Origin: Glycomyces salinus
Lineage (GTDB): Bacteria > Actinomycetota > Actinomycetes > Mycobacteriales > Micromonosporaceae
Assembly (NCBI RefSeq): GCF_016428645.1
Contig: NZ_JAELXW010000008.1
Coordinates: forward strand, 62,001 to 126,000
Reading direction: 5' to 3'
DNA: 64,000 bases
Positions within the stretch are counted from its first letter, which is position 1. Each line of letters opens with the position of its first letter. The position numbers and the translations under genes were made by a program. The notes beneath the pieces were generated by a model. It was not told where the DNA came from and did no database searches. It worked only from the letters and a program-made list of their open reading frames with translations. This document shows, piece by piece, positions 1 to 64,000 of the stretch.

Positions 1-368
1 CGGAACAGACGGCCCATGCCGGCCTCGTCCAGGCTCACCGAGGGATAGTGCTCGGAGTAGGTGCCCTCCAGCCAGGTGTTGGCCACCAGCGCCGGACCGC
101 CGTGGCCTGGCCCGGTGATGTAGATTGTGCTCAGGTCGCGCTCGACGATGCACCGGTTCAGGTGCGCGTAGATCAGGTTCAGCCCGGGACTGGTGCCCCA
201 GTGGCCGAGGAGGCGCGGCTTGACGTGCTCGGCCCGCAGCGGCTCGCGCAGGAGCGGGTTGTCGAGCAGATAGATCTGACCGACGGTGAGGTAGTTCGCG
301 GCACGCCAATAGGCGTCGATCCAGCGCAACTGCGCGTCGGTGAGCGATTCGGGGAGCGTCTGCTTCAT
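1..368 (-). CDS. xfp: Phosphoketolase, N-terminal part (truncated by window edge)
   Basis: The reverse-strand product starts [20 protein letters not shown] and continues with a [10 protein letters not shown] segment and [14 protein letters not shown], the thiamine-diphosphate-binding signature region of xylulose-5-phosphate/fructose-6-phosphate phosphoketolases. These enzymes split the sugar phosphate with inorganic phosphate to acetyl phosphate plus a shorter aldose phosphate. Only the first ~122 residues lie in the window; the family is about 800 residues long. The ATG at 368 is the natural start because family members begin just before the [14 protein letters not shown] segment. A DosR-like box lies 68-81 bases upstream, which suggests hypoxic induction of this acetyl-phosphate-yielding route (inference). 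Confidence 0.93.
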
Positions 369-435
369 GTTCGTCCTTGCGGTTGGGTGGTCTCGGGACT
401 ACTTTCAGCGTCACCGCTTCGGCGCCCCGGAGGGA

Positions 436-449
436 GGGCCGAAGGTCCC
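436..449. promoter_or_regulatory. DosR/DevR-like box between phosphoketolase and devS
   Basis: On the minus strand this reads GGGACCTTCGGCCC, matching the mycobacterial DosR consensus GGGACTWWWGTCCC except at two positions. It sits 68 bases before the phosphoketolase start and 73 bases before the kinase start, so it could serve both. A second partial half-site, GGGACTACTTTCAGC, lies at 395-409. Confidence 0.65.
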
Positions 450-521
450 GTCCCGGCGGGCACAACGGCGAACCGCCGCATCGGACATCGGTCGGTGCCC
501 TCGCATCGATACCATCGGTGT

Positions 522-1757
522 ATGGCCTCCACGCCCGAACTCGGACCAAGCGGCTCCGACTTGCCGCACTCGCACCTGCCGGTCGATCAGCTGCTCGCAG
601 AGCTGAGTTCCCGTATCGACGATATCGTGGTTGGCAGGGAGCGGCTTCGCGCGCTGTTGGACGCCGTCATCAGCATCGGCTCCGGCCTGGAGCTGGCCGC
701 GGTCCTCGACCGGATCGTCGCCGCCGCCTGCAAACTCGTCGACGCCCGCTACGGCGCTCTCGGCGTCCTCGACGACTCCGGCGGCCTGGTCGACTTCCGC
801 ACCCACGGCCTGTCGGAGGAGGAGATCGCCGCGCTCGGTGAACCCCCGCGGGGACGGGGCATTCTCGGGCACATCATCGACCATCCCGCACCGCTGCGCC
901 TGAAACGCCTCCAGGACCACCCCGACTCGGTCGGCTTCCCGCCGCATCACCCGCCGATGACGACGTTCCTGGGCGTGCCGATCCTCATCGGCGACAAGGC
1001 GTGGGGCAACCTGTACCTGACCGACAAGCGTGGCGGCGGCGAGTTCACCGAGGACGACATCGCCATGATCAAAGCCCTCGCCGTGTCCGCGGCCGTGGCG
1101 ATCGACAATGCCCGGCTGTATGCCAAACTGGACGCCTCGCAGGTCGAACGCGAGCGCCTGGTGGTCTTCCGCGACCGCGACCGGATCAGTCGCGACCTGC
1201 ACGACCTGGTCATCCAACGACTGTTCGCCACCGGGCTCCGACTCCAAGGAGCCCTGCACCTGATCGAGCAGCCCGAGGCGGTTACTCGCGTCAACGCCGC
1301 CGTCGACGAGATCGACAGCGCCATCGGGGACCTGCGGGCGGCGATCTTCAGCCTCCACACCGACGCCGAGACCGACCTGTCCACGACCGTGCGCGGACTG
1401 ATCGGCGTGGTGCGCCACCAGCTCGGATTCTCCCCGAAAGTCCAATTCAACGGCCAGGTCGACAGTGCCGTGGACGAGGCGACCCGCATCGAGGCCCTGG
1501 CCGTCCTCCGCGAAGCGCTCAGCAACGCCGCCCGCCATGCGGCGGCGACGCACGTCGACGTCGAGCTGACCGTCGAGGACGGCATGCTCACCGTGCGCGT
1601 CGCCGACGACGGCCGCGGCATCCCCGAGCACGCGCAGCGCCGCGGCCTGGCCAATCTCGCCGCCCGAGCCGAGACCCTGGGAGGCGAGTTCAAGACCGAG
1701 GGGCGCGAGCCGAACGGCACCGTGCTCCAATGGAGCGTCCCTTTGGGGAATGCCTAG
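522..1757 (+). CDS. devS: DevS/DosS-like GAF sensor histidine kinase with single haem-type GAF
   Basis: 411-residue soluble sensor kinase. Residues ~50-195 form one GAF domain that resembles GAF-A of mycobacterial DevS/DosT, including the GFPPHHPPM segment. The His of HPPM (residue 143) corresponds to what I take to be the haem-ligating position. The HisKA_3 dimerisation/phosphoacceptor helix follows (RDRDRISRDLHDLVIQRLF, His227), then a HATPase domain with NAARHA and DDGRGIP motifs. Mycobacterial DevS has two GAF domains; the second is absent here. The start is ATG 522, because the open frame upstream lies in the promoter region. The stop overlaps the convergent devR stop by three bases (CTAG). 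The likely role is sensing O2, NO or redox state and phosphorylating the adjacent DevR-like regulator. Confidence 0.9.
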   Translation: MASTPELGPSGSDLPHSHLPVDQLLAELSSRIDDIVVGRERLRALLDAVISIGSGLELAAVLDRIVAAACKLVDARYGALGVLDDSGGLVDFRTHGLSEEEIAALGEPPRGRGILGHIIDHPAPLRLKRLQDHPDSVGFPPHHPPMTTFLGVPILIGDKAWGNLYLTDKRGGGEFTEDDIAMIKALAVSAAVAIDNARLYAKLDASQVERERLVVFRDRDRISRDLHDLVIQRLFATGLRLQGALHLIEQPEAVTRVNAAVDEIDSAIGDLRAAIFSLHTDAETDLSTTVRGLIGVVRHQLGFSPKVQFNGQVDSAVDEATRIEALAVLREALSNAARHAAATHVDVELTVEDGMLTVRVADDGRGIPEHAQRRGLANLAARAETLGGEFKTEGREPNGTVLQWSVPLGNA

Positions 1758-2395
1758 GCGAACAACCGGCTGGCCAGCACCGCCGCCTGCGTACGGCGTT
1801 TGAGGTCGAGTTTGGCGAGGATGTGCGTGACGTAGTTCTTCACGGTCTTCTCTGCCAGGTGCATCCGCTCGGCGATCTCCCGGTTGGACAGGCCCTGGCC
1901 GATGAGCTCGAGGACGTTCCGCTCCCGCTCGGTCAGCGCCTCGAGTTCCGGAGACTTCGGGGCGCCGTGCCGCAGCCGCTCCAGCACCGCACCGGTGACT
2001 CTCGGGTCGAGCAGCGAGGCGCCCGCGGCCACCTTGCGGACGGCGTCGACCAAGTCGTTGCCTCGGACCTGCTTGAGCAGGAATCCCGCGGCTCCCGCCT
2101 CGATGGCCGCGAACAAGATCTCATCGTCTTCGTAAGAGGTCAGCACCAGCACCGCGATCGAGTCGTCCGCCTGTTTGACCTCTCGGCAGACGTCGATGCC
2201 GCTGCCGTCCGGCAGCCGGGCGTCGACCACGACCACGTCGGGCCGGGCGGCCGGAATCCGCCGCAGCGCCTCCGCGACCAGGGCGGCTTCGCCGACAACT
2301 TCGATATCCCCGTCGCGTTCCAACATCTCGCACAGGCCCCTGCGGACGACCTCGTGGTCGTCCAGGAGGAACACGCGCGTATCAGGTGAGTTCAT
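1754..2395 (-). CDS. devR: DevR/DosR-like NarL-family response regulator
   Basis: 213-residue response regulator. The receiver domain has LLDDH near the N-terminus, phosphoacceptor Asp58 (VVVVDARLPDGSG) and Lys108. A LuxR/NarL helix-turn-helix occupies residues ~150-213. Its recognition segment AEKTVKNYV and the following LAKL..RRTQAAV match mycobacterial DosR, whose contact residues for the GGGAC half-site lie there. This supports the many GGGACC boxes in the window being its targets. The gene is convergent with the kinase and divergent from the acetyltransferase gene. Two boxes sit 59-99 bases upstream of its ATG, consistent with autoregulation. Confidence 0.93.
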   Translation of the reverse strand: MNSPDTRVFLLDDHEVVRRGLCEMLERDGDIEVVGEAALVAEALRRIPAARPDVVVVDARLPDGSGIDVCREVKQADDSIAVLVLTSYEDDEILFAAIEAGAAGFLLKQVRGNDLVDAVRKVAAGASLLDPRVTGAVLERLRHGAPKSPELEALTERERNVLELIGQGLSNREIAERMHLAEKTVKNYVTHILAKLDLKRRTQAAVLASRLFA

Positions 2396-2453
2396 TCCTC
2401 CAGTATCGCCGCGATCGGTGCGAAGTCCACCGCCCTGGAGGTCCGCACCGACC

Positions 2454-2494
2454 GGGACCTTCGTCCCGACCTCCCGATCCGGGACCTATGACCC
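2454..2494. promoter_or_regulatory. Tandem DosR-like boxes in devR/pat divergent promoter
   Basis: GGGACCTTCGTCCC (2454-2467) and GGGACCTATGACCC (2481-2494) are two near-perfect copies of the DosR box, spaced 27 bases centre to centre (about 2.5 helical turns). They lie between the devR start (2395) and the acetyltransferase start (2611). Mycobacterial DosR also often binds tandem boxes cooperatively. Confidence 0.8.
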
Positions 2495-2610
2495 GGCCGT
2501 CGACGGCGTTCGGCACTGTCCCGCCAAGGCCCTCGCGGCGGATCGTGGTCTCAGGGCGCGGATCCGGTGAGATCCGCGGCCCGCACACCCCGCTTCGACG
2601 AGGAGTCAAC

Positions 2611-5292
2611 ATGACCGTTCAATCCCCCAGGCCGGCCGATGCGCTGGCCGCCGACGGCCGGATCGTCCGCATCCGGCCGGTCACCTCCGACGATGTCCCC
2701 GACCTGATCGCCATGCACGACGCCTGCACCGTGTCGGACCTGCGGCAGCGGTTCTTCGGCACCGGCCGCGGCGTCGTCGGCGTCGAGGTGGGACGCCTGG
2801 TCCACCTCAACACGGCCGGCAGCGGTCTGGCCGTGGTGGCCGTCGACGACGGAATCCCGATCGGCGCGGCTTCATTCGAGATCCTTCCCGACCGACCCGA
2901 GCGCGCCGAGTTCGGGCTCCTCGTCTGCGCCGCCCACCAGCACCGCGGCATCGGGACCCTGCTGCTCGAGCATCTCGCCCGCGCCGCGGTCGCCTCCGGC
3001 GTCAAGGAGCTGTCCGGGCAGGTCCTCGGCGGCAACATCGCCATGCTGCGCCTGGCAAGGAGCCTCGCTCCCGGTGTTCCGATGCCGTTCAGGGACGGCG
3101 TGGTCGACGTGGTCCTCTCGACCGATTTCGACCAAGCGTTCACTGAAGGCATCGAGCAGCGCGAACGAGCCGCCGAGCGCTTGTCGCTCCAGCCGCTGCT
3201 GGAGCCTCGTTCGGTGGCCGTGGTCGGCGCCAGCCGCTCCGGAACCGGAATCGGCCATGAGATCCTGCGGTCGATCGCCGACCACGACTTCAATGGACCG
3301 GTCTACCCGGTTAACTCCGCGGCCACCGAACTGGCCGGCATGACCGCGTATCCGTCGTTGGCGAGTCTGCCCGAACCGGTCGATCTCGTCATCATCGCGG
3401 TCCCGGCCCGAGCGGTCGCCGGTGTCGTCCACGAGGCCGGGACCGCCGGAGCGCGGGCCGCGGTCGTCGTCAGCTCCGGGTTCGCCGAGATCGGCGACGC
3501 GGAGGCGCAGGCCGAGCTGGTCCGCATTGCCCGGAACCACGACATGCGCCTGGTCGGCCCCAACTGCCTGGGCATCGTCAACACCGACGACTCGATCCGG
3601 CTGCAGGCGAGCTTCGCGGTCGACGCGCCGACTTCCGGCGGTCTGTGCCTGGCCTCCCAGTCCGGAGCCGTCGGCATCGCCGCGCTCGCCCACGCCAGCC
3701 GCACCGGCCTGGGCGTGCACTCGTTCGTCTCGCTGGGCAACAAGGCCGACGTCTCCGGCAACGACCTGCTCTCCTACTGGTACGACGATCCGCAGTGCAA
3801 GGCGGTGGCCCTGTACCTGGAGTCGTTCGGAAACCCGCGTAAGTTCGCGCGCGTGGCACGTGCGGTGGCCAGGCGCAAGCCGGTCCTGGCCGTCAAGGGC
3901 GGCCGCAGCGACTCGGGCCGCCGCGCCGGGCTTTCGCACACCGCCGCGGCCGCTTCCCCGGACGTCGCCGTCGACAGCCTGTTCGCGCAGGCCGGCGTCA
4001 TCCGCACCGACTCTCTGGAGGCGATGCTGGACACCGCTCGAGTACTGGTCGACCAGCCGTTGCCCGCGGGCCGGCGGATCGGCCTGGTCGGCAACGCCGG
4101 TGGTGTGAACGTCCTGGCCGCCGACGCCGCGGCGTCGAACGCGCTGACCGTGCCGACTCTGAGTAGGGAGACGTGCGACCGCCTGAACGCGTCCGTGGCG
4201 GGCGCGGCCGCGCTGGACAACCCGATCGACTTGGGCGCCGCGGCCTCCCCCAGGGCCTACCTTGAGGCGATCACGATGCTCGGGGCGTCCGGCGAGGTCG
4301 ATGCGCTGGTCGTGGTCTTCGCCGCGACCCGGACCAACGACATCCCGGGGAACCTGGACGCGATGGCCGCGGCGCTCGACGCGCTGCCCGGCCTGCCGGT
4401 CGCGGTGGTCGTACTCGGTCTGGCCGAAGCACCGACCGCTCTCGGCGAGCGGCGCATTCCGGTGTTCGACTTCCCCGAGGACGCGGTTGCCGCGATGGGG
4501 CGGGCCGCCGAATACGCGGCCTGGCGAGAGCGACCCCTGGGCAAGCGCCCCGAGCCGGACGGTGTCGACCGCGACGCGGCCCGCGCGATCGTCGACCGGC
4601 TGCTCGAGCGGGGCGGGGGCTGGCAGTTGTCGGTCGACGCCGTCGAACTGCTGCGGTGCTACGGCATCCCGGTGGTGGCCACCGAGCGTGTCGAGTCCAA
4701 GCGGGAGGCGGTCGCGGCCGCCCGCGCCTTGGGCTATCCGGTGGCGCTCAAGGCCGACGATCCGCGCCTGATCCACAAGACCGACGCCGGAGCGGTCCGT
4801 CTGGGGCTCGGCCACGACGCCGAAGTGCGCTCGTCGTTCCGGGACGTCGCCGCTCTGACCGAGGGCGACGGCGGCGCGATCGTCGTGCAGCCCATGGTGG
4901 AGGCCCAGGTCGAGCTGGTGGCCGGGGTGACCCACGATCCGCTGTTCGGGTCTCTGGTCATGTTCGGCATCGGCGGCGTCCAAACCGACCTGCTGGGCGA
5001 CAAGATCTTCCGGCTGCTGCCGCTGACCGATGTGGATGCCGAATCGATGTGGCGTTCGCTGAAGACCTCGAAATTGCTGACCGGTTTCCGCGGATCGGGG
5101 CCGGTCGACCTGGCCGGACTGACCGACCTGCTCGAGCGCCTGGGACGACTCGCCGAGGACTTCCCCCAGATCGCCGAGCTCGACCTGAACCCGATCATGG
5201 CCGGCCCCGAAGGAGTCCAGGCCGTCGACGTCAAGCTCCGTCTCGCGCACGTCGGCGTCGAACCCGACCCGGTCGCGAGAGTGATGCGCTGA
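2611..5292 (+). CDS. GNAT-fused NDP-forming acyl-CoA synthetase (Pat-like protein lysine acetyltransferase)
   Basis: 893 residues. An N-terminal GNAT domain (~residues 15-165, with GLLVCAAHQHRGIGTLLLEH as acetyl-CoA-binding motif A) is followed by a CoA-binding Rossmann domain (SVAVVGASRSGTGIGHEIL), succinyl-CoA-ligase-like domains (QSGAVGIA; LSHTAAAA around the usual catalytic-His position) and a C-terminal ATP-grasp domain (~670-890). GNAT first is the reverse of Salmonella Pat and matches the actinomycete type, which acetylates and inactivates AMP-forming acetyl-CoA synthetase and other metabolic enzymes. The start is ATG 2611, with GAGGAG seven bases ahead. The two DosR-like boxes upstream suggest acetylation control is switched on in hypoxia (inference). 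Confidence 0.88.
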   Translation: MTVQSPRPADALAADGRIVRIRPVTSDDVPDLIAMHDACTVSDLRQRFFGTGRGVVGVEVGRLVHLNTAGSGLAVVAVDDGIPIGAASFEILPDRPERAEFGLLVCAAHQHRGIGTLLLEHLARAAVASGVKELSGQVLGGNIAMLRLARSLAPGVPMPFRDGVVDVVLSTDFDQAFTEGIEQRERAAERLSLQPLLEPRSVAVVGASRSGTGIGHEILRSIADHDFNGPVYPVNSAATELAGMTAYPSLASLPEPVDLVIIAVPARAVAGVVHEAGTAGARAAVVVSSGFAEIGDAEAQAELVRIARNHDMRLVGPNCLGIVNTDDSIRLQASFAVDAPTSGGLCLASQSGAVGIAALAHASRTGLGVHSFVSLGNKADVSGNDLLSYWYDDPQCKAVALYLESFGNPRKFARVARAVARRKPVLAVKGGRSDSGRRAGLSHTAAAASPDVAVDSLFAQAGVIRTDSLEAMLDTARVLVDQPLPAGRRIGLVGNAGGVNVLAADAAASNALTVPTLSRETCDRLNASVAGAAALDNPIDLGAAASPRAYLEAITMLGASGEVDALVVVFAATRTNDIPGNLDAMAAALDALPGLPVAVVVLGLAEAPTALGERRIPVFDFPEDAVAAMGRAAEYAAWRERPLGKRPEPDGVDRDAARAIVDRLLERGGGWQLSVDAVELLRCYGIPVVATERVESKREAVAAARALGYPVALKADDPRLIHKTDAGAVRLGLGHDAEVRSSFRDVAALTEGDGGAIVVQPMVEAQVELVAGVTHDPLFGSLVMFGIGGVQTDLLGDKIFRLLPLTDVDAESMWRSLKTSKLLTGFRGSGPVDLAGLTDLLERLGRLAEDFPQIAELDLNPIMAGPEGVQAVDVKLRLAHVGVEPDPVARVMR

Positions 5293-5359
5293 GGCGGGGC
5301 CGCCTGCCTCGGGCGAATCCGTGCCGGTATCCGCCGGTATGCGGCAAACCGACCGTAAT

Positions 5360-5390
5360 GCGGCCTTCCCCGAATCGCGGGGAAGGCCGC
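5360..5390. terminator. Intrinsic terminator hairpin after acetyltransferase gene
   Basis: Perfect 13-bp stem (GCGGCCTTCCCCG pairing with CGGGGAAGGCCGC) around a 5-base loop, 68 bases after the stop codon. The T tract is weak, as is usual in high-GC actinobacteria. Confidence 0.75.
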
Positions 5391-5450
5391 TGCCGTGGGG
5401 CGAGATGCGTAGTCGGCGCGTCGTCGGTATCCTGCCGGTGGTCGACAGCG

Positions 5451-5627
5451 CTAGCGCCGCGCGGCGCGCATGAGGGTCGTGAATCCCTCGGTCGTGAGGT
5501 CGAAGATCGGGGAGTCGTCTCCGAGCTTCGAGTCGCGGATCTGGAAGCCCTCGCCGTCGGCGCGGACCTCTACGCAGTTGCCGCCAGCGTTCGCTGACCG
5601 GCTGGACTTGCGCCACTCGGTCTTCAT
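5451..5627 (-). CDS. DUF397 domain protein
   Basis: 58-residue protein beginning MKTEWRKSSRSANAGGNCVE and containing VRADGEGFQIRDSK. These are hallmarks of DUF397, a small actinobacterial family nearly always encoded next to an XRE regulator. Its ATG overlaps the stop of the upstream XRE gene (ATGA), so the pair is translationally coupled. In Streptomyces such pairs (for example BldB-like and WhiJ-like systems) modulate development, with the small protein thought to antagonise the DNA-binding partner; the specific role here is unknown. It carries a tail ending MRAARR. Confidence 0.9.
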   Translation of the reverse strand: MKTEWRKSSRSANAGGNCVEVRADGEGFQIRDSKLGDDSPIFDLTTEGFTTLMRAARR

Positions 5628-6445
5628 CGCAGGTATTCCTCCAGTTCTACTGATTGCCCGTCCCCGACGGTTTCGAACACCGCCTGGTACTGCGACACTA
5701 CGTCACCTTCGACGTAGCGCCCGCCGTCGATGTCCTCGACATAGGCGAAGGGCCGAGCGCCGGTGCTGTCGGGAGGCGTCAGAATCGTAAACGAGCCGGA
5801 CATGGCGGCGTGGAACCCGGTGATCACTCTGATCTCGACCCCCTTCATCGCGTCGACCTTGCGCAGGCGGGCGATCTGGGCGTCCCTCATCGCCGGACGC
5901 GCATCGAGGTAGGCGAGTGCCGCGAGCCCGATCAAGAAGCGCATCTTGGCGGGGCCTCTGCGGCCGAACACGATCTCCTGTCGGCGCGCGCGGAGCTTGC
6001 GGAGGGTCTCGGCGCGCTCGGGTTCGATGGGAGGCAGTGCTTCCTGGACGGTGCGGTGGTACTCGGGGGTCTGGAGCAGCCCGGGGATGTGCTCGAGTTG
6101 AATGTCCTGGATGAGACGCGCGGTCGCCTCGGTCTCGGTTATGACCCTCAAGTCAGGCGGGACGTTGGGACCCTCGAACAGCCCGTCCTGCTTCGCGGCG
6201 AGCGCCAGCGAGGACATGCGGCTCATCTCCTCGGGCGTGGCCCCGACCGCCTCCGCGATCGCCTTGATGCTGATCGGCTTCGGAGCGAACTTGCCCGACT
6301 CCCAACGGCGGTACGTACTCACATTGATCCCGAGTTCGGCGGCGACCTCGGAAGGAGTCTTCCCGGAAGCCTCACGGAGGCGGGTGAGCAGCACGCCCGA
6401 GGCGAGCTTGGCGATCGTAGGCGTCGGTGTACTCGGTGTAGCCAT
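5624..6445 (-). CDS. XRE-family regulator with DUF5753 (WhiJ-like)
   Basis: About 273 residues. The N-terminal helix-turn-helix (residues ~10-70; LTRLREASGKTPSEVAAELG then NVSTYRRWESGK) is followed by the DUF5753 C-terminal domain (LEHIPGLLQTPEYHRTV; RRQEIVFGR). This architecture is typical of actinomycete regulators paired with DUF397 proteins. The start chosen is ATG 6445, preceded by GTGGGG; an in-frame ATG at 6487 is possible but less well placed. The stop overlaps the DUF397 start (ATGA). No DosR-like box precedes it, so it need not belong to the surrounding hypoxia island. Target genes cannot be read from the sequence. Confidence 0.9.
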   Translation of the reverse strand: MATPSTPTPTIAKLASGVLLTRLREASGKTPSEVAAELGINVSTYRRWESGKFAPKPISIKAIAEAVGATPEEMSRMSSLALAAKQDGLFEGPNVPPDLRVITETEATARLIQDIQLEHIPGLLQTPEYHRTVQEALPPIEPERAETLRKLRARRQEIVFGRRGPAKMRFLIGLAALAYLDARPAMRDAQIARLRKVDAMKGVEIRVITGFHAAMSGSFTILTPPDSTGARPFAYVEDIDGGRYVEGDVVSQYQAVFETVGDGQSVELEEYLR

Positions 6446-6533
6446 CCCCACAGTATGTGAATCGTCCGGACGTGAGGCAAGGTCCAACGCGGCAACGCAG
6501 ACCGTGCAAAATGCCGCACATTTTCTGCAGCGG

Positions 6534-7829
6534 CTAGCCCCGCTCCACGGTCAGGAAGTGCGCCGAGCAGGAGATGCAGGGGTCGTAGTTGCGGATCGCC
6601 CGCTCGGCCTCGGCGGTCAGTTCCCCGTCCTCGAGGTCGAGCCAGTCCGCGGCCAGGGTCTTCAGGTCCGCTTCGATGGCAGGCTGGTTCTGCGCCGTGG
6701 GCGAGACGATCTGGGCCTGTTGGATCAGGCCGTTCTCGTCGAGCTTGTAGCGGTGGTAGAGGATGCCGCGGGGTGCCTCGGTCACCCCGTGGCCCTCGCC
6801 GGCCCGCGGCGGGACGTCGACCGCGGGGCGGCGGGGCGGTTCGTACTCTTCCAGGATTCGCATGGCCTCGTCGATCGCGTAGACCACCTCGATCGCGCGA
6901 ACGATGATGCTCTGGAAGGGATTCACGCACCGCTCCCCCAGCCCCGCGGCCCGGGCCGCCTGGCGGGCCAGCGGCGACAGGTTCGCGTAGTTCAGCGAGT
7001 ACCGTGCCAGCGGGCCGCTCAGATACCGGCGTCCCCGGAGGAATGCTTGCAGCGCCGTCGAATGCGGCACCTGGACGCTCTCGATGAAGTCGTTCCAGGC
7101 CGAGGCCGGGAACTCTTCTCTCGAGGCGGTGATCAAGTGGCCCCGTTCGATCGGGTACGTGTCCGGATGGGACATCGCCAGGAGCTCGTGCCCGCAGTCG
7201 TAGTCCGGGAAGTCGAGGGTCGAGGTCCACTCGACGGTCTTGAGAGCCTGGTCAAGAGCCGGCCGGAGCATGCTCTTCAGGTGTTCGAGTTCTTCGGGGG
7301 TCGGGAGGCGGTAGAAGCCGCCGAGCCTGACGTTGACCGGGTGGATCGCCCGGCCGCCCAGGATCTCCATGATGTCGTTGCCGACCTTCTTGAGGGCCAG
7401 GCCGGTCTCGACCAGCTCGCGGTTCGTCTTCGCCAGTTCGATCGCGTCCGGCAGGCCCAGGAAGTCCGGGGCGTGCAGGAGGTAGATGTGGAGCGCGTGG
7501 CTTTCGATCCACTCGCCGCAGTACAGGAGGCGGCGCAGCGCCCATATCGTCTCCGGAACCTGGACTCCGCAGGCGTCCTCGATGGCCTGGCAGCTCGACA
7601 TCTGGTAGGCCACCGGGCAGATGCCGCAGATCCTGGCTGTGATGTCCGGCGGTTCGGTGTACTTGCGTCCGACCAGGAACGCCTCGAAGTAGCGCGGCGG
7701 CTCGTAGATGTTCAGCTCGGCCTCGGCCACCTCGCCGTCGACCACGCGCAGGCGCAGCGCCCCCTCGCCCTCGACTCGGGCCAGTTCGTCGACGGCGACC
7801 AGCCGGTCACTCGCACCCTTATGCGTCAT
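6534..7829 (-). CDS. hyhL: [NiFe] hydrogenase large (catalytic) subunit, group 3b type
   Basis: 431 residues. The two CxxC ligand pairs of the NiFe site are present: RICGICPVAYQ near residue 65 and DPCISCSAH at the extreme C-terminus. After the final His only FLTVERG remains, a seven-residue extension to be removed by the maturation protease, as in the short-tailed group 3b enzymes (sulfhydrogenase/HydA type). Length and neighbours (separate FAD/NAD and Fe-S subunits) support a cytoplasmic NAD(P)-linked bidirectional enzyme. It is the last gene of the operon, and its ATG lies inside the end of the small-subunit gene (11-base overlap). Confidence 0.95.
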   Translation of the reverse strand: MTHKGASDRLVAVDELARVEGEGALRLRVVDGEVAEAELNIYEPPRYFEAFLVGRKYTEPPDITARICGICPVAYQMSSCQAIEDACGVQVPETIWALRRLLYCGEWIESHALHIYLLHAPDFLGLPDAIELAKTNRELVETGLALKKVGNDIMEILGGRAIHPVNVRLGGFYRLPTPEELEHLKSMLRPALDQALKTVEWTSTLDFPDYDCGHELLAMSHPDTYPIERGHLITASREEFPASAWNDFIESVQVPHSTALQAFLRGRRYLSGPLARYSLNYANLSPLARQAARAAGLGERCVNPFQSIIVRAIEVVYAIDEAMRILEEYEPPRRPAVDVPPRAGEGHGVTEAPRGILYHRYKLDENGLIQQAQIVSPTAQNQPAIEADLKTLAADWLDLEDGELTAEAERAIRNYDPCISCSAHFLTVERG

Positions 7830-8604
7830 CGTGGGCCCCTTCCAGGCGGTCTCCGGCCGCCGCCAGTTTCGGCGCGGCGGCGTTGTAGGTGCGCAGCATG
7901 CGCACGATGTCCGGGTCGGCCAGGCCGAGTCGGGACAGGACGGGGATGAGGGCCTCGGGCTGAGCCGAGTCGCTCGGTCCGAAGCAGCCGTAGCAGCCTC
8001 GGTTGTACGAGGGGCAGATCGCCCCGCAGCCCGCCTGCGTTATCGGGCCCAGGCACGGCTCCTTCCCTTCCACGAGGAGGCAGTTGACGCCTCGTTGCTT
8101 GCACTCGTTGCAGACCGCGCCCTTGGGAAGGTCGGGCCTGCGGCCCTTCAGGAGCGCCGAGAGCAGGCCGAGGAGTTGGCGCTTGTCGATCGGGCAGCCG
8201 CGCAGCTCGTAGTCCACGTCCACGTGTGCCGCGATCGGGGCGACCTGCTCCAGGGAGTGCAGGAACTCCGGGTGGGGGTAGATGATCCGCTGGAACTCGT
8301 CCAGGTCGGCGAAGTTGCGCAGGGCCTGGATGCCGCCGCTGGTGGCGCAGGCGCCGATGGCGACGAGGGTTCCGGTCTCCTCGCGGATCCGCTTGATGCG
8401 CTCGGCTTCCGCCGGGGTCGAGATCGAGCCTTCGACCAGGGAGACGTCGAACGGGCCCGGCAGGTCTTTGCGGGTGGCCTCTGGGAAGTGCTTGATCTGC
8501 ACCGCGTCGGCGATCGCCAAGAGTTCGTCCTCGCAGTCGAGGAGGGTGAGTTGGCATCCGTCGCAGGAGGTGAACTTCCAGACGGCCAGCGTCGGCTTTC
8601 CCAT
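7819..8604 (-). CDS. hyhS: [NiFe] hydrogenase small subunit, group 3b type
   Basis: 261 residues, starting [20 protein letters not shown], which supplies the proximal-cluster CxxC. Further Cys residues follow in [25 protein letters not shown] and the Cys-rich block [20 protein letters not shown] followed by CYGCFG. There is no twin-arginine signal, so the enzyme is cytoplasmic, in line with group 3. The ATG overlaps the stop of the FAD-subunit gene (TGATG). It carries electrons from the NiFe site to the Fe-S and flavin subunits encoded just upstream. Confidence 0.95.
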
Positions 8605-9473
8605 CACAGCTCCTCTATGTCGAGCAGGTCGGCGACGGCGTCCCAGCGGCACACCGGGCCGCTGCGGCACAGCAGGTGCGGACCGAGCTGGCAGTGGCCG
8701 CACCAGCCGACGCCGCATTTCATGTTGCGTTCCAGGGAGACCTGGATGCGTTCGGGAGGCACGCCGCGCGCGGCCAGCGCGTCGGCGCAGACCTTGATCA
8801 TGATCTCGGGCCCGCACAGGTACGCGGTGGTCCGTTCGGGGACGATCGCGGTCTCGGCGAGCGGGCCGGTGATGAGCCCGACTCGACCGGTCCATCCGGG
8901 GTCGGGCCGATCGAGGGTCACCGTGACGGCGGTGTCCCGGCGGCGGGCCCAGGCGTCGAGCTGGAGCGGGTACAGCAGGTCGGCATAGGAGCGGGCACCC
9001 GCGAGGAGGGTGACGTCGCCGAAGTGCTCGCGGCGGCCGAGCGCGGAGCGGATCAACGGGCGCAACGGGGCCAGGCCGATGCCTCCGGCGACGACGAGGA
9101 GGTCGCCGTCGAGCGCGGAGGCGAGTCTCCAGCCGTGGCCGTACGGGCCCCGGACGCCTATCTCGCTGCCGGCCTCGGACCGGCACAGTGCGGCCGAGAC
9201 CGCCCCGACCTCGCGGATGGTCTGCACGAGCCGGCCGTCGTGCTGGTCGTCGGGGTCGCCGCTGATCGAGACCGGGATCTCGCCGATGCCCTCGGCGGAG
9301 AGCATCGTGAACTGACCCGGTCGGAACCGGGGCAGGGCGGTGCCGCGCCCCGGCAGCAGGGTCAAGGTGACGGTGTCGTGCGTTTCGCGACGGTGGTCGA
9401 CCACGGTGTAGGCCGCTGGGACCATCGCCTCGGCCCGGGCCGGGCGGGCGGTCTCGCGCATCGCCTGGATCAT
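8604..9473 (-). CDS. hyhG: Hydrogenase FAD/NAD(P)-binding subunit (HydG-like)
   Basis: 289 residues of the ferredoxin-NADP reductase/dihydroorotate dehydrogenase K superfamily. A flavin-binding RPGQFTML motif lies near residue 50. [15 protein letters not shown] starts the NAD(P) domain. The C-terminal [2Fe-2S] cluster motif is [17 protein letters not shown]. This is the gamma subunit of group 3b hydrogenases that transfers electrons between the Fe-S chain and NAD(P)H. The ATG overlaps the preceding gene's stop (ATGA), and the stop overlaps the small-subunit start (TGATG). Confidence 0.93.
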
Positions 9474-10561
9474 CGCGTCCGCTCCTTCTCGGCGAGGGCT
9501 GCCGCCTCGGCGGTGATGTCGATGCCGGCGGGGCACCACGCGATGCAGCGACCGCAGCCGACGCAGCCTGAGGTGCCGAACTGGTCGTGCCAGGTCGACA
9601 GTTTGTGGCTCATCCATTGCCGGTACCGGGAGCCGACGGACTTCCGGACGGCGCCGCCGTGGATGTAGGAGAAGTCGGGGTCGAAGCAGGAGTCCCACCG
9701 CTGCCAGCGCTCGGCGTTGTCGCCTTCCAGGTCCGTGGCGTCCTCCACGGTGGTGCAGAAGCAGGTCGGGCAGACCATGGTGCAGTTGGCGCAGGCCAGG
9801 CAGCGGTTCGCCACCTGCTCCCAGTGTTCGGACCCGCGGGCCCGGTTGAGCAGTCCGCGCAGGTCGGTCTCGGGCATGGACCGGCCCATGCTTCCGGCCG
9901 CGTCGTCGACGGCCCGCCTGGCCTCGCGGATCTCGCCTCCGGTCGCGGTGCGGTGGGTGAGGCGGTCGAGGATCTCCTCGCCGGCGACCGACCCCGTGCC
10001 CAGCAGGAACCGGTGCCCGCCTTCGCCCTCCTGTTCGGTGAGGACGAGGTCGTAACCCCATTCGGCGGCGGGGCCGGTGCCGGTCGAGGCGCAGAAGCAG
10101 GTGTTCCCGGGTTCGACGCAGTTCACCGCCACTACGAAGATCTGGTCGCGGCGGGCCAGGTAGCGGTCGTCGGGATAGGGGGCGGCACCGAGGACGCCGT
10201 CGAGGATCGCGAGGGCGGCGAGGTCGCAGGGGCGAACGCCGATGAAGGCGAGGCGGCGGACCGGCTCGGGCGCATCGACGCGCTGGCGGGGCGGGTGGAC
10301 GAACTGCTTCCACGACTGCGGTCCCGCCGAGTGGTTGAAGACGGCGCCGTCGGCGCGTTCCCGCAGGCGGTAGTGCCCGGCGCCGGTCTCGACGCCGATG
10401 CCGTCGGGGAGGTCGGCGCCGCCGGCCAGTTCGTCCAGGACGAGGGCGCCGTCGCGTTCGGTGGGGCCGACGACGGTGTAGCCGTCGGCTTGCAGCAGTT
10501 TGACGAGCTGGTCGAGCCCGGCTCGGTCGATGACCTCTGGGAGCGGGTGGTCGAAGAGCAT
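9470..10561 (-). CDS. hyhB: Hydrogenase iron-sulfur subunit (HydB-like, two 4Fe-4S)
   Basis: 363 residues. The family carries an N-terminal region with RPCDLAALAILD and CVEPGNTCFC and two C-terminal 4Fe-4S motifs; here these are CLACANCTMVCPTCFC and CVGCGRCIAWCP. It matches the beta subunit of group 3b hydrogenase/sulfhydrogenase (anaerobic sulfite reductase A-like), which relays electrons to the flavin subunit. Start ATG 10561 lies 14 bases after the hypE stop, the only real gap in the operon. The stop overlaps the FAD-subunit ATG. Confidence 0.92.
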   Translation of the reverse strand: MLFDHPLPEVIDRAGLDQLVKLLQADGYTVVGPTERDGALVLDELAGGADLPDGIGVETGAGHYRLRERADGAVFNHSAGPQSWKQFVHPPRQRVDAPEPVRRLAFIGVRPCDLAALAILDGVLGAAPYPDDRYLARRDQIFVVAVNCVEPGNTCFCASTGTGPAAEWGYDLVLTEQEGEGGHRFLLGTGSVAGEEILDRLTHRTATGGEIREARRAVDDAAGSMGRSMPETDLRGLLNRARGSEHWEQVANRCLACANCTMVCPTCFCTTVEDATDLEGDNAERWQRWDSCFDPDFSYIHGGAVRKSVGSRYRQWMSHKLSTWHDQFGTSGCVGCGRCIAWCPAGIDITAEAAALAEKERTR

Positions 10562-10575
10562 GGTGCCGCCTCTTT

Positions 10576-11622
10576 TCAGCAGATCCTCGGGAGTTGCTCG
10601 CCCAGCGGCATGTCGACAACGCGGGTCGCGCCGATGCCGGTGCGCGCGGTGACGCGCCCGGCGGGCGAGTCGGTGACGGTGCCGATCCGGTGGGCTCCTT
10701 CGCCTTCGGGCCGGGCTCGCATCGCGGCGAGCACGTCGTCGGCCGCTTCTGGGGCGACCACGGCGACGAGAGTGCCTTCGCAGGCGAGGTGGAACGGGTC
10801 GATGCCGAGCACCTCGCACACGGCGGCGACCTGGTCGGGAACGGCGACGGCGAGTTCTTCGATCCGGATGCCGGCCCCGGAGGCGTGGGCGAGTTCGTTC
10901 AGGACGGCCGCGAGGCCCCCGCGGGTGGCGTCGCGCAGGACGTGAACACGGCGCCCGGAAGCGCGGATCATGTCCTCGACCATGCCGGCCAGCGCGCACG
11001 AGTCGGATCGGAGGTCGAAGACGAAGCCCTCGCGAGCGGCGAGGACGGCCGCGCCGTGGCGTCCGATCGGACCGGATACGAGGACGGCGTCGCCGGGCTC
11101 GGCCCCCGCTGCGGTGACGACGGCGTGCGGCAGGAGTTCGCCGATCCCTGTGGTGTTGATGTAGATGCCGTCGGCGCCGCCGCGTTCCACCACCTTCGTG
11201 TCGCCCGCGACGATGTGGACACACGCTTGTTCGGCGGCGCGGGCGGCGGAGGCGGTGATTCGGGCCAGTTCGGCCGTCGGGAAACCCTCCTCGATGATGT
11301 AGGCGAGGGTGAGCGCGACCGGCCGCGCGCCCCGCATGGCCACGTCGTTGACGGTCCCGTGGACGGCGAGCGACCCGATGTCGCCGCCGGGGAAATCGTG
11401 CGGAGTGACCACGAAGCTGTCGGTGGAGATCACCACACCGACGCCGTCCACGGCGACGATGGCGGCGTCCTCGGCGACGGGGTCGGCGCCGATGGGCGGA
11501 CCGATGACGGTGTCGAAGAGCTCGGCGAAGAGTCGGCCCCCGGCTCCGTGTCCCATGAGGACGCGGTCGGCGTCGGTGCGGGGCACCGGGCACGCGAGCC
11601 CGAGCGGATCTGAGGTCTTCAT
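10576..11622 (-). CDS. hypE: Hydrogenase maturation factor HypE
   Basis: 348 residues of the PurM/SelD-like fold. The N-terminal [18 protein letters not shown] segment, AGDTKVVE and the C-terminal PRIC end are the classical HypE marks. The terminal Cys is carbamoylated by HypF and dehydrated to a thiocyanate that donates CN to the iron of the NiFe site. The ATG overlaps the hypD stop (ATGA). The full C-terminus with Cys as last residue argues for a functional protein. Confidence 0.96.
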
Positions 11623-12740
11623 GTGTTTCTCCCTGCGGGCGAGGTCTGCGGGGCGGCGGTTCGCCCGGCGAGGTGGTAGGCGGAGCAAGTGCCTTCGGTG
11701 GAGACCATCGGGGCTCCCAGCGGGCGGCGCGGAGTGCATTCGGTGCCGTAGGCGGCGCAGTCGGTGGGGAGGGCGCCGCCTTGGAGGATCCGTCCGGCGA
11801 TGCACCGGGGGTCTTCGGTGGCGTTCAGGTCGCCGACGCCGAAGCGCCGCTCGGCGTCGTAGTCGGCGTAGCGTTCGGCGAGGGCCAGGCCCGAATCGGG
11901 GATCGGGCCGATGCCGCGCCAGTGGCGGGTGGCGACGTCGAACACCTCGCCGATGGCGTCCTGGGCGGCGGTGTTGCCTTCGCGGCGGACGGCGCGGACG
12001 TACTGGTTCTCCACCTCGCAGCGTCCCTCTTCAAGCTGGCGGACGGCCATGACGATGCCTTCGAGGAGGTCGAGCGGCTCGAAGCCGGTGACGACGATGG
12101 GGGTGCCGAATTCGGTGGCGAGCGGCTCGTACTCCCTCCAGCCCATCACCGCGCACACGTGCCCGGCGGCGAGGAAGCCCTGGACCTCGTTGTGCTCCGA
12201 TTCGAGGATCGCGGTCATCGCCGGTGGCACCAGGACGTGGGAGGCGAGCATCGAGAAGTTGTCCAATCCGAGGCGGTGCGCCTCCAAGACGGCCATGGCG
12301 TTGGCGGGTGCGGTGGTCTCGAAGCCGACTGCGAAGAACACGACCTGCCTGTCGGGTTCGGCCAGCGCGATGCGGACGGCCTCGAGCGGCGAATAGACGA
12401 CGCGGACGTCGCCGCCGGCGGCCTTGACGCTGAGCAGGTCCGTCTCGGAGCCGGGGACGCGGAGCATGTCGCCGAAGCTGGTGAAGACGACGTCGGGCCT
12501 GGCGGCGATGGCGAGGGCGCGGTCGATGGTCTGGAGCGGGGTGACGCAGACGGGGCACCCTGGGCCGTGGATCATGCGCATCCCGGCGGGTAGCATCTCG
12601 TCGATGCCCTGGCGCACCAGGGTGTGAGTCTGGCCGCCGCAGACCTCCATGAGCGTCCACGGCTCGGTGGCGAGCCCGCCCAGTTCGGCGAGGAGGGCGC
12701 GAGCCAGGACCGGGTCGCGGTATTCGTCGAGGTACTTCAC
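11619..12740 (-). CDS. hypD: Hydrogenase maturation factor HypD
   Basis: 373 residues. It has the HypD signatures [31 protein letters not shown] and the C-terminal [18 protein letters not shown] cluster region. HypD is the Fe-S scaffold on which HypC holds the Fe(CN)2CO moiety. The start is GTG 12740, overlapping the hypC stop (GTGA); the open frame continues upstream only as a shadow of hypC. It is coupled on both sides within the operon. Confidence 0.96.
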
Positions 12741-12988
12741 TGCCCCACCCCCAGTTCGGTCTCCAGAGCGCCGGGCAGGGCGCGGATGACGGCGAGGGTC
12801 TTGGCGGCCTCGTCGGGACGGACGCGGCTGATGGCGAAGCCGACGTGGACGATCACATAGTCGCCGATCTCGGCCTCGGGGGTGTAGGCGAGGCAGACGG
12901 ACCGGCGGATGCCGCCGAAGTCGACCGTGCCCGTCGGCGGGGCGGAGCGGTCGATGGAGAGGATCTCGCCGGGGATGCCGAGACACAT
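12737..12988 (-). CDS. hypC: Hydrogenase assembly chaperone HypC
   Basis: 83 residues, starting [13 protein letters not shown]. The N-terminal Met-Cys is essential in HypC because the Cys binds the iron centre. The central [14 protein letters not shown] and [14 protein letters not shown] segments are family-typical. It carries the iron cyano/carbonyl group from HypD to the large-subunit precursor. It overlaps hypF (TGATG) and hypD (GTGA). Confidence 0.95.
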
Positions 12989-15285
12989 CAGCGCTCGTCC
13001 TTCCTCGCTCGTCGGGCGGCCAGGATCGCGGCCTGCCCGTATGCGATGCCGCCGTCCCCGGGTGGGACCTTCTCGCCGAGGTGGACCTCGAAGCCGTCGT
13101 CTCCGAGGGCGGCGATGAGCCCGTGCGCGAGGATGCGGTTGGCGAACACGCCGCCGCCGAGGCACACGCGCGTGGTGCCGGCGCGGTAGGCGGCGATCTT
13201 CACGAGTGCGGCGGTGGCTTCGATGATGGAGGCGTGGAAGCGGGCGGCGACGCGGCCGATCGACTGGGTGCGGGCGTCGACCAGCATGGTCTGGAGCGTC
13301 ACCGAGGGGTCGAAGACCCACAGCCCGTCGCGTTCGGTGATCTGCCACGGCAGCGGCCGTCCCCCGTAGCCGCCCGCGGCGGCCTCGAGGCGCATCGCGG
13401 CCTCGCCTTCGTAGGTGTTGTCGTCGCACAGGCCGAGCAGGCTGGCGGCGGCGTCGAAGAGGCGTCCGGCGCTGGAGACGAGCGGCGAGTTGACGCCGCG
13501 TTCGATCATGCGGCGGACGACCGCGATCTCCCATTCGTCCATGCGGTTCAGGAACGGGCCGGCGTAGCCGAGGTCGATCGCGCCCAGTCCGGCTTCAGGG
13601 CCGAAGAGGTGGCCCATGGCCATCCGTGCGGGTCGCTCGACGGCTTTCTCGCCGCCGGGCATCGGGACGCGGGCGAAGCGGCCGGTGTGCTTGAAGCCGG
13701 TGTAGTCGGCGACCAGGATCTCGCCGCCCCACAGTCGGCCGTCGTCGCCGTAACCGAGGCCGTCGTAGGCGACGCCGACGAACGGGGCGGCCACGCCGTG
13801 CTCGGCGGCGCAGGCGACCACGTGGGCGTGATGGTGCTGCACGCCCACGTGGTCGATCCGCTCCAGCTCCTCGGCATACTGTGTGGACAGATATCCGGGG
13901 TGCAGGTCATGCGCCACCGCGGCCGGCTCGGCGCCGTACAGCCGGGTCAGTTTCTCGGCGGTTCCGATGAACGCGTCGTAGGACTCTTCGCTGTCGAGGT
14001 CGCCGGTGTGCGGTCCGAGTACGACCTGCCCGCCGACCGCGATGGCGCACGTGTGTTTGAGCTGCGCCCCGACCGCGAGTAGCGGCGTAGCCACGGCTTC
14101 CGGGAGTGGAAGTGGAGCCGGGGCGTACCCGCGAGCGCGACGCAGCAGCCGCGGCCTGCCGTCGACGATCTGGGCCACAGAGTCGTCGTAGCGGTCCGCG
14201 ATCGGCCGGTCGTGGGCGAGGATTCCGTCCACTTCACGGCCGAGCTTGGTGACGATCTCGGCGTCGTCGGTGATCATCGGCTCCCCGGGGAGGTTCGCGC
14301 TGGTGACCACCAGTGGCCGGTCGAGATCGTGCAGGAGCAGGTGGTGCAGGGGACTGTTGGGCAGGAACAGGCCGATGCGGTCGGAGCCGGGAGCCAGGCT
14401 CCACGGGAGGGTTCCGCGGGATTCGGCCAGCACGATGGGCCGGGCCGGTTCGAGCATCAGCGCCTTCTCGGCCCTGGACAGGTAGGCCCCGGCAATGGCG
14501 TCGCCGATGTCGGGGACCATCACCGCGAGGGCCTTGGCGGGCCGGGCCTTGACCGCTCGGACGCGCGCGATCGCCGCTTCGTCGGTGGCGTCGCATACCA
14601 GCTGGTAGCCCCCGATGCCCTTGACGGCGATGAGGCCGCCCTCGGCGACGGCGCGGACGGCGGCCGCGAGAGCCTCCTCGCGTTCGAGGACACCGCGCCA
14701 GGTCAAGTGCGGCCCGCACACCGGGCATGCGATCGGCTCGGCGTGGAAGCGCCGGTCTACCGGGTTCTCGTACTCCTCACGGCAGTGTTCGCACATCGGG
14801 AAGTGCCGCATCGTGGTCCGCTCCCGGTCGTACGGGAGGTCCTCGACGATGGTCGCCCGCGGCCCGCAGGACGAGCAGTTGAGGAACGGGTAGCGGTGGC
14901 GACGGTCGGCGGGGTCGAACAGCTCCGCGACGCACTCGCCGCAGGTGGCGATGTCGGGGGTGAGGCCGTGGGCCGTGGAGTGTGCGGCCGAGCTGGGGGC
15001 GATCGAGAACCGCTCGTGGAGCTGGTCGTCCAGCGGAGTCGTCAGGATCTCGCTGATGAGCGCCCCCGGCGGGATCTCTCGCGGGAGGCGGGCGACGAAG
15101 TCGCGGACGGCCCGGTCGTCGCCGAACGCCTCGATGACCACGTCCCCGCCGGCGTTGCTGACCTGTCCTGCGATGCCGCAAGCGTGGGCGAGCCGGTACA
15201 CATAGGGACGGAAGCCGACGCCCTGCACGATGCCGTGCAACTCGATTCGCTGCGCCGTCCGTTCTGATGCCTTCGCGGTCTTCAT
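12988..15285 (-). CDS. hypF: Carbamoyltransferase HypF
   Basis: 765 residues in the full HypF order: acylphosphatase domain ([17 protein letters not shown], ~residues 13-95), two zinc-finger motifs (CGEC..CSSCGP and CEHC..CPVCGP), a YrdC-like domain (~200-370) and a Kae1-like carbamoyltransferase domain with [18 protein letters not shown] and [12 protein letters not shown]. It makes carbamoyl-AMP from carbamoyl phosphate and ATP and loads HypE. The start ATG 15285 has GGGAG nearby; an in-frame extension to 15462 would cross the promoter. It is the first gene of the hydrogenase operon. No hypA or hypB is present in the window. Confidence 0.96.
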
Positions 15286-15361
15286 GTCCACTCCCTTCGC
15301 CGGTACCACCAGCATCGGCTCGCCCGAGCCCCGGCGCATGGGTACTCGCGCCCGTCCATGG

Positions 15362-15375
15362 GGGACCTTCGGCCT
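15362..15375. promoter_or_regulatory. DosR-like box between hypF and hydrogenase protease gene
   Basis: GGGACCTTCGGCCT sits 77-90 bases before the hypF ATG and 53 bases before the divergent protease gene. It matches the DosR box at the GGGAC and CC half-site positions, and nine of its first ten bases are shared with the sites at 436 and 2454. It probably drives the whole eight-gene hydrogenase operon. In Mycobacterium smegmatis the group 3b hydrogenase is known to belong to the DosR regulon. Confidence 0.65.
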
Positions 15376-15427
15376 CATATGCGGTGCGCGCGGGCGTTCT
15401 AGCGTGGGTTCCAGGAAGGGGGCCGTC

Positions 15428-15913
15428 ATGATTCGACCCGCAGTGATCATCGGCGTCGGCAACGTCTACCGGCAGGACGACGCCGTCGGCATCGAAGTAG
15501 TGAACCGTCTGCGCTCGAACGGGGTGCCGCCGTGGGTTACGACGGCCACCTCCGACGGCGAGCCCGCTCGGCTCGTCGAGCTGTGGTCGCAGACGGAGCT
15601 CGCGGTGGTCGTCGACGCGTTGAACGTGCGCTCCCCCGATCCGGGCGCCATCCACAGGATCGAGCTCGAGGCGGTCGAGCGGGCCCACGGTTCCTCGGCC
15701 AGCTCGCACGGACTCGGCCTCGGCACGGCGGTGCGGCTGGCGCGCGAGCTCGACCGGCTGCCGGGACGACTCATCGTCTACGCCGTCGAAATCAGCGAGT
15801 TCTGCTTCGGCGCCGGCATGTCCGGCCCCGTGAGCCGGGCCGCCGACCATATCGCCGAGCATGTCGAAGCCGACCTCGCCGAGTTCCTGGCGTCTCAAGA
15901 GCTGATGGCCTGA
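15428..15913 (+). CDS. Hydrogenase maturation protease (HyaD/HybD/HycI family)
   Basis: 161 residues. The N-terminal IIGVGNVYRQDDAVG motif contains the conserved Glu/Asp-type Ni ligand region. VVDALN and SSHGLG supply the second acidic and the His ligand, and ISEFCFGAGMSGPV matches the C-terminal signature. These proteases clip the C-terminal tail of the large subunit after Ni insertion, here presumably the FLTVERG tail encoded at 6534. Start ATG 15428 has AGGAAGGGG upstream. It is divergent from hypF and shares its regulatory region. Confidence 0.92.
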   Translation: MIRPAVIIGVGNVYRQDDAVGIEVVNRLRSNGVPPWVTTATSDGEPARLVELWSQTELAVVVDALNVRSPDPGAIHRIELEAVERAHGSSASSHGLGLGTAVRLARELDRLPGRLIVYAVEISEFCFGAGMSGPVSRAADHIAEHVEADLAEFLASQELMA

Positions 15914-15936
15914 CGCCGTCCCACAGGCCACGAGCC

Positions 15937-15972
15937 GACGGGCCGCGATCCGATTCCGGATCGCGGCCCGTC
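15937..15972. terminator. Bidirectional terminator between protease and doxX genes
   Basis: Perfect 16-bp stem (GACGGGCCGCGATCCG paired with its complement) with a 4-base ATTC loop between convergent genes. Confidence 0.85.
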
Positions 15973-15988
15973 TGGTGTCGCGGACAGG

Positions 15989-16528
15989 TCACTTCAGCCA
16001 GGAGTGCTTCTTGACGATCTGGAGGCTCCCCCAAGCCTTGCCGAGGCCGAGCGTGTTCTCGGCGCCGACCAGCGCCAGGCCGATGAGAAGGCCGGCGTAG
16101 ATCAGGTGGTCGTCCATGAACGGGTTGTTCTCCGGAGGCAGCACCGCGGTCCACATCAGGACCAGCAGCAGCGCCCCGGAGACGGCCGCGATGCGCATGC
16201 CGATCCCGGCCACGAGCGCGACCCCGATGCCGGCCAGACCGGCCATGAACAGCACGTCGGCCCATGCCTCGCCCGCGAAGCCCTGATAGAACTCCGCGAA
16301 CGGACCCGTGGTGGCGAAGCCCAGGAACCCGGAGGTCGGGCTGCCGCCTTCGGTGACGGCGTTCGCGGACTCGGTGGCGAAGCCGAGGCCGAACATCTTG
16401 TCGAGGAACGCCCACAGGAAGACCCAGCCCAGTGCGATGCGCAGGCCCGCCCAGACGTAGTCGGCGGCGGAACGCTGCCTCGCCGGGCTCGTGAGCGCGG
16501 CGCTGTCGGACTGGTAAGAGGTGGTCAT
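15989..16528 (-). CDS. DoxX-family membrane protein
   Basis: 179 residues with four predicted transmembrane helices. LRIALGWVFLWAFLDKMFGLGFAT is the first, followed by an extra-membrane segment containing GSPTSGFL, then three more helices and a soluble tail ending HSWLK. This layout is that of the DoxX/DoxD-like proteins of actinobacteria and archaea, which have been linked to thiosulfate/quinone chemistry and redox stress. It is monocistronic with DosR-like boxes 75-132 bases upstream, and the flavoprotein gene behind it is regulated likewise. A shared sulfur-redox role is inference. Confidence 0.82.
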   Translation of the reverse strand: MTTSYQSDSAALTSPARQRSAADYVWAGLRIALGWVFLWAFLDKMFGLGFATESANAVTEGGSPTSGFLGFATTGPFAEFYQGFAGEAWADVLFMAGLAGIGVALVAGIGMRIAAVSGALLLVLMWTAVLPPENNPFMDDHLIYAGLLIGLALVGAENTLGLGKAWGSLQIVKKHSWLK

Positions 16529-16602
16529 GACTATTCCTTTCGGTTCTGGTCGCCGGTTCCGGTGACACTTACAGCGAACCTCGATTCAGGGTCCCTGAGC
16601 AG

Positions 16603-16660
16603 GGGACCGAGGCCACGACCTGTCGGGACGGTGGACGAAGGTCACCGGGACCCTGGTCCC
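16603..16660. promoter_or_regulatory. DosR-like boxes upstream of doxX
   Basis: GGGACCCTGGTCCC (16647-16660, followed by GAA) is one of the best DosR-like boxes in the window. A weaker one, GGGACCGAGGCCAC, lies at 16603-16616 next to an overlapping inverted half-site. Both lie upstream of the doxX ATG at 16528. Confidence 0.72.
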
Positions 16661-16677
16661 GAACCGGACATGCGAAC

Positions 16678-16708
16678 GGGCGGCCCCCCGCATCGGAGGG
16701 GGCCGCCC
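16678..16708. terminator. Terminator downstream of the SQR-like gene
   Basis: An 11-bp perfect stem (GGGCGGCCCCC with GGGGGCCGCCC) lies 30 bases after the stop of the flavoprotein gene and before the doxX promoter. Confidence 0.8.
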
Positions 16709-16737
16709 TGGTGCGATCGCGGTGTGCGCGGCCGCGA

Positions 16738-18018
16738 TCACGTCCTCGCAGAGGAGGCCAGTGCCTTCGACATGCCTTTGAGGCCGAGTTCCATGGTCTG
16801 CCAAGGCAGTCCGCCGTGGAAGGGACGTCCCGCGCGGAACTGCTGCGGCAGGTAGATCCCCAGTGCCTTCTTGCCCAGGCGCCAGACCGGCGAGACGCCG
16901 ACCAGGTACTGGTCGGACGCGTCGGCGCGGACGTGCACCGGGTGGGCCGGGTCGCCGGTGACCGTGAGGGGCACCTGCGCGAACGTGGCCTTGTCGAACA
17001 TCTCCATGACGCACATGCTCACCGGTTCGAAGCGGCGCGGGTGCGGGACCGTGCCCGGTTCGATGCGCGAGGCGATGTCGTCGGCGACCGCGTCGGCCTG
17101 GAGGAACGCCAGGAACGCCTGCTTGACCGGGAAGTTTCCGGCGTCGCCGGGCGCGTAGACGTCCTCGGTGCCTTTGACGCGGCGGGTCTCCGGTTCGGTG
17201 AGCAGGAAGCCGCGGTCGTCGACCGGCAGGTTCGGGTAGTCCACTGCCGCCGAGTAGGGCGGAAACGAGATTAGCAGGTCGTAGGTGTGGACGGTGCCGT
17301 TGGCATAGTGGACCCGGTCCGGTTCGACGGCGGTGACGGCGTGCTGGGTGTAGCCGTTGATGCCGCGCTCGCGGAACTGTTCGATCACGACCTGGTCGAG
17401 TCGGGGCCCGAACGCCTGGATGTAGGTCTCCTCGTAGGTGGTGAAAGTGACGCAGACGCTGTCGCGCAGGTGGTGGCGGCGCAGCCAGGTCTCCAGCATG
17501 AACACGATCTCGTACAGCGGACCGGCGCATTTGTTGCCCGGTGGCACCAGGAACAGCACGTGCTGGGGCTTGCCCGACTCGACGGCGGCGCGGAGCTTCT
17601 CGAGGGAGGCGCCCAGCGAGCGCATCTGGTCGGGCGTCCATATTGTCTGGGCGTATTCGGCCAGGCCGGGGATCTCTTGGGGACGCATCGCGGCACCGGT
17701 GGCGAGCACGAGGTAGTCGTACGGCACTCGCGTGCCGTCGGTGAGCTCGACGTGCTTGCCGACCTTGTCGACGTGCGTGAGCGATCCGCGGAGCAGCTCG
17801 ATGCCGCGCCGTTCGGTCGGCTTCGAAAGAGGGATGCGGAGCTTCTCCTCCTCGCCGCCGAACGGGATGTAGATGGTGTTCGGTTTGAACAGGAAATCGC
17901 GGTCGTCGGCGATCAGGATCAATTCGACCCGGTCGCCCAAGTGCGATCGCAATGTGAAGATCGTCTCCAGGCCGGCGAATCCGCCGCCGACCACGACCAC
18001 TGTCGGTGTCGCGTTCAT
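16738..18018 (-). CDS. Sulfide:quinone oxidoreductase-like FAD protein
   Basis: 426 residues of the NDH-2/SQR flavoprotein superfamily. The N-terminal VVVVGGGFAGLETIFTL dinucleotide motif binds FAD, with LVLATGAAMRP and a second FAD motif in EDVYAPGDAGNFP. Two Cys that align with the redox-active pair of SQRs are kept (Cys164 in NKCAGPLYE; Cys336 in PVSMCVMEM). The third, flavin-linking Cys is absent. This favours an SQR-like persulfide- or sulfide-oxidising enzyme over a plain NADH dehydrogenase, but substrate is not proven. It sits behind a DosR-like box and next to the DoxX and OsmC genes. Confidence 0.82.
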   Translation of the reverse strand: MNATPTVVVVGGGFAGLETIFTLRSHLGDRVELILIADDRDFLFKPNTIYIPFGGEEEKLRIPLSKPTERRGIELLRGSLTHVDKVGKHVELTDGTRVPYDYLVLATGAAMRPQEIPGLAEYAQTIWTPDQMRSLGASLEKLRAAVESGKPQHVLFLVPPGNKCAGPLYEIVFMLETWLRRHHLRDSVCVTFTTYEETYIQAFGPRLDQVVIEQFRERGINGYTQHAVTAVEPDRVHYANGTVHTYDLLISFPPYSAAVDYPNLPVDDRGFLLTEPETRRVKGTEDVYAPGDAGNFPVKQAFLAFLQADAVADDIASRIEPGTVPHPRRFEPVSMCVMEMFDKATFAQVPLTVTGDPAHPVHVRADASDQYLVGVSPVWRLGKKALGIYLPQQFRAGRPFHGGLPWQTMELGLKGMSKALASSART

Positions 18019-18100
18019 GGCCCCTCCCGAGGTGTATCAGCGCACCTCAATACCACCAGCGGAACGCCGGTCTCGGCAGTGACCAAACACCGGACCGGCC

Positions 18101-18114
18101 GGGACCTCGGTCCT
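18101..18114. promoter_or_regulatory. DosR-like box upstream of SQR-like gene
   Basis: GGGACCTCGGTCCT, 83 bases before the flavoprotein ATG at 18018, matches GGGACnnnnGTCC. Confidence 0.68.
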
Positions 18115-18127
18115 TCCTGCACAGGGT

Positions 18128-18265
18128 TCAGCCTCCGGCGAACGTCCGAATCCCGGCGGCGACCTGTCGGTACGCCTCGGCCGCCGCACGGACGTTCGCC
18201 CCGCCGACGTCCCCGGCGAAGGTCTGGCGGATCGCCTCTAGGACCGCATGGGGACGATGGTCGGC
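18128..18265 (-). pseudogene. Unidentified C-terminal gene remnant, possibly 2-oxoacid oxidoreductase gamma
   Basis: A GC3-biased minus-strand frame encodes ...HAVLEAIRQTFAGDVGGANV followed by RAAAEAYRQVAAGIRTFAGG and a stop at 18128. It reads like the C-terminus of a real protein and vaguely resembles the tail of 2-oxoacid:acceptor oxidoreductase gamma subunits. No initiation context is visible upstream; the frame loses sense near 18265-18275, where a plus-strand fragment begins. I treat it as a 5'-truncated relic. Confidence 0.4.
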
Positions 18266-18276
18266 GGTGCTCGTGA

Positions 18277-18555
18277 CCGCGGATCGGCGCGAGGGGCGCC
18301 GATTGGCTCCAGGAAGTCCAGGCCCCGCTCGGCACTCGAGCGGTCGCCTTCGACACGCGGTCCGAACTCCGCATCCCCGGCTCCGCCGCCCGAAACGCGA
18401 CTCGCAGGCTCCGCAAGGCCGGCTTCCGCATCGCCGCCGGCCCGGAGAGCTTCTCGGTCAAGAGGACCCTGGGACCGCTGCTGCCCGACGAGGTCCAGCG
18501 CGCTCACCGTTGGGCGGCCGAGCTCGCCTCCCGACTACCGACCGTCGAGCAATAG
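18277..18555 (+). pseudogene. C-terminal remnant of a flavodoxin-family gene
   Basis: From GAT at 18301 the frame reads DWLQEVQAPLGTRAVAFDTR, then GSAARNATRRLRKAGFRIAA and GPESFSVKRTLGPLLPDEVQ to a TAG at 18553. This pattern (FDTR..., GSAAR, RRLRKAGF, PESF.V..T.GPLL) is that of the second half of actinobacterial flavodoxin-family proteins. An in-frame stop at 18274-18276 and the missing FMN-binding N-terminal half show truncation. The break coincides with that of the minus-strand relic at 18128-18265. Confidence 0.6.
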
Positions 18556-18661
18556 GTCGACCAGATGCGTTCGAAGGCTCGGTCGGTCTGCGAAGGCGCC
18601 GACGGATTGTCCGGGGAAGCGTCACGAGCCGACGTTCGCTGGTCGGAGGTCCCGCGCGGGT

Positions 18662-18675
18662 GGGACCAATGGACA
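18662..18675. promoter_or_regulatory. Possible degenerate DosR-like box upstream of osmC
   Basis: GGGACCAATGGACA resembles GGGACCATnGGCCC-type mycobacterial DosR boxes, with two mismatches in the distal half. It lies 85 bases before the osmC ATG. Confidence 0.45.
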
Positions 18676-18759
18676 TGGCCCGGGGCGCGGCCGCGAACAA
18701 GGGTTGAACCAAGAAGGCTCCGCACCTTCCAGGTCGGAGCCCGGACCAAGGGAGACCCG

Positions 18760-19203
18760 ATGCCGACGATCATGACCACCTACAACGGGAAGATGCGCTT
18801 CCGCGCCGCGATCAGGGACCGTCGACTCGATATCGACGTCGCAGCGGGTTTCGGCGGCACCGGCCCGGAGCCGACACCCCCCGAACTGTTCGCCGCCTCG
18901 ATCGGGTCATGCGTGGCCGCCTACGTCGCCGGCTACTGCGAGCGGCACGAGATCGACACCACCGGCCTTGCCGTCGAAGTCGACTACGCCAACGCCACCG
19001 GCCCGGCCCGCCTCGACGACTTCAAGGTGATCGTGCGACTGCCGAACGCCTCGGTCGGGCCGCAGCGCGAACGGATCCTCAAGGAGGCGCGGCGGTGTCT
19101 GGTCCACCAGACCCTGACCCACCCGCCCAGCATCGAGTTCGCACTGCTCGACGCACCCGCCCGCCCCGCCGACCACCCGCGCACCGTCCAAGAGGCCCGC
19201 TGA
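18760..19203 (+). CDS. OsmC/Ohr-family protein
   Basis: 147 residues. The OsmC fold features are visible: PEPTPPELFAASIGSCVAAY with the first peroxidatic Cys, and EARRCLVHQTLTHPPSIEF with the second. OsmC proteins reduce organic hydroperoxides with thiols or bind related electrophiles. ATG 18760 has AAGGGAG upstream; frames further upstream run through the decayed region. The stop overlaps the next ATG (TGATG). The DosR-like box before it and its location next to SQR and DoxX suggest a thiol/peroxide redox role in the same stimulon. Confidence 0.88.
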   Translation: MPTIMTTYNGKMRFRAAIRDRRLDIDVAAGFGGTGPEPTPPELFAASIGSCVAAYVAGYCERHEIDTTGLAVEVDYANATGPARLDDFKVIVRLPNASVGPQRERILKEARRCLVHQTLTHPPSIEFALLDAPARPADHPRTVQEAR

Positions 19204-19304
19204 TGGGCACATACGGACGTCAGATCGTCGGCGACCGCGTCGATGAGATCATCGACCGACTCAACCAGGGCATCGCCGCCGAGTTGAACGACGCCTACCG
19301 GTAG
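19203..19304 (+). pseudogene. N-terminal fragment of a ferritin-like gene
   Basis: MGTYGRQIVGDRVDEIIDRL then NQGIAAELNDAYR and a TAG stop. The N-terminus has the look of ferritin-like (Dps/bacterioferritin superfamily) proteins, which continue ...DAYRYL. It is translationally coupled to osmC (TGATG). The reading frame runs into an MFS transporter fragment in the same frame, the TAG being created at the junction CGG-TA|G-CAG. It is therefore a deletion product, though the 33-residue peptide could still be made. Confidence 0.6.
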
Positions 19305-19685
19305 CAGAACGCGTTCCCGCAGAGCGAGGTCGGCACCGCGACCTCCTCGAACAACTTCTTCCGCGAGATCGGCGCCACCCTCGGTGTCGCGGTAGTCGGC
19401 GCGATCTTCACCAACCGGCTCACTGACGCACTCGCTGGGATCGGGACGGACTTCGGCGGCGCCGGGGCCGAGTCGATCACCCCCGCGATCGTCAGTGGAC
19501 TGCCGGACGGCATCCGCGACCAGATCGTCACCGCCTACGCCGACGCCCTGCTGCCGGTCTTCGCCGGCCTCGTTCCGGTCGTGCTCGTCGGCACAGTGCT
19601 CGCGTTGCTCCTGCCCAACCGCGAGCTCGGGGGTGACAGCGCCGAGGAGCCCGACAAGGAACCGGTCTCCACCGGAGCCGCCTGA
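19305..19685 (+). pseudogene. C-terminal fragment of a DHA2-type MFS drug transporter
   Basis: The frame reads QNAFPQSEVGTATSSNNFFR, then EIGATLGVAVVGAIFTNRL and a last transmembrane helix (VLVGTVLALLLPNREL), ending TGA at 19683. This is the conserved end of EmrB/QacA-type 14-helix exporters (helices ~11-14). No start codon or upstream helices remain. The first ~two thirds were lost in the deletion that joined it to the ferritin-like fragment. Confidence 0.75.
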
Positions 19686-19783
19686 GCGATGCCCCGGATG
19701 TCGAGCTGAGCGCCGCCTTCACTGCCATCCGCAGTGCGGGCGGCCTCATCATGGAACTCGTTCCCCGAAGCATCGCGAAGCCA

Positions 19784-19837
19784 TTGACATCCGTAGATTT
19801 CTTGGTGGATAATAGTTTTATAAATAGATCCAACAAA
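19784..19837 (+). promoter_or_regulatory. Promoter/operator module shared with the GH12 gene
   Basis: TTGACA (19784-19789), 18-base spacer, GATAAT (19808-19813), then TAGTTTTATAA-N8-AACAAA (19813-19837). The same words recur with identical spacing upstream of the GH12 gene near 28.1 kb: 23 bases from TTGACA to TAGTTTTATAA, and 8 bases to AACAAA. AT-rich DNA here stands out against the high-GC background. It is probably a sigma-A promoter with an overlapping operator for a common regulator. Confidence 0.7.
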
Positions 19838-20094
19838 TAGCCCATCCGGAAGTCGCTGCGGTCGAATCGAACCTTCACGAAAGGAAGTGCGATGCCTCCG
19901 AGGGACGGCGGCGAGCGTGGGAGCCGGCGTCTTCGACCTTCCGCGAGGCACCAGCGCGGCCACCGTGATCCCCAGCCGCTCGGCCTGGAGCTCGCGGAGG
20001 CCGCCTCCCAGCGGCCAGGTCTACTGGAACACCGGCGTCGGCACCGCATGGGACTTCGAACGTCAGCGGCTACAGAGAGAACCAGTAAGGGGAA
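19838..20094 (+). other. Long leader with an orphan RBS/start, probable gene relic
   Basis: There are about 257 bases between the promoter and the GH5 start. AAAGGAAG followed by ATG at 19892 looks like a true initiation site at the distance from the promoter expected for the original gene. The frame that follows has no recognisable product and runs into the GH5 signal peptide region out of frame. I see no hairpin riboswitch signature. Likely a former gene start whose coding part was deleted. Confidence 0.4.
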
Positions 20095-21720
20095 ATGCTC
20101 GTGGGTTCAACAAAGGGAAGAATCAGGGCCGCGTTCGGCGCCGTGGTGTTGGCGGTCGTCGTATCGGTCACCAGTATCTGGACGACCCCTGCGTCGGCCG
20201 ACACCATGACAGAGCTGAACGCATCGCAGATCGTCGCGGACATGGGCGCCGGTTGGAACCTCGGCAACAGCCTGGAAGCCAACGCCAACGGCTATCCCAG
20301 CGAAACCGCGTGGAACAACCCGACCGTCACTCAGTCGCTGATCGACAGCGTGCAGGCGGCGGGGTTCGACACGATCCGGATCCCGGTGTCCTATCTGAAT
20401 GCCATCGGTTCCGGCCCGGACTACACGATCGACGCCGCCTGGCTGAACCGAATTCAGGAAGTCGTCGACTACGCCTACGACCGGGGCATGTATGTGGTCA
20501 TCAACATGCACGGCGACGGCTACCACACCATCGACGGTGCCTGGCTGCTCTGTGACGCGTCCGATCAGACGACGATCCAGGCCAAGTACCAGCGGGCATG
20601 GGAGCAGATCGCCACCAGGTTCGCCGACTACGACGAGCACCTGATCCTCGAGTCCATGAACGAGAACTTCGACGGACAGTACGGCGAACCCACGCAGCCG
20701 TGCTATTCGAACATCAACACCTACAACCAGATCTTCGTCGACACCGTGCGACAGACCGGTGGCAACAACGGTTCGCGGTGGCTGCTCGTCCCCGGCTGGA
20801 ACACGAACATCGACTACACCACCGGAGACTACGGCTTCGAGATCCCGACCGACGACCACCGCTCCTCCTCCGTTCCCGGCGACGAGCAGCGGATCATGAT
20901 CTCCGTGCACTACTACGCTCCGTGGGACTTCGCCGGAGAGGAGAACGGCAACATCACCCAATGGGGTCCCAACGCGACCGATTCATCACGAACGTCCACC
21001 TGGGGACAGGAGGACTACATGGACTCGCAGCTGCAGAAGACCCACGAGGCATTCGTCTCGCAGGGATACCCGGTCGTCGTCGGCGAGTGGGGCTCGATCG
21101 ACAAGTCATCGCACGACTCGGCGAACAATCAGTACCGCGAGGACTTCGCGAACACCCTGGTGTCCACCGCCGGCCAGTACGGAGCCGCCACCATTTACTG
21201 GGACAACGGCGTCAACGGGCAGTACGGGTTCGGACTGTTCGACCGATACTCCAATACGGTGACCCAACCGGGCATTGTCGATGCCATCATGAGCGCCATC
21301 GGTGATGACGACCCGGATGACCCGGACAACCCGGGCGACTCCGCCGCGATCGTGGGTGCGGCGTCGGACCGCTGCCTGGACATCCCGAACTCCTCGACGA
21401 CGAACGGGACGCAGGCGCAGCTGTGGGACTGCCAGCAGACCTCCGGCCAGCAGTTCACCCACACCTCCGCAGGCGAGCTGGAGGTGGGCGGCAAGTGCCT
21501 CGACGCGGAGGGCTGGGGTTCGACCGACGGCACTCGGGTGGTGATCTGGGACTGCACTGGCGGTAACAACCAGCGGTGGAGCGTGAACTCGAACGGCTCC
21601 ATCACTAACATCCACAACGGACTCTGTCTGGACGCCGACAGCGGCGGCACCGCCAACGGCACCCAGATCATCCTCTGGACCTGCCACGGCGGCGACAACC
21701 AACGCTGGGCCCTCCAGTAG
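20095..21720 (+). CDS. Secreted GH5 endoglucanase with C-terminal ricin-type (CBM13) module
   Basis: 541 residues: Sec signal peptide (cleavage after ...TTPASA), a GH5 catalytic domain (residues ~40-400), a DDDPDDPDNPGD linker, and a ricin B-type lectin domain with repeated QLWDC/IWDC/LWTC and QRW motifs. The GH5 features are GWNLGNSLEA, the acid/base Glu in ESMNENFDG and the nucleophile Glu in VVVGEWGSID. It should cleave beta-1,4-glucan or related beta-mannan outside the cell. ATG 20095 has AAGGGG upstream. It is transcribed alone and ends at a strong terminator. Family resemblance is to actinobacterial cellulases of the NLGNS type. Confidence 0.92.
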   Translation: MLVGSTKGRIRAAFGAVVLAVVVSVTSIWTTPASADTMTELNASQIVADMGAGWNLGNSLEANANGYPSETAWNNPTVTQSLIDSVQAAGFDTIRIPVSYLNAIGSGPDYTIDAAWLNRIQEVVDYAYDRGMYVVINMHGDGYHTIDGAWLLCDASDQTTIQAKYQRAWEQIATRFADYDEHLILESMNENFDGQYGEPTQPCYSNINTYNQIFVDTVRQTGGNNGSRWLLVPGWNTNIDYTTGDYGFEIPTDDHRSSSVPGDEQRIMISVHYYAPWDFAGEENGNITQWGPNATDSSRTSTWGQEDYMDSQLQKTHEAFVSQGYPVVVGEWGSIDKSSHDSANNQYREDFANTLVSTAGQYGAATIYWDNGVNGQYGFGLFDRYSNTVTQPGIVDAIMSAIGDDDPDDPDNPGDSAAIVGAASDRCLDIPNSSTTNGTQAQLWDCQQTSGQQFTHTSAGELEVGGKCLDAEGWGSTDGTRVVIWDCTGGNNQRWSVNSNGSITNIHNGLCLDADSGGTANGTQIILWTCHGGDNQRWALQ

Positions 21721-21741
21721 ACCCGACCGCATTGGGCGTGT

Positions 21742-21775
21742 GGGCGGCACCGCGATGCGGTGCCGCCCTTTCCTT
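21742..21775. terminator. Terminator between GH5 and PmoA-family genes
   Basis: Perfect 12-bp stem GGGCGGCACCGC / GCGGTGCCGCCC with a GAT loop, followed by TTTCCTT on the plus strand. It serves the GH5 gene and possibly the convergent gene as well. Confidence 0.9.
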
Positions 21776-21784
21776 GCGCCTGAC

Positions 21785-22687
21785 TCAGAGGGCCTTGCGT
21801 ACGGCCGCCGCCAGGTCCGGGGCCGCGTCTTCGTCGGCATCGGCGATGCCCACGCCGTAGTGGAACCCCACAGTCGCTCCATCAGAGACGGTCAACTCCT
21901 CGGAGAAGAACGGCGCGGGGTTGAGGCAGGCGAACTCCTCGCTGCGGGCGAACCACTGCGGCGGACGGTGCGGGTTGTCGGCGTCGTCGACCATGAGCAC
22001 CAGCGAGGTGGCATCGGCGTCGTCGTGGCGCCCGGCGAAGCCCATCCACTCATGACGCTGACCGCGAACATCGTCGCCGGAGCCGGAGCCCTCTGCGGTG
22101 ACGAGCCGGCCACCGGTGAAAGCGCGCGGCCCGCGCCAGAACAGGCCGCCGTACCCGGCATTCTCGCGCCCCTTGGTGGTCGGCGAACCGATCGCGATGT
22201 CGCGTCCGGAGACGTTGGTCAGCTCGGTCTCGAAGGTGAGCATCCAGGCGGCCGAGGAGAGGATCCTGGCGCTGAGGCTACGCCGCTCGGAGATGAACCT
22301 GCGGCCGGACTGGGTGATCCAGTCCAGTTCATGGGCCAATTCGACGGCGCCACCGACCTGCTCCAGGCGGGTGAAATCGCGGTGCAGCTGCGCGCCGTTG
22401 TTGTCCTTCTGCACGTAGAACCGCCCGTGGACGTAGGTCGGCCCGCCCCAGAAGTTCTCCTCCCCCACATGCGGCAGCGACAATGTGATGCCCTTGTGCC
22501 ACACGTGGTCCCAAGGCCGGAACAAGCTCACCAGGTGACCGGCGCGGGTGCGGATCGGGTGCAGGTACGGCTTGGGCGACTCCAACTGCGGCGTGTCGGG
22601 CCGGTAGACGTACCGGAACAGGTCGATCTCGCCGTCGCGGACGATCACCGCGGTTCCGAGGTCGTGGCGGATGTCGAGCTGGCTCAT
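21785..22687 (-). CDS. PmoA-family protein (DUF6807)
   Basis: 300 residues. HPIRTRAGHLVSLFRPWDHVWHKG and the LPHVGEENFWGGPTY region are typical of the DUF6807/PmoA-like family, beta-sandwich proteins found in polysaccharide and sugar-oxidation loci, often beside Gfo/Idh/MocA oxidoreductases and LacI regulators. Biochemical function is not established. The ATG at 22687 has AAGGAGAGG upstream and overlaps the stop of a 45-codon reading frame (ATGA). It probably responds to the divergent LacI repressor through the paired operators 140 bases upstream. The last ~60 bases are duplicated at 28.33 kb. Confidence 0.82.
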   Translation of the reverse strand: MSQLDIRHDLGTAVIVRDGEIDLFRYVYRPDTPQLESPKPYLHPIRTRAGHLVSLFRPWDHVWHKGITLSLPHVGEENFWGGPTYVHGRFYVQKDNNGAQLHRDFTRLEQVGGAVELAHELDWITQSGRRFISERRSLSARILSSAAWMLTFETELTNVSGRDIAIGSPTTKGRENAGYGGLFWRGPRAFTGGRLVTAEGSGSGDDVRGQRHEWMGFAGRHDDADATSLVLMVDDADNPHRPPQWFARSEEFACLNPAPFFSEELTVSDGATVGFHYGVGIADADEDAAPDLAAAVRKAL

Positions 22688-22821
22688 ACGGTCCTCTCCT
22701 TGAGCGGCGCCCAAGGGACGGCACCGCCATCCATGCTGCGGGTGAACGGGTCGTCTCCGGAGTGCGTGCGGCGCATGTGTCGCGGGCGGCGTCGGGACCC
22801 GGCATCGGCGTTCCTTCGCAT
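22684..22821 (-). CDS. Small ORF leading the PmoA operon, probable relic of a deleted gene
   Basis: 45 codons, MRRNADAGSRRRPRHMRRTH then SGDDPFTRSMDGGAVPWAPL and KERTV, ending in a TGA that overlaps the PmoA ATG. The last third (DPFTRSMDGGAVPWAPLKER) looks like a natural C-terminus; the first part is Arg-rich and unconvincing. I suspect a gene that originally lay between the operator and the PmoA gene has been deleted, leaving its tail. No function can be assigned. Confidence 0.35.
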   Translation of the reverse strand: MRRNADAGSRRRPRHMRRTHSGDDPFTRSMDGGAVPWAPLKERTV

Positions 22822-22827
22822 CAATAA

Positions 22828-22876
22828 AGTGATCGTTCACTATCTGAGGTTCAATTTAAGATAGTGAACGATCACT
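22828..22876. promoter_or_regulatory. Paired LacI-type operators in the lacI/PmoA divergent promoter
   Basis: AGTGATCGTTCACT (22828-22841) and AGTGAACGATCACT (22863-22876) are exact inverted copies. Together with flanking ATCT/AGAT they form an 18-bp perfect inverted repeat separated by 13 bases. Each site is itself a near-palindrome with the central CG expected for LacI-family operators. They lie 47 bases before the lacI ATG and on the promoter of the divergent unit. Confidence 0.85.
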
Positions 22877-22922
22877 CCTGTGTCAAGATGATCAGTGAAG
22901 TCAGTGAGAGGAAACTGAGCGC

Positions 22923-23939
22923 ATGACCGAACGTTCCACCGAATCGCGACGGCCGACGATCAAGGAGGTCGCGCGCCTGGCCGGTGTCTCTCACCAGACG
23001 GTGTCCCGCTACCTGCGCTCCAGGAACGGCCTGAAACCGGACACGCTCTCGCGCATCGACGCGGCCGTCAGCGAACTGAACTACCGGCCGAACCTGGTCG
23101 CGAGATCCATGCGGACCCGCCGGACCGGCCGCCTGGCGATCCTGTTGCCGACCATGGTCTTCAACCCGGCGCGGTTGTTGCACGGCGCGACCGAGGCCGC
23201 CCACGAAGCCGGCTACACCGCCGAGGCGGTCAGCGTCATCGGCGACGCCGAGGCCAGGACCGATCGGCTGCTCGAGATCGCCGGCACCGGACAGGTCGAG
23301 GGCATCCTGGCACTGGCCCCGATCACCCCCGGAGTCGCGGACCACCTACCGCGAGAAGAGACCATCGTCGTCGCGGCCGACTTCGACGACCAGATGCGCG
23401 GCATCGGCGAGCTGGCCGACGCCTCGGCGCTGGTCGAGATCATGGAGGGTCTCGTCGAGTTCGGGCACCGTCGCTTCTTCCATGTGACCGGGAATCTGCA
23501 GTTCGCTTCGGCGCGGGCCAGGAAGGCCGCGTACCTCGAGACCGTCGACCGGCTCGGCCTGGAGTCCGCCGGGGTCGTCGACGGCGACTGGTCGGGCAAG
23601 TCCGGATACGACGCAGTGCGCTCGCTTCCGGACGAGGCGATGCCGACGGCCATCGTCGCGGCCAACGACGTCGTGGCCGCGGGGGTGATCCGTGCCCTGT
23701 TCGACCGCGGCCTGGAGGTTCCCGGCGACGTCAGCGTCACCGGCTGGGACAACAACGAAGTGTTCCAGTACCTGCCGCCGACCCTGACCAGCGTCGCAGT
23801 CAACTTGGAGGGCCTGGGCCGCAACGCCATGCTGAACCTGGTCAAGGCGATCACCGGCCGCGAGCTCGAACCCGCGCCGCACCCCCTGCAACGCGTGATC
23901 TGGCGCGAATCGACCGGCCCGACGACGCACGACGGATAA
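22923..23939 (+). CDS. LacI-family transcriptional repressor
   Basis: 338 residues. The N-terminal helix-turn-helix and hinge are clear (TIKEVARLAGVSHQTVSRYL and the hinge segment YRPNLVARSM), followed by a periplasmic-binding-like effector domain with SVTGWDNNEVFQYLPPTLTS, the usual dimer/ligand region. It should repress the divergent PmoA unit and itself through the paired AGTGAWCGWTCACT sites. The effector is unknown; context suggests an oligosaccharide from plant cell wall. The ATG has GAGAGGAAA upstream. Confidence 0.92.
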   Translation: MTERSTESRRPTIKEVARLAGVSHQTVSRYLRSRNGLKPDTLSRIDAAVSELNYRPNLVARSMRTRRTGRLAILLPTMVFNPARLLHGATEAAHEAGYTAEAVSVIGDAEARTDRLLEIAGTGQVEGILALAPITPGVADHLPREETIVVAADFDDQMRGIGELADASALVEIMEGLVEFGHRRFFHVTGNLQFASARARKAAYLETVDRLGLESAGVVDGDWSGKSGYDAVRSLPDEAMPTAIVAANDVVAAGVIRALFDRGLEVPGDVSVTGWDNNEVFQYLPPTLTSVAVNLEGLGRNAMLNLVKAITGRELEPAPHPLQRVIWRESTGPTTHDG

Positions 23940-24018
23940 GGCCGAATATCCGGAGGCACGGCACCCGCTGAGACGGCGGGCGGACGTCATAGCGTGCATT
24001 CGACCGTCCGGATTCGGG

Positions 24019-25317
24019 TCAGGCGGCTTGGCGGGTAAAGCGCTGGTTGTCGTTACCGGTGTAGGTGTATTGGGAGAAGCGGGCGCCGTCGGCGGTCGAG
24101 TACTCCCACACGTCCATGGCCAGGCCGGAGGCCCGGTTGATGAGGCTGACGGCCCCGCCGCCGTGCTCGACGATGCTCCACTGCTGGCCGGCGGCGTCCG
24201 ATTCGGGTTGCTGGGTGATGTCGGCGCCGTTGTCGTTGCTCGCCACTTGCAGGACGAGGCCGGAGTGGCGGGCCTTGATCCGGTAGTGGTCCTCGCCGGC
24301 GTCGATGAACTCGAACTGCTGGTTGGTCCGGCCGGTCGGCGTCCACTGGATCAGCGTCGCCCCGGCCGCGGTCGAGATCCCGTCGATGTCGGCGTACTTG
24401 CCGCTGTGCTGGGCGACCAGGCGGTAGAGGCCGGTGGGTTCGGACGGCCCCTCACCCAGTTCGGCCTCCCACCGGGTGTCCGATCCGGCCGCGTCGGCCG
24501 GGAGGCGGTCACGGGCGGCGGTGTCGCCGTACATGCTCCAGCGCGCCCAGTCCTTGACGGTCATCCTGAAGCGCTGGTCGTGCCAGAAGTCGGAGTGGCC
24601 GCCGCCGATGAAGGTGAGGAACCCCTTGGGCCAGGTGATCTCGTTGTACGCCTGCCGGGCCGAGGAGTACGCCGTGGTCGGGTCCTGGTCACCGTGGACG
24701 AACAGGACCTTGGCCGAGACCGAGTCGGCGGGGTCGCCCATGTCGAGGCACGACTGCGGGTTGGCGGAGATGATGCGGCTGTCGGGCCAGGCCGTGAGCA
24801 GGCCGTGGGTGGTCATGCCGCCCATGGAGTGGCCGCAGACGCCGACGCCGATGTCGGTGTTGATGTGCCCGGCGAGCGGTCCGCTGGTGTTGAGGTCGAG
24901 GGTGTTGGTGAGGAGCTGTGAGACGTCGCGGGAGGTGTTGCCGCTGTTGACGTCCTCGAAGTTGTGCTGGAAGTGCGGAGCGGGGACGATGAAGCCCGCC
25001 GAGGCCAGGTCAGGGGCGAACGTGGAGTTCTGCGGGTTGCCGCCCAGGCCGTGGGTGTAGTTGTAGACGGGGAAGACCCCGTCGGCGACCGGTGCGCCCG
25101 TGACTGGGCTCCCGCCAGGCGCGCCGGTGGCCGGGTAGAACACGTACGTGGTGACTGGGCGGCTGCCCCGGTACCAGTCGTACCGGCGCACGCCCACGGC
25201 GAACGGATCGGCCGGAGCGGGATCGGCGGCCGCGTGCCCGAAACCGAGCATGGACGCGCCCGCGCCCAGGACTCCGGCCGCGCCCAGATGCAGGAAAGTG
25301 CGTCGTTGCATTGACAT
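24019..25317 (-). CDS. Secreted alpha/beta hydrolase with C-terminal ricin-type lectin domain
   Basis: 432 residues. MQRRTFLHLGAAGVLGAGAS is a twin-arginine-like signal with AAA cleavage region. The hydrolase domain (to ~residue 270) has the nucleophile elbow GVCGHSMGGM and a late GGHSDFW that could hold the catalytic His; it resembles PAF-acetylhydrolase/chlorophyllase-type esterases. A beta-trefoil lectin domain follows, with three repeats carrying QWTPTGRTNQQFEF, QQPESDAAGQQW and QYTYTGNDNQRF. It is probably an extracellular esterase targeted to polysaccharide or polyester. ATG 25317 lies behind AAGGAG. It is monocistronic in a carbohydrate region. Confidence 0.82.
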   Translation of the reverse strand: MSMQRRTFLHLGAAGVLGAGASMLGFGHAAADPAPADPFAVGVRRYDWYRGSRPVTTYVFYPATGAPGGSPVTGAPVADGVFPVYNYTHGLGGNPQNSTFAPDLASAGFIVPAPHFQHNFEDVNSGNTSRDVSQLLTNTLDLNTSGPLAGHINTDIGVGVCGHSMGGMTTHGLLTAWPDSRIISANPQSCLDMGDPADSVSAKVLFVHGDQDPTTAYSSARQAYNEITWPKGFLTFIGGGHSDFWHDQRFRMTVKDWARWSMYGDTAARDRLPADAAGSDTRWEAELGEGPSEPTGLYRLVAQHSGKYADIDGISTAAGATLIQWTPTGRTNQQFEFIDAGEDHYRIKARHSGLVLQVASNDNGADITQQPESDAAGQQWSIVEHGGGAVSLINRASGLAMDVWEYSTADGARFSQYTYTGNDNQRFTRQAA

Positions 25318-25392
25318 GAGGACTCCTTCTTGGAGGGGGCGGATGGTTCGGGGGCCGCGGTCCACCGGCGGACGGCGCCCCGGCCCTGCGCC

Positions 25393-27072
25393 TTATTCGC
25401 CGTTGACGGTCTTGTAGGCGTCGGTGAAGGGCGCTCGCGCGGCCTCGCCGCCGTTGTTCAGAAAGGTTTCGACCATGGCCGGGATCTCCGCGATCTCGGC
25501 GCGCCCATACGACACGTCGGCCTCCTGGTCCTTCAGGGTCTGCGACGCGGCAAGGAAATTCGCGGGGGCATCGACGCGGATGCCTGCGAAGATGTCCTTC
25601 TCAAGGAACTCCAAGACCGAGGCGTCGTAATCGAACCGCTGCCGGACCAGCTCGGGGTCGCCGGTGTGGAACGTCTGGACCCTGCCGGAGATGCCGTAGT
25701 AGCCGCCGATGACCTCGCTGCCGTGTTCGGTCGTCCGCGGGACCCCTTCGTCGTCGAACTCGAAGTGCTCGCCCTCGATGCCGTAGTCGAGCAGCTGGTT
25801 CTCGATCGTGCTGAAGGGAGCGGCGCAGAAGTTGGCGACGTCGAGGATCTCCTCGACCTGCTCTGCGGAGAGCTTCTTGCTGAGGAACAGCCAGCCCTCG
25901 ACATCGTTGCCGCCGAATACCACCGGGGCCCGATCGCCCACGGCGATGGGGCCGAGCGGGACGATATCGCCCTCGACCTCGCCTCTGGTGACACTGCTGT
26001 CGAAGTCCCCCCAGTAGGACATGCCGTCCTGCTTGAACAGGGTCGTCCCCGCCTTGTGCAGCTCCTTGGAATCCAGCGAGGCCGCGGGGGCGTCGGGGTG
26101 GACGAGCTTCTCGTCCCAAAGCGTGCGTCGGAACTCGAGCCACTCGGTGTACTCAGGGCGTTCGCAGTTGTGAACGAGTTTTCCGTCGATCCAGGCCCAG
26201 CCGTGGCCGGAGGCCAGACCGAACCACTGGGGAGTGAGGTAGTCGAGGCCGTAGAAGGCCCACTTGCCGGCCGCCTCGTCCGACCAGGCGCGGGCGACCT
26301 CGAGCACCTCCTCGACCGTGGTGGGGATCGCCAGGTCGGCCTCCTCGAGCAGGTCGGTGCGGACGAACATCCCGTTCTGCGGACCACCGCGCAGATTGCC
26401 GGGAATGCCGTAGAGGCGGGCGCTCTCGGAATCCTCGGGGTCACTCGACCAGACCGACTTGCCCCAGGCCTCTGTGGCCCGGCCGGCCAGCAGCGGCCAC
26501 CGGTCGGAGATGTCACCGGTGAGGATGTCGGTCAGATCGTAGAACTGGTTGACGACCGTTTCGCGGAAGTCCGTGTGGGAGGTGAGCATCCAGCTGTACA
26601 TAAAGATGCCGTCGCCGAACTCGCCGGCCCTGAGCCACTGGACCGAGGTGTCGGCGAAGGTGTTGCCGTCGGCGTGGCGGAGGTCGATGGTGGTGCCGCC
26701 CCATGCCTCCTGGACTGCCGAGAAATAGGAGTCGTCGCTGGAAGGGGGCGTGCCCCAAGTCGGGATGGTGAGTCCGTAGGTGCCGGTGTTGGCGGGGACT
26801 TCGGCGATCGCCTGCGCCGGCTCCGGGTATGAGGTGAATCCGGACGGGTGGTTCGGCGGCTCGCCCACCAGATCGGGCTCGACCGGCAGCGGCCATTCCT
26901 TGTACTGCGGCAGGAAGTCGAAGCCTTCGGTGAGCTGAGTGCTGCCTTCGCCCGTCTCGATGTCGCCGCAGGCGGCGATGAAGGGAAGGCCCGCGGCGCC
27001 GACCGCGCCGAAACCGGCCGCCTTGAGCAGGGAGCGGCGCCGGAAGACCGACGAGTCTGAGGGAGTGGCCAC
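25393..27072 (-). CDS. Orphan lipoprotein extracellular solute-binding protein (LplA-like)
   Basis: 559 residues. FRRRSLLKAAGFGAVGAAG is a twin-arginine signal, ending in a lipobox (LPFIAAC) for lipid anchoring. The mature part has the length and pattern of cluster-D/LplA-type sugar-binding proteins (SVQWLRAGEFGDGIFMY; LSAEQVEEILDVANF). These normally feed LplB/YtcP-type permeases, but none is adjacent: the neighbours are a hydrolase and the GH12 gene. Start is GTG 27072 with GAAAGGA upstream. It probably captures oligosaccharides released by the flanking glycosidases (inference). Confidence 0.87.
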   Translation of the reverse strand: MATPSDSSVFRRRSLLKAAGFGAVGAAGLPFIAACGDIETGEGSTQLTEGFDFLPQYKEWPLPVEPDLVGEPPNHPSGFTSYPEPAQAIAEVPANTGTYGLTIPTWGTPPSSDDSYFSAVQEAWGGTTIDLRHADGNTFADTSVQWLRAGEFGDGIFMYSWMLTSHTDFRETVVNQFYDLTDILTGDISDRWPLLAGRATEAWGKSVWSSDPEDSESARLYGIPGNLRGGPQNGMFVRTDLLEEADLAIPTTVEEVLEVARAWSDEAAGKWAFYGLDYLTPQWFGLASGHGWAWIDGKLVHNCERPEYTEWLEFRRTLWDEKLVHPDAPAASLDSKELHKAGTTLFKQDGMSYWGDFDSSVTRGEVEGDIVPLGPIAVGDRAPVVFGGNDVEGWLFLSKKLSAEQVEEILDVANFCAAPFSTIENQLLDYGIEGEHFEFDDEGVPRTTEHGSEVIGGYYGISGRVQTFHTGDPELVRQRFDYDASVLEFLEKDIFAGIRVDAPANFLAASQTLKDQEADVSYGRAEIAEIPAMVETFLNNGGEAARAPFTDAYKTVNGE

Positions 27073-27229
27073 GTTGCTGTCCTTTCGGTCGTACTGCGTT
27101 GTGAGGGTTCGTATGGAGGGGGTACAGCCGGTAATGCGTTCGGCTGTTCGAATAGCCGCCGCTGAGCGCCCGCCACGGCGATGACTGCTCGCCTGCGGCC
27201 CAAGGCGGCCCGGACCCGACCGCCCGCGG

Positions 27230-28039
27230 CTATCGGACGTCGACCCAGTAGCTGTTGGTGTCCAACTGGCCGCTGCCGGTGAAGACCTCGGTACCGGCCT
27301 GGACGCTGGTGAGGTACTTGCTGTTGCTCAGCCACCCCCGGTTCACGAGGTTGCTGGTGAAGTCCCGCAGGTCGAAGCCCACCGAGTTGGTGTTCGAGGT
27401 GCGGATGAACGAGAACACGTTCCATCCGACGCCGTTGCCCGCGTCGATCCAGCCGCGGTACAGGTCCCAGGAGCCGCCGCCGAGGTTGACGGTGGTCTGG
27501 TAGGTGCCGGCCGGCCCCGCCCCGCCCGTCCGGTAGGGCCAGATCATGATCTCGTCGGTGGGGTTGTTCGACCAGTCCGGATCCGACTGGGGATGCAGCC
27601 ACAGGTCATAGGCGACGTTCATCGTGCCCGACGCGTTCACGCTGTAGTCCCAGGTGGTCGGGACACTGCGGTTGTCGCTGAGCCGCACCGGGAGTTCCGT
27701 GCCGGGACGCTCCCAACCCCAATGCCAACCCAGGACAGAGCTGGAGAAGCTCTTGACCGAATAGGGATCCCCGCTCCAGTCCCAGGTGGTGCCCCACCCG
27801 ATGGTGTCGCCGGACTGCCAGTTGTCCCACGTGCACTGCCATCCCGAACCCGAGCCGTTGCCCCAGAGGTTGTTGGTGACGTAGTACTTGCCCATCGCGA
27901 TGGTCGCGCCCTTATCGCAGGTGCTTGCAGCCTGGGCGGGCGAGGCCGCGACCAGGGTCGAGGCCAGGGCGATGCAGAACGCGGCGACGAGCCCGGTGAT
28001 CAGACGCTTGAGGGGCGTCTTTCGTCTCTCGAGGAGCAT
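27230..28039 (-). CDS. Secreted GH12 endoglucanase
   Basis: 269 residues. A signal peptide ending ...ASPAQA precedes the GH12 beta-jelly-roll. Characteristic words are YYVTNNLWG near the N-terminus, TDEIMIWPY with the nucleophile Glu, and GTEVFTGSG with the acid/base Glu. It lacks a carbohydrate-binding module. It should act on beta-1,4-glucans or xyloglucan outside the cell. The ATG at 28039 has GGAAGGA upstream. Its promoter shares a unique AT-rich operator with the GH5 gene 8 kb away, which suggests co-regulation. Confidence 0.92.
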   Translation of the reverse strand: MLLERRKTPLKRLITGLVAAFCIALASTLVAASPAQAASTCDKGATIAMGKYYVTNNLWGNGSGSGWQCTWDNWQSGDTIGWGTTWDWSGDPYSVKSFSSSVLGWHWGWERPGTELPVRLSDNRSVPTTWDYSVNASGTMNVAYDLWLHPQSDPDWSNNPTDEIMIWPYRTGGAGPAGTYQTTVNLGGGSWDLYRGWIDAGNGVGWNVFSFIRTSNTNSVGFDLRDFTSNLVNRGWLSNSKYLTSVQAGTEVFTGSGQLDTNSYWVDVR

Positions 28040-28093
28040 CTCAGATCCTTCCGTTGCGGTGCTGTCGGACCAGAGTCGGTCACGAATGACTAG

Positions 28094-28147
28094 TTTGTTT
28101 AGTCACCTTATAAAACTAGGTTATAGCGTCGAACTCAAAACTGTCAA
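28094..28147 (-). promoter_or_regulatory. GH12 promoter/operator, twin of the GH5 module
   Basis: On the minus strand: TTGACA (28142-28147), 16 bases, TATAAC (28120-28125), then TAGTTTTATAA (28108-28118), N8, AACAAA (28094-28099). The downstream half adds a perfect inverted repeat GACTA-N7-TAGTC. The words and spacings match the element at 19784-19837. Confidence 0.75.
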
Positions 28148-28331
28148 TGCATCTGTTGAAGAGTTTTCCGAGGTCAAAACGGAAATTGGGCATCCTTTTA
28201 GGCCGGATCGTCGATCGAAGCCGCACCGGCGCGAGCGGCTGCCGATTGACCCGGAACCCGGTCCCTCATGGAGGCCCGTCCACTTACTCCTCTCCTCGAA
28301 CTGCCGTTACCTCGGTGCTCCTCCGAAGGGC

Positions 28332-28500
28332 GCCACGGAGGGCCTTGCGCACGGCCGCCGCCAGGTCCGAGGTCGCGTCCTCGTCGGCATCGACGCCCCC
28401 TTGCGTAAATAAAGTGATCGATCACTATTTGAGGTTCAGTCAAAGATAGTGATCGATCACTCCTGTGTCAAGATGATCATTGAAAACAGTGAGATAAACT
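28332..28500. repeat. Degenerate duplicate of PmoA 3' end plus LacI operators
   Basis: 28332-28396 is near-identical to the last ~60 bases of the PmoA gene (21788-21848). It runs directly into a copy of the lacI-PmoA regulatory region: AGTGATCGATCACT at 28413-28426 and 28448-28461, with TGAGGTTCA between and CTCCTGTGTCAAGATGATCA after, as at 22828-22900. Neither the body of the PmoA gene nor a lacI gene is present. The operators are perfect palindromes here, so they could still bind the repressor. Confidence 0.8.
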
Positions 28501-28854
28501 GGACGAAGTGGTCGAGTTGGGGTGAGAGCGGGACGACTCCTAGGGACTGCGCCAAGAGCGCCGACCGGCTTCCCTCCGGCACCCCACGATCAACTTCCGG
28601 GGCAGCATTTAGACAGGCGAATCCATGAGGTCGCAGTCCCGAGATCGGATCGATCCAGGATCCTTGCGACGGCGCCACCGCGGCCCGTCACGGCGGTTAT
28701 GGTCGGATGCGCCGCGGCCGCGCAAACGCTTCACCAAGGGCACTATGCCGATCGTGCCGGAACGACTGCAAGGCATTCGCCGAGTCCGGGGCCGAGCACG
28801 CCCGCGACTACCAGCCCACCGGCCGACCCAAAGGCCCCACCAGACCTGCATAGC
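28501..28854. other. Gene-free stretch of uncertain origin
   Basis: No convincing gene, RNA or repeat. One frame ending at 28851 (CRNDCKAFAESGAEHARDYQ, then PTGRPKGPTRPA) looks protein-like and may be a relic tail, but it has no start and no recognisable family. Confidence 0.4.
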
Positions 28855-28889
28855 AAAACAGGCCGAACCTTTGCAGGTTCGACCTGTTT
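28855..28889 (-). terminator. Terminator downstream of tRNA-Pro
   Basis: 14-bp stem (AACAGGTCGAACCT / AGGTTCGGCCTGTT on the minus strand, one G-T type mismatch) with a GCAA loop followed by TTTTG. Confidence 0.85.
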
Positions 28890-28911
28890 CCCATCTCCTG
28901 AGAGATGACAA

Positions 28912-28988
28912 TGGTCGGGACGACAGGATTTGAACCTGCGACCCCCCGCTCCCAAAGCGGGTGCGCTACCAAGCTGCGCCACGTCCCG
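28912..28988 (-). tRNA. tRNA-Pro (anticodon TGG)
   Basis: The minus strand folds as a cloverleaf: acceptor CGGGACG/CGTCCCG, D-arm GCGCAGCTTGGTAGCGC, anticodon arm CCCGC-TTTGGGA-GCGGG with anticodon TGG, and T-arm with GGTTCGAATCC. The discriminator A and an encoded CCA complete the 3' end (28912-28914). Confidence 0.97.
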
Positions 28989-29068
28989 GGGTCGGCCGTC
29001 CGGGGACGGCCGTAGTCAGGTTACAGCAATCGTGCTTGAGTTCCTGACCTGGTTGACTGCAATCAGGG

Positions 29069-30334
29069 TCACTGTCCTGCTGCGGGGCTCGGGGTGGTGG
29101 GGTGTTGGAGGGCGTGGCGGGCGGTGTAGAGGATGGTCCATTGCAGGGCCATTCCGGCCGCGCCGCACCACATGGCCGCTCTTGGGGAGGCCAGTTCGCC
29201 TATCGTGGCGGCCGCTGCCGCTCCGAGGGCCACCGCGCCCATGAGGGCGAAGCGGAACACCGAGTTCATGCGGCCGAGCAGGGGGTCGGGGGTGACCTGT
29301 TGGCGCAGGCTGACGCCGATGACGTTGGCCATGCCGACGACCGACCCGACCAGTGCCCAGGCGGCTCCCGCCAGCCACACCCGCCAGTCGGGGCCGACCA
29401 GCGGCAGGCACAGCGCGGGCGGGGCGGCGATCGCGCCGACCGCCCACAGGGCGCGGCCGGTGCCGAGCCGGGATCGGAGTCGGCGGGCGAGGGCCGCGCC
29501 GGCGAAGGTGCCGGCGCCGCCGGCGGCGAGCATGAGCCCCAGGCCGTAGGTCGGCAGGCCGGAGTCGATCCAGACCAATGGCAGCATCGCCAGGAACATC
29601 TGGATCGACCAGTTGTTGACCGCCCCGGAGAAGGCGAGTGCCCGCAGGGCGCGGTGGCGCCAGACGTGGCGCAGTCCTTCGGCGATCTGCCGGGCCATCG
29701 GGGCGGCCGGTTCGGTCGTGTCGGCCTCGGTGCGGATGCGGCGTACGAACAGGGCCGACCAGATGAACCCGGCGGCGTTGCCCAGGACGGCCAGCGGGGC
29801 GCCGATCAACGCGATCAAGAACCCGGCGATGCTTCTGCCGCCGATGTTGAGACCGGAGTCGAGCGCGACCAGTCGGGCGTTGGCGCCGGTGAGGCTCTCG
29901 CGGTCGACGATCGCCGGCAGCAGGGACTGCTGGGCGATGTCGAAGGCGGTCGTGCCGATCCCGGCGAGGAACACGACGGCGTACAGCTGCCAGATCGTCA
30001 GCGCCTCCAGCCACCAGGCGAGCGGCACACTGGCCAGCAGCGCCGCCCTGGCGAGGTCGGTGACGACCATCAGCCGGCGTTTGCGGCCGCGGTCGATCCA
30101 CGCCCCCGCGGGCAGGCCGAACAGCAGGGCCGCCGCGGTGGCCAGGGCCGCCAGCGTGCCGACCTCGCCGGCGGACGCGTCCAGCGCCTCGATCGCGACC
30201 AGTGGCACGGCGACATACGAGATGTGGGTGCCGAGCCTGGCCGCGACGGCGGCGGTGAACAGGTCGCGGAAGTCGCGATTGCCGCTCAACCGGTGGGAGC
30301 GGGACTCGTCTGGGCGTGTCGGTGTCTCGGTCAC
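29069..30334 (-). CDS. MFS exporter (EntS/enterobactin-exporter-like)
   Basis: 421 residues with 12 predicted transmembrane helices. FRDLFTAAVAARLGTHISYVAVPL and the loop WIDRGRKRRLMVVTDLARA match the MFS_3 (EntS/tetracycline-efflux-like) subgroup. Substrate is unknown. The start is GTG 30334 (product MTETPTRPDES...). It is divergent from an ArsR-type regulator, with a perfect palindrome 38-59 bases upstream, so it is very likely the regulator's target. Confidence 0.88.
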   Translation of the reverse strand: MTETPTRPDESRSHRLSGNRDFRDLFTAAVAARLGTHISYVAVPLVAIEALDASAGEVGTLAALATAAALLFGLPAGAWIDRGRKRRLMVVTDLARAALLASVPLAWWLEALTIWQLYAVVFLAGIGTTAFDIAQQSLLPAIVDRESLTGANARLVALDSGLNIGGRSIAGFLIALIGAPLAVLGNAAGFIWSALFVRRIRTEADTTEPAAPMARQIAEGLRHVWRHRALRALAFSGAVNNWSIQMFLAMLPLVWIDSGLPTYGLGLMLAAGGAGTFAGAALARRLRSRLGTGRALWAVGAIAAPPALCLPLVGPDWRVWLAGAAWALVGSVVGMANVIGVSLRQQVTPDPLLGRMNSVFRFALMGAVALGAAAAATIGELASPRAAMWCGAAGMALQWTILYTARHALQHPTTPSPAAGQ

Positions 30335-30371
30335 CGGGCGAGCGTGTCGCCGGGGCGAGGTTCGCGACCAT

Positions 30372-30393
30372 GAATTTAGCTGGAGCTAAATTC
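30372..30393. promoter_or_regulatory. Perfect palindromic operator, ArsR/MFS divergent promoter
   Basis: GAATTTAGCT-GG-AGCTAAATTC, 10-bp arms without mismatch, in a 64-base intergenic space. It ends 5 bases before the GTG start of the ArsR gene, so repressor binding would also block translation initiation or early transcription of that gene. Confidence 0.88.
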
Positions 30394-30398
30394 AGAAG

Positions 30399-31367
30399 GT
30401 GATCGAGTTGCAGTTGTCCGTCGCAGATCTGGCCAACACGAGGTTCGCGCTCTCACCGCTGTGGGAGGTCGTCGCCAGTATCAGGGTGCTCAAGGCGCCC
30501 GGGGAGCACCTGCTCCACCGCCGTTGGGTCGGCCGCGCCGCCCAGCGCCTGCGCGGGGCCGACCTGCGACAGCTGTTCGACCTAGTCCCGGTGCCGACCG
30601 CGAGCCTGCCCGCCTTCCTGGCCCCGCCCCCGGCGACCTCGACGCCCGATTTCGGAACCGAGCTGGCCGCGGTGCGGGCCCTGGACACCGGCCTGATCCG
30701 GGACGGCTTGGAAGCGCTGCCGCCCACGCCCGCCGTTGAACGGTTCCGCGAGGACGTCCCCGCCGGGCTCGAACGCCTCGCCACGGCGATCGAAACCTAC
30801 TGGGAGGCGGCGCTCGCTCCGTGGTGGCCCCGGATCCGCACCCTCTGCGAGAGCGATCTGCTGTACCGCTCGCGGGTGCTGGCCGAAGGCGGCGCGCGGC
30901 GGCTGTTCGCCGACCTCGACCCGCGGGTCTCCTGGGACGCCGGCGGGACGCTGCGGATCGAGAACCCGCTGTTCGACCGCACCGAGCCGCTGGGCGGGCG
31001 CGGCCTGCTGCTGGTGCCGTCCGTCTTCGGCGGCGAACGCATCTTCTCGGTCTCGGCCGAGCCGTGGCAGCCGACGGTGCGATACTCCCCCAGGGGCCTC
31101 GGCCTGCTGTGGCGGGCGCCCGACCGGGAGGCGGAGGCGGGATTGGTCGGCGTCGTCGGCCCGACCCGCGCCGCCCTGCTCACCGCGTTGAGCGAACCGG
31201 CCACGACCACCGAGCTCGCGACGCGATGCCGCCTGAGCGCGGGCGGGGTCTCGCAGCAGCTGCGGCTCCTGCTCCGGGCCGGACTGGTGACCCGGCACCG
31301 CATCGGGCGGCGCGTCCTGTATGCGCGGACCCTCGCCGCCGAATCCCTGCTCGAAGCCGGGGAATGA
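30399..31367 (+). CDS. ArsR-family regulator with N-terminal DUF5937
   Basis: 322 residues. The N-terminal ~230 residues (ELQLSVADLANTRFALSPLW; SVFGGERIFSV) match the DUF5937 sensory part common in actinobacteria. The C-terminal winged helix (TTTELATRCRLSAGGVSQQL, LLRAGLVTRHRIGRRVLYAR) is ArsR-type. GTG 30399 is the start, right after the palindrome. No metal-binding Cys cluster is visible, so the ligand is probably an organic compound exported by the divergent MFS protein. Confidence 0.87.
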   Translation: MIELQLSVADLANTRFALSPLWEVVASIRVLKAPGEHLLHRRWVGRAAQRLRGADLRQLFDLVPVPTASLPAFLAPPPATSTPDFGTELAAVRALDTGLIRDGLEALPPTPAVERFREDVPAGLERLATAIETYWEAALAPWWPRIRTLCESDLLYRSRVLAEGGARRLFADLDPRVSWDAGGTLRIENPLFDRTEPLGGRGLLLVPSVFGGERIFSVSAEPWQPTVRYSPRGLGLLWRAPDREAEAGLVGVVGPTRAALLTALSEPATTTELATRCRLSAGGVSQQLRLLLRAGLVTRHRIGRRVLYARTLAAESLLEAGE

Positions 31368-31434
31368 GACCTCATCGACCTCATCCACAGTAGCCTCTCC
31401 GTGGGCGTCCCTCGATGGCTGCGAGAATGCGGGC

Positions 31435-32574
31435 GTGGGCATTGAAACGCAGTTGCGGCGGGCCATCACCGTCTTCCGGTTCGCCGCGCTCGGCTACCCG
31501 CTGGTGATGTGCGCGATCCTGTTCGGGGTCCTCGTCCGCCCGGTCACGGCGCTGCTCCTGGTCGCCTCGATCGCGCTGTGGACGTGGCTGGTCAGCGCCT
31601 CCTATGCGCGCCACGGGTTCAAGACGAGCCTGCTCTACGCCGACCTGGCCGCCACCGTGGCGGCGGTGGTGGCTTCGGCCTGGGCCCTGGAACTGTCCGA
31701 CCGGACCGCCGGGATCTCGGTCGGGCCGTGGCAGGCCGGGGCGGTGCTGGTGTGGGCGGTCTCGGGAGGCCGCCGCCGCGGCGTGATCGCGGCGGCCGTC
31801 ATCTCGGCGGTCACCATGCTCTTCCGCGGCGGGATCAACGAGAACACCGTCAGCGAGGCGATCCTGCTGATCCTGACCGGCCTGATGGTCGGGCACCTGA
31901 CCCGGCTCGCGGTCGAGGCCGAGCGGCGGATGCGGCAGGCCGCCGCCCGGTCGGCCGCGGCCCGCGAGCGCGAGCGGCTGGCCCGCGACATCCACGACTC
32001 GGTGCTCCAGGTGCTCGCGCTGGTCCAGCGGCGCGGCAACGAGGTCGGCGGGGAGGCCGCCGAGCTGGGGCGGCTGGCGGGCCAGCAGGAGGAGGCGCTG
32101 CGGACCCTGATCAGCTCCGAGTCCTACCGCCATCCCCTCGACGGGCAGCGGGACGTGCGCGAGCTGCTGGGGAAGCACTCCGGGGAGTCGGTCACGATCG
32201 CCGCCCCGGCCGTGCCGGTGCGGCTGCCCTCCCGTTACGCCCACCAGTTGGCCGCGGCCGTCTCCAGCGCCCTGGACAACGTCCGCGAGCACTGCCCGGA
32301 GGGCACGCACGCCTGGATGCTGGTCGAGGACGACCGCAACGCGGTCACCGTCACCGTCCGCGACAACGGCCCCGGCATGGCCCCGGGCAGGCTCGCCGAG
32401 GCGGCAGCCGAGGGGCGCCTGGGGGTGGCCCAGTCGATCCAGGGCAGAATCGAGGAACTGGGCGGCGAGGTCGTCGTCGTCTCGGCGCCGGGCGCCGGGA
32501 CGGAAGTGGAGATGCGGATGCCGCGTCCCAGACCGAAGGCGGGAGGCCATGGCGACACTGATGGTGGTCGATGA
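31435..32574 (+). CDS. Membrane sensor histidine kinase (MacS/NarX-like)
   Basis: 379 residues. Residues ~1-160 hold five to six transmembrane helices. A HisKA_3 helix (ARERERLARDIHDSVLQVLA, His187) follows, then a HATPase domain with SSALDNVREH and DNGPGMAPG. The start is GTG 31435 (GIETQLRRAI...), since the frame upstream overlaps the ArsR tail. The stop lies 26 bases inside the response regulator gene, so the two are coupled. The signal is unknown; the N-terminus resembles the DUF5931 region of Streptomyces MacS-type kinases. Confidence 0.87.
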   Translation: MGIETQLRRAITVFRFAALGYPLVMCAILFGVLVRPVTALLLVASIALWTWLVSASYARHGFKTSLLYADLAATVAAVVASAWALELSDRTAGISVGPWQAGAVLVWAVSGGRRRGVIAAAVISAVTMLFRGGINENTVSEAILLILTGLMVGHLTRLAVEAERRMRQAAARSAAARERERLARDIHDSVLQVLALVQRRGNEVGGEAAELGRLAGQQEEALRTLISSESYRHPLDGQRDVRELLGKHSGESVTIAAPAVPVRLPSRYAHQLAAAVSSALDNVREHCPEGTHAWMLVEDDRNAVTVTVRDNGPGMAPGRLAEAAAEGRLGVAQSIQGRIEELGGEVVVVSAPGAGTEVEMRMPRPRPKAGGHGDTDGGR

Positions 32575-33187
32575 CCACCCGATCTGGCGCGACGCGATCA
32601 GCCGGGACCTCGGGGAGGCCGGGCACGAGGTCGTCGCCTGCCTGGGCGAGGGACGGCAGGCCCTGACCGCGATCCGCCAGCACCAGCCGCAGGTGGCGAT
32701 CCTCGACCTCCAGCTTCCCGACCTCTCCGGCGTGGAGGTCCTGCGCGCTCTCGGCGAGGACTGCAGCACCGAGGTGCTGGTGCTGTCGGCCAGCGGGGAG
32801 TCCGACGACGTCCTGGAGGCGGTCAAGGCCGGAGCCCGCGGCTACCTGCTGAAATCGGCCAGCACCGCCGAGCTGCTGGAGGCGGTCGAGCGGGTCGCGG
32901 CCGGGGACGCGGTCTTCACTCCGGGCCTGGCCGGGCTGGTGCTGGGCGAGTACCGCCGCCTGGCCGGCGCCCCCGCCGAGGAGCAGCGGCCGCGCCTGTC
33001 CGAGCGCGAGACCGAGGTGCTGCGCCTGGTCGCCAAGGGGTTGACGTACAAGGAGATCGCCGCGCGACTGTACCTGTCGCCCCGGACGGTGCAGAACCAC
33101 GTGCAGCGCACGCTGGGCAAACTCCAGCTGCACAACCGCGCCCAGCTGGTGCGGTACGCGATCGAGCACGGCATCGACGAAGCGTGA
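32549..33187 (+). CDS. NarL/LuxR-family response regulator
   Basis: 212 residues. The receiver domain has VVDDH at residues 6-10, phosphoacceptor Asp53 (ILDLQLPD) and GYLLKSAS with the conserved Lys. The LuxR helix-turn-helix (LSERETEVLRLVAKGLTYKE, LSPRTVQNHV) is C-terminal. It partners the kinase encoded directly upstream. Its recognition helix (SPRTVQNHVQ) differs from that of the DevR protein, so it should not read the GGGACC boxes. Confidence 0.93.
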   Translation: MATLMVVDDHPIWRDAISRDLGEAGHEVVACLGEGRQALTAIRQHQPQVAILDLQLPDLSGVEVLRALGEDCSTEVLVLSASGESDDVLEAVKAGARGYLLKSASTAELLEAVERVAAGDAVFTPGLAGLVLGEYRRLAGAPAEEQRPRLSERETEVLRLVAKGLTYKEIAARLYLSPRTVQNHVQRTLGKLQLHNRAQLVRYAIEHGIDEA

Positions 33188-33283
33188 ACTGAGTACTTTC
33201 GCTCAATCCCCTGAGTAGTACGCACCGGTAACTCAAGCTGGTTCGCCGATGCGCTCCGGCCCGGGATGCGGCCGAATAGAGGT

Positions 33284-34444
33284 ATGACCACCGCAGCCCC
33301 CAGCCCCCCGCGAAGCGCCCTGGCTTCCCGGCTCGACGCGATCCTGGACTCCGGCCGCCTGCCGGGGCGCGTCGGCGCCGTCTTCGCCGAGGCCGACAGC
33401 GGACGGATCCTCTACGAGCGCGACCCCGACCGGCTGCTCACCCCGGCCTCGGCGCTCAAGGTCGCCACCGCCGTCGCCGCCGCACACCGGCTCGGCCACC
33501 AGCACCGCATCCCCACGTCCCTCGCCGAGGCCGGCGGCGACGCCGTCGCACTCCTGGCCGGAGGAGACGTCACGCTGAGCCGCAACGGCATCGGCCACTA
33601 TCCCGGTGCGGCGAGCCTCGGCCGCCTCGCGCGGACGGCCCTGGTCGCCCGGGGCGGCCGGACGCCGCGCACCCTCATCGTCGACCCCGCCGCCCGGGGT
33701 GCCGCCCCTGCACCGGGGACCGATCCGGAGGACCTGCGCCACGCCACCGCACCGATGGCGCCGATCATGCTCAACGGCGGCCGCCTCCGGCGCACCCACG
33801 ACCGCCGCCGCCACTCCCCCGGCGCGGTGGCCGTGCGCAGCCTGAGCCGGATGCTCGACATCGACCGCGTCCTCGAGCTCCCGGTCGATCCGGTCTCGGC
33901 CCCGATCGCGACCGTGTGGTCGCCTCCCATGTCCGTCCTCATCGGCCATATGCTGCGGGAGTCGGACAACACCCTCGCCGACGCGATCGCGCTGCGACTG
34001 GCCGAGAGCGCCACCGGCGCCCGCACCTGGACGGGGGTCGGCCGCGCCGTCACCGCCGCGCTGGACGAGATCGGAGTGGACTGCGCGGGCGCGGCCATCG
34101 TGGACGGCTCGGGGCTGTCCCGCGCCGACCACTGCACGGCCGCCTTCCTCACCGACCTGCTGATAGCCGCCTGGAACCGGCCGCGGCTGCGTCCGATCCT
34201 CCAGACTCTGCCGATGGCCGGGGAGACCGGCACCCTCCGCGACCGGTTCGCCCACGCCCCGGAGGCGGTCGGCGCCGTCCGCGCCAAGACCGGCACGCTC
34301 ACCGGGGTCGCCTCCCTGTGCGGCGTCGCCACCGGGCCCCGCCCCATCGCCTTCGCCATTCTCAGCGGAGGCGTCACCGACCAGACGGCCGCCCGCGCCG
34401 CACTCGACGAGGCCGCCGCGGCGGCCGTGGACTTCAGGGAGTAG
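33284..34444 (+). CDS. D-Ala-D-Ala carboxypeptidase-like protein (PBP4/DacB fold) without signal peptide
   Basis: 386 residues. All three penicillin-interacting motifs are present: SxxK (Ser56-ALK59), SDN (227-229) and KTG (335-337). The length is that of class C low-mass PBPs of the DacB family. The N-terminus (TTAAPSPPRSALASRLDAI) has no hydrophobic signal, unlike typical DacB, so it may be exported by another route or act inside the cell on a non-cell-wall substrate. It ends 4 bases before the ketosynthase fusion gene, so they likely form an operon. Confidence 0.85.
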   Translation: MTTAAPSPPRSALASRLDAILDSGRLPGRVGAVFAEADSGRILYERDPDRLLTPASALKVATAVAAAHRLGHQHRIPTSLAEAGGDAVALLAGGDVTLSRNGIGHYPGAASLGRLARTALVARGGRTPRTLIVDPAARGAAPAPGTDPEDLRHATAPMAPIMLNGGRLRRTHDRRRHSPGAVAVRSLSRMLDIDRVLELPVDPVSAPIATVWSPPMSVLIGHMLRESDNTLADAIALRLAESATGARTWTGVGRAVTAALDEIGVDCAGAAIVDGSGLSRADHCTAAFLTDLLIAAWNRPRLRPILQTLPMAGETGTLRDRFAHAPEAVGAVRAKTGTLTGVASLCGVATGPRPIAFAILSGGVTDQTAARAALDEAAAAAVDFRE

Positions 34445-34448
34445 CACC

Positions 34449-36260
34449 ATGACCGAGAACGCCTATCTGACCGGCGCCGGAGCCTATCTGCCCGGCGAAG
34501 CGGTCGGCAACGACCAGATGGCCGCCCGCCTCGGCGGCGTCGACGACCGCGGCGAGCGCCTGCGCCGACGCGTCCTGGCCTCCAACGGCATCGCCGCCCG
34601 CCACTACGCGCTCGACGCCGAGGGCCGCACCACCGAACTCAACGAGGAGCTGGCCGCCAAGGCGATCGGCGCCGCCCTCGCCGACCGCGACCTGGACGCC
34701 GCCGACCTCGACATGCTCGCCACCGCCACCACCCAGGGCGACCTGCTCGTCCCCGGGTTCGCCTCGATGGTGCACGGCCGCCTCGGCGGCGGGCCGATGC
34801 ACCTGCTCTCGGCCTCCGGGGTGTGCGCCTCCAGCCTCGCCGCGCTCGACGCGGCCGTCGCCAAGGTCCGCCTCGGCGACCACGAGCGGGCCGCCGTGGT
34901 CGGCTCCGAACTGGCCAGCCGCTGGCTGCGGCGCTCCCGCCTGGACGGCGCCGAGGCCGACGCGGCGTTCCTGCGCTGGATGCTCTCCGACGGCGCCGGG
35001 GCCGTCATCGTCGAGCCCCGGCCGCGCCCCGGCCGGCCGTCGCTCCGCGTCGACTGGGTCCGGCACGTCTCCCTCGCCCACGAGCATCCGGTGTGCATGC
35101 GGGCCGGGCTCGGCGACGGCCTCGAACCGCGCGCCGGAGCCACCTGGCAGGACCTCGACCTGGAGGAGTCCGTGGCCTCCGGGATGATGCGGCTGCGGCA
35201 GGACACGAGCGCGCTCGGGCGCCTGGCCGAGGCCGGCCTGCGCGAGTTCCAGCGCCTGACCCGCGCCGGACTGGTCGACCTCGACCGGCTCGACCACGTG
35301 CTGTGCCACTACAGCACCCACGCGTTCCGCGACATCGTCTTCAAGCTGCTGGCCGACGCCGGAGCGGACGTCCGGACCGAGAAGTGGTTCTCCAACCTCG
35401 CCGAGAAGGGCAACACCGGGGCGGCCTCGATCTTCATCGCGCTCGAGGAGCGCTGGCGGTCCGGCGCGATCGAACCCGGGCAGACCGTGCTGCTCGCCGT
35501 CCCCGAATCCGGCCGCTTCTCCTTCGCCTTCGCCCACCTGACCTGCGTCGCCCCCGACGAAACGGAGCCCGTCATGCCCGCCCGGATCGAAGCGGCACCG
35601 GCCGCCCCCGAAAGCCTCCACGGCCGCCTCGACGAGGTCTGGCAGGACTTCGAGCGCCGCCTCGAACAGGTCCCGATCCTGCGCCGCCTCGACGAGGGCA
35701 CCGTTACCCGCCACGACTACATGCGTCTGCTGCACAACCTGCGCCAGCAGGTCGCCGACGGCGCCCGCTGGATCACGCGCGCCGCCTCGAACTTCTCGGT
35801 CGAGAACTTCACACTGCGCAGCAGCGCGATCCACCACGCCGACGAGGAGCACCGTGACTTCATGATGCTCGAACGCGACTACGTCGCCTGCGGCGGCGAC
35901 GCCGAGGACATCCGCTCCGGCGAGAAGAACCTCGGCTCCGAGGCCCTGTCGGCCTACATGTTCCACACCGCGAGCCGGCCCGACCCGGTCTGCCTGCTCG
36001 GGGCCATGTTCATCATCGAGGGCTTGGGCAACGGCAAGGCCGCCGAATGGGCCGTCCGCTTCCAGGAGGTGCTCGGCCTGCGCGACGACCAGGTGAGTTT
36101 CCTGCGCTACCACGGCATGGCCGACGAGGACCACTACGCGAAGCTCCAGAGCCTGCTCGCCTCCGAGCGGGTGAACCGGGAGGCCGACGCGATCGTCAAG
36201 ACCGCCAAGGTCGTCGCCCGCCTCTACGCGCTCCAGTTGGAGGAGCTCGATAATGTCTGA
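34449..36260 (+). CDS. Ketosynthase III (DarB/StlD-like) fused to haem-oxygenase-like di-iron domain
   Basis: 603 residues. Residues 1-~370 are a thiolase-fold KAS III. GAYLPGEAVGND, RRRVLASNGIAARHYALD and the triad Cys126 (ASGVCASS), His287 (CHYSTH) and Asn322 (KGNTGAAS) resemble the StlD/DarB ketosynthases of dialkylresorcinol and cyclohexanedione synthesis. Residues ~385-600 form a second, all-helical domain of the haem-oxygenase-like di-iron oxidase (CADD/UndA-type) superfamily. It has a Glu/His-rich helix (HHADEEH, 462-468), Glu524 (FIIEGLG) and the hallmark H555-x3-D559-x2-H562. A natural fusion of condensing enzyme and oxidase implies condensation followed by O2-dependent modification of the same acyl product. 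The next gene overlaps by 8 bases. Confidence 0.82.
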   Translation: MTENAYLTGAGAYLPGEAVGNDQMAARLGGVDDRGERLRRRVLASNGIAARHYALDAEGRTTELNEELAAKAIGAALADRDLDAADLDMLATATTQGDLLVPGFASMVHGRLGGGPMHLLSASGVCASSLAALDAAVAKVRLGDHERAAVVGSELASRWLRRSRLDGAEADAAFLRWMLSDGAGAVIVEPRPRPGRPSLRVDWVRHVSLAHEHPVCMRAGLGDGLEPRAGATWQDLDLEESVASGMMRLRQDTSALGRLAEAGLREFQRLTRAGLVDLDRLDHVLCHYSTHAFRDIVFKLLADAGADVRTEKWFSNLAEKGNTGAASIFIALEERWRSGAIEPGQTVLLAVPESGRFSFAFAHLTCVAPDETEPVMPARIEAAPAAPESLHGRLDEVWQDFERRLEQVPILRRLDEGTVTRHDYMRLLHNLRQQVADGARWITRAASNFSVENFTLRSSAIHHADEEHRDFMMLERDYVACGGDAEDIRSGEKNLGSEALSAYMFHTASRPDPVCLLGAMFIIEGLGNGKAAEWAVRFQEVLGLRDDQVSFLRYHGMADEDHYAKLQSLLASERVNREADAIVKTAKVVARLYALQLEELDNV

Positions 36261-37068
36261 CCCCTCGTTGTGGGACGCGGTCGAGGCCGACCCGACCCTG
36301 CCACTGGAGGCCGACGTGGCCCGCAAGGTCGTCGACGACCAGCGGCGCTGGAGTCGCACCTGGCTCTACCCGGTCGCGCGGCCCGTCTCGCGGATCACCG
36401 CGCTGCTGATCGTGGTCGCCAAGCGACTCACCCCGTTCCGCTGGACCGCCCACCGGACCATGGACCGGCTGTGCCTGTGGTTCCTGCGCCGCTTCGTGTC
36501 GGCGAACGCGGTCGAACTGCTGATCCGGCACTTCGTCATCGAGACGAACCTGCTGAACTTCATCATCCGCAACACCGGCGCGCCCGGCCTCGAGCCGGTG
36601 TCGCTCCGGCCGACCACCCTGTCGGGCCTGGGCGACCGCGCCGTCATCGAGCACGACATCAACGTCTACGACGTCCTGTCCGCCCTCGGTCCGGTCCCCA
36701 GGGAGAAGCCCCTGCTCGACTACCGGGACCTGGAGATCCCCGAGCTCGACCCCGAACCGCGCAGGCGCCGCCTGCTCAACCTGGACATCCAGACCGCGCT
36801 GTGCCTGATGAACCTGCCGTTCGCACTCTGCCTGACCCCCGAGGAGTACCGGCGGGCCGTCCACTCCATGCGCTTCGACGACTCGATCCTGACGATCCTG
36901 GCCGAGATCACCGGCGACCCGGCGTTCCTCAAATGGCACCGGGGCGAACTGACCGTCAGGGTCGACTCCAACACCGACGTGCCCGAAGCGGTCTACCGCC
37001 ACGCCGTGATCTGCGAATACGCGCACGCCCACCTGCTCCGGGCCGCGGCCGAGCGGCGATCGGCTTGA
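36253..37068 (+). CDS. Uncharacterised protein coupled to the ketosynthase-oxidase fusion (DUF6999-like)
   Basis: 271 residues. ATG 36253 lies inside the end of the fusion gene, giving translational coupling. A hydrophobic stretch (ARPVSRITALLIVVAKRL, ~45-62) and another at FLRRFVSANAVELLIRHF suggest membrane association. A mid-region IRNTGAPGLEP, HDINVYDVLSALG and ALCLMNLPFALCLTPEEYRR are distinctive but show no catalytic motif I know. It resembles a family I recall only as uncharacterised (DUF6999), found beside such ketosynthases. A role in handling the lipid product or substrate is inference. Confidence 0.6.
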   Translation: MSDPSLWDAVEADPTLPLEADVARKVVDDQRRWSRTWLYPVARPVSRITALLIVVAKRLTPFRWTAHRTMDRLCLWFLRRFVSANAVELLIRHFVIETNLLNFIIRNTGAPGLEPVSLRPTTLSGLGDRAVIEHDINVYDVLSALGPVPREKPLLDYRDLEIPELDPEPRRRRLLNLDIQTALCLMNLPFALCLTPEEYRRAVHSMRFDDSILTILAEITGDPAFLKWHRGELTVRVDSNTDVPEAVYRHAVICEYAHAHLLRAAAERRSA

Positions 37069-37098
37069 GCGCGGGCGCGATGCCGAAGCAGGTCGGGC

Positions 37099-37422
37099 TC
37101 AGGCGCCGGCCGGTTGGGCGGCCTCTTCGGCCTCTCGGAACCGCTCGCGCTTCCAGTGGTGGAACCAGAACGGGGCCAGCGGCACGACCGCGCAGATCAG
37201 CGCGATCAGGGTCGTGCCGAATCCCCAGGACAGGCGACGGCGGATCAGGAGGGTCGCGACGACCAGGAGGACGAAGAGCGCGCCGTGGAGGCTGCCCAGG
37301 GGCATGACCAGGTCAAGGTCCGAGACGCGGCTGAGCAGGGAGCCGAAGACCAGGAGGAGGACGAAGGACCAGCCCTCGGCCAGGGTCAGCATGCGGTAGC
37401 GGAAGACGGGGTTGGCGATCAT
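37099..37422 (-). CDS. DUF3817 small integral membrane protein
   Basis: 107 residues with three predicted helices. FRYRMLTLAEGWSFVLLLVF at the start and MPLGSLHGALFVLLVVATLL in the middle are the DUF3817 pattern (YdzA-like). A basic C-terminal tail (FHHWKRERFREAEEAA) faces the cytoplasm. The function of the family is unknown. The gene is convergent with the preceding operon, with only 30 bases between them. Confidence 0.88.
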   Translation of the reverse strand: MIANPVFRYRMLTLAEGWSFVLLLVFGSLLSRVSDLDLVMPLGSLHGALFVLLVVATLLIRRRLSWGFGTTLIALICAVVPLAPFWFHHWKRERFREAEEAAQPAGA

Positions 37423-37684
37423 GGTGTTCCTCGCATCGAGTGGTCGCGGCGTCTCTGTCCCGCATCGTAAGCGCGGCGGCGGAAGTGTTCGGCGGTGCCG
37501 AGCGCGGTGATGTCGGGCGTCACCGAAGCGCGGGAAGACCTTCGGACGGGGCGGGGGCGGCGGGTGCCTGTCAGGTCACACCCGTTTCGAATTCGCTTGT
37601 CGAATCACCGGGCACCGGCGCATGCTGGTCGGCACGGGCCCGATCCGGCAGCAGGGTCCCCGCCTCCCCGTTGATTGGACTACC

Positions 37685-38896
37685 GTGACCCACCCTGCCG
37701 TGAGCGCGCCCGCCGGCACCGATCCGGCCCTGCTGCGCTGGCGCAACGCCGTGCTCGCCATCTTCGCGGCCTCGGGGTTCGCGTTCGCGAACTGGGCCGC
37801 ACGCGTCCCGAACGTGCGCGACATCCTCGGGGCCTCCACCCGGGAGATGGGCATCCTCATCCTCGGCATCGCCATCGGCGCGATCCTCGGGCTCGTCGCC
37901 TCCAGCCACGTGATCGCCCATTTCGGCGCCACCGCCTCGATCCGCGGGTTCCTGGTCGCGACCGCGGGCGGCCTGGCCGCTGTCGGGCTCATCGCCGAGG
38001 TCGCGCCGGGTTTCTGGCTGCTGTTCGCGGCCTTGGTCGTGCTCGGCGCGGGCAACTCGATCGTGGATGTGGCCATGAATCTGTCGGGCGCGGCCAACGA
38101 GCGCCGCATCGGGAAGACACTGATGCCGCTGTTCCACGCCCTGTTCAGCCTCGGCACCATGCTCGGGGCGGGGTTCGGGGCGCTGACCGAGCAGGTCGGC
38201 GTCCCCATCGGGGCCCACCTCGGCCTCGTCGGGCTCACCCTGGTCGTGCTGGCCTTCTACGCGTGCCGCCACCTGCGACCGGCCGAGGAGCCGGCCTCCG
38301 AGGAGGACGGGAAGGCCGGCTGGCGCACCCGCCTCGCGGCCTGGACCGACGTCCGGGTCCTGCTCATCGGCCTGATCGTGCTCGGCATGGCGTTCACCGA
38401 GGGGACCGCCAACGACTGGCTCAGCCTGTCCATGGTCGACGGCTACGGCCTGTCCAACCCGGGAGGCGCGACCGTCTTCGCCGTCTTCGTCACCGCGATG
38501 ACCGCCGGGCGGCTCTGCGGCGGCGCGGTCCTCGACCGGTTCGGCCGCATCCCGGTGCTGGCGGGCACGGCGCTCCTGGCGTTCGCGGGCCTGCTGCTGG
38601 TGATCATCGGCCCGACCGCGCCGGTCGCGATCGCGGGCGTGGTCCTGTGGGGACTGGGGGCCTCGCTGGGCTTCCCGGTGGGCATGTCGGCCGCGGCCGA
38701 CGACCCGGTGAAGGCGACCGCCAACGTCGCCGCGGTGGCGACGATCGGGTACGTCGCCTTCCTCATCGGGCCGCCGCTGATCGGCCTGCTCGGCGAAGAG
38801 GTCGGGCTGCGCAACGCGTTCTTCGTCGTCCTGGTCCTGGTCGCGGTGGCGCTGCTGTGCTCGCCCGCCGCCCGCGAGCCGAAGCGGCGATCCTGA
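37685..38896 (+). CDS. MFS transporter (FucP/YbjJ-like)
   Basis: 403 residues, 12 predicted helices. LRWRNAVLAIFAASGFAFAN WAARVP at the start, and NSIVDVAMNLSGAANERRIG with LFHALFSLGTMLGAG in the middle, are characteristic of the YbjJ-like MFS group, which is often annotated as sugar or fucose permease. The start is GTG 37685 (VTHPAVSAPAG); upstream in-frame codons precede any plausible RBS. A LacI-type palindrome starts 3 bases after its stop, but that belongs to the next promoter. Confidence 0.85.
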   Translation: MTHPAVSAPAGTDPALLRWRNAVLAIFAASGFAFANWAARVPNVRDILGASTREMGILILGIAIGAILGLVASSHVIAHFGATASIRGFLVATAGGLAAVGLIAEVAPGFWLLFAALVVLGAGNSIVDVAMNLSGAANERRIGKTLMPLFHALFSLGTMLGAGFGALTEQVGVPIGAHLGLVGLTLVVLAFYACRHLRPAEEPASEEDGKAGWRTRLAAWTDVRVLLIGLIVLGMAFTEGTANDWLSLSMVDGYGLSNPGGATVFAVFVTAMTAGRLCGGAVLDRFGRIPVLAGTALLAFAGLLLVIIGPTAPVAIAGVVLWGLGASLGFPVGMSAAADDPVKATANVAAVATIGYVAFLIGPPLIGLLGEEVGLRNAFFVVLVLVAVALLCSPAAREPKRRS

Positions 38897-38898
38897 GC

Positions 38899-38965
38899 GA
38901 ACCGGTTCTCTGAGGTCTTGCCTCGGGGTTCACGTCCCGGTACGGTGAGCAGCGAACCGGTTCGC
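38899..38965. promoter_or_regulatory. Two LacI-type palindromes upstream of the AbfB glycosidase
   Basis: GAACCGGTTC at 38899-38908 and the longer GCGAACCGGTTCGC at 38952-38965, spaced 55 bases centre to centre. An AACCGGTT core with central CG is the common LacI-family operator type. No lacI gene adjoins, so the repressor must be encoded elsewhere. Confidence 0.75.
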
Positions 38966-39030
38966 CACCCCTCTTGGCGGGCTCCGCCCGGGGCCGTGAG
39001 CGAACTTCTCAACGACGAGAGTGAGTTGTG

Positions 39031-42000
39031 ATGAACGTACGAGCACGGCCGGCGGCCCGGCTGCTGTGCGCGGCCGCCGCCGTCATGATGGCCCCCTGGG
39101 TCGCCGCGCCCGCGTCGGCGCAGACCGACGGGACCTTCAGAGTCGACTTCGGCGAGTCGACCGGAGACTTCCTCGGCGGTGCCTCCGGAACCCTGTACGG
39201 CCTCTACGACCAGGGGCTCCCCTCCCAGAACCTCATCGACGGCATCGACCTCCAGACCGTGTCCACCAAGGCCCAGGATGGCCCGCAGCACCCCGGCGCG
39301 GACGCGCTCGAAGTGCTCCCGGGGCTGGTGGAGGGGTCCGACGGCGACGTCTACATCTACATGACCGACATCCACCGGGGCTTCCCCTACCAGTGGCCGG
39401 GCGACACCCCCGAGGAGAAGCTCGACACCTACCTGGAGAAGATCCGCCTCCAAGCCGAGCAGGTCGCCACCCTCCCGGCCGACCAGCGCGACAACCTCGT
39501 GTTCATGCCGTTCAACGAGCCCGCGGGCAACATGTTCGGCACCGGCGAGTGGAGCTACAACGGCATCAGCTGGCTCGACGACCCGCAGTACTTCTTCGAC
39601 GGCTGGGACCGCGCCTACGAGACGATCCACTCGGTGCTGCCCGAGGCGCGGATCGGCGGACCGAACTCCATCCACCTCTACGACCAGGTCCGCGGGTTCA
39701 TGGAGTACACGATCCAGGCCGGCACCGTCCCCGACGTGGTGGTGTGGCACGAACTGTCCGACCCGGCGACCATCCGCGACAGCGTCGACCGCTACCGCGG
39801 CTGGGAGACCGAGTTCTTCGCCGGAACCCAGTACGAGGGCACCGAGCTGCCGATCAACATCAGCGAATACGCCTACAACTACCACACCTCGGTGCCCGGC
39901 CAGATGATCCAGTGGGTCTCGGCGCTGGAGGACTCCAAGGTCTACGGCGACATCGCCTACTGGAACATCGACGGCAACCTCTCCGACTCGGCCGTGCAGG
40001 CCAACCGCGCCAACGGGCAATGGTGGCTGCTCCACGCCTACAGCCAGATGAGCGGGCAGACCGTCGAGACCACCCCGCCCCGGCCCGGGGAGAGCTACAC
40101 CCTCCAGGGCGTGGCGACCCTCGACACCGGCCTGAAGCAGGGCCGCGTCCTGCTCGGCGGGGCCGGCGGCTCGTACACCCTGGGCCTGGACGACCTGCCC
40201 ACGGAGGTCTTCGGCGACACGGTCCACGCGGTCGTGCGCGAGATCGGCTGGAGCGGCCAGATCGGGGACTCCGCGCAGCCCGACACCATCGGCGAACTCG
40301 ACCTGACCGTCCAAGGCGGCACCGCCGAGGTCACCTTCGGTGACCAGCTGCCCGAACTGAACGCCGAATCGGCCTACGAGGTCATCCTGACTCCGAGCGC
40401 CTCCCCGGGCGAGACCGGCGAGTCCCGCACCTCGTGGGAGGCCGCCTACGAGGCCGAGGATGCGACGTTCACCGGAGAGGGCCTGCACGTCAACGGCCCC
40501 GAGGGATCGCCTTCGAACGTCTCGAAGTTCTACACCTCCGGTTCGTACAACGTCGGCGGCATGCGAACCGGTTCGCACAACTCCCTGGAGTTCTCGGTGA
40601 GCGTGCCCGAGGACGGCACCTACGACCTCAGCGTCTTCGCCAGCTCGCTCAACACCGACGAGCAGGTGCAGGACCAGGGACCGACCAACGTGTTCCTCAG
40701 CGTCGACGGCGATCCGGCGACCGAGCGGGAGCTGTTCCTGACCCTCGGATACAAGTGGGTGGTGTGGGACCACACCGACACCACCGTGGACCTGACCGCC
40801 GGCGACCACGTCATCTCCCTGTCGACCGACGCCCTCGAGGGCGAGGGCTCGATCACCGGCGACGTCATCGTCGACAAGATCGACCTCTCGCTGGCCAACC
40901 CCGCGTACGGCGGCGACGTCTACGAGGCCGAACTGGCCGAGCTGACCGGCGGGGCCGCGCCGGTCTACCCGGAGGGGCACCAGGGCTCCGGTCCGGGCGC
41001 CGCCGAGGTGCCCTCGGGCGGCGAGGCGACCTTCTGGGTCTACTCCCCCGACGACGGTCCCGCCCGCCTGGACGTCGACTCTCGGGGCGATCGCGCCGTG
41101 GAGCTCGAGGTCAACGGCGAGCCCGTCACCACCGGCCCCGGCGGGATGGTCGACGCGTTCCTGCTCGGCGGCATCAACAAGGTGACCGTCCACGGGGAGA
41201 ACGGCCTGGCGGTCGACCGCCTGGCGGTCGGAACCACCGGGGATGTCGATACGGCCGTGTACGAGGCCGAGGACGGGACCGCCTCCGGGACCGCGCAGGT
41301 CGAGGACCTGTCGCTGGCCTCCGGCGGCCAGGCCGTGGTCGGCGTCGGCGGCGAACCCGGCAACGGGAACACCCTCTCGTTCACCGACGTCGAGGCGCCC
41401 GAGGCCGGACGGTACGCGGTGACCTTCCGCTACTCGAACGAGGAGCAGTCGCCGGCCACCCACTACAACCCCGACCCGGTGGCGCGGTACGCGCTCGTGT
41501 CCGTCAACGGCGGCGAACCGGTTCGCGTGGCGTTCCCGCACTCGTTCCACGAGAACAACTTCTGGGAGCTGACAGTGCCGTTCGACCTCCAAGAGGGGGC
41601 CAACGAGATCGTGGTGCGCGGCGAGGAGAAGCCCCAGTTCGACGGCGTCAGCTACGCCTCCGACAACTGGCCGGACGTCCTGCTGCGCTCGCAGTTCGCG
41701 CCCAACCTCGACCGGATCGCCGTCACGCCGCTGTTCGGCGACCCCGCGTCGTACCGGTTGCAGTCCCATAATTTCACCGACCGGCACGTCCGCCACACGG
41801 ACAACGATATCCGCCTGGAGGCCGACGTCAGCCCCGCCGAGGACGCCCGGTTCCGGATCGCCCCCGGCCTGGCCGACTCCTCGGACGGGATGGTGTCGTT
41901 CGAATCGGTGAACCACCCGGGACAGTACCTGCGCCACTCGGACTTCGAGCTGGTGCTGGCGCCCGACGACGGCACCGCGCTGTTCGACCAGGACGCGACC

Positions 42001-42162
42001 TTCGAACTGGTCGAGGGCCTCGCCGACGAGTGGTGCGTCTCGCTCCGCGCGCACAACTACCCCGACCAGGTCGTCCGACACTCGTACTTCGACCTGCGGC
42101 TCGATCCGGACGACGGCACGGGCCTGTTCGCCGAGGACGCGACCTACTGCCTCACCGACTGA
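39031..42162 (+). CDS. Large secreted modular glycosidase with CBM and AbfB (CBM42) domains
   Basis: 1043 residues: signal peptide (cleavage after ...APASA), a (beta/alpha)8 glycosidase domain to ~residue 430 with VFMPFNEPAGNMF (acid/base Glu) and LPINISEYAYNY (nucleophile Glu) in a GH39-like arrangement, one or two CBM6/35-like beta-sandwich modules starting at AAYEAEDATFTGEG and VYEAEDGTASGTA, and a C-terminal AbfB domain (SYRLQSHNFTDRHVRH; NHPGQYLRHSDFEL; HNYPDQVVRHSYFDL). AbfB binds arabinofuranose side chains, so the substrate is probably arabinan or arabinoxylan. ATG 39031 follows GTG 39028; either could start. LacI-type palindromes occur twice in the promoter and twice inside the gene. 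Confidence 0.85.
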   Translation: MNVRARPAARLLCAAAAVMMAPWVAAPASAQTDGTFRVDFGESTGDFLGGASGTLYGLYDQGLPSQNLIDGIDLQTVSTKAQDGPQHPGADALEVLPGLVEGSDGDVYIYMTDIHRGFPYQWPGDTPEEKLDTYLEKIRLQAEQVATLPADQRDNLVFMPFNEPAGNMFGTGEWSYNGISWLDDPQYFFDGWDRAYETIHSVLPEARIGGPNSIHLYDQVRGFMEYTIQAGTVPDVVVWHELSDPATIRDSVDRYRGWETEFFAGTQYEGTELPINISEYAYNYHTSVPGQMIQWVSALEDSKVYGDIAYWNIDGNLSDSAVQANRANGQWWLLHAYSQMSGQTVETTPPRPGESYTLQGVATLDTGLKQGRVLLGGAGGSYTLGLDDLPTEVFGDTVHAVVREIGWSGQIGDSAQPDTIGELDLTVQGGTAEVTFGDQLPELNAESAYEVILTPSASPGETGESRTSWEAAYEAEDATFTGEGLHVNGPEGSPSNVSKFYTSGSYNVGGMRTGSHNSLEFSVSVPEDGTYDLSVFASSLNTDEQVQDQGPTNVFLSVDGDPATERELFLTLGYKWVVWDHTDTTVDLTAGDHVISLSTDALEGEGSITGDVIVDKIDLSLANPAYGGDVYEAELAELTGGAAPVYPEGHQGSGPGAAEVPSGGEATFWVYSPDDGPARLDVDSRGDRAVELEVNGEPVTTGPGGMVDAFLLGGINKVTVHGENGLAVDRLAVGTTGDVDTAVYEAEDGTASGTAQVEDLSLASGGQAVVGVGGEPGNGNTLSFTDVEAPEAGRYAVTFRYSNEEQSPATHYNPDPVARYALVSVNGGEPVRVAFPHSFHENNFWELTVPFDLQEGANEIVVRGEEKPQFDGVSYASDNWPDVLLRSQFAPNLDRIAVTPLFGDPASYRLQSHNFTDRHVRHTDNDIRLEADVSPAEDARFRIAPGLADSSDGMVSFESVNHPGQYLRHSDFELVLAPDDGTALFDQDATFELVEGLADEWCVSLRAHNYPDQVVRHSYFDLRLDPDDGTGLFAEDATYCLTD
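40563..40576. promoter_or_regulatory. Intragenic copy 1 of GCGAACCGGTTCGC
   Basis: Perfect 14-bp palindrome identical to the promoter site at 38952, located 1.5 kb into the coding sequence (codons for MRTGSH). It may be an auxiliary operator for looping or a roadblock. Confidence 0.5.
41513..41526. promoter_or_regulatory. Intragenic copy 2 of GCGAACCGGTTCGC
   Basis: Second perfect copy inside the gene, 950 bases after the first (codons for GEPVRV, using the rare GTT for Val). Confidence 0.5.
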
Positions 42163-42174
42163 CCGCGAACGGGA

Positions 42175-42244
42175 TAAGGCGGGCGGCTCCGGCGCGTCCA
42201 TGGCCAGGTCAGTGAGCCATGAGCGCGCGGAACCGCCCGCCTTA
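42175..42244. terminator. Large bidirectional hairpin between convergent glycosidase and chitinase genes
   Basis: 17-bp arms (TAAGGCGGGCGGCTCCG at 42175-42191 and its complement at 42228-42244, one mismatch) around a 36-base loop that itself contains short complementary words. It lies between the two stop codons. Confidence 0.75.
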
Positions 42245-42252
42245 CGGGGTGG

Positions 42253-43707
<1,455 letters not shown>

Positions 43708-43730
43708 GGCGTCCTCCCAAAAGTAAAGAG

Positions 43731-43780
43731 AGTTAATTGATAACTATCTTTATCTTTACCGCCGACCGGACGCAAGTCAA
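43731..43780 (-). promoter_or_regulatory. Chitinase promoter with AT-rich palindrome
   Basis: On the minus strand TTGACT (43775-43780) is followed after 16 bases by TAAAGA (43753-43758), a repeat of TAAAGA, then AGTTA-TCAAT-TAACT (43731-43745), a perfect 5-5-5 inverted repeat placed where a repressor would block transcription. No known Streptomyces chitinase direct repeat is evident. Confidence 0.6.
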
Positions 43781-43831
43781 GGGGCGAAATGGAAATTTTT
43801 CAATACGTAAAGATCAGGAAATTTATGGACG

Positions 43832-46429
43832 TCACCGCCCATAGACCACCCTATGCGACGCCTCGTGGGCGCGGCGGGTCAGCCTCCGGTAGTGGTTGAG
43901 GAACTCTTGCGTGTCCTCGCCGAACCCGAGGGTCTGGGCCAGACCCGCCAGCTCCGTGCCCGAACGCGGCAGCTCGTCGCGGGCCACCCCGCGCGCCAGG
44001 GTCATGTCGTTGCGCACCCGGGAGACGAACTCCCAGGCGTCCCGCAGATCCTCCATCGACGACCGGTCGAGGAACCCGGCCGCGGCCGCGGCCTCCAGGG
44101 CCGGGACGGTCCGGGTGGTGCGCATGGCCGGCTCCTCGCCGTGCTCGAGCTGGAGCAGCTGGGCGACCCACTCGATGTCCACCAGTCCCCCGCGCCCGAG
44201 CTTGGTGTGCGCGTTCGGATCGGCCCCGCGGGGAAGCCGCTCGGAGTCGACCCGGGCCTTGACGCGGCGGAACTCCAGCCGCTCGGCCTCGCTGAGCCCG
44301 CCCGGCCGGTAGCGGATCTCGTCGGCCAGCATCTTCCACTGGTCGAGCAGATCCTCGTCCCCGGCCGAGGCGCGGGCGCGCAGCAGCGCCTGCCGCTCCC
44401 ACAGCCGCGCCCGGTCGGTGTAGTAGCGGCGGTAGGCCGCCAGGCTGGTGACGATCGGCCCGCCCTTGCCCTCCGGCCGCAGCCCCAGGTCGAGCTCGAC
44501 GGGAGGGTCGGCGGTCGGGGCGGTCAGCAGCGACCGCACCGACTCGACCACGCGGGTGGCGGCCTTGCGCTCGGCGTCGGTCCGGCCGTCGTGCAGGAAC
44601 ACGACATCGGCGTCCGAGCCGAAGCCCATCTCGCGGCCGCCGAGGCGGCCCATGCCGATCACGGCCACCGGCGGCACGTCGGTCACGTCACGCGAGGCGA
44701 TGGCCAGCGCCGCGTCCAGGACCGCGTCGGTCAGGTCCGACAGGGCCAGGCCCACCCCCTGGTCGTCCAGGAGGCCGAGCAGGTCGGCGGCTGCGATGCG
44801 GATCAGCTCGCGGCGGCGGATGGCGCGCACGGCCGACACCGCCGCCGACGGGTCGGTATGCCGCTTGGCGGCCTGCCGCATCCCGGCGGCCAGGTCGTCG
44901 CGGCCGCGGGGTTCGAGGTCGGCGTTGTCGGAGAGGAACCGCAGCGACTGGGGCACGTGCAGCAGCAGGCCGGTGAAGTACCGGGAGGTGCCCAGCAGTC
45001 GCGCCAGGCGGACCGCGGCCGGTCCCCCGTCGCGCAGGAGCCGCAGGTACCAGGGGGTCGAGCCGAGCTTGTCGGAGACCTGCCGGTAGGCCAGCAGCCC
45101 GCGATCGGGCTCGGGCGAGTCGGCCAGCTCGTGCAGGACCACCGGCAGCAGGGCCCGCTGCACGGTGGCGGTGCGGCTCACTCCGGCGGTCAGCCTGCGG
45201 ATGTGGGTCAGAGCGGCGTCGGGGTCGGCGAAGCCGAGGACCGCCAATCGGTCGGCGGCCTCGGACTCGCTCAGGCGCAGCTCGTGGGTGGGCAGCTGGG
45301 TGACCGCGTCGAGCAGCGGCTTGTAGAGCAGCTTCTCGTGCAGGCGGCGGGCGGTGGTCGCGTGACCGCGCCAGGCGTTCATGAACGCCTCGTCGGTGGT
45401 GTAGCCGAGGACCCGCGCCAGGTGGTGGAGCGGTTCGCCGCCGTCGGGGACGCGGTGGGTGCGCAGCAGCCGCTGGAGCTGGAGCCGGTGCTCGACGGTG
45501 CGCAGGAAGACGTAGGTGCCGGTCAGCTCCTCGCCGTCGCGGCGGGCCAGATAGCCGCCGTCGACCAGCACGGTCAGGGCCTCCAGGGTGGAGCGGACGC
45601 GCAGCGACGGCTCGCCGCGGCCGTGGACGAGCTGGAGGAGCTGGACTGCGAACTCGATGTCCCGCAGGCCCCCGGGACCGAGCTTGATCTCCCAGCGGCG
45701 CTGGTCGCCGGGCACGGACTCAGCGACCTTGCGCCGCATGTCGCGGATGTCGGCGACCACGCCGGGGCGGTTCGCCGCCGCCCAGATGAACGGCTGGACG
45801 GCCGCGAGCCATTCGAGCCCCAGCCCGAGGTCCCCGGCGGCCGGGCGGGCTTTGAGCAGGGCCTGGAACTCCCAGGTGCGGGCCCAGTCCCGCAGGTAGG
45901 CCACATAGGATTCGACCGTGCGGACCAGGGCCCCGGCGCGGCCCTCGGGGCGCAGCCCGGCGTCGACCGGCCAGGTGAAGGGCCCCACGATCTGGATCAT
46001 GCGGGCCGCCCGGCGGGTGGCCAGTTCGAGGTCCCCTTCGGCGACGAAGACGACGTCCACATCGGAGACGAAGTTGAGCTCCTCGGCGCCGGTCTTGCCC
46101 ATGGCGATCACTGCCAGGCGGGTCTCCCCGGGAAGCTCGGCCTCGGCCAGTTCGAGGCCGCGGGCCAAAACGGCGTCGGCCAGTCGCGAGAGCGCCAGCG
46201 AGGTCGTCTCCAGATCGGTCGCACCGGTCAGGTCGGCGGCGGCGATCCGCAGCAGGTTGGCCTTCCAGGCGTAGCCCAGCCCGGTCGACGAGGCCGAGCG
46301 GATGCGGTCCAGGCCCTCGGATTCGGCCTCGGTCAGGGCGGGCTCGACCTCGGGGTGGGCGCGCAGGAAGTCGGCAAGGGCGTTGCTGGCCTCGACGACC
46401 GCCTGTCGCGCCTGGTCGCGGTCAGGCAT
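43832..46429 (-). CDS. glnE: Bifunctional glutamine synthetase adenylyltransferase/deadenylyltransferase
   Basis: 865 residues with the duplicated GlnE plan. The first nucleotidyltransferase domain has ELNFVSDVDVVFV (deadenylylation half) and the second GREMGFGSDADVVFLHDG (adenylylation half), each followed by a helical GlnD/PII-uptake region (KLGPGGLRDIEFAVQLLQL; KLGRGGLVDIEWVAQLLQL). It adds or removes AMP on GlnA according to nitrogen status. It is shorter by roughly 100 residues at the N-terminus than mycobacterial GlnE. It overlaps the amidotransferase gene by 8 bases and lies in the usual glnA2-glnE neighbourhood. Confidence 0.95.
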   Translation of the reverse strand: MPDRDQARQAVVEASNALADFLRAHPEVEPALTEAESEGLDRIRSASSTGLGYAWKANLLRIAAADLTGATDLETTSLALSRLADAVLARGLELAEAELPGETRLAVIAMGKTGAEELNFVSDVDVVFVAEGDLELATRRAARMIQIVGPFTWPVDAGLRPEGRAGALVRTVESYVAYLRDWARTWEFQALLKARPAAGDLGLGLEWLAAVQPFIWAAANRPGVVADIRDMRRKVAESVPGDQRRWEIKLGPGGLRDIEFAVQLLQLVHGRGEPSLRVRSTLEALTVLVDGGYLARRDGEELTGTYVFLRTVEHRLQLQRLLRTHRVPDGGEPLHHLARVLGYTTDEAFMNAWRGHATTARRLHEKLLYKPLLDAVTQLPTHELRLSESEAADRLAVLGFADPDAALTHIRRLTAGVSRTATVQRALLPVVLHELADSPEPDRGLLAYRQVSDKLGSTPWYLRLLRDGGPAAVRLARLLGTSRYFTGLLLHVPQSLRFLSDNADLEPRGRDDLAAGMRQAAKRHTDPSAAVSAVRAIRRRELIRIAAADLLGLLDDQGVGLALSDLTDAVLDAALAIASRDVTDVPPVAVIGMGRLGGREMGFGSDADVVFLHDGRTDAERKAATRVVESVRSLLTAPTADPPVELDLGLRPEGKGGPIVTSLAAYRRYYTDRARLWERQALLRARASAGDEDLLDQWKMLADEIRYRPGGLSEAERLEFRRVKARVDSERLPRGADPNAHTKLGRGGLVDIEWVAQLLQLEHGEEPAMRTTRTVPALEAAAAAGFLDRSSMEDLRDAWEFVSRVRNDMTLARGVARDELPRSGTELAGLAQTLGFGEDTQEFLNHYRRLTRRAHEASHRVVYGR

Positions 46430-47105
46430 CGATCACCGGGAGCTCGCGCCGCTCCCCGGCCGCGATGCGGGCGAACCGCTGCATGATCGGCCGCCACGCC
46501 TCGACGATGTGCTCATCGACCTTGCGGGCCTTCTCCAGGAGCGCCTCGTCGAAGGACTCGAATTCGGCCAGCTGCTCGGGGGCCAGCTCGAAGTGGGACT
46601 GGACGCCCCAAGCCGTCTGCCGCAGGCGGAAGACCTCCAGGGCCCCGTACGGGGACGCGGCCAGGAGAGTGGCCTCCTCGGGGAGCCTCACCAGTTCGTA
46701 AGCGCGCCAGCAGATCACGTCGAGGGTCATGGGCGAGGGCCCGAACAGCAGGTCGCGTCCGGCCTCGTCGCGCTTGGCGAGCATCCGCGCGCCCTGCGGC
46801 TCGGTGCAGGGCTCGATGTCGCCGCCGAAGGCCCCGGCGAGCAACTGGGACGACGAGCACAGCGCGAGCGTGGGAGTCGAGTCGGCGACGGCGCATTCGA
46901 GCAGGCCGACCAGCTCCTCGGCCCATTCGGCGCTGCGGGTGCCGCCGAGCGCGATCAGGGCCTCGTGGCCCCCGGCGCTCTTCGGTACGGCGTCGCCGGC
47001 GTGGGGCCGCACCACGTCGAACTCCATGCCGGCCTCGGCCAGCCATTCCGACGCGCGTCCGAGCCCCAGCTGGGGGTCGTTCTCAATGACGAGTGCGGTG
47101 GTCAC
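46422..47105 (-). CDS. Class I glutamine amidotransferase-like protein between glnA2 and glnE
   Basis: 227 residues of the GATase1 fold. The nucleophile elbow reads LALCSSSQLLAGAFGG, keeping Cys and Gln but replacing the usual GxCxGxQ glycines by serines. GVQSHFELAPEQL keeps the His and Glu of the triad in the GxQxHxE arrangement. This places it with GMP-synthase-like amidotransferases often found in actinobacterial glnA2-glnE loci, whose acceptor is not known. The start is GTG 47105, 18 bases after the glnA2 stop. Confidence 0.82.
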   Translation of the reverse strand: MTTALVIENDPQLGLGRASEWLAEAGMEFDVVRPHAGDAVPKSAGGHEALIALGGTRSAEWAEELVGLLECAVADSTPTLALCSSSQLLAGAFGGDIEPCTEPQGARMLAKRDEAGRDLLFGPSPMTLDVICWRAYELVRLPEEATLLAASPYGALEVFRLRQTAWGVQSHFELAPEQLAEFESFDEALLEKARKVDEHIVEAWRPIMQRFARIAAGERRELPVIDA

Positions 47106-47122
47106 CGTCTCATCCTAAACGG

Positions 47123-48463
47123 TCACAGATTGATATAACGCTGCCGTTCGAAGGCGGTCACCTGGGTGCGGTAGTCCTCCCACTCGTTGCGCTTGTTCTT
47201 GAGGAAGTAGTCGAAGACGTGCTCCCCCAGCACCTCCGGGACCAGCTCGGAGGACTCCATGGCGTCGAGGGCCTCGGCGAGGCTGGACGGGAGCGGCTGG
47301 TAGCCGGCGGCGACGCGCTCGGCGTTGGTCAGGGCCGAGACGTCGTCCTCGGTGCCCGGCGCGAGCTCGTAGCCCTCCTCGATGCCCTTGAGGCCGGCGC
47401 CCAGGAGCACCGCGTACGCCAGGTACGGGTTGGCCGCCGAGTCGAGCGAGCGGATCTCGACACGGGCCGAGTTCGGCTTGCCGTAGGCCGGGACGCGCAC
47501 CAGCGCCGAGCGGTTGGCCCTGCCCCAGGACACGTACGAGGGGGCCTCGACGATGCCGCCCTGCATCGGGCTGGAGTAGAGCCGCTTGTAGGAGTTGACC
47601 CACTGGCAGGTGATGGCGGTGAACTCGGGGGCGTGCTTGAGCAGACCGGCGATGAACGCCTTGGCGGTCTTGGAGAGCCGCTGCTCGTCGCCCGGATCGT
47701 GGAAGGCGTTGTCCTCGCCCTCGAACAGCGACAGGTGGCTGTGCATGCCCGAACCGGGCTGGTCGGTGAACGGCTTGGGCATGAACGAGGCGTGCACGCC
47801 CGAGGTCAGCGCGATCTCCTTGACGATGTGCCGGAACGTCATGATGTTGTCGGCCGTGGTCAGGGCGTCGGCGTAGCGCAGGTCGATCTCCTGCTGCCCG
47901 GGGGCGACCTCGTGGTGGCTGAACTCGACCGAGATGCCGACCCGCTCGAGCGCGAGGATCGCCTGGCGGCGGAAGTCGCGGGCGACCGAGTGGGTGGTGT
48001 GGTCGAAGTAGCCGCCGTCGTCGACCGGCCTGGGCTCGTCCGTGCCGTCCTGGAGCAGGAAGAACTCGATCTCGGGGTGGACGTAGAAGGTGAAGCCGCG
48101 GTCGGCGGCCTTGGACAGCGAGCGGCGCAGGACGTGGCGCGGGTCGGCCCAGGACGGGGCGCCCTCGGGGGTGAGGATGTCGCAGAACATGCGCGCGGAC
48201 TCGCCGATGCCGCGGCCCTCGAACGGGAAGACCTGGAACGTGGTCGGGTCGGGCATGGCGACCATGTCGGACTCGTAGACGCGCGCGAAGCCCTCGATCG
48301 CGGAGCCGTCGAAGCCGATGCCCTCCTCGAAGGCCGACTCGAGTTCGGCGGGCGCGACGCTCACGGACTTGAGCGTTCCGAGCACGTCGGTGAACCAAAG
48401 CCGGACGAACCGGATGTCACGCTCTTCGAGCGTGCGGAGCACGAACTCCTTCTGCCGTTCCAT
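47123..48463 (-). CDS. glnA2: Glutamine synthetase type I (GlnA2-like)
   Basis: 446 residues, the length of actinobacterial GlnA2. Features include FDGSAIEGFARVYESDM, YFDHTTHSVARDFRRQ, the ATP-binding PGSGMHSHLSLF segment and RVEIRSLDSAANPYLAYAVL. The adenylylation site region (NPYKSKxxY... in GlnA1) is replaced, as expected for the GlnA2 group. Members of this group make D- or iso-glutamine or act in polyamine/glutamine metabolism in some species, so the precise role is uncertain. ATG 48463 has AGAGGAA upstream. Confidence 0.92.
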   Translation of the reverse strand: MERQKEFVLRTLEERDIRFVRLWFTDVLGTLKSVSVAPAELESAFEEGIGFDGSAIEGFARVYESDMVAMPDPTTFQVFPFEGRGIGESARMFCDILTPEGAPSWADPRHVLRRSLSKAADRGFTFYVHPEIEFFLLQDGTDEPRPVDDGGYFDHTTHSVARDFRRQAILALERVGISVEFSHHEVAPGQQEIDLRYADALTTADNIMTFRHIVKEIALTSGVHASFMPKPFTDQPGSGMHSHLSLFEGEDNAFHDPGDEQRLSKTAKAFIAGLLKHAPEFTAITCQWVNSYKRLYSSPMQGGIVEAPSYVSWGRANRSALVRVPAYGKPNSARVEIRSLDSAANPYLAYAVLLGAGLKGIEEGYELAPGTEDDVSALTNAERVAAGYQPLPSSLAEALDAMESSELVPEVLGEHVFDYFLKNKRNEWEDYRTQVTAFERQRYINL

Positions 48464-48570
48464 TGCGCGTTCCTCTCGGTCCTGGGGCGGCAATTGTCTC
48501 ACTAGTTTGTGTCCGCGACGTTAACCCGGCAGGTGGCCCGGAGGGACGCGAAGTCGGTAGATTCGTGAGC

Positions 48571-49272
48571 ATGTTCGCAGGAACGGTGACCCGGATGTGG
48601 CGCTGGCCGGTCAAGGGCCTGCGCGGTGAGACGGTGCGCTCGGCCCGGATCGGGCCGAAGGGCATGGAGGGCGACCGGGTCCTGAAGGTCTTCAAGGCCG
48701 GGAGCGAGGGCGACATCTGGCCCCCGAGCCACCCGAGGATGCTCGGCTGGGAGGCCGCCTGGCCGGCCCAGTGCGGGTGCGAGGACGGCGTCGGCGGCAC
48801 TCCGGTGGTCTACGCCCCCGGCGGGGCGGCGTGGGCCTCCGACGACCCGGGGCTGGCGGCGGCGCTGGCCGAGGACGTCGGCTCCGAGCCGCTCGAACTG
48901 CGGCCGGTCGAAGGCGCGAACGGCCGCGTCCTGGTGGTGTTCGAAGCGAGCCTGAAGCGGCTCTCAGAGGAGATGGGCCGCGAGATCGAGGTCGAGCGGT
49001 TCCGCCCCAACGTGCTGGTCGCCGCCGACGCCGAGCCGTACTCGGAGGTCGAGCTCGAACCGGGGACGCCGGTCAAGATCGGCGACGGCGAGTTCACGGT
49101 GCACAAGCCGTGCGAGCGGTGCGTCTTCCCCAGCTGGGATCCCTTCGGGCGGGAGCGCGACAAAGAGCTGCACCGGCACATCGTCCAGGAGCTCGGGAAC
49201 CACTTCGGGGTGTACCTGCGGATCGCAGCAGGGGCCGAGGTGCGCTTGGGCGACCCGGTAGCGGCACACTAG
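48571..49272 (+). CDS. MOSC-domain protein (molybdenum cofactor sulfurase C-terminal family)
   Basis: 233 residues. The N-terminal beta-barrel begins GTVTRMWRWPVKGLRGE, with the MOSC domain behind it. VERFRPNVLVAADAEPYSEV and the conserved Cys pair in KPCERCVFPSWDP match the YcbX/mARC-like MOSC family, where the Cys carries Mo-bound or persulfide sulfur. It may reduce N-hydroxylated compounds or serve sulfur transfer; no partner is adjacent. ATG 48571 is chosen over the in-frame GTG at 48565. Confidence 0.85.
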   Translation: MFAGTVTRMWRWPVKGLRGETVRSARIGPKGMEGDRVLKVFKAGSEGDIWPPSHPRMLGWEAAWPAQCGCEDGVGGTPVVYAPGGAAWASDDPGLAAALAEDVGSEPLELRPVEGANGRVLVVFEASLKRLSEEMGREIEVERFRPNVLVAADAEPYSEVELEPGTPVKIGDGEFTVHKPCERCVFPSWDPFGRERDKELHRHIVQELGNHFGVYLRIAAGAEVRLGDPVAAH

Positions 49273-49279
49273 TACTCGC

Positions 49280-49310
49280 GCCCTGAGCCGGGGATCGGCC
49301 GGCTCAGGGC
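49280..49310. terminator. Terminator after MOSC gene
   Basis: 12-bp perfect stem GCCCTGAGCCGG / CCGGCTCAGGGC, 7-base loop, just after the MOSC stop codon. Confidence 0.85.
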
Positions 49311-49382
49311 ACCTTCTCAGCTTAAGGCTCGGCGGCGACATATTCGGTACACAACCGCCGCGATCCCGTATCGTCCCGGTGA

Positions 49383-50081
49383 TCAGACTCCGGTCGCGAC
49401 GTGCTCGCCGACCCAGCGCCGCACGAAGGGCCACAGCGCTTCCGGGGCCGGGGCGGAGACGTCGGCGCGCGGCCACGGCCGCCCGAAGTGGTCGATGTAG
49501 GCGGTCGCGCAGCCGCGATCGGCGGCCGGGGCGAGGTCGTTGCGCGGAATGTCCCCGATGCTCAGGAGGGTTCCGGGATCGCGCCCGTCGAGCAGGTCGT
49601 CGAGGACGTCGGCCAGGCCGTCGGGCTTGCGGGCGTCGCCGACGATCCGGTCGAACAGGCCGTCCAGGCCGAGGCGCTCGAGGGAGGGCTCCAGGCTCGC
49701 GGCGGGGGCGTTGGTGACCAGGACGACCTCGACCTGCTTGGGCAGGCCCCAGATGAGTTCGCGGATGCCCTCGGGGGCCCAGATCTTGAACTCGCCTTCG
49801 GCCATCCGCTCCCGGGTCGCCTCGTAGGCGGCCTGCCGGTCGGCGTCCTCGACGCCGTATTCGACGGAGAGCCGCCGGACGGCGTTGTCGGGGTCGTAGG
49901 CGTCGAAGGTCGAGGCGGTGGTGGGCTTGCCGGCGAGGAACGCCTCGTGGGCGGCGATGAACGCCCGCCGGTCGTCGTCGGGAAGTTCGGCGGCGACCAG
50001 GTGGGCGTAATGGCCGGAGTGCTCCCAGCCGAGCCGGACGGTCCCGTCGAAGTCGAAAAGCAGTGTGGCTTCGATATTCAC
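49383..50081 (-). CDS. HAD-superfamily hydrolase
   Basis: 232 residues. Motif I is LLFDFDGTVRLG, motif II VLVTNAPAASLE, motif III the Lys in DARKPDG, and motif IV LSIGDIPRNDLA. The helical cap lies between motifs I and II (C1 type), so a small phosphorylated metabolite is the likely substrate. The start is GTG 50081. The insertion element begins about 70-100 bases upstream of this start, so the original promoter may have been displaced. Confidence 0.85.
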   Translation of the reverse strand: MNIEATLLFDFDGTVRLGWEHSGHYAHLVAAELPDDDRRAFIAAHEAFLAGKPTTASTFDAYDPDNAVRRLSVEYGVEDADRQAAYEATRERMAEGEFKIWAPEGIRELIWGLPKQVEVVLVTNAPAASLEPSLERLGLDGLFDRIVGDARKPDGLADVLDDLLDGRDPGTLLSIGDIPRNDLAPAADRGCATAYIDHFGRPWPRADVSAPAPEALWPFVRRWVGEHVATGV

Positions 50082-50246
50082 CAGCGCAACGCTACCGGCC
50101 GCCAGGGCCGTCCCTGGGAGGAAGGGACAGGCCTCACGGATAATCTTGGAGCCCTCCGTTTTCTAGCGGACTCGGATCCCGAGTAGCTACTTCGGGCGAC
50201 TTGTTGGCCGTTGGAGCGAATCCGAAGATTGTCGCACCTGGCCCGT

Positions 50247-51404
50247 ATGGTTTGTCACGTGCAGCTTCGTTACGCCTACCGGGTCTATCCGACCGCGCCG
50301 CAGCGCAACGCGCTCGCCAGGGTGTTCGGATGGGTCCGGACGGTTTATACCGATGCGATCGCAGCAAGAAAGGCCGCGCGCTCTGCGGGGCTGCCGTTCC
50401 CTACTACGGCAGCACTCGACAAGCTCCTAATAACGGCCGCGAAGCGCACCCCAGAGCGGGCGTGGCTCGCCGAGGTGTCCACGGTGCCGTTGCAGCAAGC
50501 GCTCAGGGACCGCCACGCTGCATACAAGAACTTCTTCGACTCGCTGCGCGGCAAGCGGAAGGGGCGCAAGGTCGGACCCCCGAGACTCAAACGCCGTTCG
50601 GCCCGGCAGTCGGCCCGATACACCCGCAACGGGTTCTCCCTGAAGCCGAACGGACGGCTGTGCATCGCGAAGGTCGGGGAACTCCAAGTGGCCTGGTCGA
50701 GGGATCTTCCCGCCGAGCCGTCTTCGGTAACGATGCTCAAGACCCCTACAGGTAAATACTTCGCCAGCTTCGTCGTGGCAATCGATGACGATGCCGGGAT
50801 GCTCGACGAATCCGACGAGGAAACCGGGATCGACCTCGGGCTCAAGTCGTTCGCGGTGCTTCGCGGCGGGAAGGTCATCGACAACCCGCGCTTTTTCAAG
50901 CGCATGGAACGGCGGCTGAAGAAAGCCCAGCGAGAGTTCTCCCGAAAGCAGAAAGGCAGTAGTAAACGGGAGAAGGCCCGCATCAAGGTCGCGAAAGTCC
51001 ACGGACGGACTCGGAGCATGCGCGACGACTGGCTGAACAAGCTGGTCAAGACGCTGGTGAGCGAGAACCGAGCTCTCTACGTCGAGGACCTGAACGTTCA
51101 CGGCCTGTCGCGTGGCAGAGGGGCGAAGAGTGTGCATGATGCCGCGTTCGGTATGTTCCTGAACCGGCTCGAATCCAAGTCGACCCGATGTGGCAGGACG
51201 TTTGTGCGCATCGACCGGTTCTTCCCGTCCACGCAGCTGTGCTCAGTCTGCGGAGCCATGGCTGGGCCGAAAGGCCCGGACAGCCTCCGCGTCCGCCAGT
51301 GGGCGTGCGGGTGCGGCGTCGCACATGATCGGGATGAGAACGCCGAGATCAATATCCGTCGCGAAGGCAAACGGATGGTCGCCGCGGGGCTCGCGGAGAC
51401 CTGA
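50247..51404 (+). CDS. tnpB: TnpB RNA-guided nuclease (IS605 OrfB)
   Basis: 385 residues. RYAYRVYPTAPQRNALARVF opens the usual N-terminal helix-turn-helix. The split RuvC nuclease is complete: Asp196 (GIDLGLK), Glu280 (LYVEDLNV) and Asp361 (HDRDENAEIN). The zinc ribbon CSVCG...CGCG lies between the last two. All catalytic residues are intact, so it is predicted to be an active omega-RNA-guided DNA nuclease. ATG 50247 or GTG 50259 could initiate; the latter matches many homologues starting at QLRYAYRVYP. Confidence 0.92.
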   Translation: MVCHVQLRYAYRVYPTAPQRNALARVFGWVRTVYTDAIAARKAARSAGLPFPTTAALDKLLITAAKRTPERAWLAEVSTVPLQQALRDRHAAYKNFFDSLRGKRKGRKVGPPRLKRRSARQSARYTRNGFSLKPNGRLCIAKVGELQVAWSRDLPAEPSSVTMLKTPTGKYFASFVVAIDDDAGMLDESDEETGIDLGLKSFAVLRGGKVIDNPRFFKRMERRLKKAQREFSRKQKGSSKREKARIKVAKVHGRTRSMRDDWLNKLVKTLVSENRALYVEDLNVHGLSRGRGAKSVHDAAFGMFLNRLESKSTRCGRTFVRIDRFFPSTQLCSVCGAMAGPKGPDSLRVRQWACGCGVAHDRDENAEINIRREGKRMVAAGLAET

Positions 51405-51534
51405 AACGCCTGCGGAGGGCCCGTAAGACCGGGGGAAACCCGGCCCGGCCCGCTGAAACAGGAACCCACCCGTAGATGGACTGCACCAGCGGCCCACAAG
51501 CCGGGAAGCCTGTCTCACTTGGGACGGGTGGATG
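51405..51534 (+). ncRNA. Probable omega-RNA (right-end element RNA) of the TnpB element
   Basis: The region after tnpB contains paired segments, for example CCCGTAAGACCGGGGG with CCCGGCCCGG, ACAGGAACCCACCCG opposite CGGGTGGATG, and AGCCTGTCTC. This is as in known right-end omega-RNAs, whose 3' end fixes the guide. The guide would be the ~20 bases beyond the element end, i.e. the panB 3' end (from about 51535). Confidence 0.5.
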
Positions 51535-52386
51535 TCAATCGAAACCGTGCTCCGGGGTCGGGAACTGGCCGGTTCGGACCTCGTCTGCGTAGGCGCGGGC
51601 GGCGTCCTGGATGACGGTGGCGGCGTCGGCGTAGCGCTTGACGAAGCGCGGGGCACGGCCGCGGCGGAGTCCGGCCATGTCCTGCCAGACCAGGACCTGG
51701 GCGTCGGTGTCGGGGCCGGCGCCGATGCCGACGGTCGGGATCGGCAGCTGCTTGGTGATCTCGGCGGCCACCGAGGAAGTGACCATCTCCAGGACCACGG
51801 CGAAGGCCCCGGCCTCGGCGACGGCGTGCGCGTCGGCCTCGACCTCGGCGGCCTGGGCGTCGCGGCCCTGGACGCGGTAGCCGCCCACAGCGTGCTCGCT
51901 CTGCGGCGTGAAGCCGACGTGGCCCATGACCGGGATTCCGGCGTCGACCAGGGCCTTGATCTGGGCGGTCATGCGGCGTCCGCCTTCGAGCTTGACGGCG
52001 TGGGCCCCGGCCTTCATGAACTTGACGGCGGTCTCCAGGGCCTGGACGGGTCCGGCCTCATAGGACCCGAACGGGAGGTCGGCGACGACCAGGGTCCGCT
52101 GCGTGGAGCGGGCCACGGCCGCCACGAGCGGCAGCAGCTCCTCGACGGTGACGGGGATGGTCGTCTCGTAGCCGTAGACGTTGTTGGCGGCCGAGTCGCC
52201 GATGAGCAGGGCCGGGATGCCGGCCTCGTCGAACAGCGACGCGGTGTACATGTCATAGGAAGTGAGCATCGCCCACTTCTCGCCGCGCTCCTTGGCCTCG
52301 ATGAGGTGGCGGGCCCTGATCCGCTTGACGTTCTTGCCCGGCCCGTACAGGCTCGGGATCTCGTCGGGGGAAAGATTCTGGGACAT
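51535..52386 (-). CDS. panB: 3-methyl-2-oxobutanoate hydroxymethyltransferase
   Basis: 283 residues. KRIRARHLIEAKERGEKWAM, LTSYDMYTASLFDEAGI and the Mg-binding LLIGDSAANNVYGYETTIPV are diagnostic of PanB. VKLEGGRRM and VMGHVGFTPQS are further signatures. It catalyses the first step of pantothenate synthesis, ketopantoate formation with 5,10-methylene-THF. The ATG has AAGGAGCACGAAG upstream. Its stop codon abuts the right end of the TnpB element; the C-terminus (TPEHGFD) seems complete. Confidence 0.96.
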   Translation of the reverse strand: MSQNLSPDEIPSLYGPGKNVKRIRARHLIEAKERGEKWAMLTSYDMYTASLFDEAGIPALLIGDSAANNVYGYETTIPVTVEELLPLVAAVARSTQRTLVVADLPFGSYEAGPVQALETAVKFMKAGAHAVKLEGGRRMTAQIKALVDAGIPVMGHVGFTPQSEHAVGGYRVQGRDAQAAEVEADAHAVAEAGAFAVVLEMVTSSVAAEITKQLPIPTVGIGAGPDTDAQVLVWQDMAGLRRGRAPRFVKRYADAATVIQDAARAYADEVRTGQFPTPEHGFD

Positions 52387-52510
52387 CTTCGTGCTCCTTG
52401 TTGCTCCTCGCGGCCGGCCTGTAGCCGGTCCCCGGGCTTACTGGAACGAGACTAACGCTCTTCGATGTCCCAGAGTCTGGACCGAAAGCGGGTGTGACGA
52501 ACTCCCTTCG

Positions 52511-54250
52511 CTACCGACCCCGGAACCGGTTCGTGATCGGCAGGCGGCGGTCGCGCCCGAAGGACTTGCCGGAGACCTTGGTGCCCGGAGCGGTCTGGCG
52601 GCGCTTGTACTCGGCGCCGTCGACCAGCGAGGCGACCCGCTGGACGACCTCGGGCGGGTAGCCGAGCCCGACCAGGTCCTCGCGGTCCTTGTCGCCGTCG
52701 ACGTAGGCGGCCAGGATCGCGTCGAGGACCTCGTAGTCCGGCAGCGAGTCCGAGTCCTTCTGGTCGGGCCGCAGCTCGGCGCTCGGCGGCTTGAGGATCA
52801 CGTTCTCGGGGATCGGCTCGGTCTCGCCGAGCTTGCGGGCGTGCTCGTTGCGCCAGGTCGCCAGCTCATAGACCAGGGTCTTGAGCACGTCCTTGATGGG
52901 CGCGAAGCCGCCGACCGAGTCTCCGTAGAGGGTCGAGTAGCCCACCGCGTACTCGCTCTTGTTGCCCGGGGCCAGGACCAGGTGCCCATGCTGGTTCGAC
53001 AGGGCCATCACGATCGTCCCTCTCACGCGGGCCTGGAGGTTCTCCAGGGCCAGGCCGGACAGCGAGAGGTCGGCCAGGTAGCCGTCGACGATCGGCTGGA
53101 TCGCCTCGACCGAGTAGTTCAGGCCGCACCGTTCGGCCAGTTCGGCGGCGTCGTCGAGCGAGTGCCGCGAGGAGTAGCGGCTGGGCATCGAGACGACGCG
53201 GACGTTCTCGGCGCCGATCGCGTCGCGGGCGAGCACGGCCGTCAGCGCCGAGTCGATGCCGCCGGACAGGCCGAACACCACCGACTTGAAGCCGTTCTTG
53301 CGCACGTAGTCGCGCAGGCCGAGCACCAGGGCCTCCCAGATCTCCTCCAGGCGGTCCAGGCCCGGGGCCAGGGCGGCCTCGACCGGCACCCCGGGGACCT
53401 CGGCGGTCTCGGACAGGACGTGGTGGACCACGCTCATGGTCGTCGAGGTGTGGTTGGCGAAGTCGGCGTCGCCGCCCTCGGCCAGGCGGAGGTCGGCCAC
53501 GAGCAGCTCGGGCTCGAACCGCCGGGCCGCGGCGTGGAGCTCGCGGCCGGGGCCGACGATCATCGAGCCGCCGTCGAAGACCAGCTCGTCCTGGCCGCCG
53601 ACGGTGTTGACGTAGGCGACCGGAGCGCCGACGTGGTCGGACCAGTGGTCCAGCAGCGCCCGGCGCCGCTCCTGTTTCCCCTGCTCGTAGGGCGAGGAGT
53701 TGATGTTGACGACCAGGCCGGCCCCGGCCTCGGCGGCGGCCTTGAACGGCACGCCCTCCTGCCACAGGTCCTCGCAGACGGTGAAGGCCACATCCACGCC
53801 GCCGATGCGGGCGATGTGCAGCTCATGGCCCGAGACGAACCAGCGATCCTCGTCGAAGACGCCGTAGTTCGGAAGATGGTGCTTGTAGTAGCGGAACAGG
53901 ACCTTGCCATGCTGGATCAGGGCGAGGGCATTGCGGATTCCGTGGCCCTGCTGGCCGCCGACGGGTCCGTCGGCGTCGAGGTAGCCCACGGCCACCGGGA
54001 GGCTCCCGTTGCCGTCCGCGGCGATCTCGGCGGCGAGCCGGTCGAGTCGGGCCCGGCTGGCCTCGACGAAGGAGTGGCGCAGGGCGAGGTCCTCGACCGG
54101 GTAGCCGGTCAGCGCCTGCTCGCCGGTGGCCAGCAGGTGGGCCCCGGCGGCGGAGGCGGCGGCGGCCGCCTGCCGGATGAGTTCGGCGTTGGCGTCGAGG
54201 TCGCCTACGGTCGGATTGTCCTGGGCGAGGGCGATACGCAGTGTCGGCAT
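52511..54250 (-). CDS. nadE: Glutamine-dependent NAD+ synthetase
   Basis: 579 residues. The N-terminal nitrilase-type glutaminase domain has Glu (ATGEQALTGYP), Lys (YYKHHLPNYG) and Cys (FTVCEDLWQEG). The C-terminal synthetase domain has the PP-loop FGLSGGIDSALTAVLA and LAPGNKSEYAVGY. It makes NAD+ from deamido-NAD, ATP and glutamine. The start is ATG 54250 (MPTLRIALAQDNPTVGDLDA), although the frame stays open upstream through the TauE gene. Stop TAG 52511. Confidence 0.96.
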   Translation of the reverse strand: MPTLRIALAQDNPTVGDLDANAELIRQAAAAASAAGAHLLATGEQALTGYPVEDLALRHSFVEASRARLDRLAAEIAADGNGSLPVAVGYLDADGPVGGQQGHGIRNALALIQHGKVLFRYYKHHLPNYGVFDEDRWFVSGHELHIARIGGVDVAFTVCEDLWQEGVPFKAAAEAGAGLVVNINSSPYEQGKQERRRALLDHWSDHVGAPVAYVNTVGGQDELVFDGGSMIVGPGRELHAAARRFEPELLVADLRLAEGGDADFANHTSTTMSVVHHVLSETAEVPGVPVEAALAPGLDRLEEIWEALVLGLRDYVRKNGFKSVVFGLSGGIDSALTAVLARDAIGAENVRVVSMPSRYSSRHSLDDAAELAERCGLNYSVEAIQPIVDGYLADLSLSGLALENLQARVRGTIVMALSNQHGHLVLAPGNKSEYAVGYSTLYGDSVGGFAPIKDVLKTLVYELATWRNEHARKLGETEPIPENVILKPPSAELRPDQKDSDSLPDYEVLDAILAAYVDGDKDREDLVGLGYPPEVVQRVASLVDGAEYKRRQTAPGTKVSGKSFGRDRRLPITNRFRGR

Positions 54251-54282
54251 GCGCCTATTCTTCCGCGTCCGCGACGCTTGCG

Positions 54283-55044
54283 TCATCTGACCAACAGAAT
54301 GAGACTCAGCACGAATCCGTAGACGACGATCGCGATGCGCAGCGGCTTCTCGGGGAGCTTCTGGAATACCCGCGCGCCGAGGTAGCCGCCGAGGAAGGTG
54401 GCGGGGACGAGGATGCCGATGGCCCACCAGGCGACGTCGGCCCAGATGCCGTAGACGACGCTGGTCACCACGCCGACGATGAAGGTGCAGAAGTTCTTCA
54501 GCGCCCCGACCCGGACCAGGCTCTCGGTCAGGCTCATGGCGATCACCGCGATCAGGACCAGGCCGAGCGCGGCGTTGAAGTACGAGCCGTACATGCAGCC
54601 GAGGAACACGCCGCCGTGGAGCGCGACCGGGTGGAGGGGCCGGTCGCCGTTGAGCCTGGTGACCATGCGGTTGACCCACGGGCCCACCGCCATCAGCAGC
54701 GTCGCCAGCAGCACCAGGAACGGGACGATCGCCTCGAACGCGGCGTGGGAGGTGTTGAGCAGCAGGATCGTCCCGCACACGGAGGCGACCAGCGCGGTCG
54801 GGATCAGGCCGAGGGCGCGGCGGCCCTGGCCCCGGAGGTTGTCGCGGGAGCCGAACGCGGCCGCGGCGTAGGCCGGGGCGACCGCGATGCCGTTGGTGGC
54901 GTTGGCGTACAGCGGCGGCACGCCGACGGCGATCAGCGTCGGGTAGGTGATCAGCGACCCTCCCCCGGCGACGGCGTTGAGCCCGCCGGCGGCCACGCCG
55001 GCGAGCAGCAGTCCCGCCACTTGGAGCACCTGAATCACAGTCAT
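54283..55044 (-). CDS. TauE/SafE-family sulfite/organosulfonate exporter-like permease
   Basis: 253 residues, eight predicted helices. GGLNAVAGGGSLITYPTLIA and NGIAVAPAYAAAAFGSRDNL match the first TauE repeat; FLGGYLGARVFQKLPEKPLR matches the second. Substrate cannot be read. ATG 55044 is used because the open frame beyond runs into the RNase P RNA gene. It lies 28 bases upstream of the rnpB start on the opposite strand. Confidence 0.9.
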   Translation of the reverse strand: MTVIQVLQVAGLLLAGVAAGGLNAVAGGGSLITYPTLIAVGVPPLYANATNGIAVAPAYAAAAFGSRDNLRGQGRRALGLIPTALVASVCGTILLLNTSHAAFEAIVPFLVLLATLLMAVGPWVNRMVTRLNGDRPLHPVALHGGVFLGCMYGSYFNAALGLVLIAVIAMSLTESLVRVGALKNFCTFIVGVVTSVVYGIWADVAWWAIGILVPATFLGGYLGARVFQKLPEKPLRIAIVVYGFVLSLILLVR

Positions 55045-55071
55045 CGCGCGGACAGCGTACGCTTGATCGCC

Positions 55072-55463
55072 GGGACGAGTCGGCCAGGCGGTCGCGTCAG
55101 TGATGTCGGTGTCCTTCGGGACGCGGCGTCGCTGCCGAGGAACGTCCGGACTCCACAGGGCAGGGTGGTTGCCAACGGCAACCCGGGGTGACCCGCGGGA
55201 AAGTGCCACAGAAATCAGACCGCCGGCTTCGGTCGGTAAGGGTGAAACGGTGGTGTAAGAGACCACCAGCGCCGCCGGTGACGGCGGCGGCTCGGTAAAC
55301 CCCACCCGGAGCAAGGTCAAGAGGGGCCGCGAGGCCCTGCGCGAAGGTCGGAGGGCGGCCCGCCCGAATCCTTCGCGGGTAGACCGCTCGAGCGCGTCGG
55401 CGACGGCGCGCCTAGATGGATGGCCGCCCAGGACAGAATCCGGCGTACCGGCCGACTCGTCCC
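55072..55463 (+). ncRNA. rnpB: RNase P RNA (class A)
   Basis: Ends pair as the P1 helix (GGGACGAGTCGGCC at 55072 with GGCCGACTCGTCCC at 55450-55463). Universally conserved cores are visible: GAGGAACGTCCGGACTCC, ACAGAAATCAGACCGCC, GTAAGGGTGAAACGGTGG, AACCCCACCCGGAGCAAG and GACAGAATCCGGCGTACCGG. About 390 nt, as in other actinobacteria. Confidence 0.96.
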
Positions 55464-55480
55464 CCGCCTCCTGGCGGGGG
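55461..55480 (+). terminator. Terminator of rnpB
   Basis: CCCCCGCC-TCCT-GGCGGGGG, perfect 8-bp stem immediately after P1, followed by ATAGGG. Confidence 0.75.
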
Positions 55481-55487
55481 ATAGGGT

Positions 55488-56015
55488 GTGGCCGTGACTC
55501 CCTCTGTGCAGCGACGTCGGGCTCCCTTGGTTCGCAAGGCGGTCGGGTTGGTCTTCTACAGTCTTCCGATTCCGGTGCGGCGGCGGATCGTGCGGATCGC
55601 CACGCCCACGTACACGCTCGGTTCGGTGGTGCTGGTGATGGACGAGGCGCGGGAGCGGTTGCTGATGCTGCGCCAGCCACCGGGGAAGCGGTGGTCGCTG
55701 CCGGCGGGGCTGCTGAATCGGCGGGAGCAGCCGATCGAGGGCGCCCGGCGGGAGTTGAACGAGGAGACCGGGATCGAGGCCGAGCTGGACGAGCTGGTCC
55801 CGGCCGTGCCTTGCGCGGTCGTGCACACCTCGGGGCGGTGGGTCGACAACGTCTTCCGGCTGGTGCGCGATCCCGAGACCACCCAGATCCTGGTCGACGG
55901 GCACGAGGTGTGGGACGCGGCCTGGCATCCGGTCGACGAGCTGCCGGAGATGACGCGAGCGACGGCCAAGCTGCTGGGTCACTATGAGCTCGGACCGCTG
56001 GCCGGGTCCGTATAG
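55488..56015 (+). CDS. Nudix hydrolase
   Basis: 175 residues. The Nudix box is GLLNRREQPIEGARRELNEE followed by TGI, matching Gx5Ex7REUXEEXGU. The N-terminal RRRAPLVRKAVGLVFYSLPI is basic and hydrophobic. Substrate class is not predictable; VHTSGRWVDNVFRLV is the variable region. Start GTG 55488 or GTG 55494; both follow the rnpB terminator closely, so its promoter may overlap the rnpB end. Confidence 0.87.
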   Translation: MAVTPSVQRRRAPLVRKAVGLVFYSLPIPVRRRIVRIATPTYTLGSVVLVMDEARERLLMLRQPPGKRWSLPAGLLNRREQPIEGARRELNEETGIEAELDELVPAVPCAVVHTSGRWVDNVFRLVRDPETTQILVDGHEVWDAAWHPVDELPEMTRATAKLLGHYELGPLAGSV

Positions 56016-56020
56016 GCGAG

Positions 56021-56051
56021 AGGCCCGGCGCACCGGCGGTGCGTCGGGCCT
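56021..56051. terminator. Terminator between Nudix and ctaF genes
   Basis: 14-bp stem AGGCCCGGCGCACC / GGTGCGTCGGGCCT with one mismatch and a 3-base loop, followed by T residues, between convergent genes. Confidence 0.8.
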
Positions 56052-56065
56052 TGTCGTCGTCGCGC

Positions 56066-56512
56066 CTACTCCGGGCCGAGTTTGCGGGTGCCGGTGTAGT
56101 ACTCGAAGGTCAGGCCGCCGGTCGCCAGCAGGAGGGCGACGCCGCCGGCCACGATCAGCCACGGCAGCCAGAACACGACGCCCAGCCCGGCCAGGACCGC
56201 GGTGGCGGCCAGGCCCAGGGGCCAGTAGGAGCCGGGGCTGAAGAAGCCGACCTCGCCGGAGACGTCCGAGATCTCGCCGTCGGGACGGTCCTCGGGGCGC
56301 GGGTCGATGCGCCGGGAGACCATCCAGAAGTAGAGCCAGATCATGCCGGTCAGGAAGCCGGAGAGGATCAGGCCGATGAAGCCGATGACCTCGATCTGGC
56401 CCGGGTGGCCGTACGCCGGGTTGTCGTTGTGGTACGTCCAGAAGCCGTAGATGCCCGCGAACACGAACATCGACACCATGACGATCAGGAAGAGGCGGTT
56501 CTCAGTCTTCAT
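56066..56512 (-). CDS. ctaF: Cytochrome c oxidase subunit 4 (CtaF)
   Basis: 148 residues, four predicted helices. MKTENRLFLIVMVSMFVFAG IYGFWTYH then GFIGLILSGFLTGMIWLYFW and GSYWPLGLAATAVL are typical of the actinobacterial aa3 oxidase subunit IV. It assembles with CtaC, D and E in the bcc-aa3 supercomplex. ATG 56512 lies 13 bases after the ctaC stop. Confidence 0.93.
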   Translation of the reverse strand: MKTENRLFLIVMVSMFVFAGIYGFWTYHNDNPAYGHPGQIEVIGFIGLILSGFLTGMIWLYFWMVSRRIDPRPEDRPDGEISDVSGEVGFFSPGSYWPLGLAATAVLAGLGVVFWLPWLIVAGGVALLLATGGLTFEYYTGTRKLGPE

Positions 56513-56525
56513 GCTGCGATTCCCC

Positions 56526-57452
56526 TTAGCTCGCTTCGCCCGAGTTCGGGTCGGTGTTGAACGTGTTCGACGTGGTCGCGTACGGCTCCTGGCCGATCGC
56601 CTCCAGTGCCTCGGGGGTCGTGGCACCGTCGACTCGGGCGTCTACGAAGGTCTGGTAGTCGTCGGGGCTGACCACGCGCATCTCGAAGTTCATGAAGGCG
56701 TGGTAGGCGCCGCACAGCTCGGCGCAGCGGCCGATGAAGGTGCCGGTCTCGGTGAAGTCGACCTCGAAGCGCTGGGTCTGGGCCTCCGAGCCGGGGATCA
56801 CGTCGCGCTTGAACAGCATGTCCGGAACCCAGAAGGAGTGGATGACGTCCTCGCTGCGCAGTTCGAAGCGCACGTCCTCCTGCTGCGGGACCACGATGAC
56901 CGGGATGTAGTCGGAGGTGCCGGTCTCGGTCACCGCCTCGCCGTCCGCGCCCTCCAACGGCTCGCAGTCGGCGTCGGAGTAGGTGAACTGCCAGTTCCAC
57001 TTGAACGCGGTGACCTGCGTGCAGTTGGTCGGCTCGTCGCTCATCTCGGTGACGTCGTCCTGCACGACCACCGTGAAGTAGAAGAGCACGAAGATCATGA
57101 TGAACGGCAGGCCGGTGAAGGTCAGTTCGGCGGGCAGGTTGTACTTGGTCTGCCGCGGCAGCTCTTCGGGATCGGCGTCGGCGCGCTTCTTGTAGGCGGT
57201 CACGCACCAGAACGTCAGGCCCCACACGATGACGCCGACCGCGAGTGCGGCGACCGTGGCGCCGATCCACAGGTCCATCATCAGTTCGGACTGCTCGGTC
57301 GGCTTGGTCCGGGGCCAACCGAGGTAGAAGGCGTCCTCGAGGCTGCATCCGGCGAGGACCACCGGGAGCAGTACGGCGATGCCGGCGAGACCTATGGCGC
57401 GGCGGGCTCGGCCGCGAGATTCCCGGAACGGTTTTCCGACCACCTGTCTCAT
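56526..57452 (-). CDS. ctaC: Cytochrome c oxidase subunit II (CtaC)
   Basis: 308 residues. A lipoprotein signal (LLPVVLAGC) is followed by two transmembrane helices (LWIGATVAALAVGVIVWGLT; FIMIFVLFYFTVVVQ) and the cupredoxin domain with the CuA ligands VIHSFWVPD, CAELCGAYHAFM. AFKWNWQFTY is the conserved aromatic electron-entry patch. The start is ATG 57452 behind GAGAAAGG; the frame stays open further upstream but the signal peptide fixes this start. It accepts electrons from cytochrome c1/cc. Confidence 0.95.
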   Translation of the reverse strand: MRQVVGKPFRESRGRARRAIGLAGIAVLLPVVLAGCSLEDAFYLGWPRTKPTEQSELMMDLWIGATVAALAVGVIVWGLTFWCVTAYKKRADADPEELPRQTKYNLPAELTFTGLPFIMIFVLFYFTVVVQDDVTEMSDEPTNCTQVTAFKWNWQFTYSDADCEPLEGADGEAVTETGTSDYIPVIVVPQQEDVRFELRSEDVIHSFWVPDMLFKRDVIPGSEAQTQRFEVDFTETGTFIGRCAELCGAYHAFMNFEMRVVSPDDYQTFVDARVDGATTPEALEAIGQEPYATTSNTFNTDPNSGEAS

Positions 57453-57590
57453 GCCTTTCTCAGTCCGGGGCTGCCGGTCGCAGCGGGCAGCGGCGACACG
57501 CAGATCTAACGGACCAGAGCCTACTGCCCGACCCGGGCCCGTGTACGCAAGGGGTTGGGTTCTCGGCGAGGCGTCTTCTATGTTTGGCGG

Positions 57591-58706
57591 GTGGCACGGA
57601 TCTACTTCGACGGCGCGACCGCGCAGCCGACCCACCCGGCCGCGGCGGACGCTTATGCTGCGGCTTTGGCGGAGGGCTGGGCGGGTCCGGGACGGCTCTA
57701 CACATTGGGCAGGCGGTCGCGCATGCTGCTGGAGGCGGCCCGCCAGTCGGCGGCCTCCTCGCTCGGCGTCGCTCCCGATGAGGTCACTTTCACATCGAGC
57801 GGCACGCATGCCGTGCACGCCGGGATACTCGGCGTCACCGCCGCTTCCAGTGAGCCGGGACCGCTGGTCTACGGGGCGGTCGAGCATTCGGCGGTTCTGC
57901 ATGCGGCGGACTGGTTCGAGCGTTCAGGGGGGCGGTCGGTATCGGTGCCGGTGGACCGGTCGGGGCGGGTCGATCCGGACCCGCTGGCCGGGATCGACGG
58001 GGCCTCGGTGCTGGCGGTGCAGAGCGCCAACCACGAGGTCGGGACGCGCCAGCCGATCGGGGCGATCGCCGCCGCTTCGGCGGGCGTCCCGCTGGTGTGC
58101 GACGCGGCCGCGAGCGTCCCGTGGGAGCCGGTCCCCGAGGGCTGGTCGGTGCTGGCGGCCAGCTCCCGCAAGTGGGGCGGACCGGCCGGGAGCGGCATCC
58201 TGGTCGTCCGCAAGGGCACGCGGTGGCGCAACCCGTTCCCCGGTGAGGACTCCTCACTCCAGGAGGCGATCGGAGAGATCGACGTCCCGGCGGCGGTGGC
58301 CGCCGCCGCTTCGCTGCGCGCGGTCGTCGCCGAGCGCGAGGAGACCGCCGAGCGGGCCCGGGAGCTGACCGAGCGGATCAGGGAGACCGTGGCCGAGACC
58401 GTCCCTGACGTGGAGCTGCCCGGCGATCCGATCGACCGCCTGCCGCACATCGTGACGTTCTCCTGCCTCGGCGTGGACGGCGAGGTGCTGCTGGGCGAGC
58501 TGGACAAGGCCGGTTTCTCGGTCTCGTCGGGTTCGGCGTGCGCCTCGACGCGGCTGCGTCCCTCGCACGTCCTCCAGGCGATGGGCGTGCTCAGCCACGG
58601 CAACGTGCGGGTCTCCCTCCACCGCGGCAGCACCGAGGAGGAGGTGGACCGCTTCCTGGAGGTCCTCCCGGGGATCGTGGAGGACCTCCGGAGGCTCGCT
58701 ACTTGA
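57591..58706 (+). CDS. Cysteine desulfurase-like PLP enzyme (NifS/IscS group)
   Basis: 371 residues, fold-type I aminotransferase. [20 protein letters not shown] opens it, [18 protein letters not shown] and [14 protein letters not shown] bind PLP, the Schiff-base Lys is in [14 protein letters not shown], and the active-site Cys is in [17 protein letters not shown]. The usual H-x-x-H/K-x-x-G pattern SSHKIYGPKG is altered, which is common in actinobacterial paralogues. The start is GTG 57591. The stop overlaps the convergent oppF stop by 8 bases. It probably supplies sulfur for thiolation or Fe-S centres. Confidence 0.85.
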
Positions 58707-59784
58707 CCGCGTGGGTGACGTCCTTCTCCTCGGCGTAGAAGCAGGCGGTCGGATGAGTACTGCCTTCAGGCTGGTTCGGGTGGTGGTGGGAGACGGGAGG
58801 GCGGGTGCCGTTGTCGCCCACGTCGAGGGACGGGACCTCTTCGGCGCAGCGCTCGGTGGCCTTCCAGCAGCGGGTGCGGAAGCGGCAGCCCGAGGGCGGG
58901 TTGATCGGCGAGGGGACGTCCCCTTGCAGGATGATCTCCTCGCGGCGGCCGCGCAGTTCGGGGTCCGGGACCGGGACGGCCGACAGCAGCGCCTGCGTGT
59001 ACGGGTGTCGCGGATGGTCGTAGATCTCGGCCGCGGTGCCGCGCTCGACGATCTTGCCCAAGTACATCACCGCGACCTCGTCGGCGATGTGGCGCACCAC
59101 CGACAGGTCGTGGGCGATGAACACGTACGCCAGGCCCAGTTCGTCCCGGAGCCGTTCGAGCAGGTTGATGACCTGCCCCTGGATGGAGACGTCCAGGGCG
59201 CTGACCGGTTCGTCGCAGACCAGGATCTGGGGGCGCAGGGCCAGCGCGCGGGCGATGCCGATGCGCTGCCTCTGGCCGCCGGAGAACTGGTGCGGGTAGC
59301 GGTTGACGTGGTCGGGGCTGAGCCCGACCAGGTCGAGCAGCTCCTTGACCTCGGCGGTGACCTTGTCCTTGGGGACCACGCCGGGGTGGATCGCGAACGG
59401 CTCGGCGACGATGTCGCCGACGGTCATGCGCGGGTTCAGCGAGGTGTACGGGTCCTGGAAGACCAGTTGGATGTCGCGTCGGTGGGGCCGGATCTTGCGC
59501 TGCGGGAGGTTCCCGATCTCCTGTCCCAGCAGGTTGATCGATCCCGAGGTCGGCGGTTCGAGTCCGACCAGGAGTTTGGCGAGGGTCGACTTGCCGCAGC
59601 CGGACTCGCCGACGACGCCGAGGGTCTTGCCCGCGTGCAGTTCGAGGTCGACCCCGTCGACGGCCTGCACGTGCCCGACGGTCCGCTTGAACACGATGCC
59701 GCGCTGCACCGGGAAGTGCTTGACCAGGTCCCGGGCCTCCAGGACCGGTTCGGCGGCGTGCTCTTGGCCCAGCTCAGCGTTCAT
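58699..59784 (-). CDS. oppF: Oligopeptide ABC transporter ATPase (OppF-like)
   Basis: 361 residues. Walker [11 protein letters not shown], signature [15 protein letters not shown], Walker [14 protein letters not shown] and the H-loop IAHDLS are all present. The C-terminal oligo_HPY region with GCRFRTRC...C (Cys cluster) marks the Opp/Dpp subfamily. It is the last gene of the oppABCDF cluster. Its ATG lies 11 bases inside oppD. Confidence 0.93.
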
Positions 59785-60820
59785 TTCGGTAGACCTCCTC
59801 GGCGAAGTGGCAGCGGCTGCGGTGTTCCTCGGCGACGCTCGCCCAGGGCGGTTCCTCCACCGAGCACTTCTCTTCGGCGGCCCAGCAGCGCGGGTGGAAC
59901 GAGCAGCCGCCCGGCAGGGAGGCCGGGTTGGGGGGCAGGCCGCGGATGACCTCGAGCTCCTGGCCGAGGGTGTCCACGCGCGGGATGGCCCGCAGCAGGG
60001 CCTTGGTGTACGGGTTGGCCGGGCGCTTGAACACGTCGTGGATGGACGCCTGCTCCATGATCTGCCCGGCGTACATGACCGCGACGTCGTCGGCGACGTC
60101 GGCGACCACGCCGAGGTCGTGGGTGATCAGGATGAGCCCCATGCTGCGCTCTTCCTGGATCTCCTTGAGCAGGCGCATGATCTGGGCCTGCACGGTGACG
60201 TCGAGCGCGGTGGTCGGCTCGTCGGCGATGAGGATCTCCGGTTCGAGCGCCAGGGCCATGGCGATCATGACCCGCTGGCGCATGCCGCCGGAGAACTGGT
60301 GCGGGTAGTGGCCGATGCGGTTCTTCGCGTCGGGGATGCCGACCAGGTCGAGCAGTTCGCCGGCCCGCTTCTTGGCGTCCTTGCGGCTGGAGCCGCGGTG
60401 GACGCGGAACAGCTCGCCGATCTGGAATCCGACCGACCACAGGGGGTTGAGCGCCGAGAGGGCGTCCTGGAAGACCATGCCGATGTGGTTGGAGCGGATG
60501 CCGCGCTTGGTGTCCTCGTCCTGTTTGAGGATGTCGACCCCGTGCAGGCGGACCGCGCCGCCGGTGATGTATCCGGGCGGGGAGTCGAGGATGCCCATGA
60601 CCGCCTGGGAGGTCACCGACTTGCCCGAGCCGGACTCGCCGACGATCGCGAGGGTCCGGCCGGTCTCGAGCGAGAAGTTCGCGCCGCGGACGGCGGGGAC
60701 GCGCTTGCCGCGGATCTTGAACTCGACTCGCAGGTCCTCGACTTCGAGCAGCGGCGCGTTCATGTCGACGCCCGGCAGGGTGTCGCCGATGATGCGGAGG
60801 TTCTCTGCCACTGTTGTCAC
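59774..60820 (-). CDS. oppD: Oligopeptide ABC transporter ATPase (OppD-like)
   Basis: 348 residues. Walker [17 protein letters not shown], signature [15 protein letters not shown], Walker [14 protein letters not shown] and the C-terminal GCSFHPRC..C cluster of oligo_HPY ATPases. The start is GTG 60820, overlapping the oppC stop (GTGA); GTG 60811 and ATG 60762 are possible alternatives. It pairs with OppF to energise uptake. Confidence 0.92.
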
Positions 60821-61740
60821 CTCAGCTTCGGGTCGAGGGCGTCGCGCAGGGCGTCGCCGAAGGTCGCGAACGAGAACACGGTCAGGATCAGCAGCAGCAG
60901 CGGTATCCCGAACAGGTAGATGTAGCCTCCGGCGGCCCATTGGGTGCCGTTGGACAGCAGCACGCCCCAGCTGGTCGCGGGCGGCTGCACGCCGATGCCG
61001 AGCACCGCCAGGGCCGATTCGGCGACGATGATCGAGCCGAGGGTGGTGGGGATGACCGCGGTCACCGGGATGATCGCGTTGGGCAGGATGTGCTTGAACA
61101 TGATCCGGCGGTCCTTGGCGCCCAGGCAGCGGGCGGCGGTGACGTAGTCGAGGTTCTTGGTCTCGATCGTCGCCGCACGGGTGTAGCGGGTGAACTCCAT
61201 CCACCCGAAGATGGCGAGCGCGATCGCCGGTGGCGCCACGGTCTCGAACAGGTTGTCGGGCGCCCCGCGGCCGCGGAAGAGGCTCAGCAGCAGGATCGCT
61301 CCGAGCATCAGCGGGACCACGATGAACACGTCAACGGCGCGGGAGATGATCGCGTCGATCACGCCGCCGTAGTAGCCGGCGAGGATGCCGGTGACCATGC
61401 CGATCAGGACCGCGACGATCATCACCGACAGGGCCAGCGTGATGGTCGGCCGGGTGCCGTGGACGAGGGTGGCCGCGAAGTCGCATCCGAACTGGTCGGT
61501 GCCGAGCGGGTGCTCTCCGGTGAACCAGGTGTCGGGCCGCTCCCTGGCGTCGCTGCCGATGCACCTGGTGGGGCTCTTGTCGGTGAACAGCGTCGGGAAC
61601 GCGGCCATGGTGAACACGAAGAGCATGATCAGCGAGGCGATGATGACGTCGGGGCGCCTGCGCATGGTGCGGAAGGCGTCCTTCCACAGCGAGCTCTGCG
61701 CGGTGTCCGGTTCGGGCTTGGGTGCGGTCAGCTCACTCAT
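60817..61740 (-). CDS. oppC: Oligopeptide ABC transporter permease (OppC-like)
   Basis: 307 residues, N-terminal OppC_N region (WKDAFRTMRRRPDVIIASLI) then the BPD_transp_1 domain with the coupling EAA loop (TAARCLGAKDRRIMFKHILP). HPLGTDQFGCDF is the HPLGTD motif of OppC/DppC. About six helices. The ATG overlaps the oppB end by 8 bases. Confidence 0.93.
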   Translation of the reverse strand: MSELTAPKPEPDTAQSSLWKDAFRTMRRRPDVIIASLIMLFVFTMAAFPTLFTDKSPTRCIGSDARERPDTWFTGEHPLGTDQFGCDFAATLVHGTRPTITLALSVMIVAVLIGMVTGILAGYYGGVIDAIISRAVDVFIVVPLMLGAILLLSLFRGRGAPDNLFETVAPPAIALAIFGWMEFTRYTRAATIETKNLDYVTAARCLGAKDRRIMFKHILPNAIIPVTAVIPTTLGSIIVAESALAVLGIGVQPPATSWGVLLSNGTQWAAGGYIYLFGIPLLLLILTVFSFATFGDALRDALDPKLR

Positions 61741-62743
61741 AGCGGATCCTCGGGTCGAGGGCGGCGTACAGCAGGTCGACGATGAGGGTCACGATCACGA
61801 CGACCACCGCGGTGACGGTCAGCCCGACGATCACCAGGTTCACTTCCTGGCGCTGGACGGCCTGGAAGATCATCCGCCCCATGCCGGGGATGTTCATGAT
61901 GCCCTCGGTGAGGACGGCGCCGGAGAGCGCGAAGGCGAAGATGTATCCGACTCCGGTGACGACCGGGATCATGGAGTTGCGCACCACGTGCACGACGGTG
62001 ATGCGCATGTTGGGCAGGCCCTTGGCTTTAGCGGTGCGGACGAAGTCCGAACCGAGGTTCTCGAGCTGGCTGGCCCTCACCAGGCGGGTGAGGGTGGCCA
62101 GGCCGACGGTGCCGACGATGATGCCCGGGATGATGATCGTCGTCCAGGGATGGTCGGGGTCGTAGCTGGGACTGAAGACCTCTCCCATGAACGTGTCGGC
62201 CCCCCAGATGTCTCTGGCCCAGTTGGTCAGCGGCACCGCGGCGAGGTAGACGTAGGCCAGCAGGACCAGGAACACCGGGACCGAGTCGATCAGGATCGTG
62301 GTGCCCCGGACGGTGTGGTCGATGAAGCCGCCTCGGTGGCGGGCGGCCCAGGTGCCCAGCAGCATCGCGACGATGACCAGGGTGAGCGTGGAGAATATGA
62401 ACAGCCGCAGCGTGTTGGGGATGTAGATGGCCAGCAGGTCGCCGACGTCGCGGTTGCCGTTGAGGGTGGTGCCCAGGTCGCCGGACGCGTATCTCTGGAG
62501 GCGTTCGACGAACGGCACCAGGCACGGGTCGCCAGGGCGGTCGTAGCACGCGTTGTCGAGACCGTAGAGCTTCTCCACCTGAGCGAGCATGGCCGGCGGC
62601 GGGGTCCTGTCCCCTCCGAAGAACAGGATCGCGGGGTTGCCGCGGATCTGCACCGACAGCGCCATCAGGTAGTGCAGCAAGAACAAGACGATGCCGAGGG
62701 TGAGCAGCCCCTGGAGCAGTCGTCGAATGACGTAGCGTCCCAT
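61733..62743 (-). CDS. oppB: Oligopeptide ABC transporter permease (OppB-like)
   Basis: 336 residues. RYVIRRLLQGLLTLGIVLFL is the characteristic first helix. The EAA loop is RTAKAKGLPNMRITVVHVVR. A long periplasmic loop (GGDRTPPPAMLAQVEKLYGL DNAC..) follows helix 1. It pairs with OppC. A hairpin separates it from the binding-protein gene, so it is probably expressed at lower level than that gene. Confidence 0.92.
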   Translation of the reverse strand: MGRYVIRRLLQGLLTLGIVLFLLHYLMALSVQIRGNPAILFFGGDRTPPPAMLAQVEKLYGLDNACYDRPGDPCLVPFVERLQRYASGDLGTTLNGNRDVGDLLAIYIPNTLRLFIFSTLTLVIVAMLLGTWAARHRGGFIDHTVRGTTILIDSVPVFLVLLAYVYLAAVPLTNWARDIWGADTFMGEVFSPSYDPDHPWTTIIIPGIIVGTVGLATLTRLVRASQLENLGSDFVRTAKAKGLPNMRITVVHVVRNSMIPVVTGVGYIFAFALSGAVLTEGIMNIPGMGRMIFQAVQRQEVNLVIVGLTVTAVVVVIVTLIVDLLYAALDPRIRYE

Positions 62744-62761
62744 TATCTTCCGTCCTCAGGA

Positions 62762-62790
62762 CCGCGGGCGGGTCGACGACCCGCCCGCGG
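62762..62790 (-). terminator. Attenuating hairpin between oppA and oppB
   Basis: CCGCGGGCGGGTC with GACCCGCCCGCGG, 13-bp perfect stem and minimal loop, 27 bases after the oppA stop. Such hairpins commonly protect the binding-protein message and reduce read-through to permease genes. Confidence 0.75.
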
Positions 62791-62816
62791 AATATCCGTT
62801 GTGTTCCGGCTACCGG

Positions 62817-64000
62817 CTATTCGGTGAGCTCGACGTCGCGCAGTTCGAGGTCGCCGCCGGGCGCGGCGTAGATCGGGTTGACCACGGCGTTCTGGACGCG
62901 CTCGGTGTAGTAGAAGTTGATCTTGCCCGCCCAGAGCGGGACGCTCGGGAACGTCTCGGCGAGGATCGCTTCGGCCTCCTGGTAGAGGGCCACGGCCTCG
63001 TCGAGGGTCTCGGCGGCGGTCGCCTCGGCGATCTTGGCGTCGTACTCCTCGCTCTCGAAGCCGTTGTCGTTCTTGTCGAAGCCGCCGCCGTAGATCGGCT
63101 CGAGGTAGTTCTCGTTGAGGTTGTAGTCGGGGCCCCAGCCGTCGCGGAACGGGCCGTCGAGGCCGTGTGCCTCGCGCTCGGCCAGGTAGTCGGTCCACTC
63201 CATGGTCACCAGCTCGTATTCCAGGCCGATCGACTCGGTGATGGAGTCGCCGATGGCGCGGAAGATGTCGACGTTGTCGTTGGAGTCGTTGACCCAGATC
63301 CGCAGCTTCTCGCCCTCGGGCCAGTCCGAGGCGTCGAACAGCCGCTGGGCTTCATCGGGGTTGTACTCGCAGTACTCGCCGCAGGCGCCCTGGCCTCCGC
63401 CGAGGATGGACTCGGGCACCCAGCCGTCCAGCGGCGTGCCGCGTTCGGGGCCGATGACGTTGAGCACGCCCTCGCGGTCGATGGCCATCGACAGGGCGTG
63501 GCGCAGGTCGATGTCCTGGAACTTCTCATCGTAGAGCGGGAGGCCCAGCATGGTGATGCTCGGGTCCGGCATGGCGATGTGGCGCTCCTGGAGCTCAGGG
63601 TCGTTCTGCGCGGACTCGTAGGTGGCCGCGGTCGGGCGGCAGATGTCGATGTCGCCGGTCTCGAAGTCGGCCCAGCAGTCGTTGCCCTCGAGGTAGACGT
63701 TCCAGGTGACGCCGCCGATGCTCGGCATCTCCCCCTGGTAGTCGTCCCAGGTGACGGCGGTGCCGCCGGACTCGACGTCGTAGGGCTCTTCGAACATGAA
63801 CGGGCCGTTGCCGATCGGCCGCGCCTCACAGGCTTCGAGGTCGTCCAGGCATTCCTGGGCGAGCGGGAAGAACGCCTCGTATCCCAGCATGGTCGGGAAG
63901 CCGAGGAACGGCGAGGTCAGGTTGACCTCGAGGGTGTGGTCGTCGACCGCGGTCAGGCCGGACATCTCGGTGGGGACGTCGTCGGGGAACTCCGGCACGT
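62817..64000 (-). CDS. oppA: Oligopeptide ABC transporter substrate-binding protein (truncated at window edge)
   Basis: The last ~394 residues of a family-5 solute-binding protein. LTAVDDHTLEVNLTSPFLGF and the PIGNGPFMFEEPYDVESGGT segment, then DIDLRHALSMAIDREGVLNV, are SBP_bac_5 landmarks. Paired Cys (CLDDLEACEARP; CGEYCEYN) may form disulfides. The signal peptide lies beyond the window. It binds peptides or related ligands and hands them to OppBC. Confidence 0.93.
   Translation of the reverse strand, partial: VPEFPDDVPTEMSGLTAVDDHTLEVNLTSPFLGFPTMLGYEAFFPLAQECLDDLEACEARPIGNGPFMFEEPYDVESGGTAVTWDDYQGEMPSIGGVTWNVYLEGNDCWADFETGDIDICRPTAATYESAQNDPELQERHIAMPDPSITMLGLPLYDEKFQDIDLRHALSMAIDREGVLNVIGPERGTPLDGWVPESILGGGQGACGEYCEYNPDEAQRLFDASDWPEGEKLRIWVNDSNDNVDIFRAIGDSITESIGLEYELVTMEWTDYLAEREAHGLDGPFRDGWGPDYNLNENYLEPIYGGGFDKNDNGFESEEYDAKIAEATAAETLDEAVALYQEAEAILAETFPSVPLWAGKINFYYTERVQNAVVNPIYAAPGGDLELRDVELTE

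What the first reader, a model, noticed from the sequence alone, without database searches (positions are those of the whole stretch)
34449..37068. Ketosynthase-dioxygenase fusion with a coupled unknown protein: candidate undescribed lipid/resorcinol-type pathway
One polypeptide carries a complete DarB/StlD-like KAS III (Cys126, His287, Asn322) and a complete haem-oxygenase-like di-iron domain (Glu524, H555-x3-D559-x2-H562). HDO-fold enzymes of the UndA/CADD type perform oxidative C-C or N chemistry, while DarB-type ketosynthases make cyclohexanedione precursors. Covalent fusion suggests a condensed beta-ketoacyl or cyclic dione is oxidised directly by the attached domain, perhaps replacing the separate flavin aromatase of dialkylresorcinol pathways. 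The next gene overlaps by 8 bases, and a leaderless PBP-like protein precedes by 4 bases, giving a compact three-gene unit with no known model. First-helix metal ligands are uncertain (HHADEEH region).
Basis: partly seen in the sequence, partly recalled or inferred. Interest (0 to 1): 0.85.

Follow-up and report, generated by a model that had tools for sequence, protein, structure and literature searches.

The report
Conserved ketosynthase–diiron oxidase–DUF6999 module
One bacterial protein joins an enzyme that builds carbon rings or chains from fatty acids to an iron enzyme that probably oxidises the product; with one neighbouring protein of unknown fold it forms an apparently undescribed lipid-making unit kept together in at least eight bacterial phyla.

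Summary
The fusion is real. Window 34449-36260 (+) encodes 603 aa: a StlD/DarB-like ketosynthase (Cys126-His287-Asn322, 53/53 aligned rows) plus a haem-oxygenase-like (HDO) domain. It is not a Glycomyces oddity: of 80 fetched relatives of the HDO domain, 79 also carry this ketosynthase and 78 carry DUF6999; the three misses lie near contig ends. KS and HDO are fused in 36 loci, separate genes elsewhere; fused and split states changed at least three times on a tree. The window's genome has one acyl carrier protein gene, beside fabH, so the KS probably draws on ordinary fatty-acid synthesis. In 16 of 20 non-actinobacterial loci a desaturase, hydroxylase or His-rich membrane-protein family lies in the flanks. 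The uncertain first-helix ligands are settled in sequence: H463-x3-E467-x2-D470, invariant in 38 rows; seven relatives have Tyr-x3-Glu-x2-His, so a histidine is lost at 470 and another gained at 463. DUF6999 is a confident helical model without a PDB match, with invariant His/Asp/Glu. The upstream penicillin-binding protein is not part of the unit; a MacS-type two-component system is the conserved upstream neighbour in Glycomyces. Product and chemistry (oxidation of a cyclic dione) remain inferred.

The parts
34449..35558 (+). Ketosynthase domain (residues 1-370) of the fusion, StlD/DarB-like KAS III; Cys126, His287, Asn322, also Glu154
35571..35606 (+). Disordered linker, residues 375-386 (pLDDT under 50)
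35607..36260 (+). Haem-oxygenase-like dimetal (HDO) domain, residues 387-603 and stop; candidate ligands H463, E467, D470, E524, H555, D559, H562
36253..37068 (+). DUF6999 protein (271 aa), overlaps the fusion gene by 8 bases; invariant R92 H93 N107 P120 H134 D135 D178 D209 H250 E255 in 52 rows; no known fold
31321..32574 (+). MacS-family sensor histidine kinase; conserved upstream neighbour in Glycomyces and some Micromonosporaceae (possible regulator, not a core part); the ORF as listed may start too early
32549..33187 (+). LuxR-type response regulator beside the kinase; conserved upstream neighbour
33266..34444 (+). PBP4/S13-type D-Ala-D-Ala carboxypeptidase homologue: adjacent but NOT part of the conserved module (found beside it in the window and L047 only)

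Best explanation
A three-component lipid-biosynthesis module. The StlD/DarB-like ketosynthase takes acyl chains from ordinary fatty-acid synthesis (the window's genome has one ACP gene, beside fabH, and none in the module) and condenses them, most likely to a dialkyl-1,3-cyclohexanedione-type or other beta-dicarbonyl product. The fused or neighbouring HDO domain, a non-haem dimetal oxidase with a rearranged helix-1 ligand set, oxidises that product with O2, most simply by desaturation/aromatisation, doing the work of the aromatase DarA of known dialkylresorcinol pathways. DUF6999, a helical, perhaps membrane-attached protein with an invariant His/Asp/Glu set, acts on the same product, as a second metal enzyme or a docking/transfer partner. 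In many non-actinobacteria membrane desaturases or hydroxylases then modify the lipid. In Glycomyces the unit lies beside a MacS-type two-component system. Shown here: the parts, their conservation, co-occurrence and gene order. Inferred: every chemical step, the metal content and the regulation.
For: KS similarity to StlD over its whole length with the triad 53/53. HDO candidate ligands invariant in 38 rows. With the HDO alone as query, KS in 79 and DUF6999 in 78 of 80 loci. Pairwise distances of KS-HDO, KS-DUF6999 and HDO-DUF6999 correlate at 0.92, 0.96 and 0.90 over 44-45 rows. One PF00550 ACP in the own genome, at C113 next to the best KAS III match; a motif scan for ACPs in the flanks of 81 loci gave five matches, none recurring at one place. 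Desaturase/hydroxylase/His-rich membrane-protein clusters in the flanks of 16 of 20 non-actinobacterial loci. A Pseudoalteromonas plasmid carries hypothetical-KS-HDO-DUF6999 as a compact row. A DarB-like KS without HDO has a flavin monooxygenase beside it. [quoted passage not shown]
Against: The KS scores below NCBI's cut-off for StlD/DarB (328 against 450 bits; so does the flavin-type Streptomyces KS, 382 bits), so cyclising activity is not assured. No product, substrate or metal evidence. D470 replaces the usual helix-1 histidine; whether H463 takes its place is a sequence argument only, no coordinates were available. Absence of DarA was not tested with a DarA model. The flavin-type Streptomyces KS falls within the module tree on a long branch (one module clade neither supported nor rejected, p-AU 0.304). 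The distance correlation has no control for species history. In L100 no DUF6999 is seen in the 461 bases left behind the HDO. An alanine-dehydrogenase/PNT-like gene lies upstream in three flavobacterial loci, which this reading does not explain.
Confidence: 0.4

Rival explanations
1. The KS does a head-to-head or simple condensation without ring closure and the HDO cleaves or oxidatively decarboxylates the resulting beta-keto acid (UndA-like chemistry), giving a long-chain ketone, enone or alkene.
For: UndA, the first validated HDO, is a fatty-acid decarboxylase (PMC13108848: abstract in the listing, passages). The KS is below the DarB cut-off. Desaturases and hydroxylases nearby fit any long-chain product.
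Against: The KS is closest to StlD among solved structures (that StlD forms a ring is recalled) and keeps Glu154 in 52 of 53 rows (its role in StlD is recalled, not looked up).
Confidence: 0.22
2. The module makes a nitrogen-containing lipid: the KS joins an acyl chain to an amine or amino acid and the HDO does N-oxygenation or a C-N rearrangement.
For: Several characterised HDOs act on amino acids or are N-oxygenases (PMC13108848). If H463 and D470 both bind, the 3H/4C count would match that of the N-oxygenase SznF. An alanine-dehydrogenase/PNT-like gene recurs upstream in three flavobacteria (L094, L108, L111), and proline-biosynthesis-like genes lie upstream in L110 and a PLP-type lyase downstream in L106.
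Against: These genes were each seen in a single lineage; no amino-acid enzyme was seen to recur across phyla, though most neighbours were not identified by family.
Confidence: 0.1
3. The HDO domain is not a turnover catalyst: it is a sensor, a substrate-binding chaperone for the KS, or a self-sacrificing enzyme as in CADD.
For: It lacks the usual helix-1 histidine; CADD shows self-sacrifice in this fold (PMC13108848).
Against: All seven candidate ligands are kept in 38 of 38 aligned rows, which a non-catalytic domain would hardly need.
Confidence: 0.1
4. The first reader's unit PBP + fusion + DUF6999 is the functional set, linking the lipid to cell-wall assembly.
For: 4-base spacing in the window.
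Against: Of 80 rows examined (the window and the 79 fetched loci with a KS), the PBP lies near the module only in the window and L047.
Confidence: 0.02

Closest known systems
StlD/DarB ketosynthases of dialkylresorcinol, flexirubin and isopropylstilbene pathways (Fuchs et al. 2013, seen only in reference lists; DarA listed as DAR-aromatase and DarB as DAR-cyclase in PMC3949708, passages read)
   Same: Same KAS III subfamily over the full length; catalytic triad and Glu154 conserved
   Different: Below the NCBIfam cut-off; fused to or paired with an HDO; DUF6999 in 78 of 80 loci; no ACP in the module of the window
HDO superfamily (UndA, CADD, SznF, BesC, PolF and others; PMC13108848, passages read)
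   Same: Family PF14518, E524 and H555-x3-D559-x2-H562
   Different: Helix 1 has H463-x3-E467-x2-D470 where seven relatives have Y-x3-E-x2-H; fused to a ketosynthase, a word that does not occur in that review's text
Thermostable-hemolysin / AMP-binding / HDO / SDR gene rows on proteobacterial plasmids (L126, L127, L129-L133)
   Same: HDO relatives outside the module (26 and 28% identity for L126 and L127) in a compact gene row
   Different: AMP-binding enzyme in place of the ketosynthase; E-x2-H in helix 1; no KS of this type and no DUF6999 in the two loci tested (L126, L127)
Streptomyces plasmid DarB-like cluster (L124)
   Same: DarB-like KS, 39% identical to the window's KS
   Different: ACPs, flavin monooxygenase, SCP2, FabF, P450; no HDO and no DUF6999

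Membership tests
StlD/DarB ketosynthase | Cys-His-Asn triad of KAS III | tested here: met
   53 of 53 rows
StlD/DarB ketosynthase | Score over NCBIfam cut-offs (NF005293 450 bits, NF053539 550 bits) | tested here: not met
   328 and 292 bits for the window; 320 to 434 bits (NF005293) for five relatives. A Prevotella and a Bacteroides KS without HDO score 492 and 490 on NF005293. Hence DarB-like, not filed as DarB
StlD/DarB ketosynthase | Makes 1,3-cyclohexanediones from acyl chains | not testable with these tools
   needs enzyme assay
HDO (haem-oxygenase-like dimetal oxidase) | PF14518 match and fold | tested here: met
   40 bits against a cut-off of 28.9; PDB 3dde 2.8e-10; confident all-helical model, (no fold search was made with this model)
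HDO (haem-oxygenase-like dimetal oxidase) | Ligand residues E and H-x3-D-x2-H in the later core helices | tested here: met
   E524, H555, D559, H562
HDO (haem-oxygenase-like dimetal oxidase) | Helix-1 carboxylate followed by histidine | tested here: inconclusive
   E467 kept 38/38, but D470 38/38 in place of the His found in 7 of 7 plasmid relatives; an extra His at 463, 38/38
HDO (haem-oxygenase-like dimetal oxidase) | Binds a dimetal cluster and activates O2 | not testable with these tools
   needs metal analysis and assay
Dialkylresorcinol (DAR) gene cluster | DarA-type aromatase with the DarB | tested here: inconclusive
   none seen among the neighbours identified, but no DarA model was run and most neighbours were not identified
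DUF6999 (PF22523) | Pfam model over cut-off | tested here: met
   288 bits against 27

The most novel reading that the evidence does not exclude
A so far undescribed, widely spread oxygen-dependent lipid pathway in which a ketosynthase hands its product directly to an attached haem-oxygenase-like dimetal oxidase with a rearranged (3H/4C) ligand set, and in which DUF6999 is a new fold of metalloenzyme, together making a class of (perhaps resorcinol-like) membrane lipids not yet seen.
Probability: 0.3. Interest if true: 0.88.

Novelty: new variant of a known kind. Interest (0 to 1): 0.66.

Why it matters
The module is kept together across at least eight phyla, so its product is probably worth making, yet no description of it was found in the open-access library by the searches made. 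It offers a test case for transfer from a ketosynthase to an oxidase within one polypeptide, a ligand arrangement in the HDO superfamily that differs from its relatives, and a first functional context for DUF6999. If the product is an aromatic lipid, it would be an iron-based solution to a step done by DarA in flexirubin and dialkylresorcinol pathways. The control-genome hits in Caulobacter vibrioides (DUF6999 and PF14518) suggest that a well-worked laboratory species may carry it; its gene order was not seen.

Tried and rejected
PBP4 as part of the unit: rejected. DUF6999 as a degenerate HDO: no profile similarity (E 0.29 over 14 columns) and no fold match (best E 1.7, TM 0.12, although that top-ranked chance match happened to be an HDO). 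DUF6999 among viral structures: nothing at E 0.001 or better. DUF6999 profile against PDB sequences: chance matches only. A first KS tree was spoilt by a fragmentary row (L064, 11% filled) and was repeated without it. A test that module KS form one clade was undecided. A model of the seven plasmid HDOs found none of the 30 actinobacterial PF14518 loci it was tried on; these were then read by motif, 29 of 30 gave a frame, and their helix 1 shows a carboxylate and a histidine at longer spacing; that agrees with 'histidine normally present' but is not an exact alignment. Looking for the spread in other phyla through genome handles failed. A DUF6999 profile on the three loci with a missing part found none in L100 or L071, as before.

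Not done: a fold search with the fusion model (KAS III structures would fill the list); a fold of the HDO domain alone (no jobs left); atomic distances (no coordinates are given out); a DarA search.

Full report
Observation. The ORF at 34449-36260 (+) encodes 603 aa, overlaps the next gene (36253-37068) by 8 bases and follows the upstream gene (33266-34444) after 4 bases. Pfam finds a KAS III and PF14518 'Haem_oxygenas_2'; NCBIfam places the KS nearest to the StlD/DarB family, 328 bits, below that model's cut-off of 450; the closest solved structure is ketosynthase StlD, 9.4e-64. The second domain matches PDB 3dde, a protein of unknown function with a haem-oxygenase-like fold, as the only hit of a single-sequence search and the only convincing one of a profile search. 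AlphaFold2 with 75 rows gives mean pLDDT 92.9 with a disordered linker at residues 375-386; pTM is 0.67, so the mutual placing of the domains is unsure. The next gene is DUF6999 (PF22523, 6.8e-86).

The true unit. The HDO domain alone was used as query in the species-genome collection: 227 relatives, best 80 fetched. In these 80 loci a KS of this type is present in 79 and DUF6999 in 78. L099 begins inside the HDO gene and L071 ends with it; in L100 the contig runs on for 461 bases behind the HDO and no DUF6999 is seen there, so L100 is undecided (in L110, another Bacteroidota locus, a desaturase stands between HDO and DUF6999). KS and HDO are one polypeptide in 36 loci and separate in the others. 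DUF6999 follows the HDO in the same direction within about 150 bases except in L095 (opposite strand), L110 and L113 (a gene between) and L115 (frame unclear). By record title, several being metagenome bins, the organisms include Actinomycetota, Cyanobacteriota/Melainabacteria, Bacteroidota, Chlorobiota, Myxococcota, Planctomycetota, Fidelibacterota and Pseudomonadota (L099, and plasmid locus L116). In 296 genomes of the window's phylum DUF6999 occurs in 3: the window's own and two others, both with KS and HDO next to it. In the window's family 35 of 150 genomes have a match, both domains in one open frame. Among 14 named control genomes only Caulobacter vibrioides has a DUF6999 match; it and Sulfolobus acidocaldarius have a PF14518 match.

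Fusion and fission. A careful KS tree of 52 rows needs three changes between fused and split, the same in the bootstrap trees (3 to 3), and the split forms of Micrococcales (with one Propionibacteriales bin) sit inside the fused actinobacterial forms. Pairwise distances correlate at 0.92 (KS-HDO), 0.96 (KS-DUF6999) and 0.90 (HDO-DUF6999) over 44 to 45 rows; no control for species history was made. Whether all module KS form one clade apart from a flavin-type Streptomyces KS is open (p-AU 0.304).

Carrier protein. The window's genome has one PF00550 match, at C113:17448, next to its best KAS III match at C113:17119, i.e. the ACP of ordinary fatty-acid synthesis. A motif scan of short frames in the flanks of 81 loci gave five matches at scattered places and none near the module in the window. 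So the KS probably uses fatty-acid-synthesis intermediates or CoA esters; this is inference.

Neighbours. The PBP4-like gene is near the module only in the window and in L047; the MacS-family kinase (403 bits, cut-off 300) and a response regulator lie upstream in 17 of 19 loci of Glycomyces plus Phytomonospora (window included) and in 2 of 4 other Micromonosporaceae loci, and downstream in L102. In Micrococcales no other gene stood out as recurring beside the module (automatic ORFs of 90 aa or more). Outside Actinomycetota, members of four clusters lie in the fetched flanks of 16 of 20 loci: PF04116 fatty-acid hydroxylases, two PF00487 desaturase clusters, and a roughly 200-aa His-rich hydrophobic protein without a Pfam match (clusters; Pfam tested on nine members of these clusters; alignment; hydrophobic segments). 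None of these four clusters has a member in the 60 actinobacterial loci. An alanine-dehydrogenase/PNT-like gene lies upstream in three flavobacterial loci, a P450 in L087. On plasmid pTHAF3_a the order is hypothetical (185 aa), KS, HDO, DUF6999, hypothetical (634 aa).

Metal site. In 38 aligned HDO domains E524, H555, D559 and H562 are invariant (A4 numbers shifted by 377). In helix 1 H463, E467 and D470 are also 38 of 38, H468 37 of 38. In seven plasmid relatives that sit in thermostable-hemolysin/AMP-binding/SDR gene rows the columns of 463, 467 and 470 read Tyr, Glu, His, 7 of 7 each (loci). The usual helix-1 histidine is thus Asp here and a new histidine stands one turn before the glutamate. 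By helix periodicity 463, 467 and 470 share a face, so a 3H/4C set is possible; this is inference, no coordinates were at hand. The review of HDOs (PMC13108848, passages read) gives 3H/3C as the majority and 3H/4C, with the extra Glu from an auxiliary helix, as first seen in SznF; the word ketosynthase does not occur in its text.

DUF6999. Model pLDDT 92.9, pTM 0.91, nearly all helical. Best PDB match E 1.7 with TM 0.12, so no known fold at this sensitivity. R92, H93, N107, P120, H134, D135, D178, D209, H250 and E255 are invariant in 52 rows; E97 43 of 52, H258 47 of 52. Except P120 they lie on or just beside five helices. A metal site is plausible but not shown. Hydropathy passes a simple membrane threshold around residues 33-55 in four of six sequences tried, not in the window's own, so membrane attachment is an inference.

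Mechanism. DarB is listed as cyclase and DarA as aromatase of dialkylresorcinol pathways (PMC3949708, passages); cyclohexanediones are intermediates (PMC4414361, passages). The module has a DarB-like KS and an oxidase but, among the neighbours identified, no flavin aromatase; a Streptomyces DarB-like KS without HDO has a flavin monooxygenase beside it, which is not thereby a DarA (one search places it nearest to other hydroxylases). Replacement of the aromatase by the HDO is therefore the simplest reading, at about 0.4, with linear-product chemistry as the main rival.

Novelty. In the open-access library no paper holds 'DUF6999', none holds 'ketosynthase III', 'heme oxygenase-like' and 'fusion' together, none joins 'iron-containing redox enzyme' with 'ketoacyl-ACP synthase III', and none holds three of five further terms; the listings showed no title on it. 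The 2015 PNAS paper on dialkylresorcinol signalling, recalled as surveying DarB-containing clusters, is not held, nor was Fuchs et al. 2013 seen, so an earlier mention there cannot be excluded.

Noticed in passing
33266-34444: PBP4/S13-type carboxypeptidase homologue with no obvious signal peptide by eye; near the module only in the window and in Glycomyces xiaoerkulensis (L047).
   Followed up: partly
31321-33187: MacS-family two-component system as the conserved upstream neighbour of a lipid module in Glycomyces; a possible link between MacRS-type signalling and envelope lipids.
   Followed up: partly
L126 3973-8124; L127 3880-8046; L129-L133: A recurring plasmid gene row in Proteobacteria: 'thermostable hemolysin', AMP-binding, 'iron-containing redox enzyme', SDR and a small protein, in that order in all seven annotated loci looked at.
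   Followed up: no
L093, L095, L098, L103, L104, L106, L112 (upstream of KS): A roughly 200-aa His-rich, hydrophobic protein family; two members scanned have no Pfam match; candidate membrane metal enzyme.
   Followed up: partly
L087 5527-6780: Cytochrome P450 directly upstream of the fused KS-HDO in a Neomarinimicrobiota bin.
   Followed up: no
39028-42162: Large protein with an AbfB (arabinofuranosidase B) domain and weak CBM6/35 matches downstream of the module; beside it in no other Glycomyces locus fetched.
   Followed up: no
L135-L164: An actinobacterial PF14518 family with D-E-[YFW]-G-x-G in helix 1 (29 loci read); 123 of 197 genomes of the class have some PF14518 match.
   Followed up: partly
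G000:C113:17119-17648: The only PF00550 ACP of the window's genome, next to its best KAS III match.
   Followed up: partly
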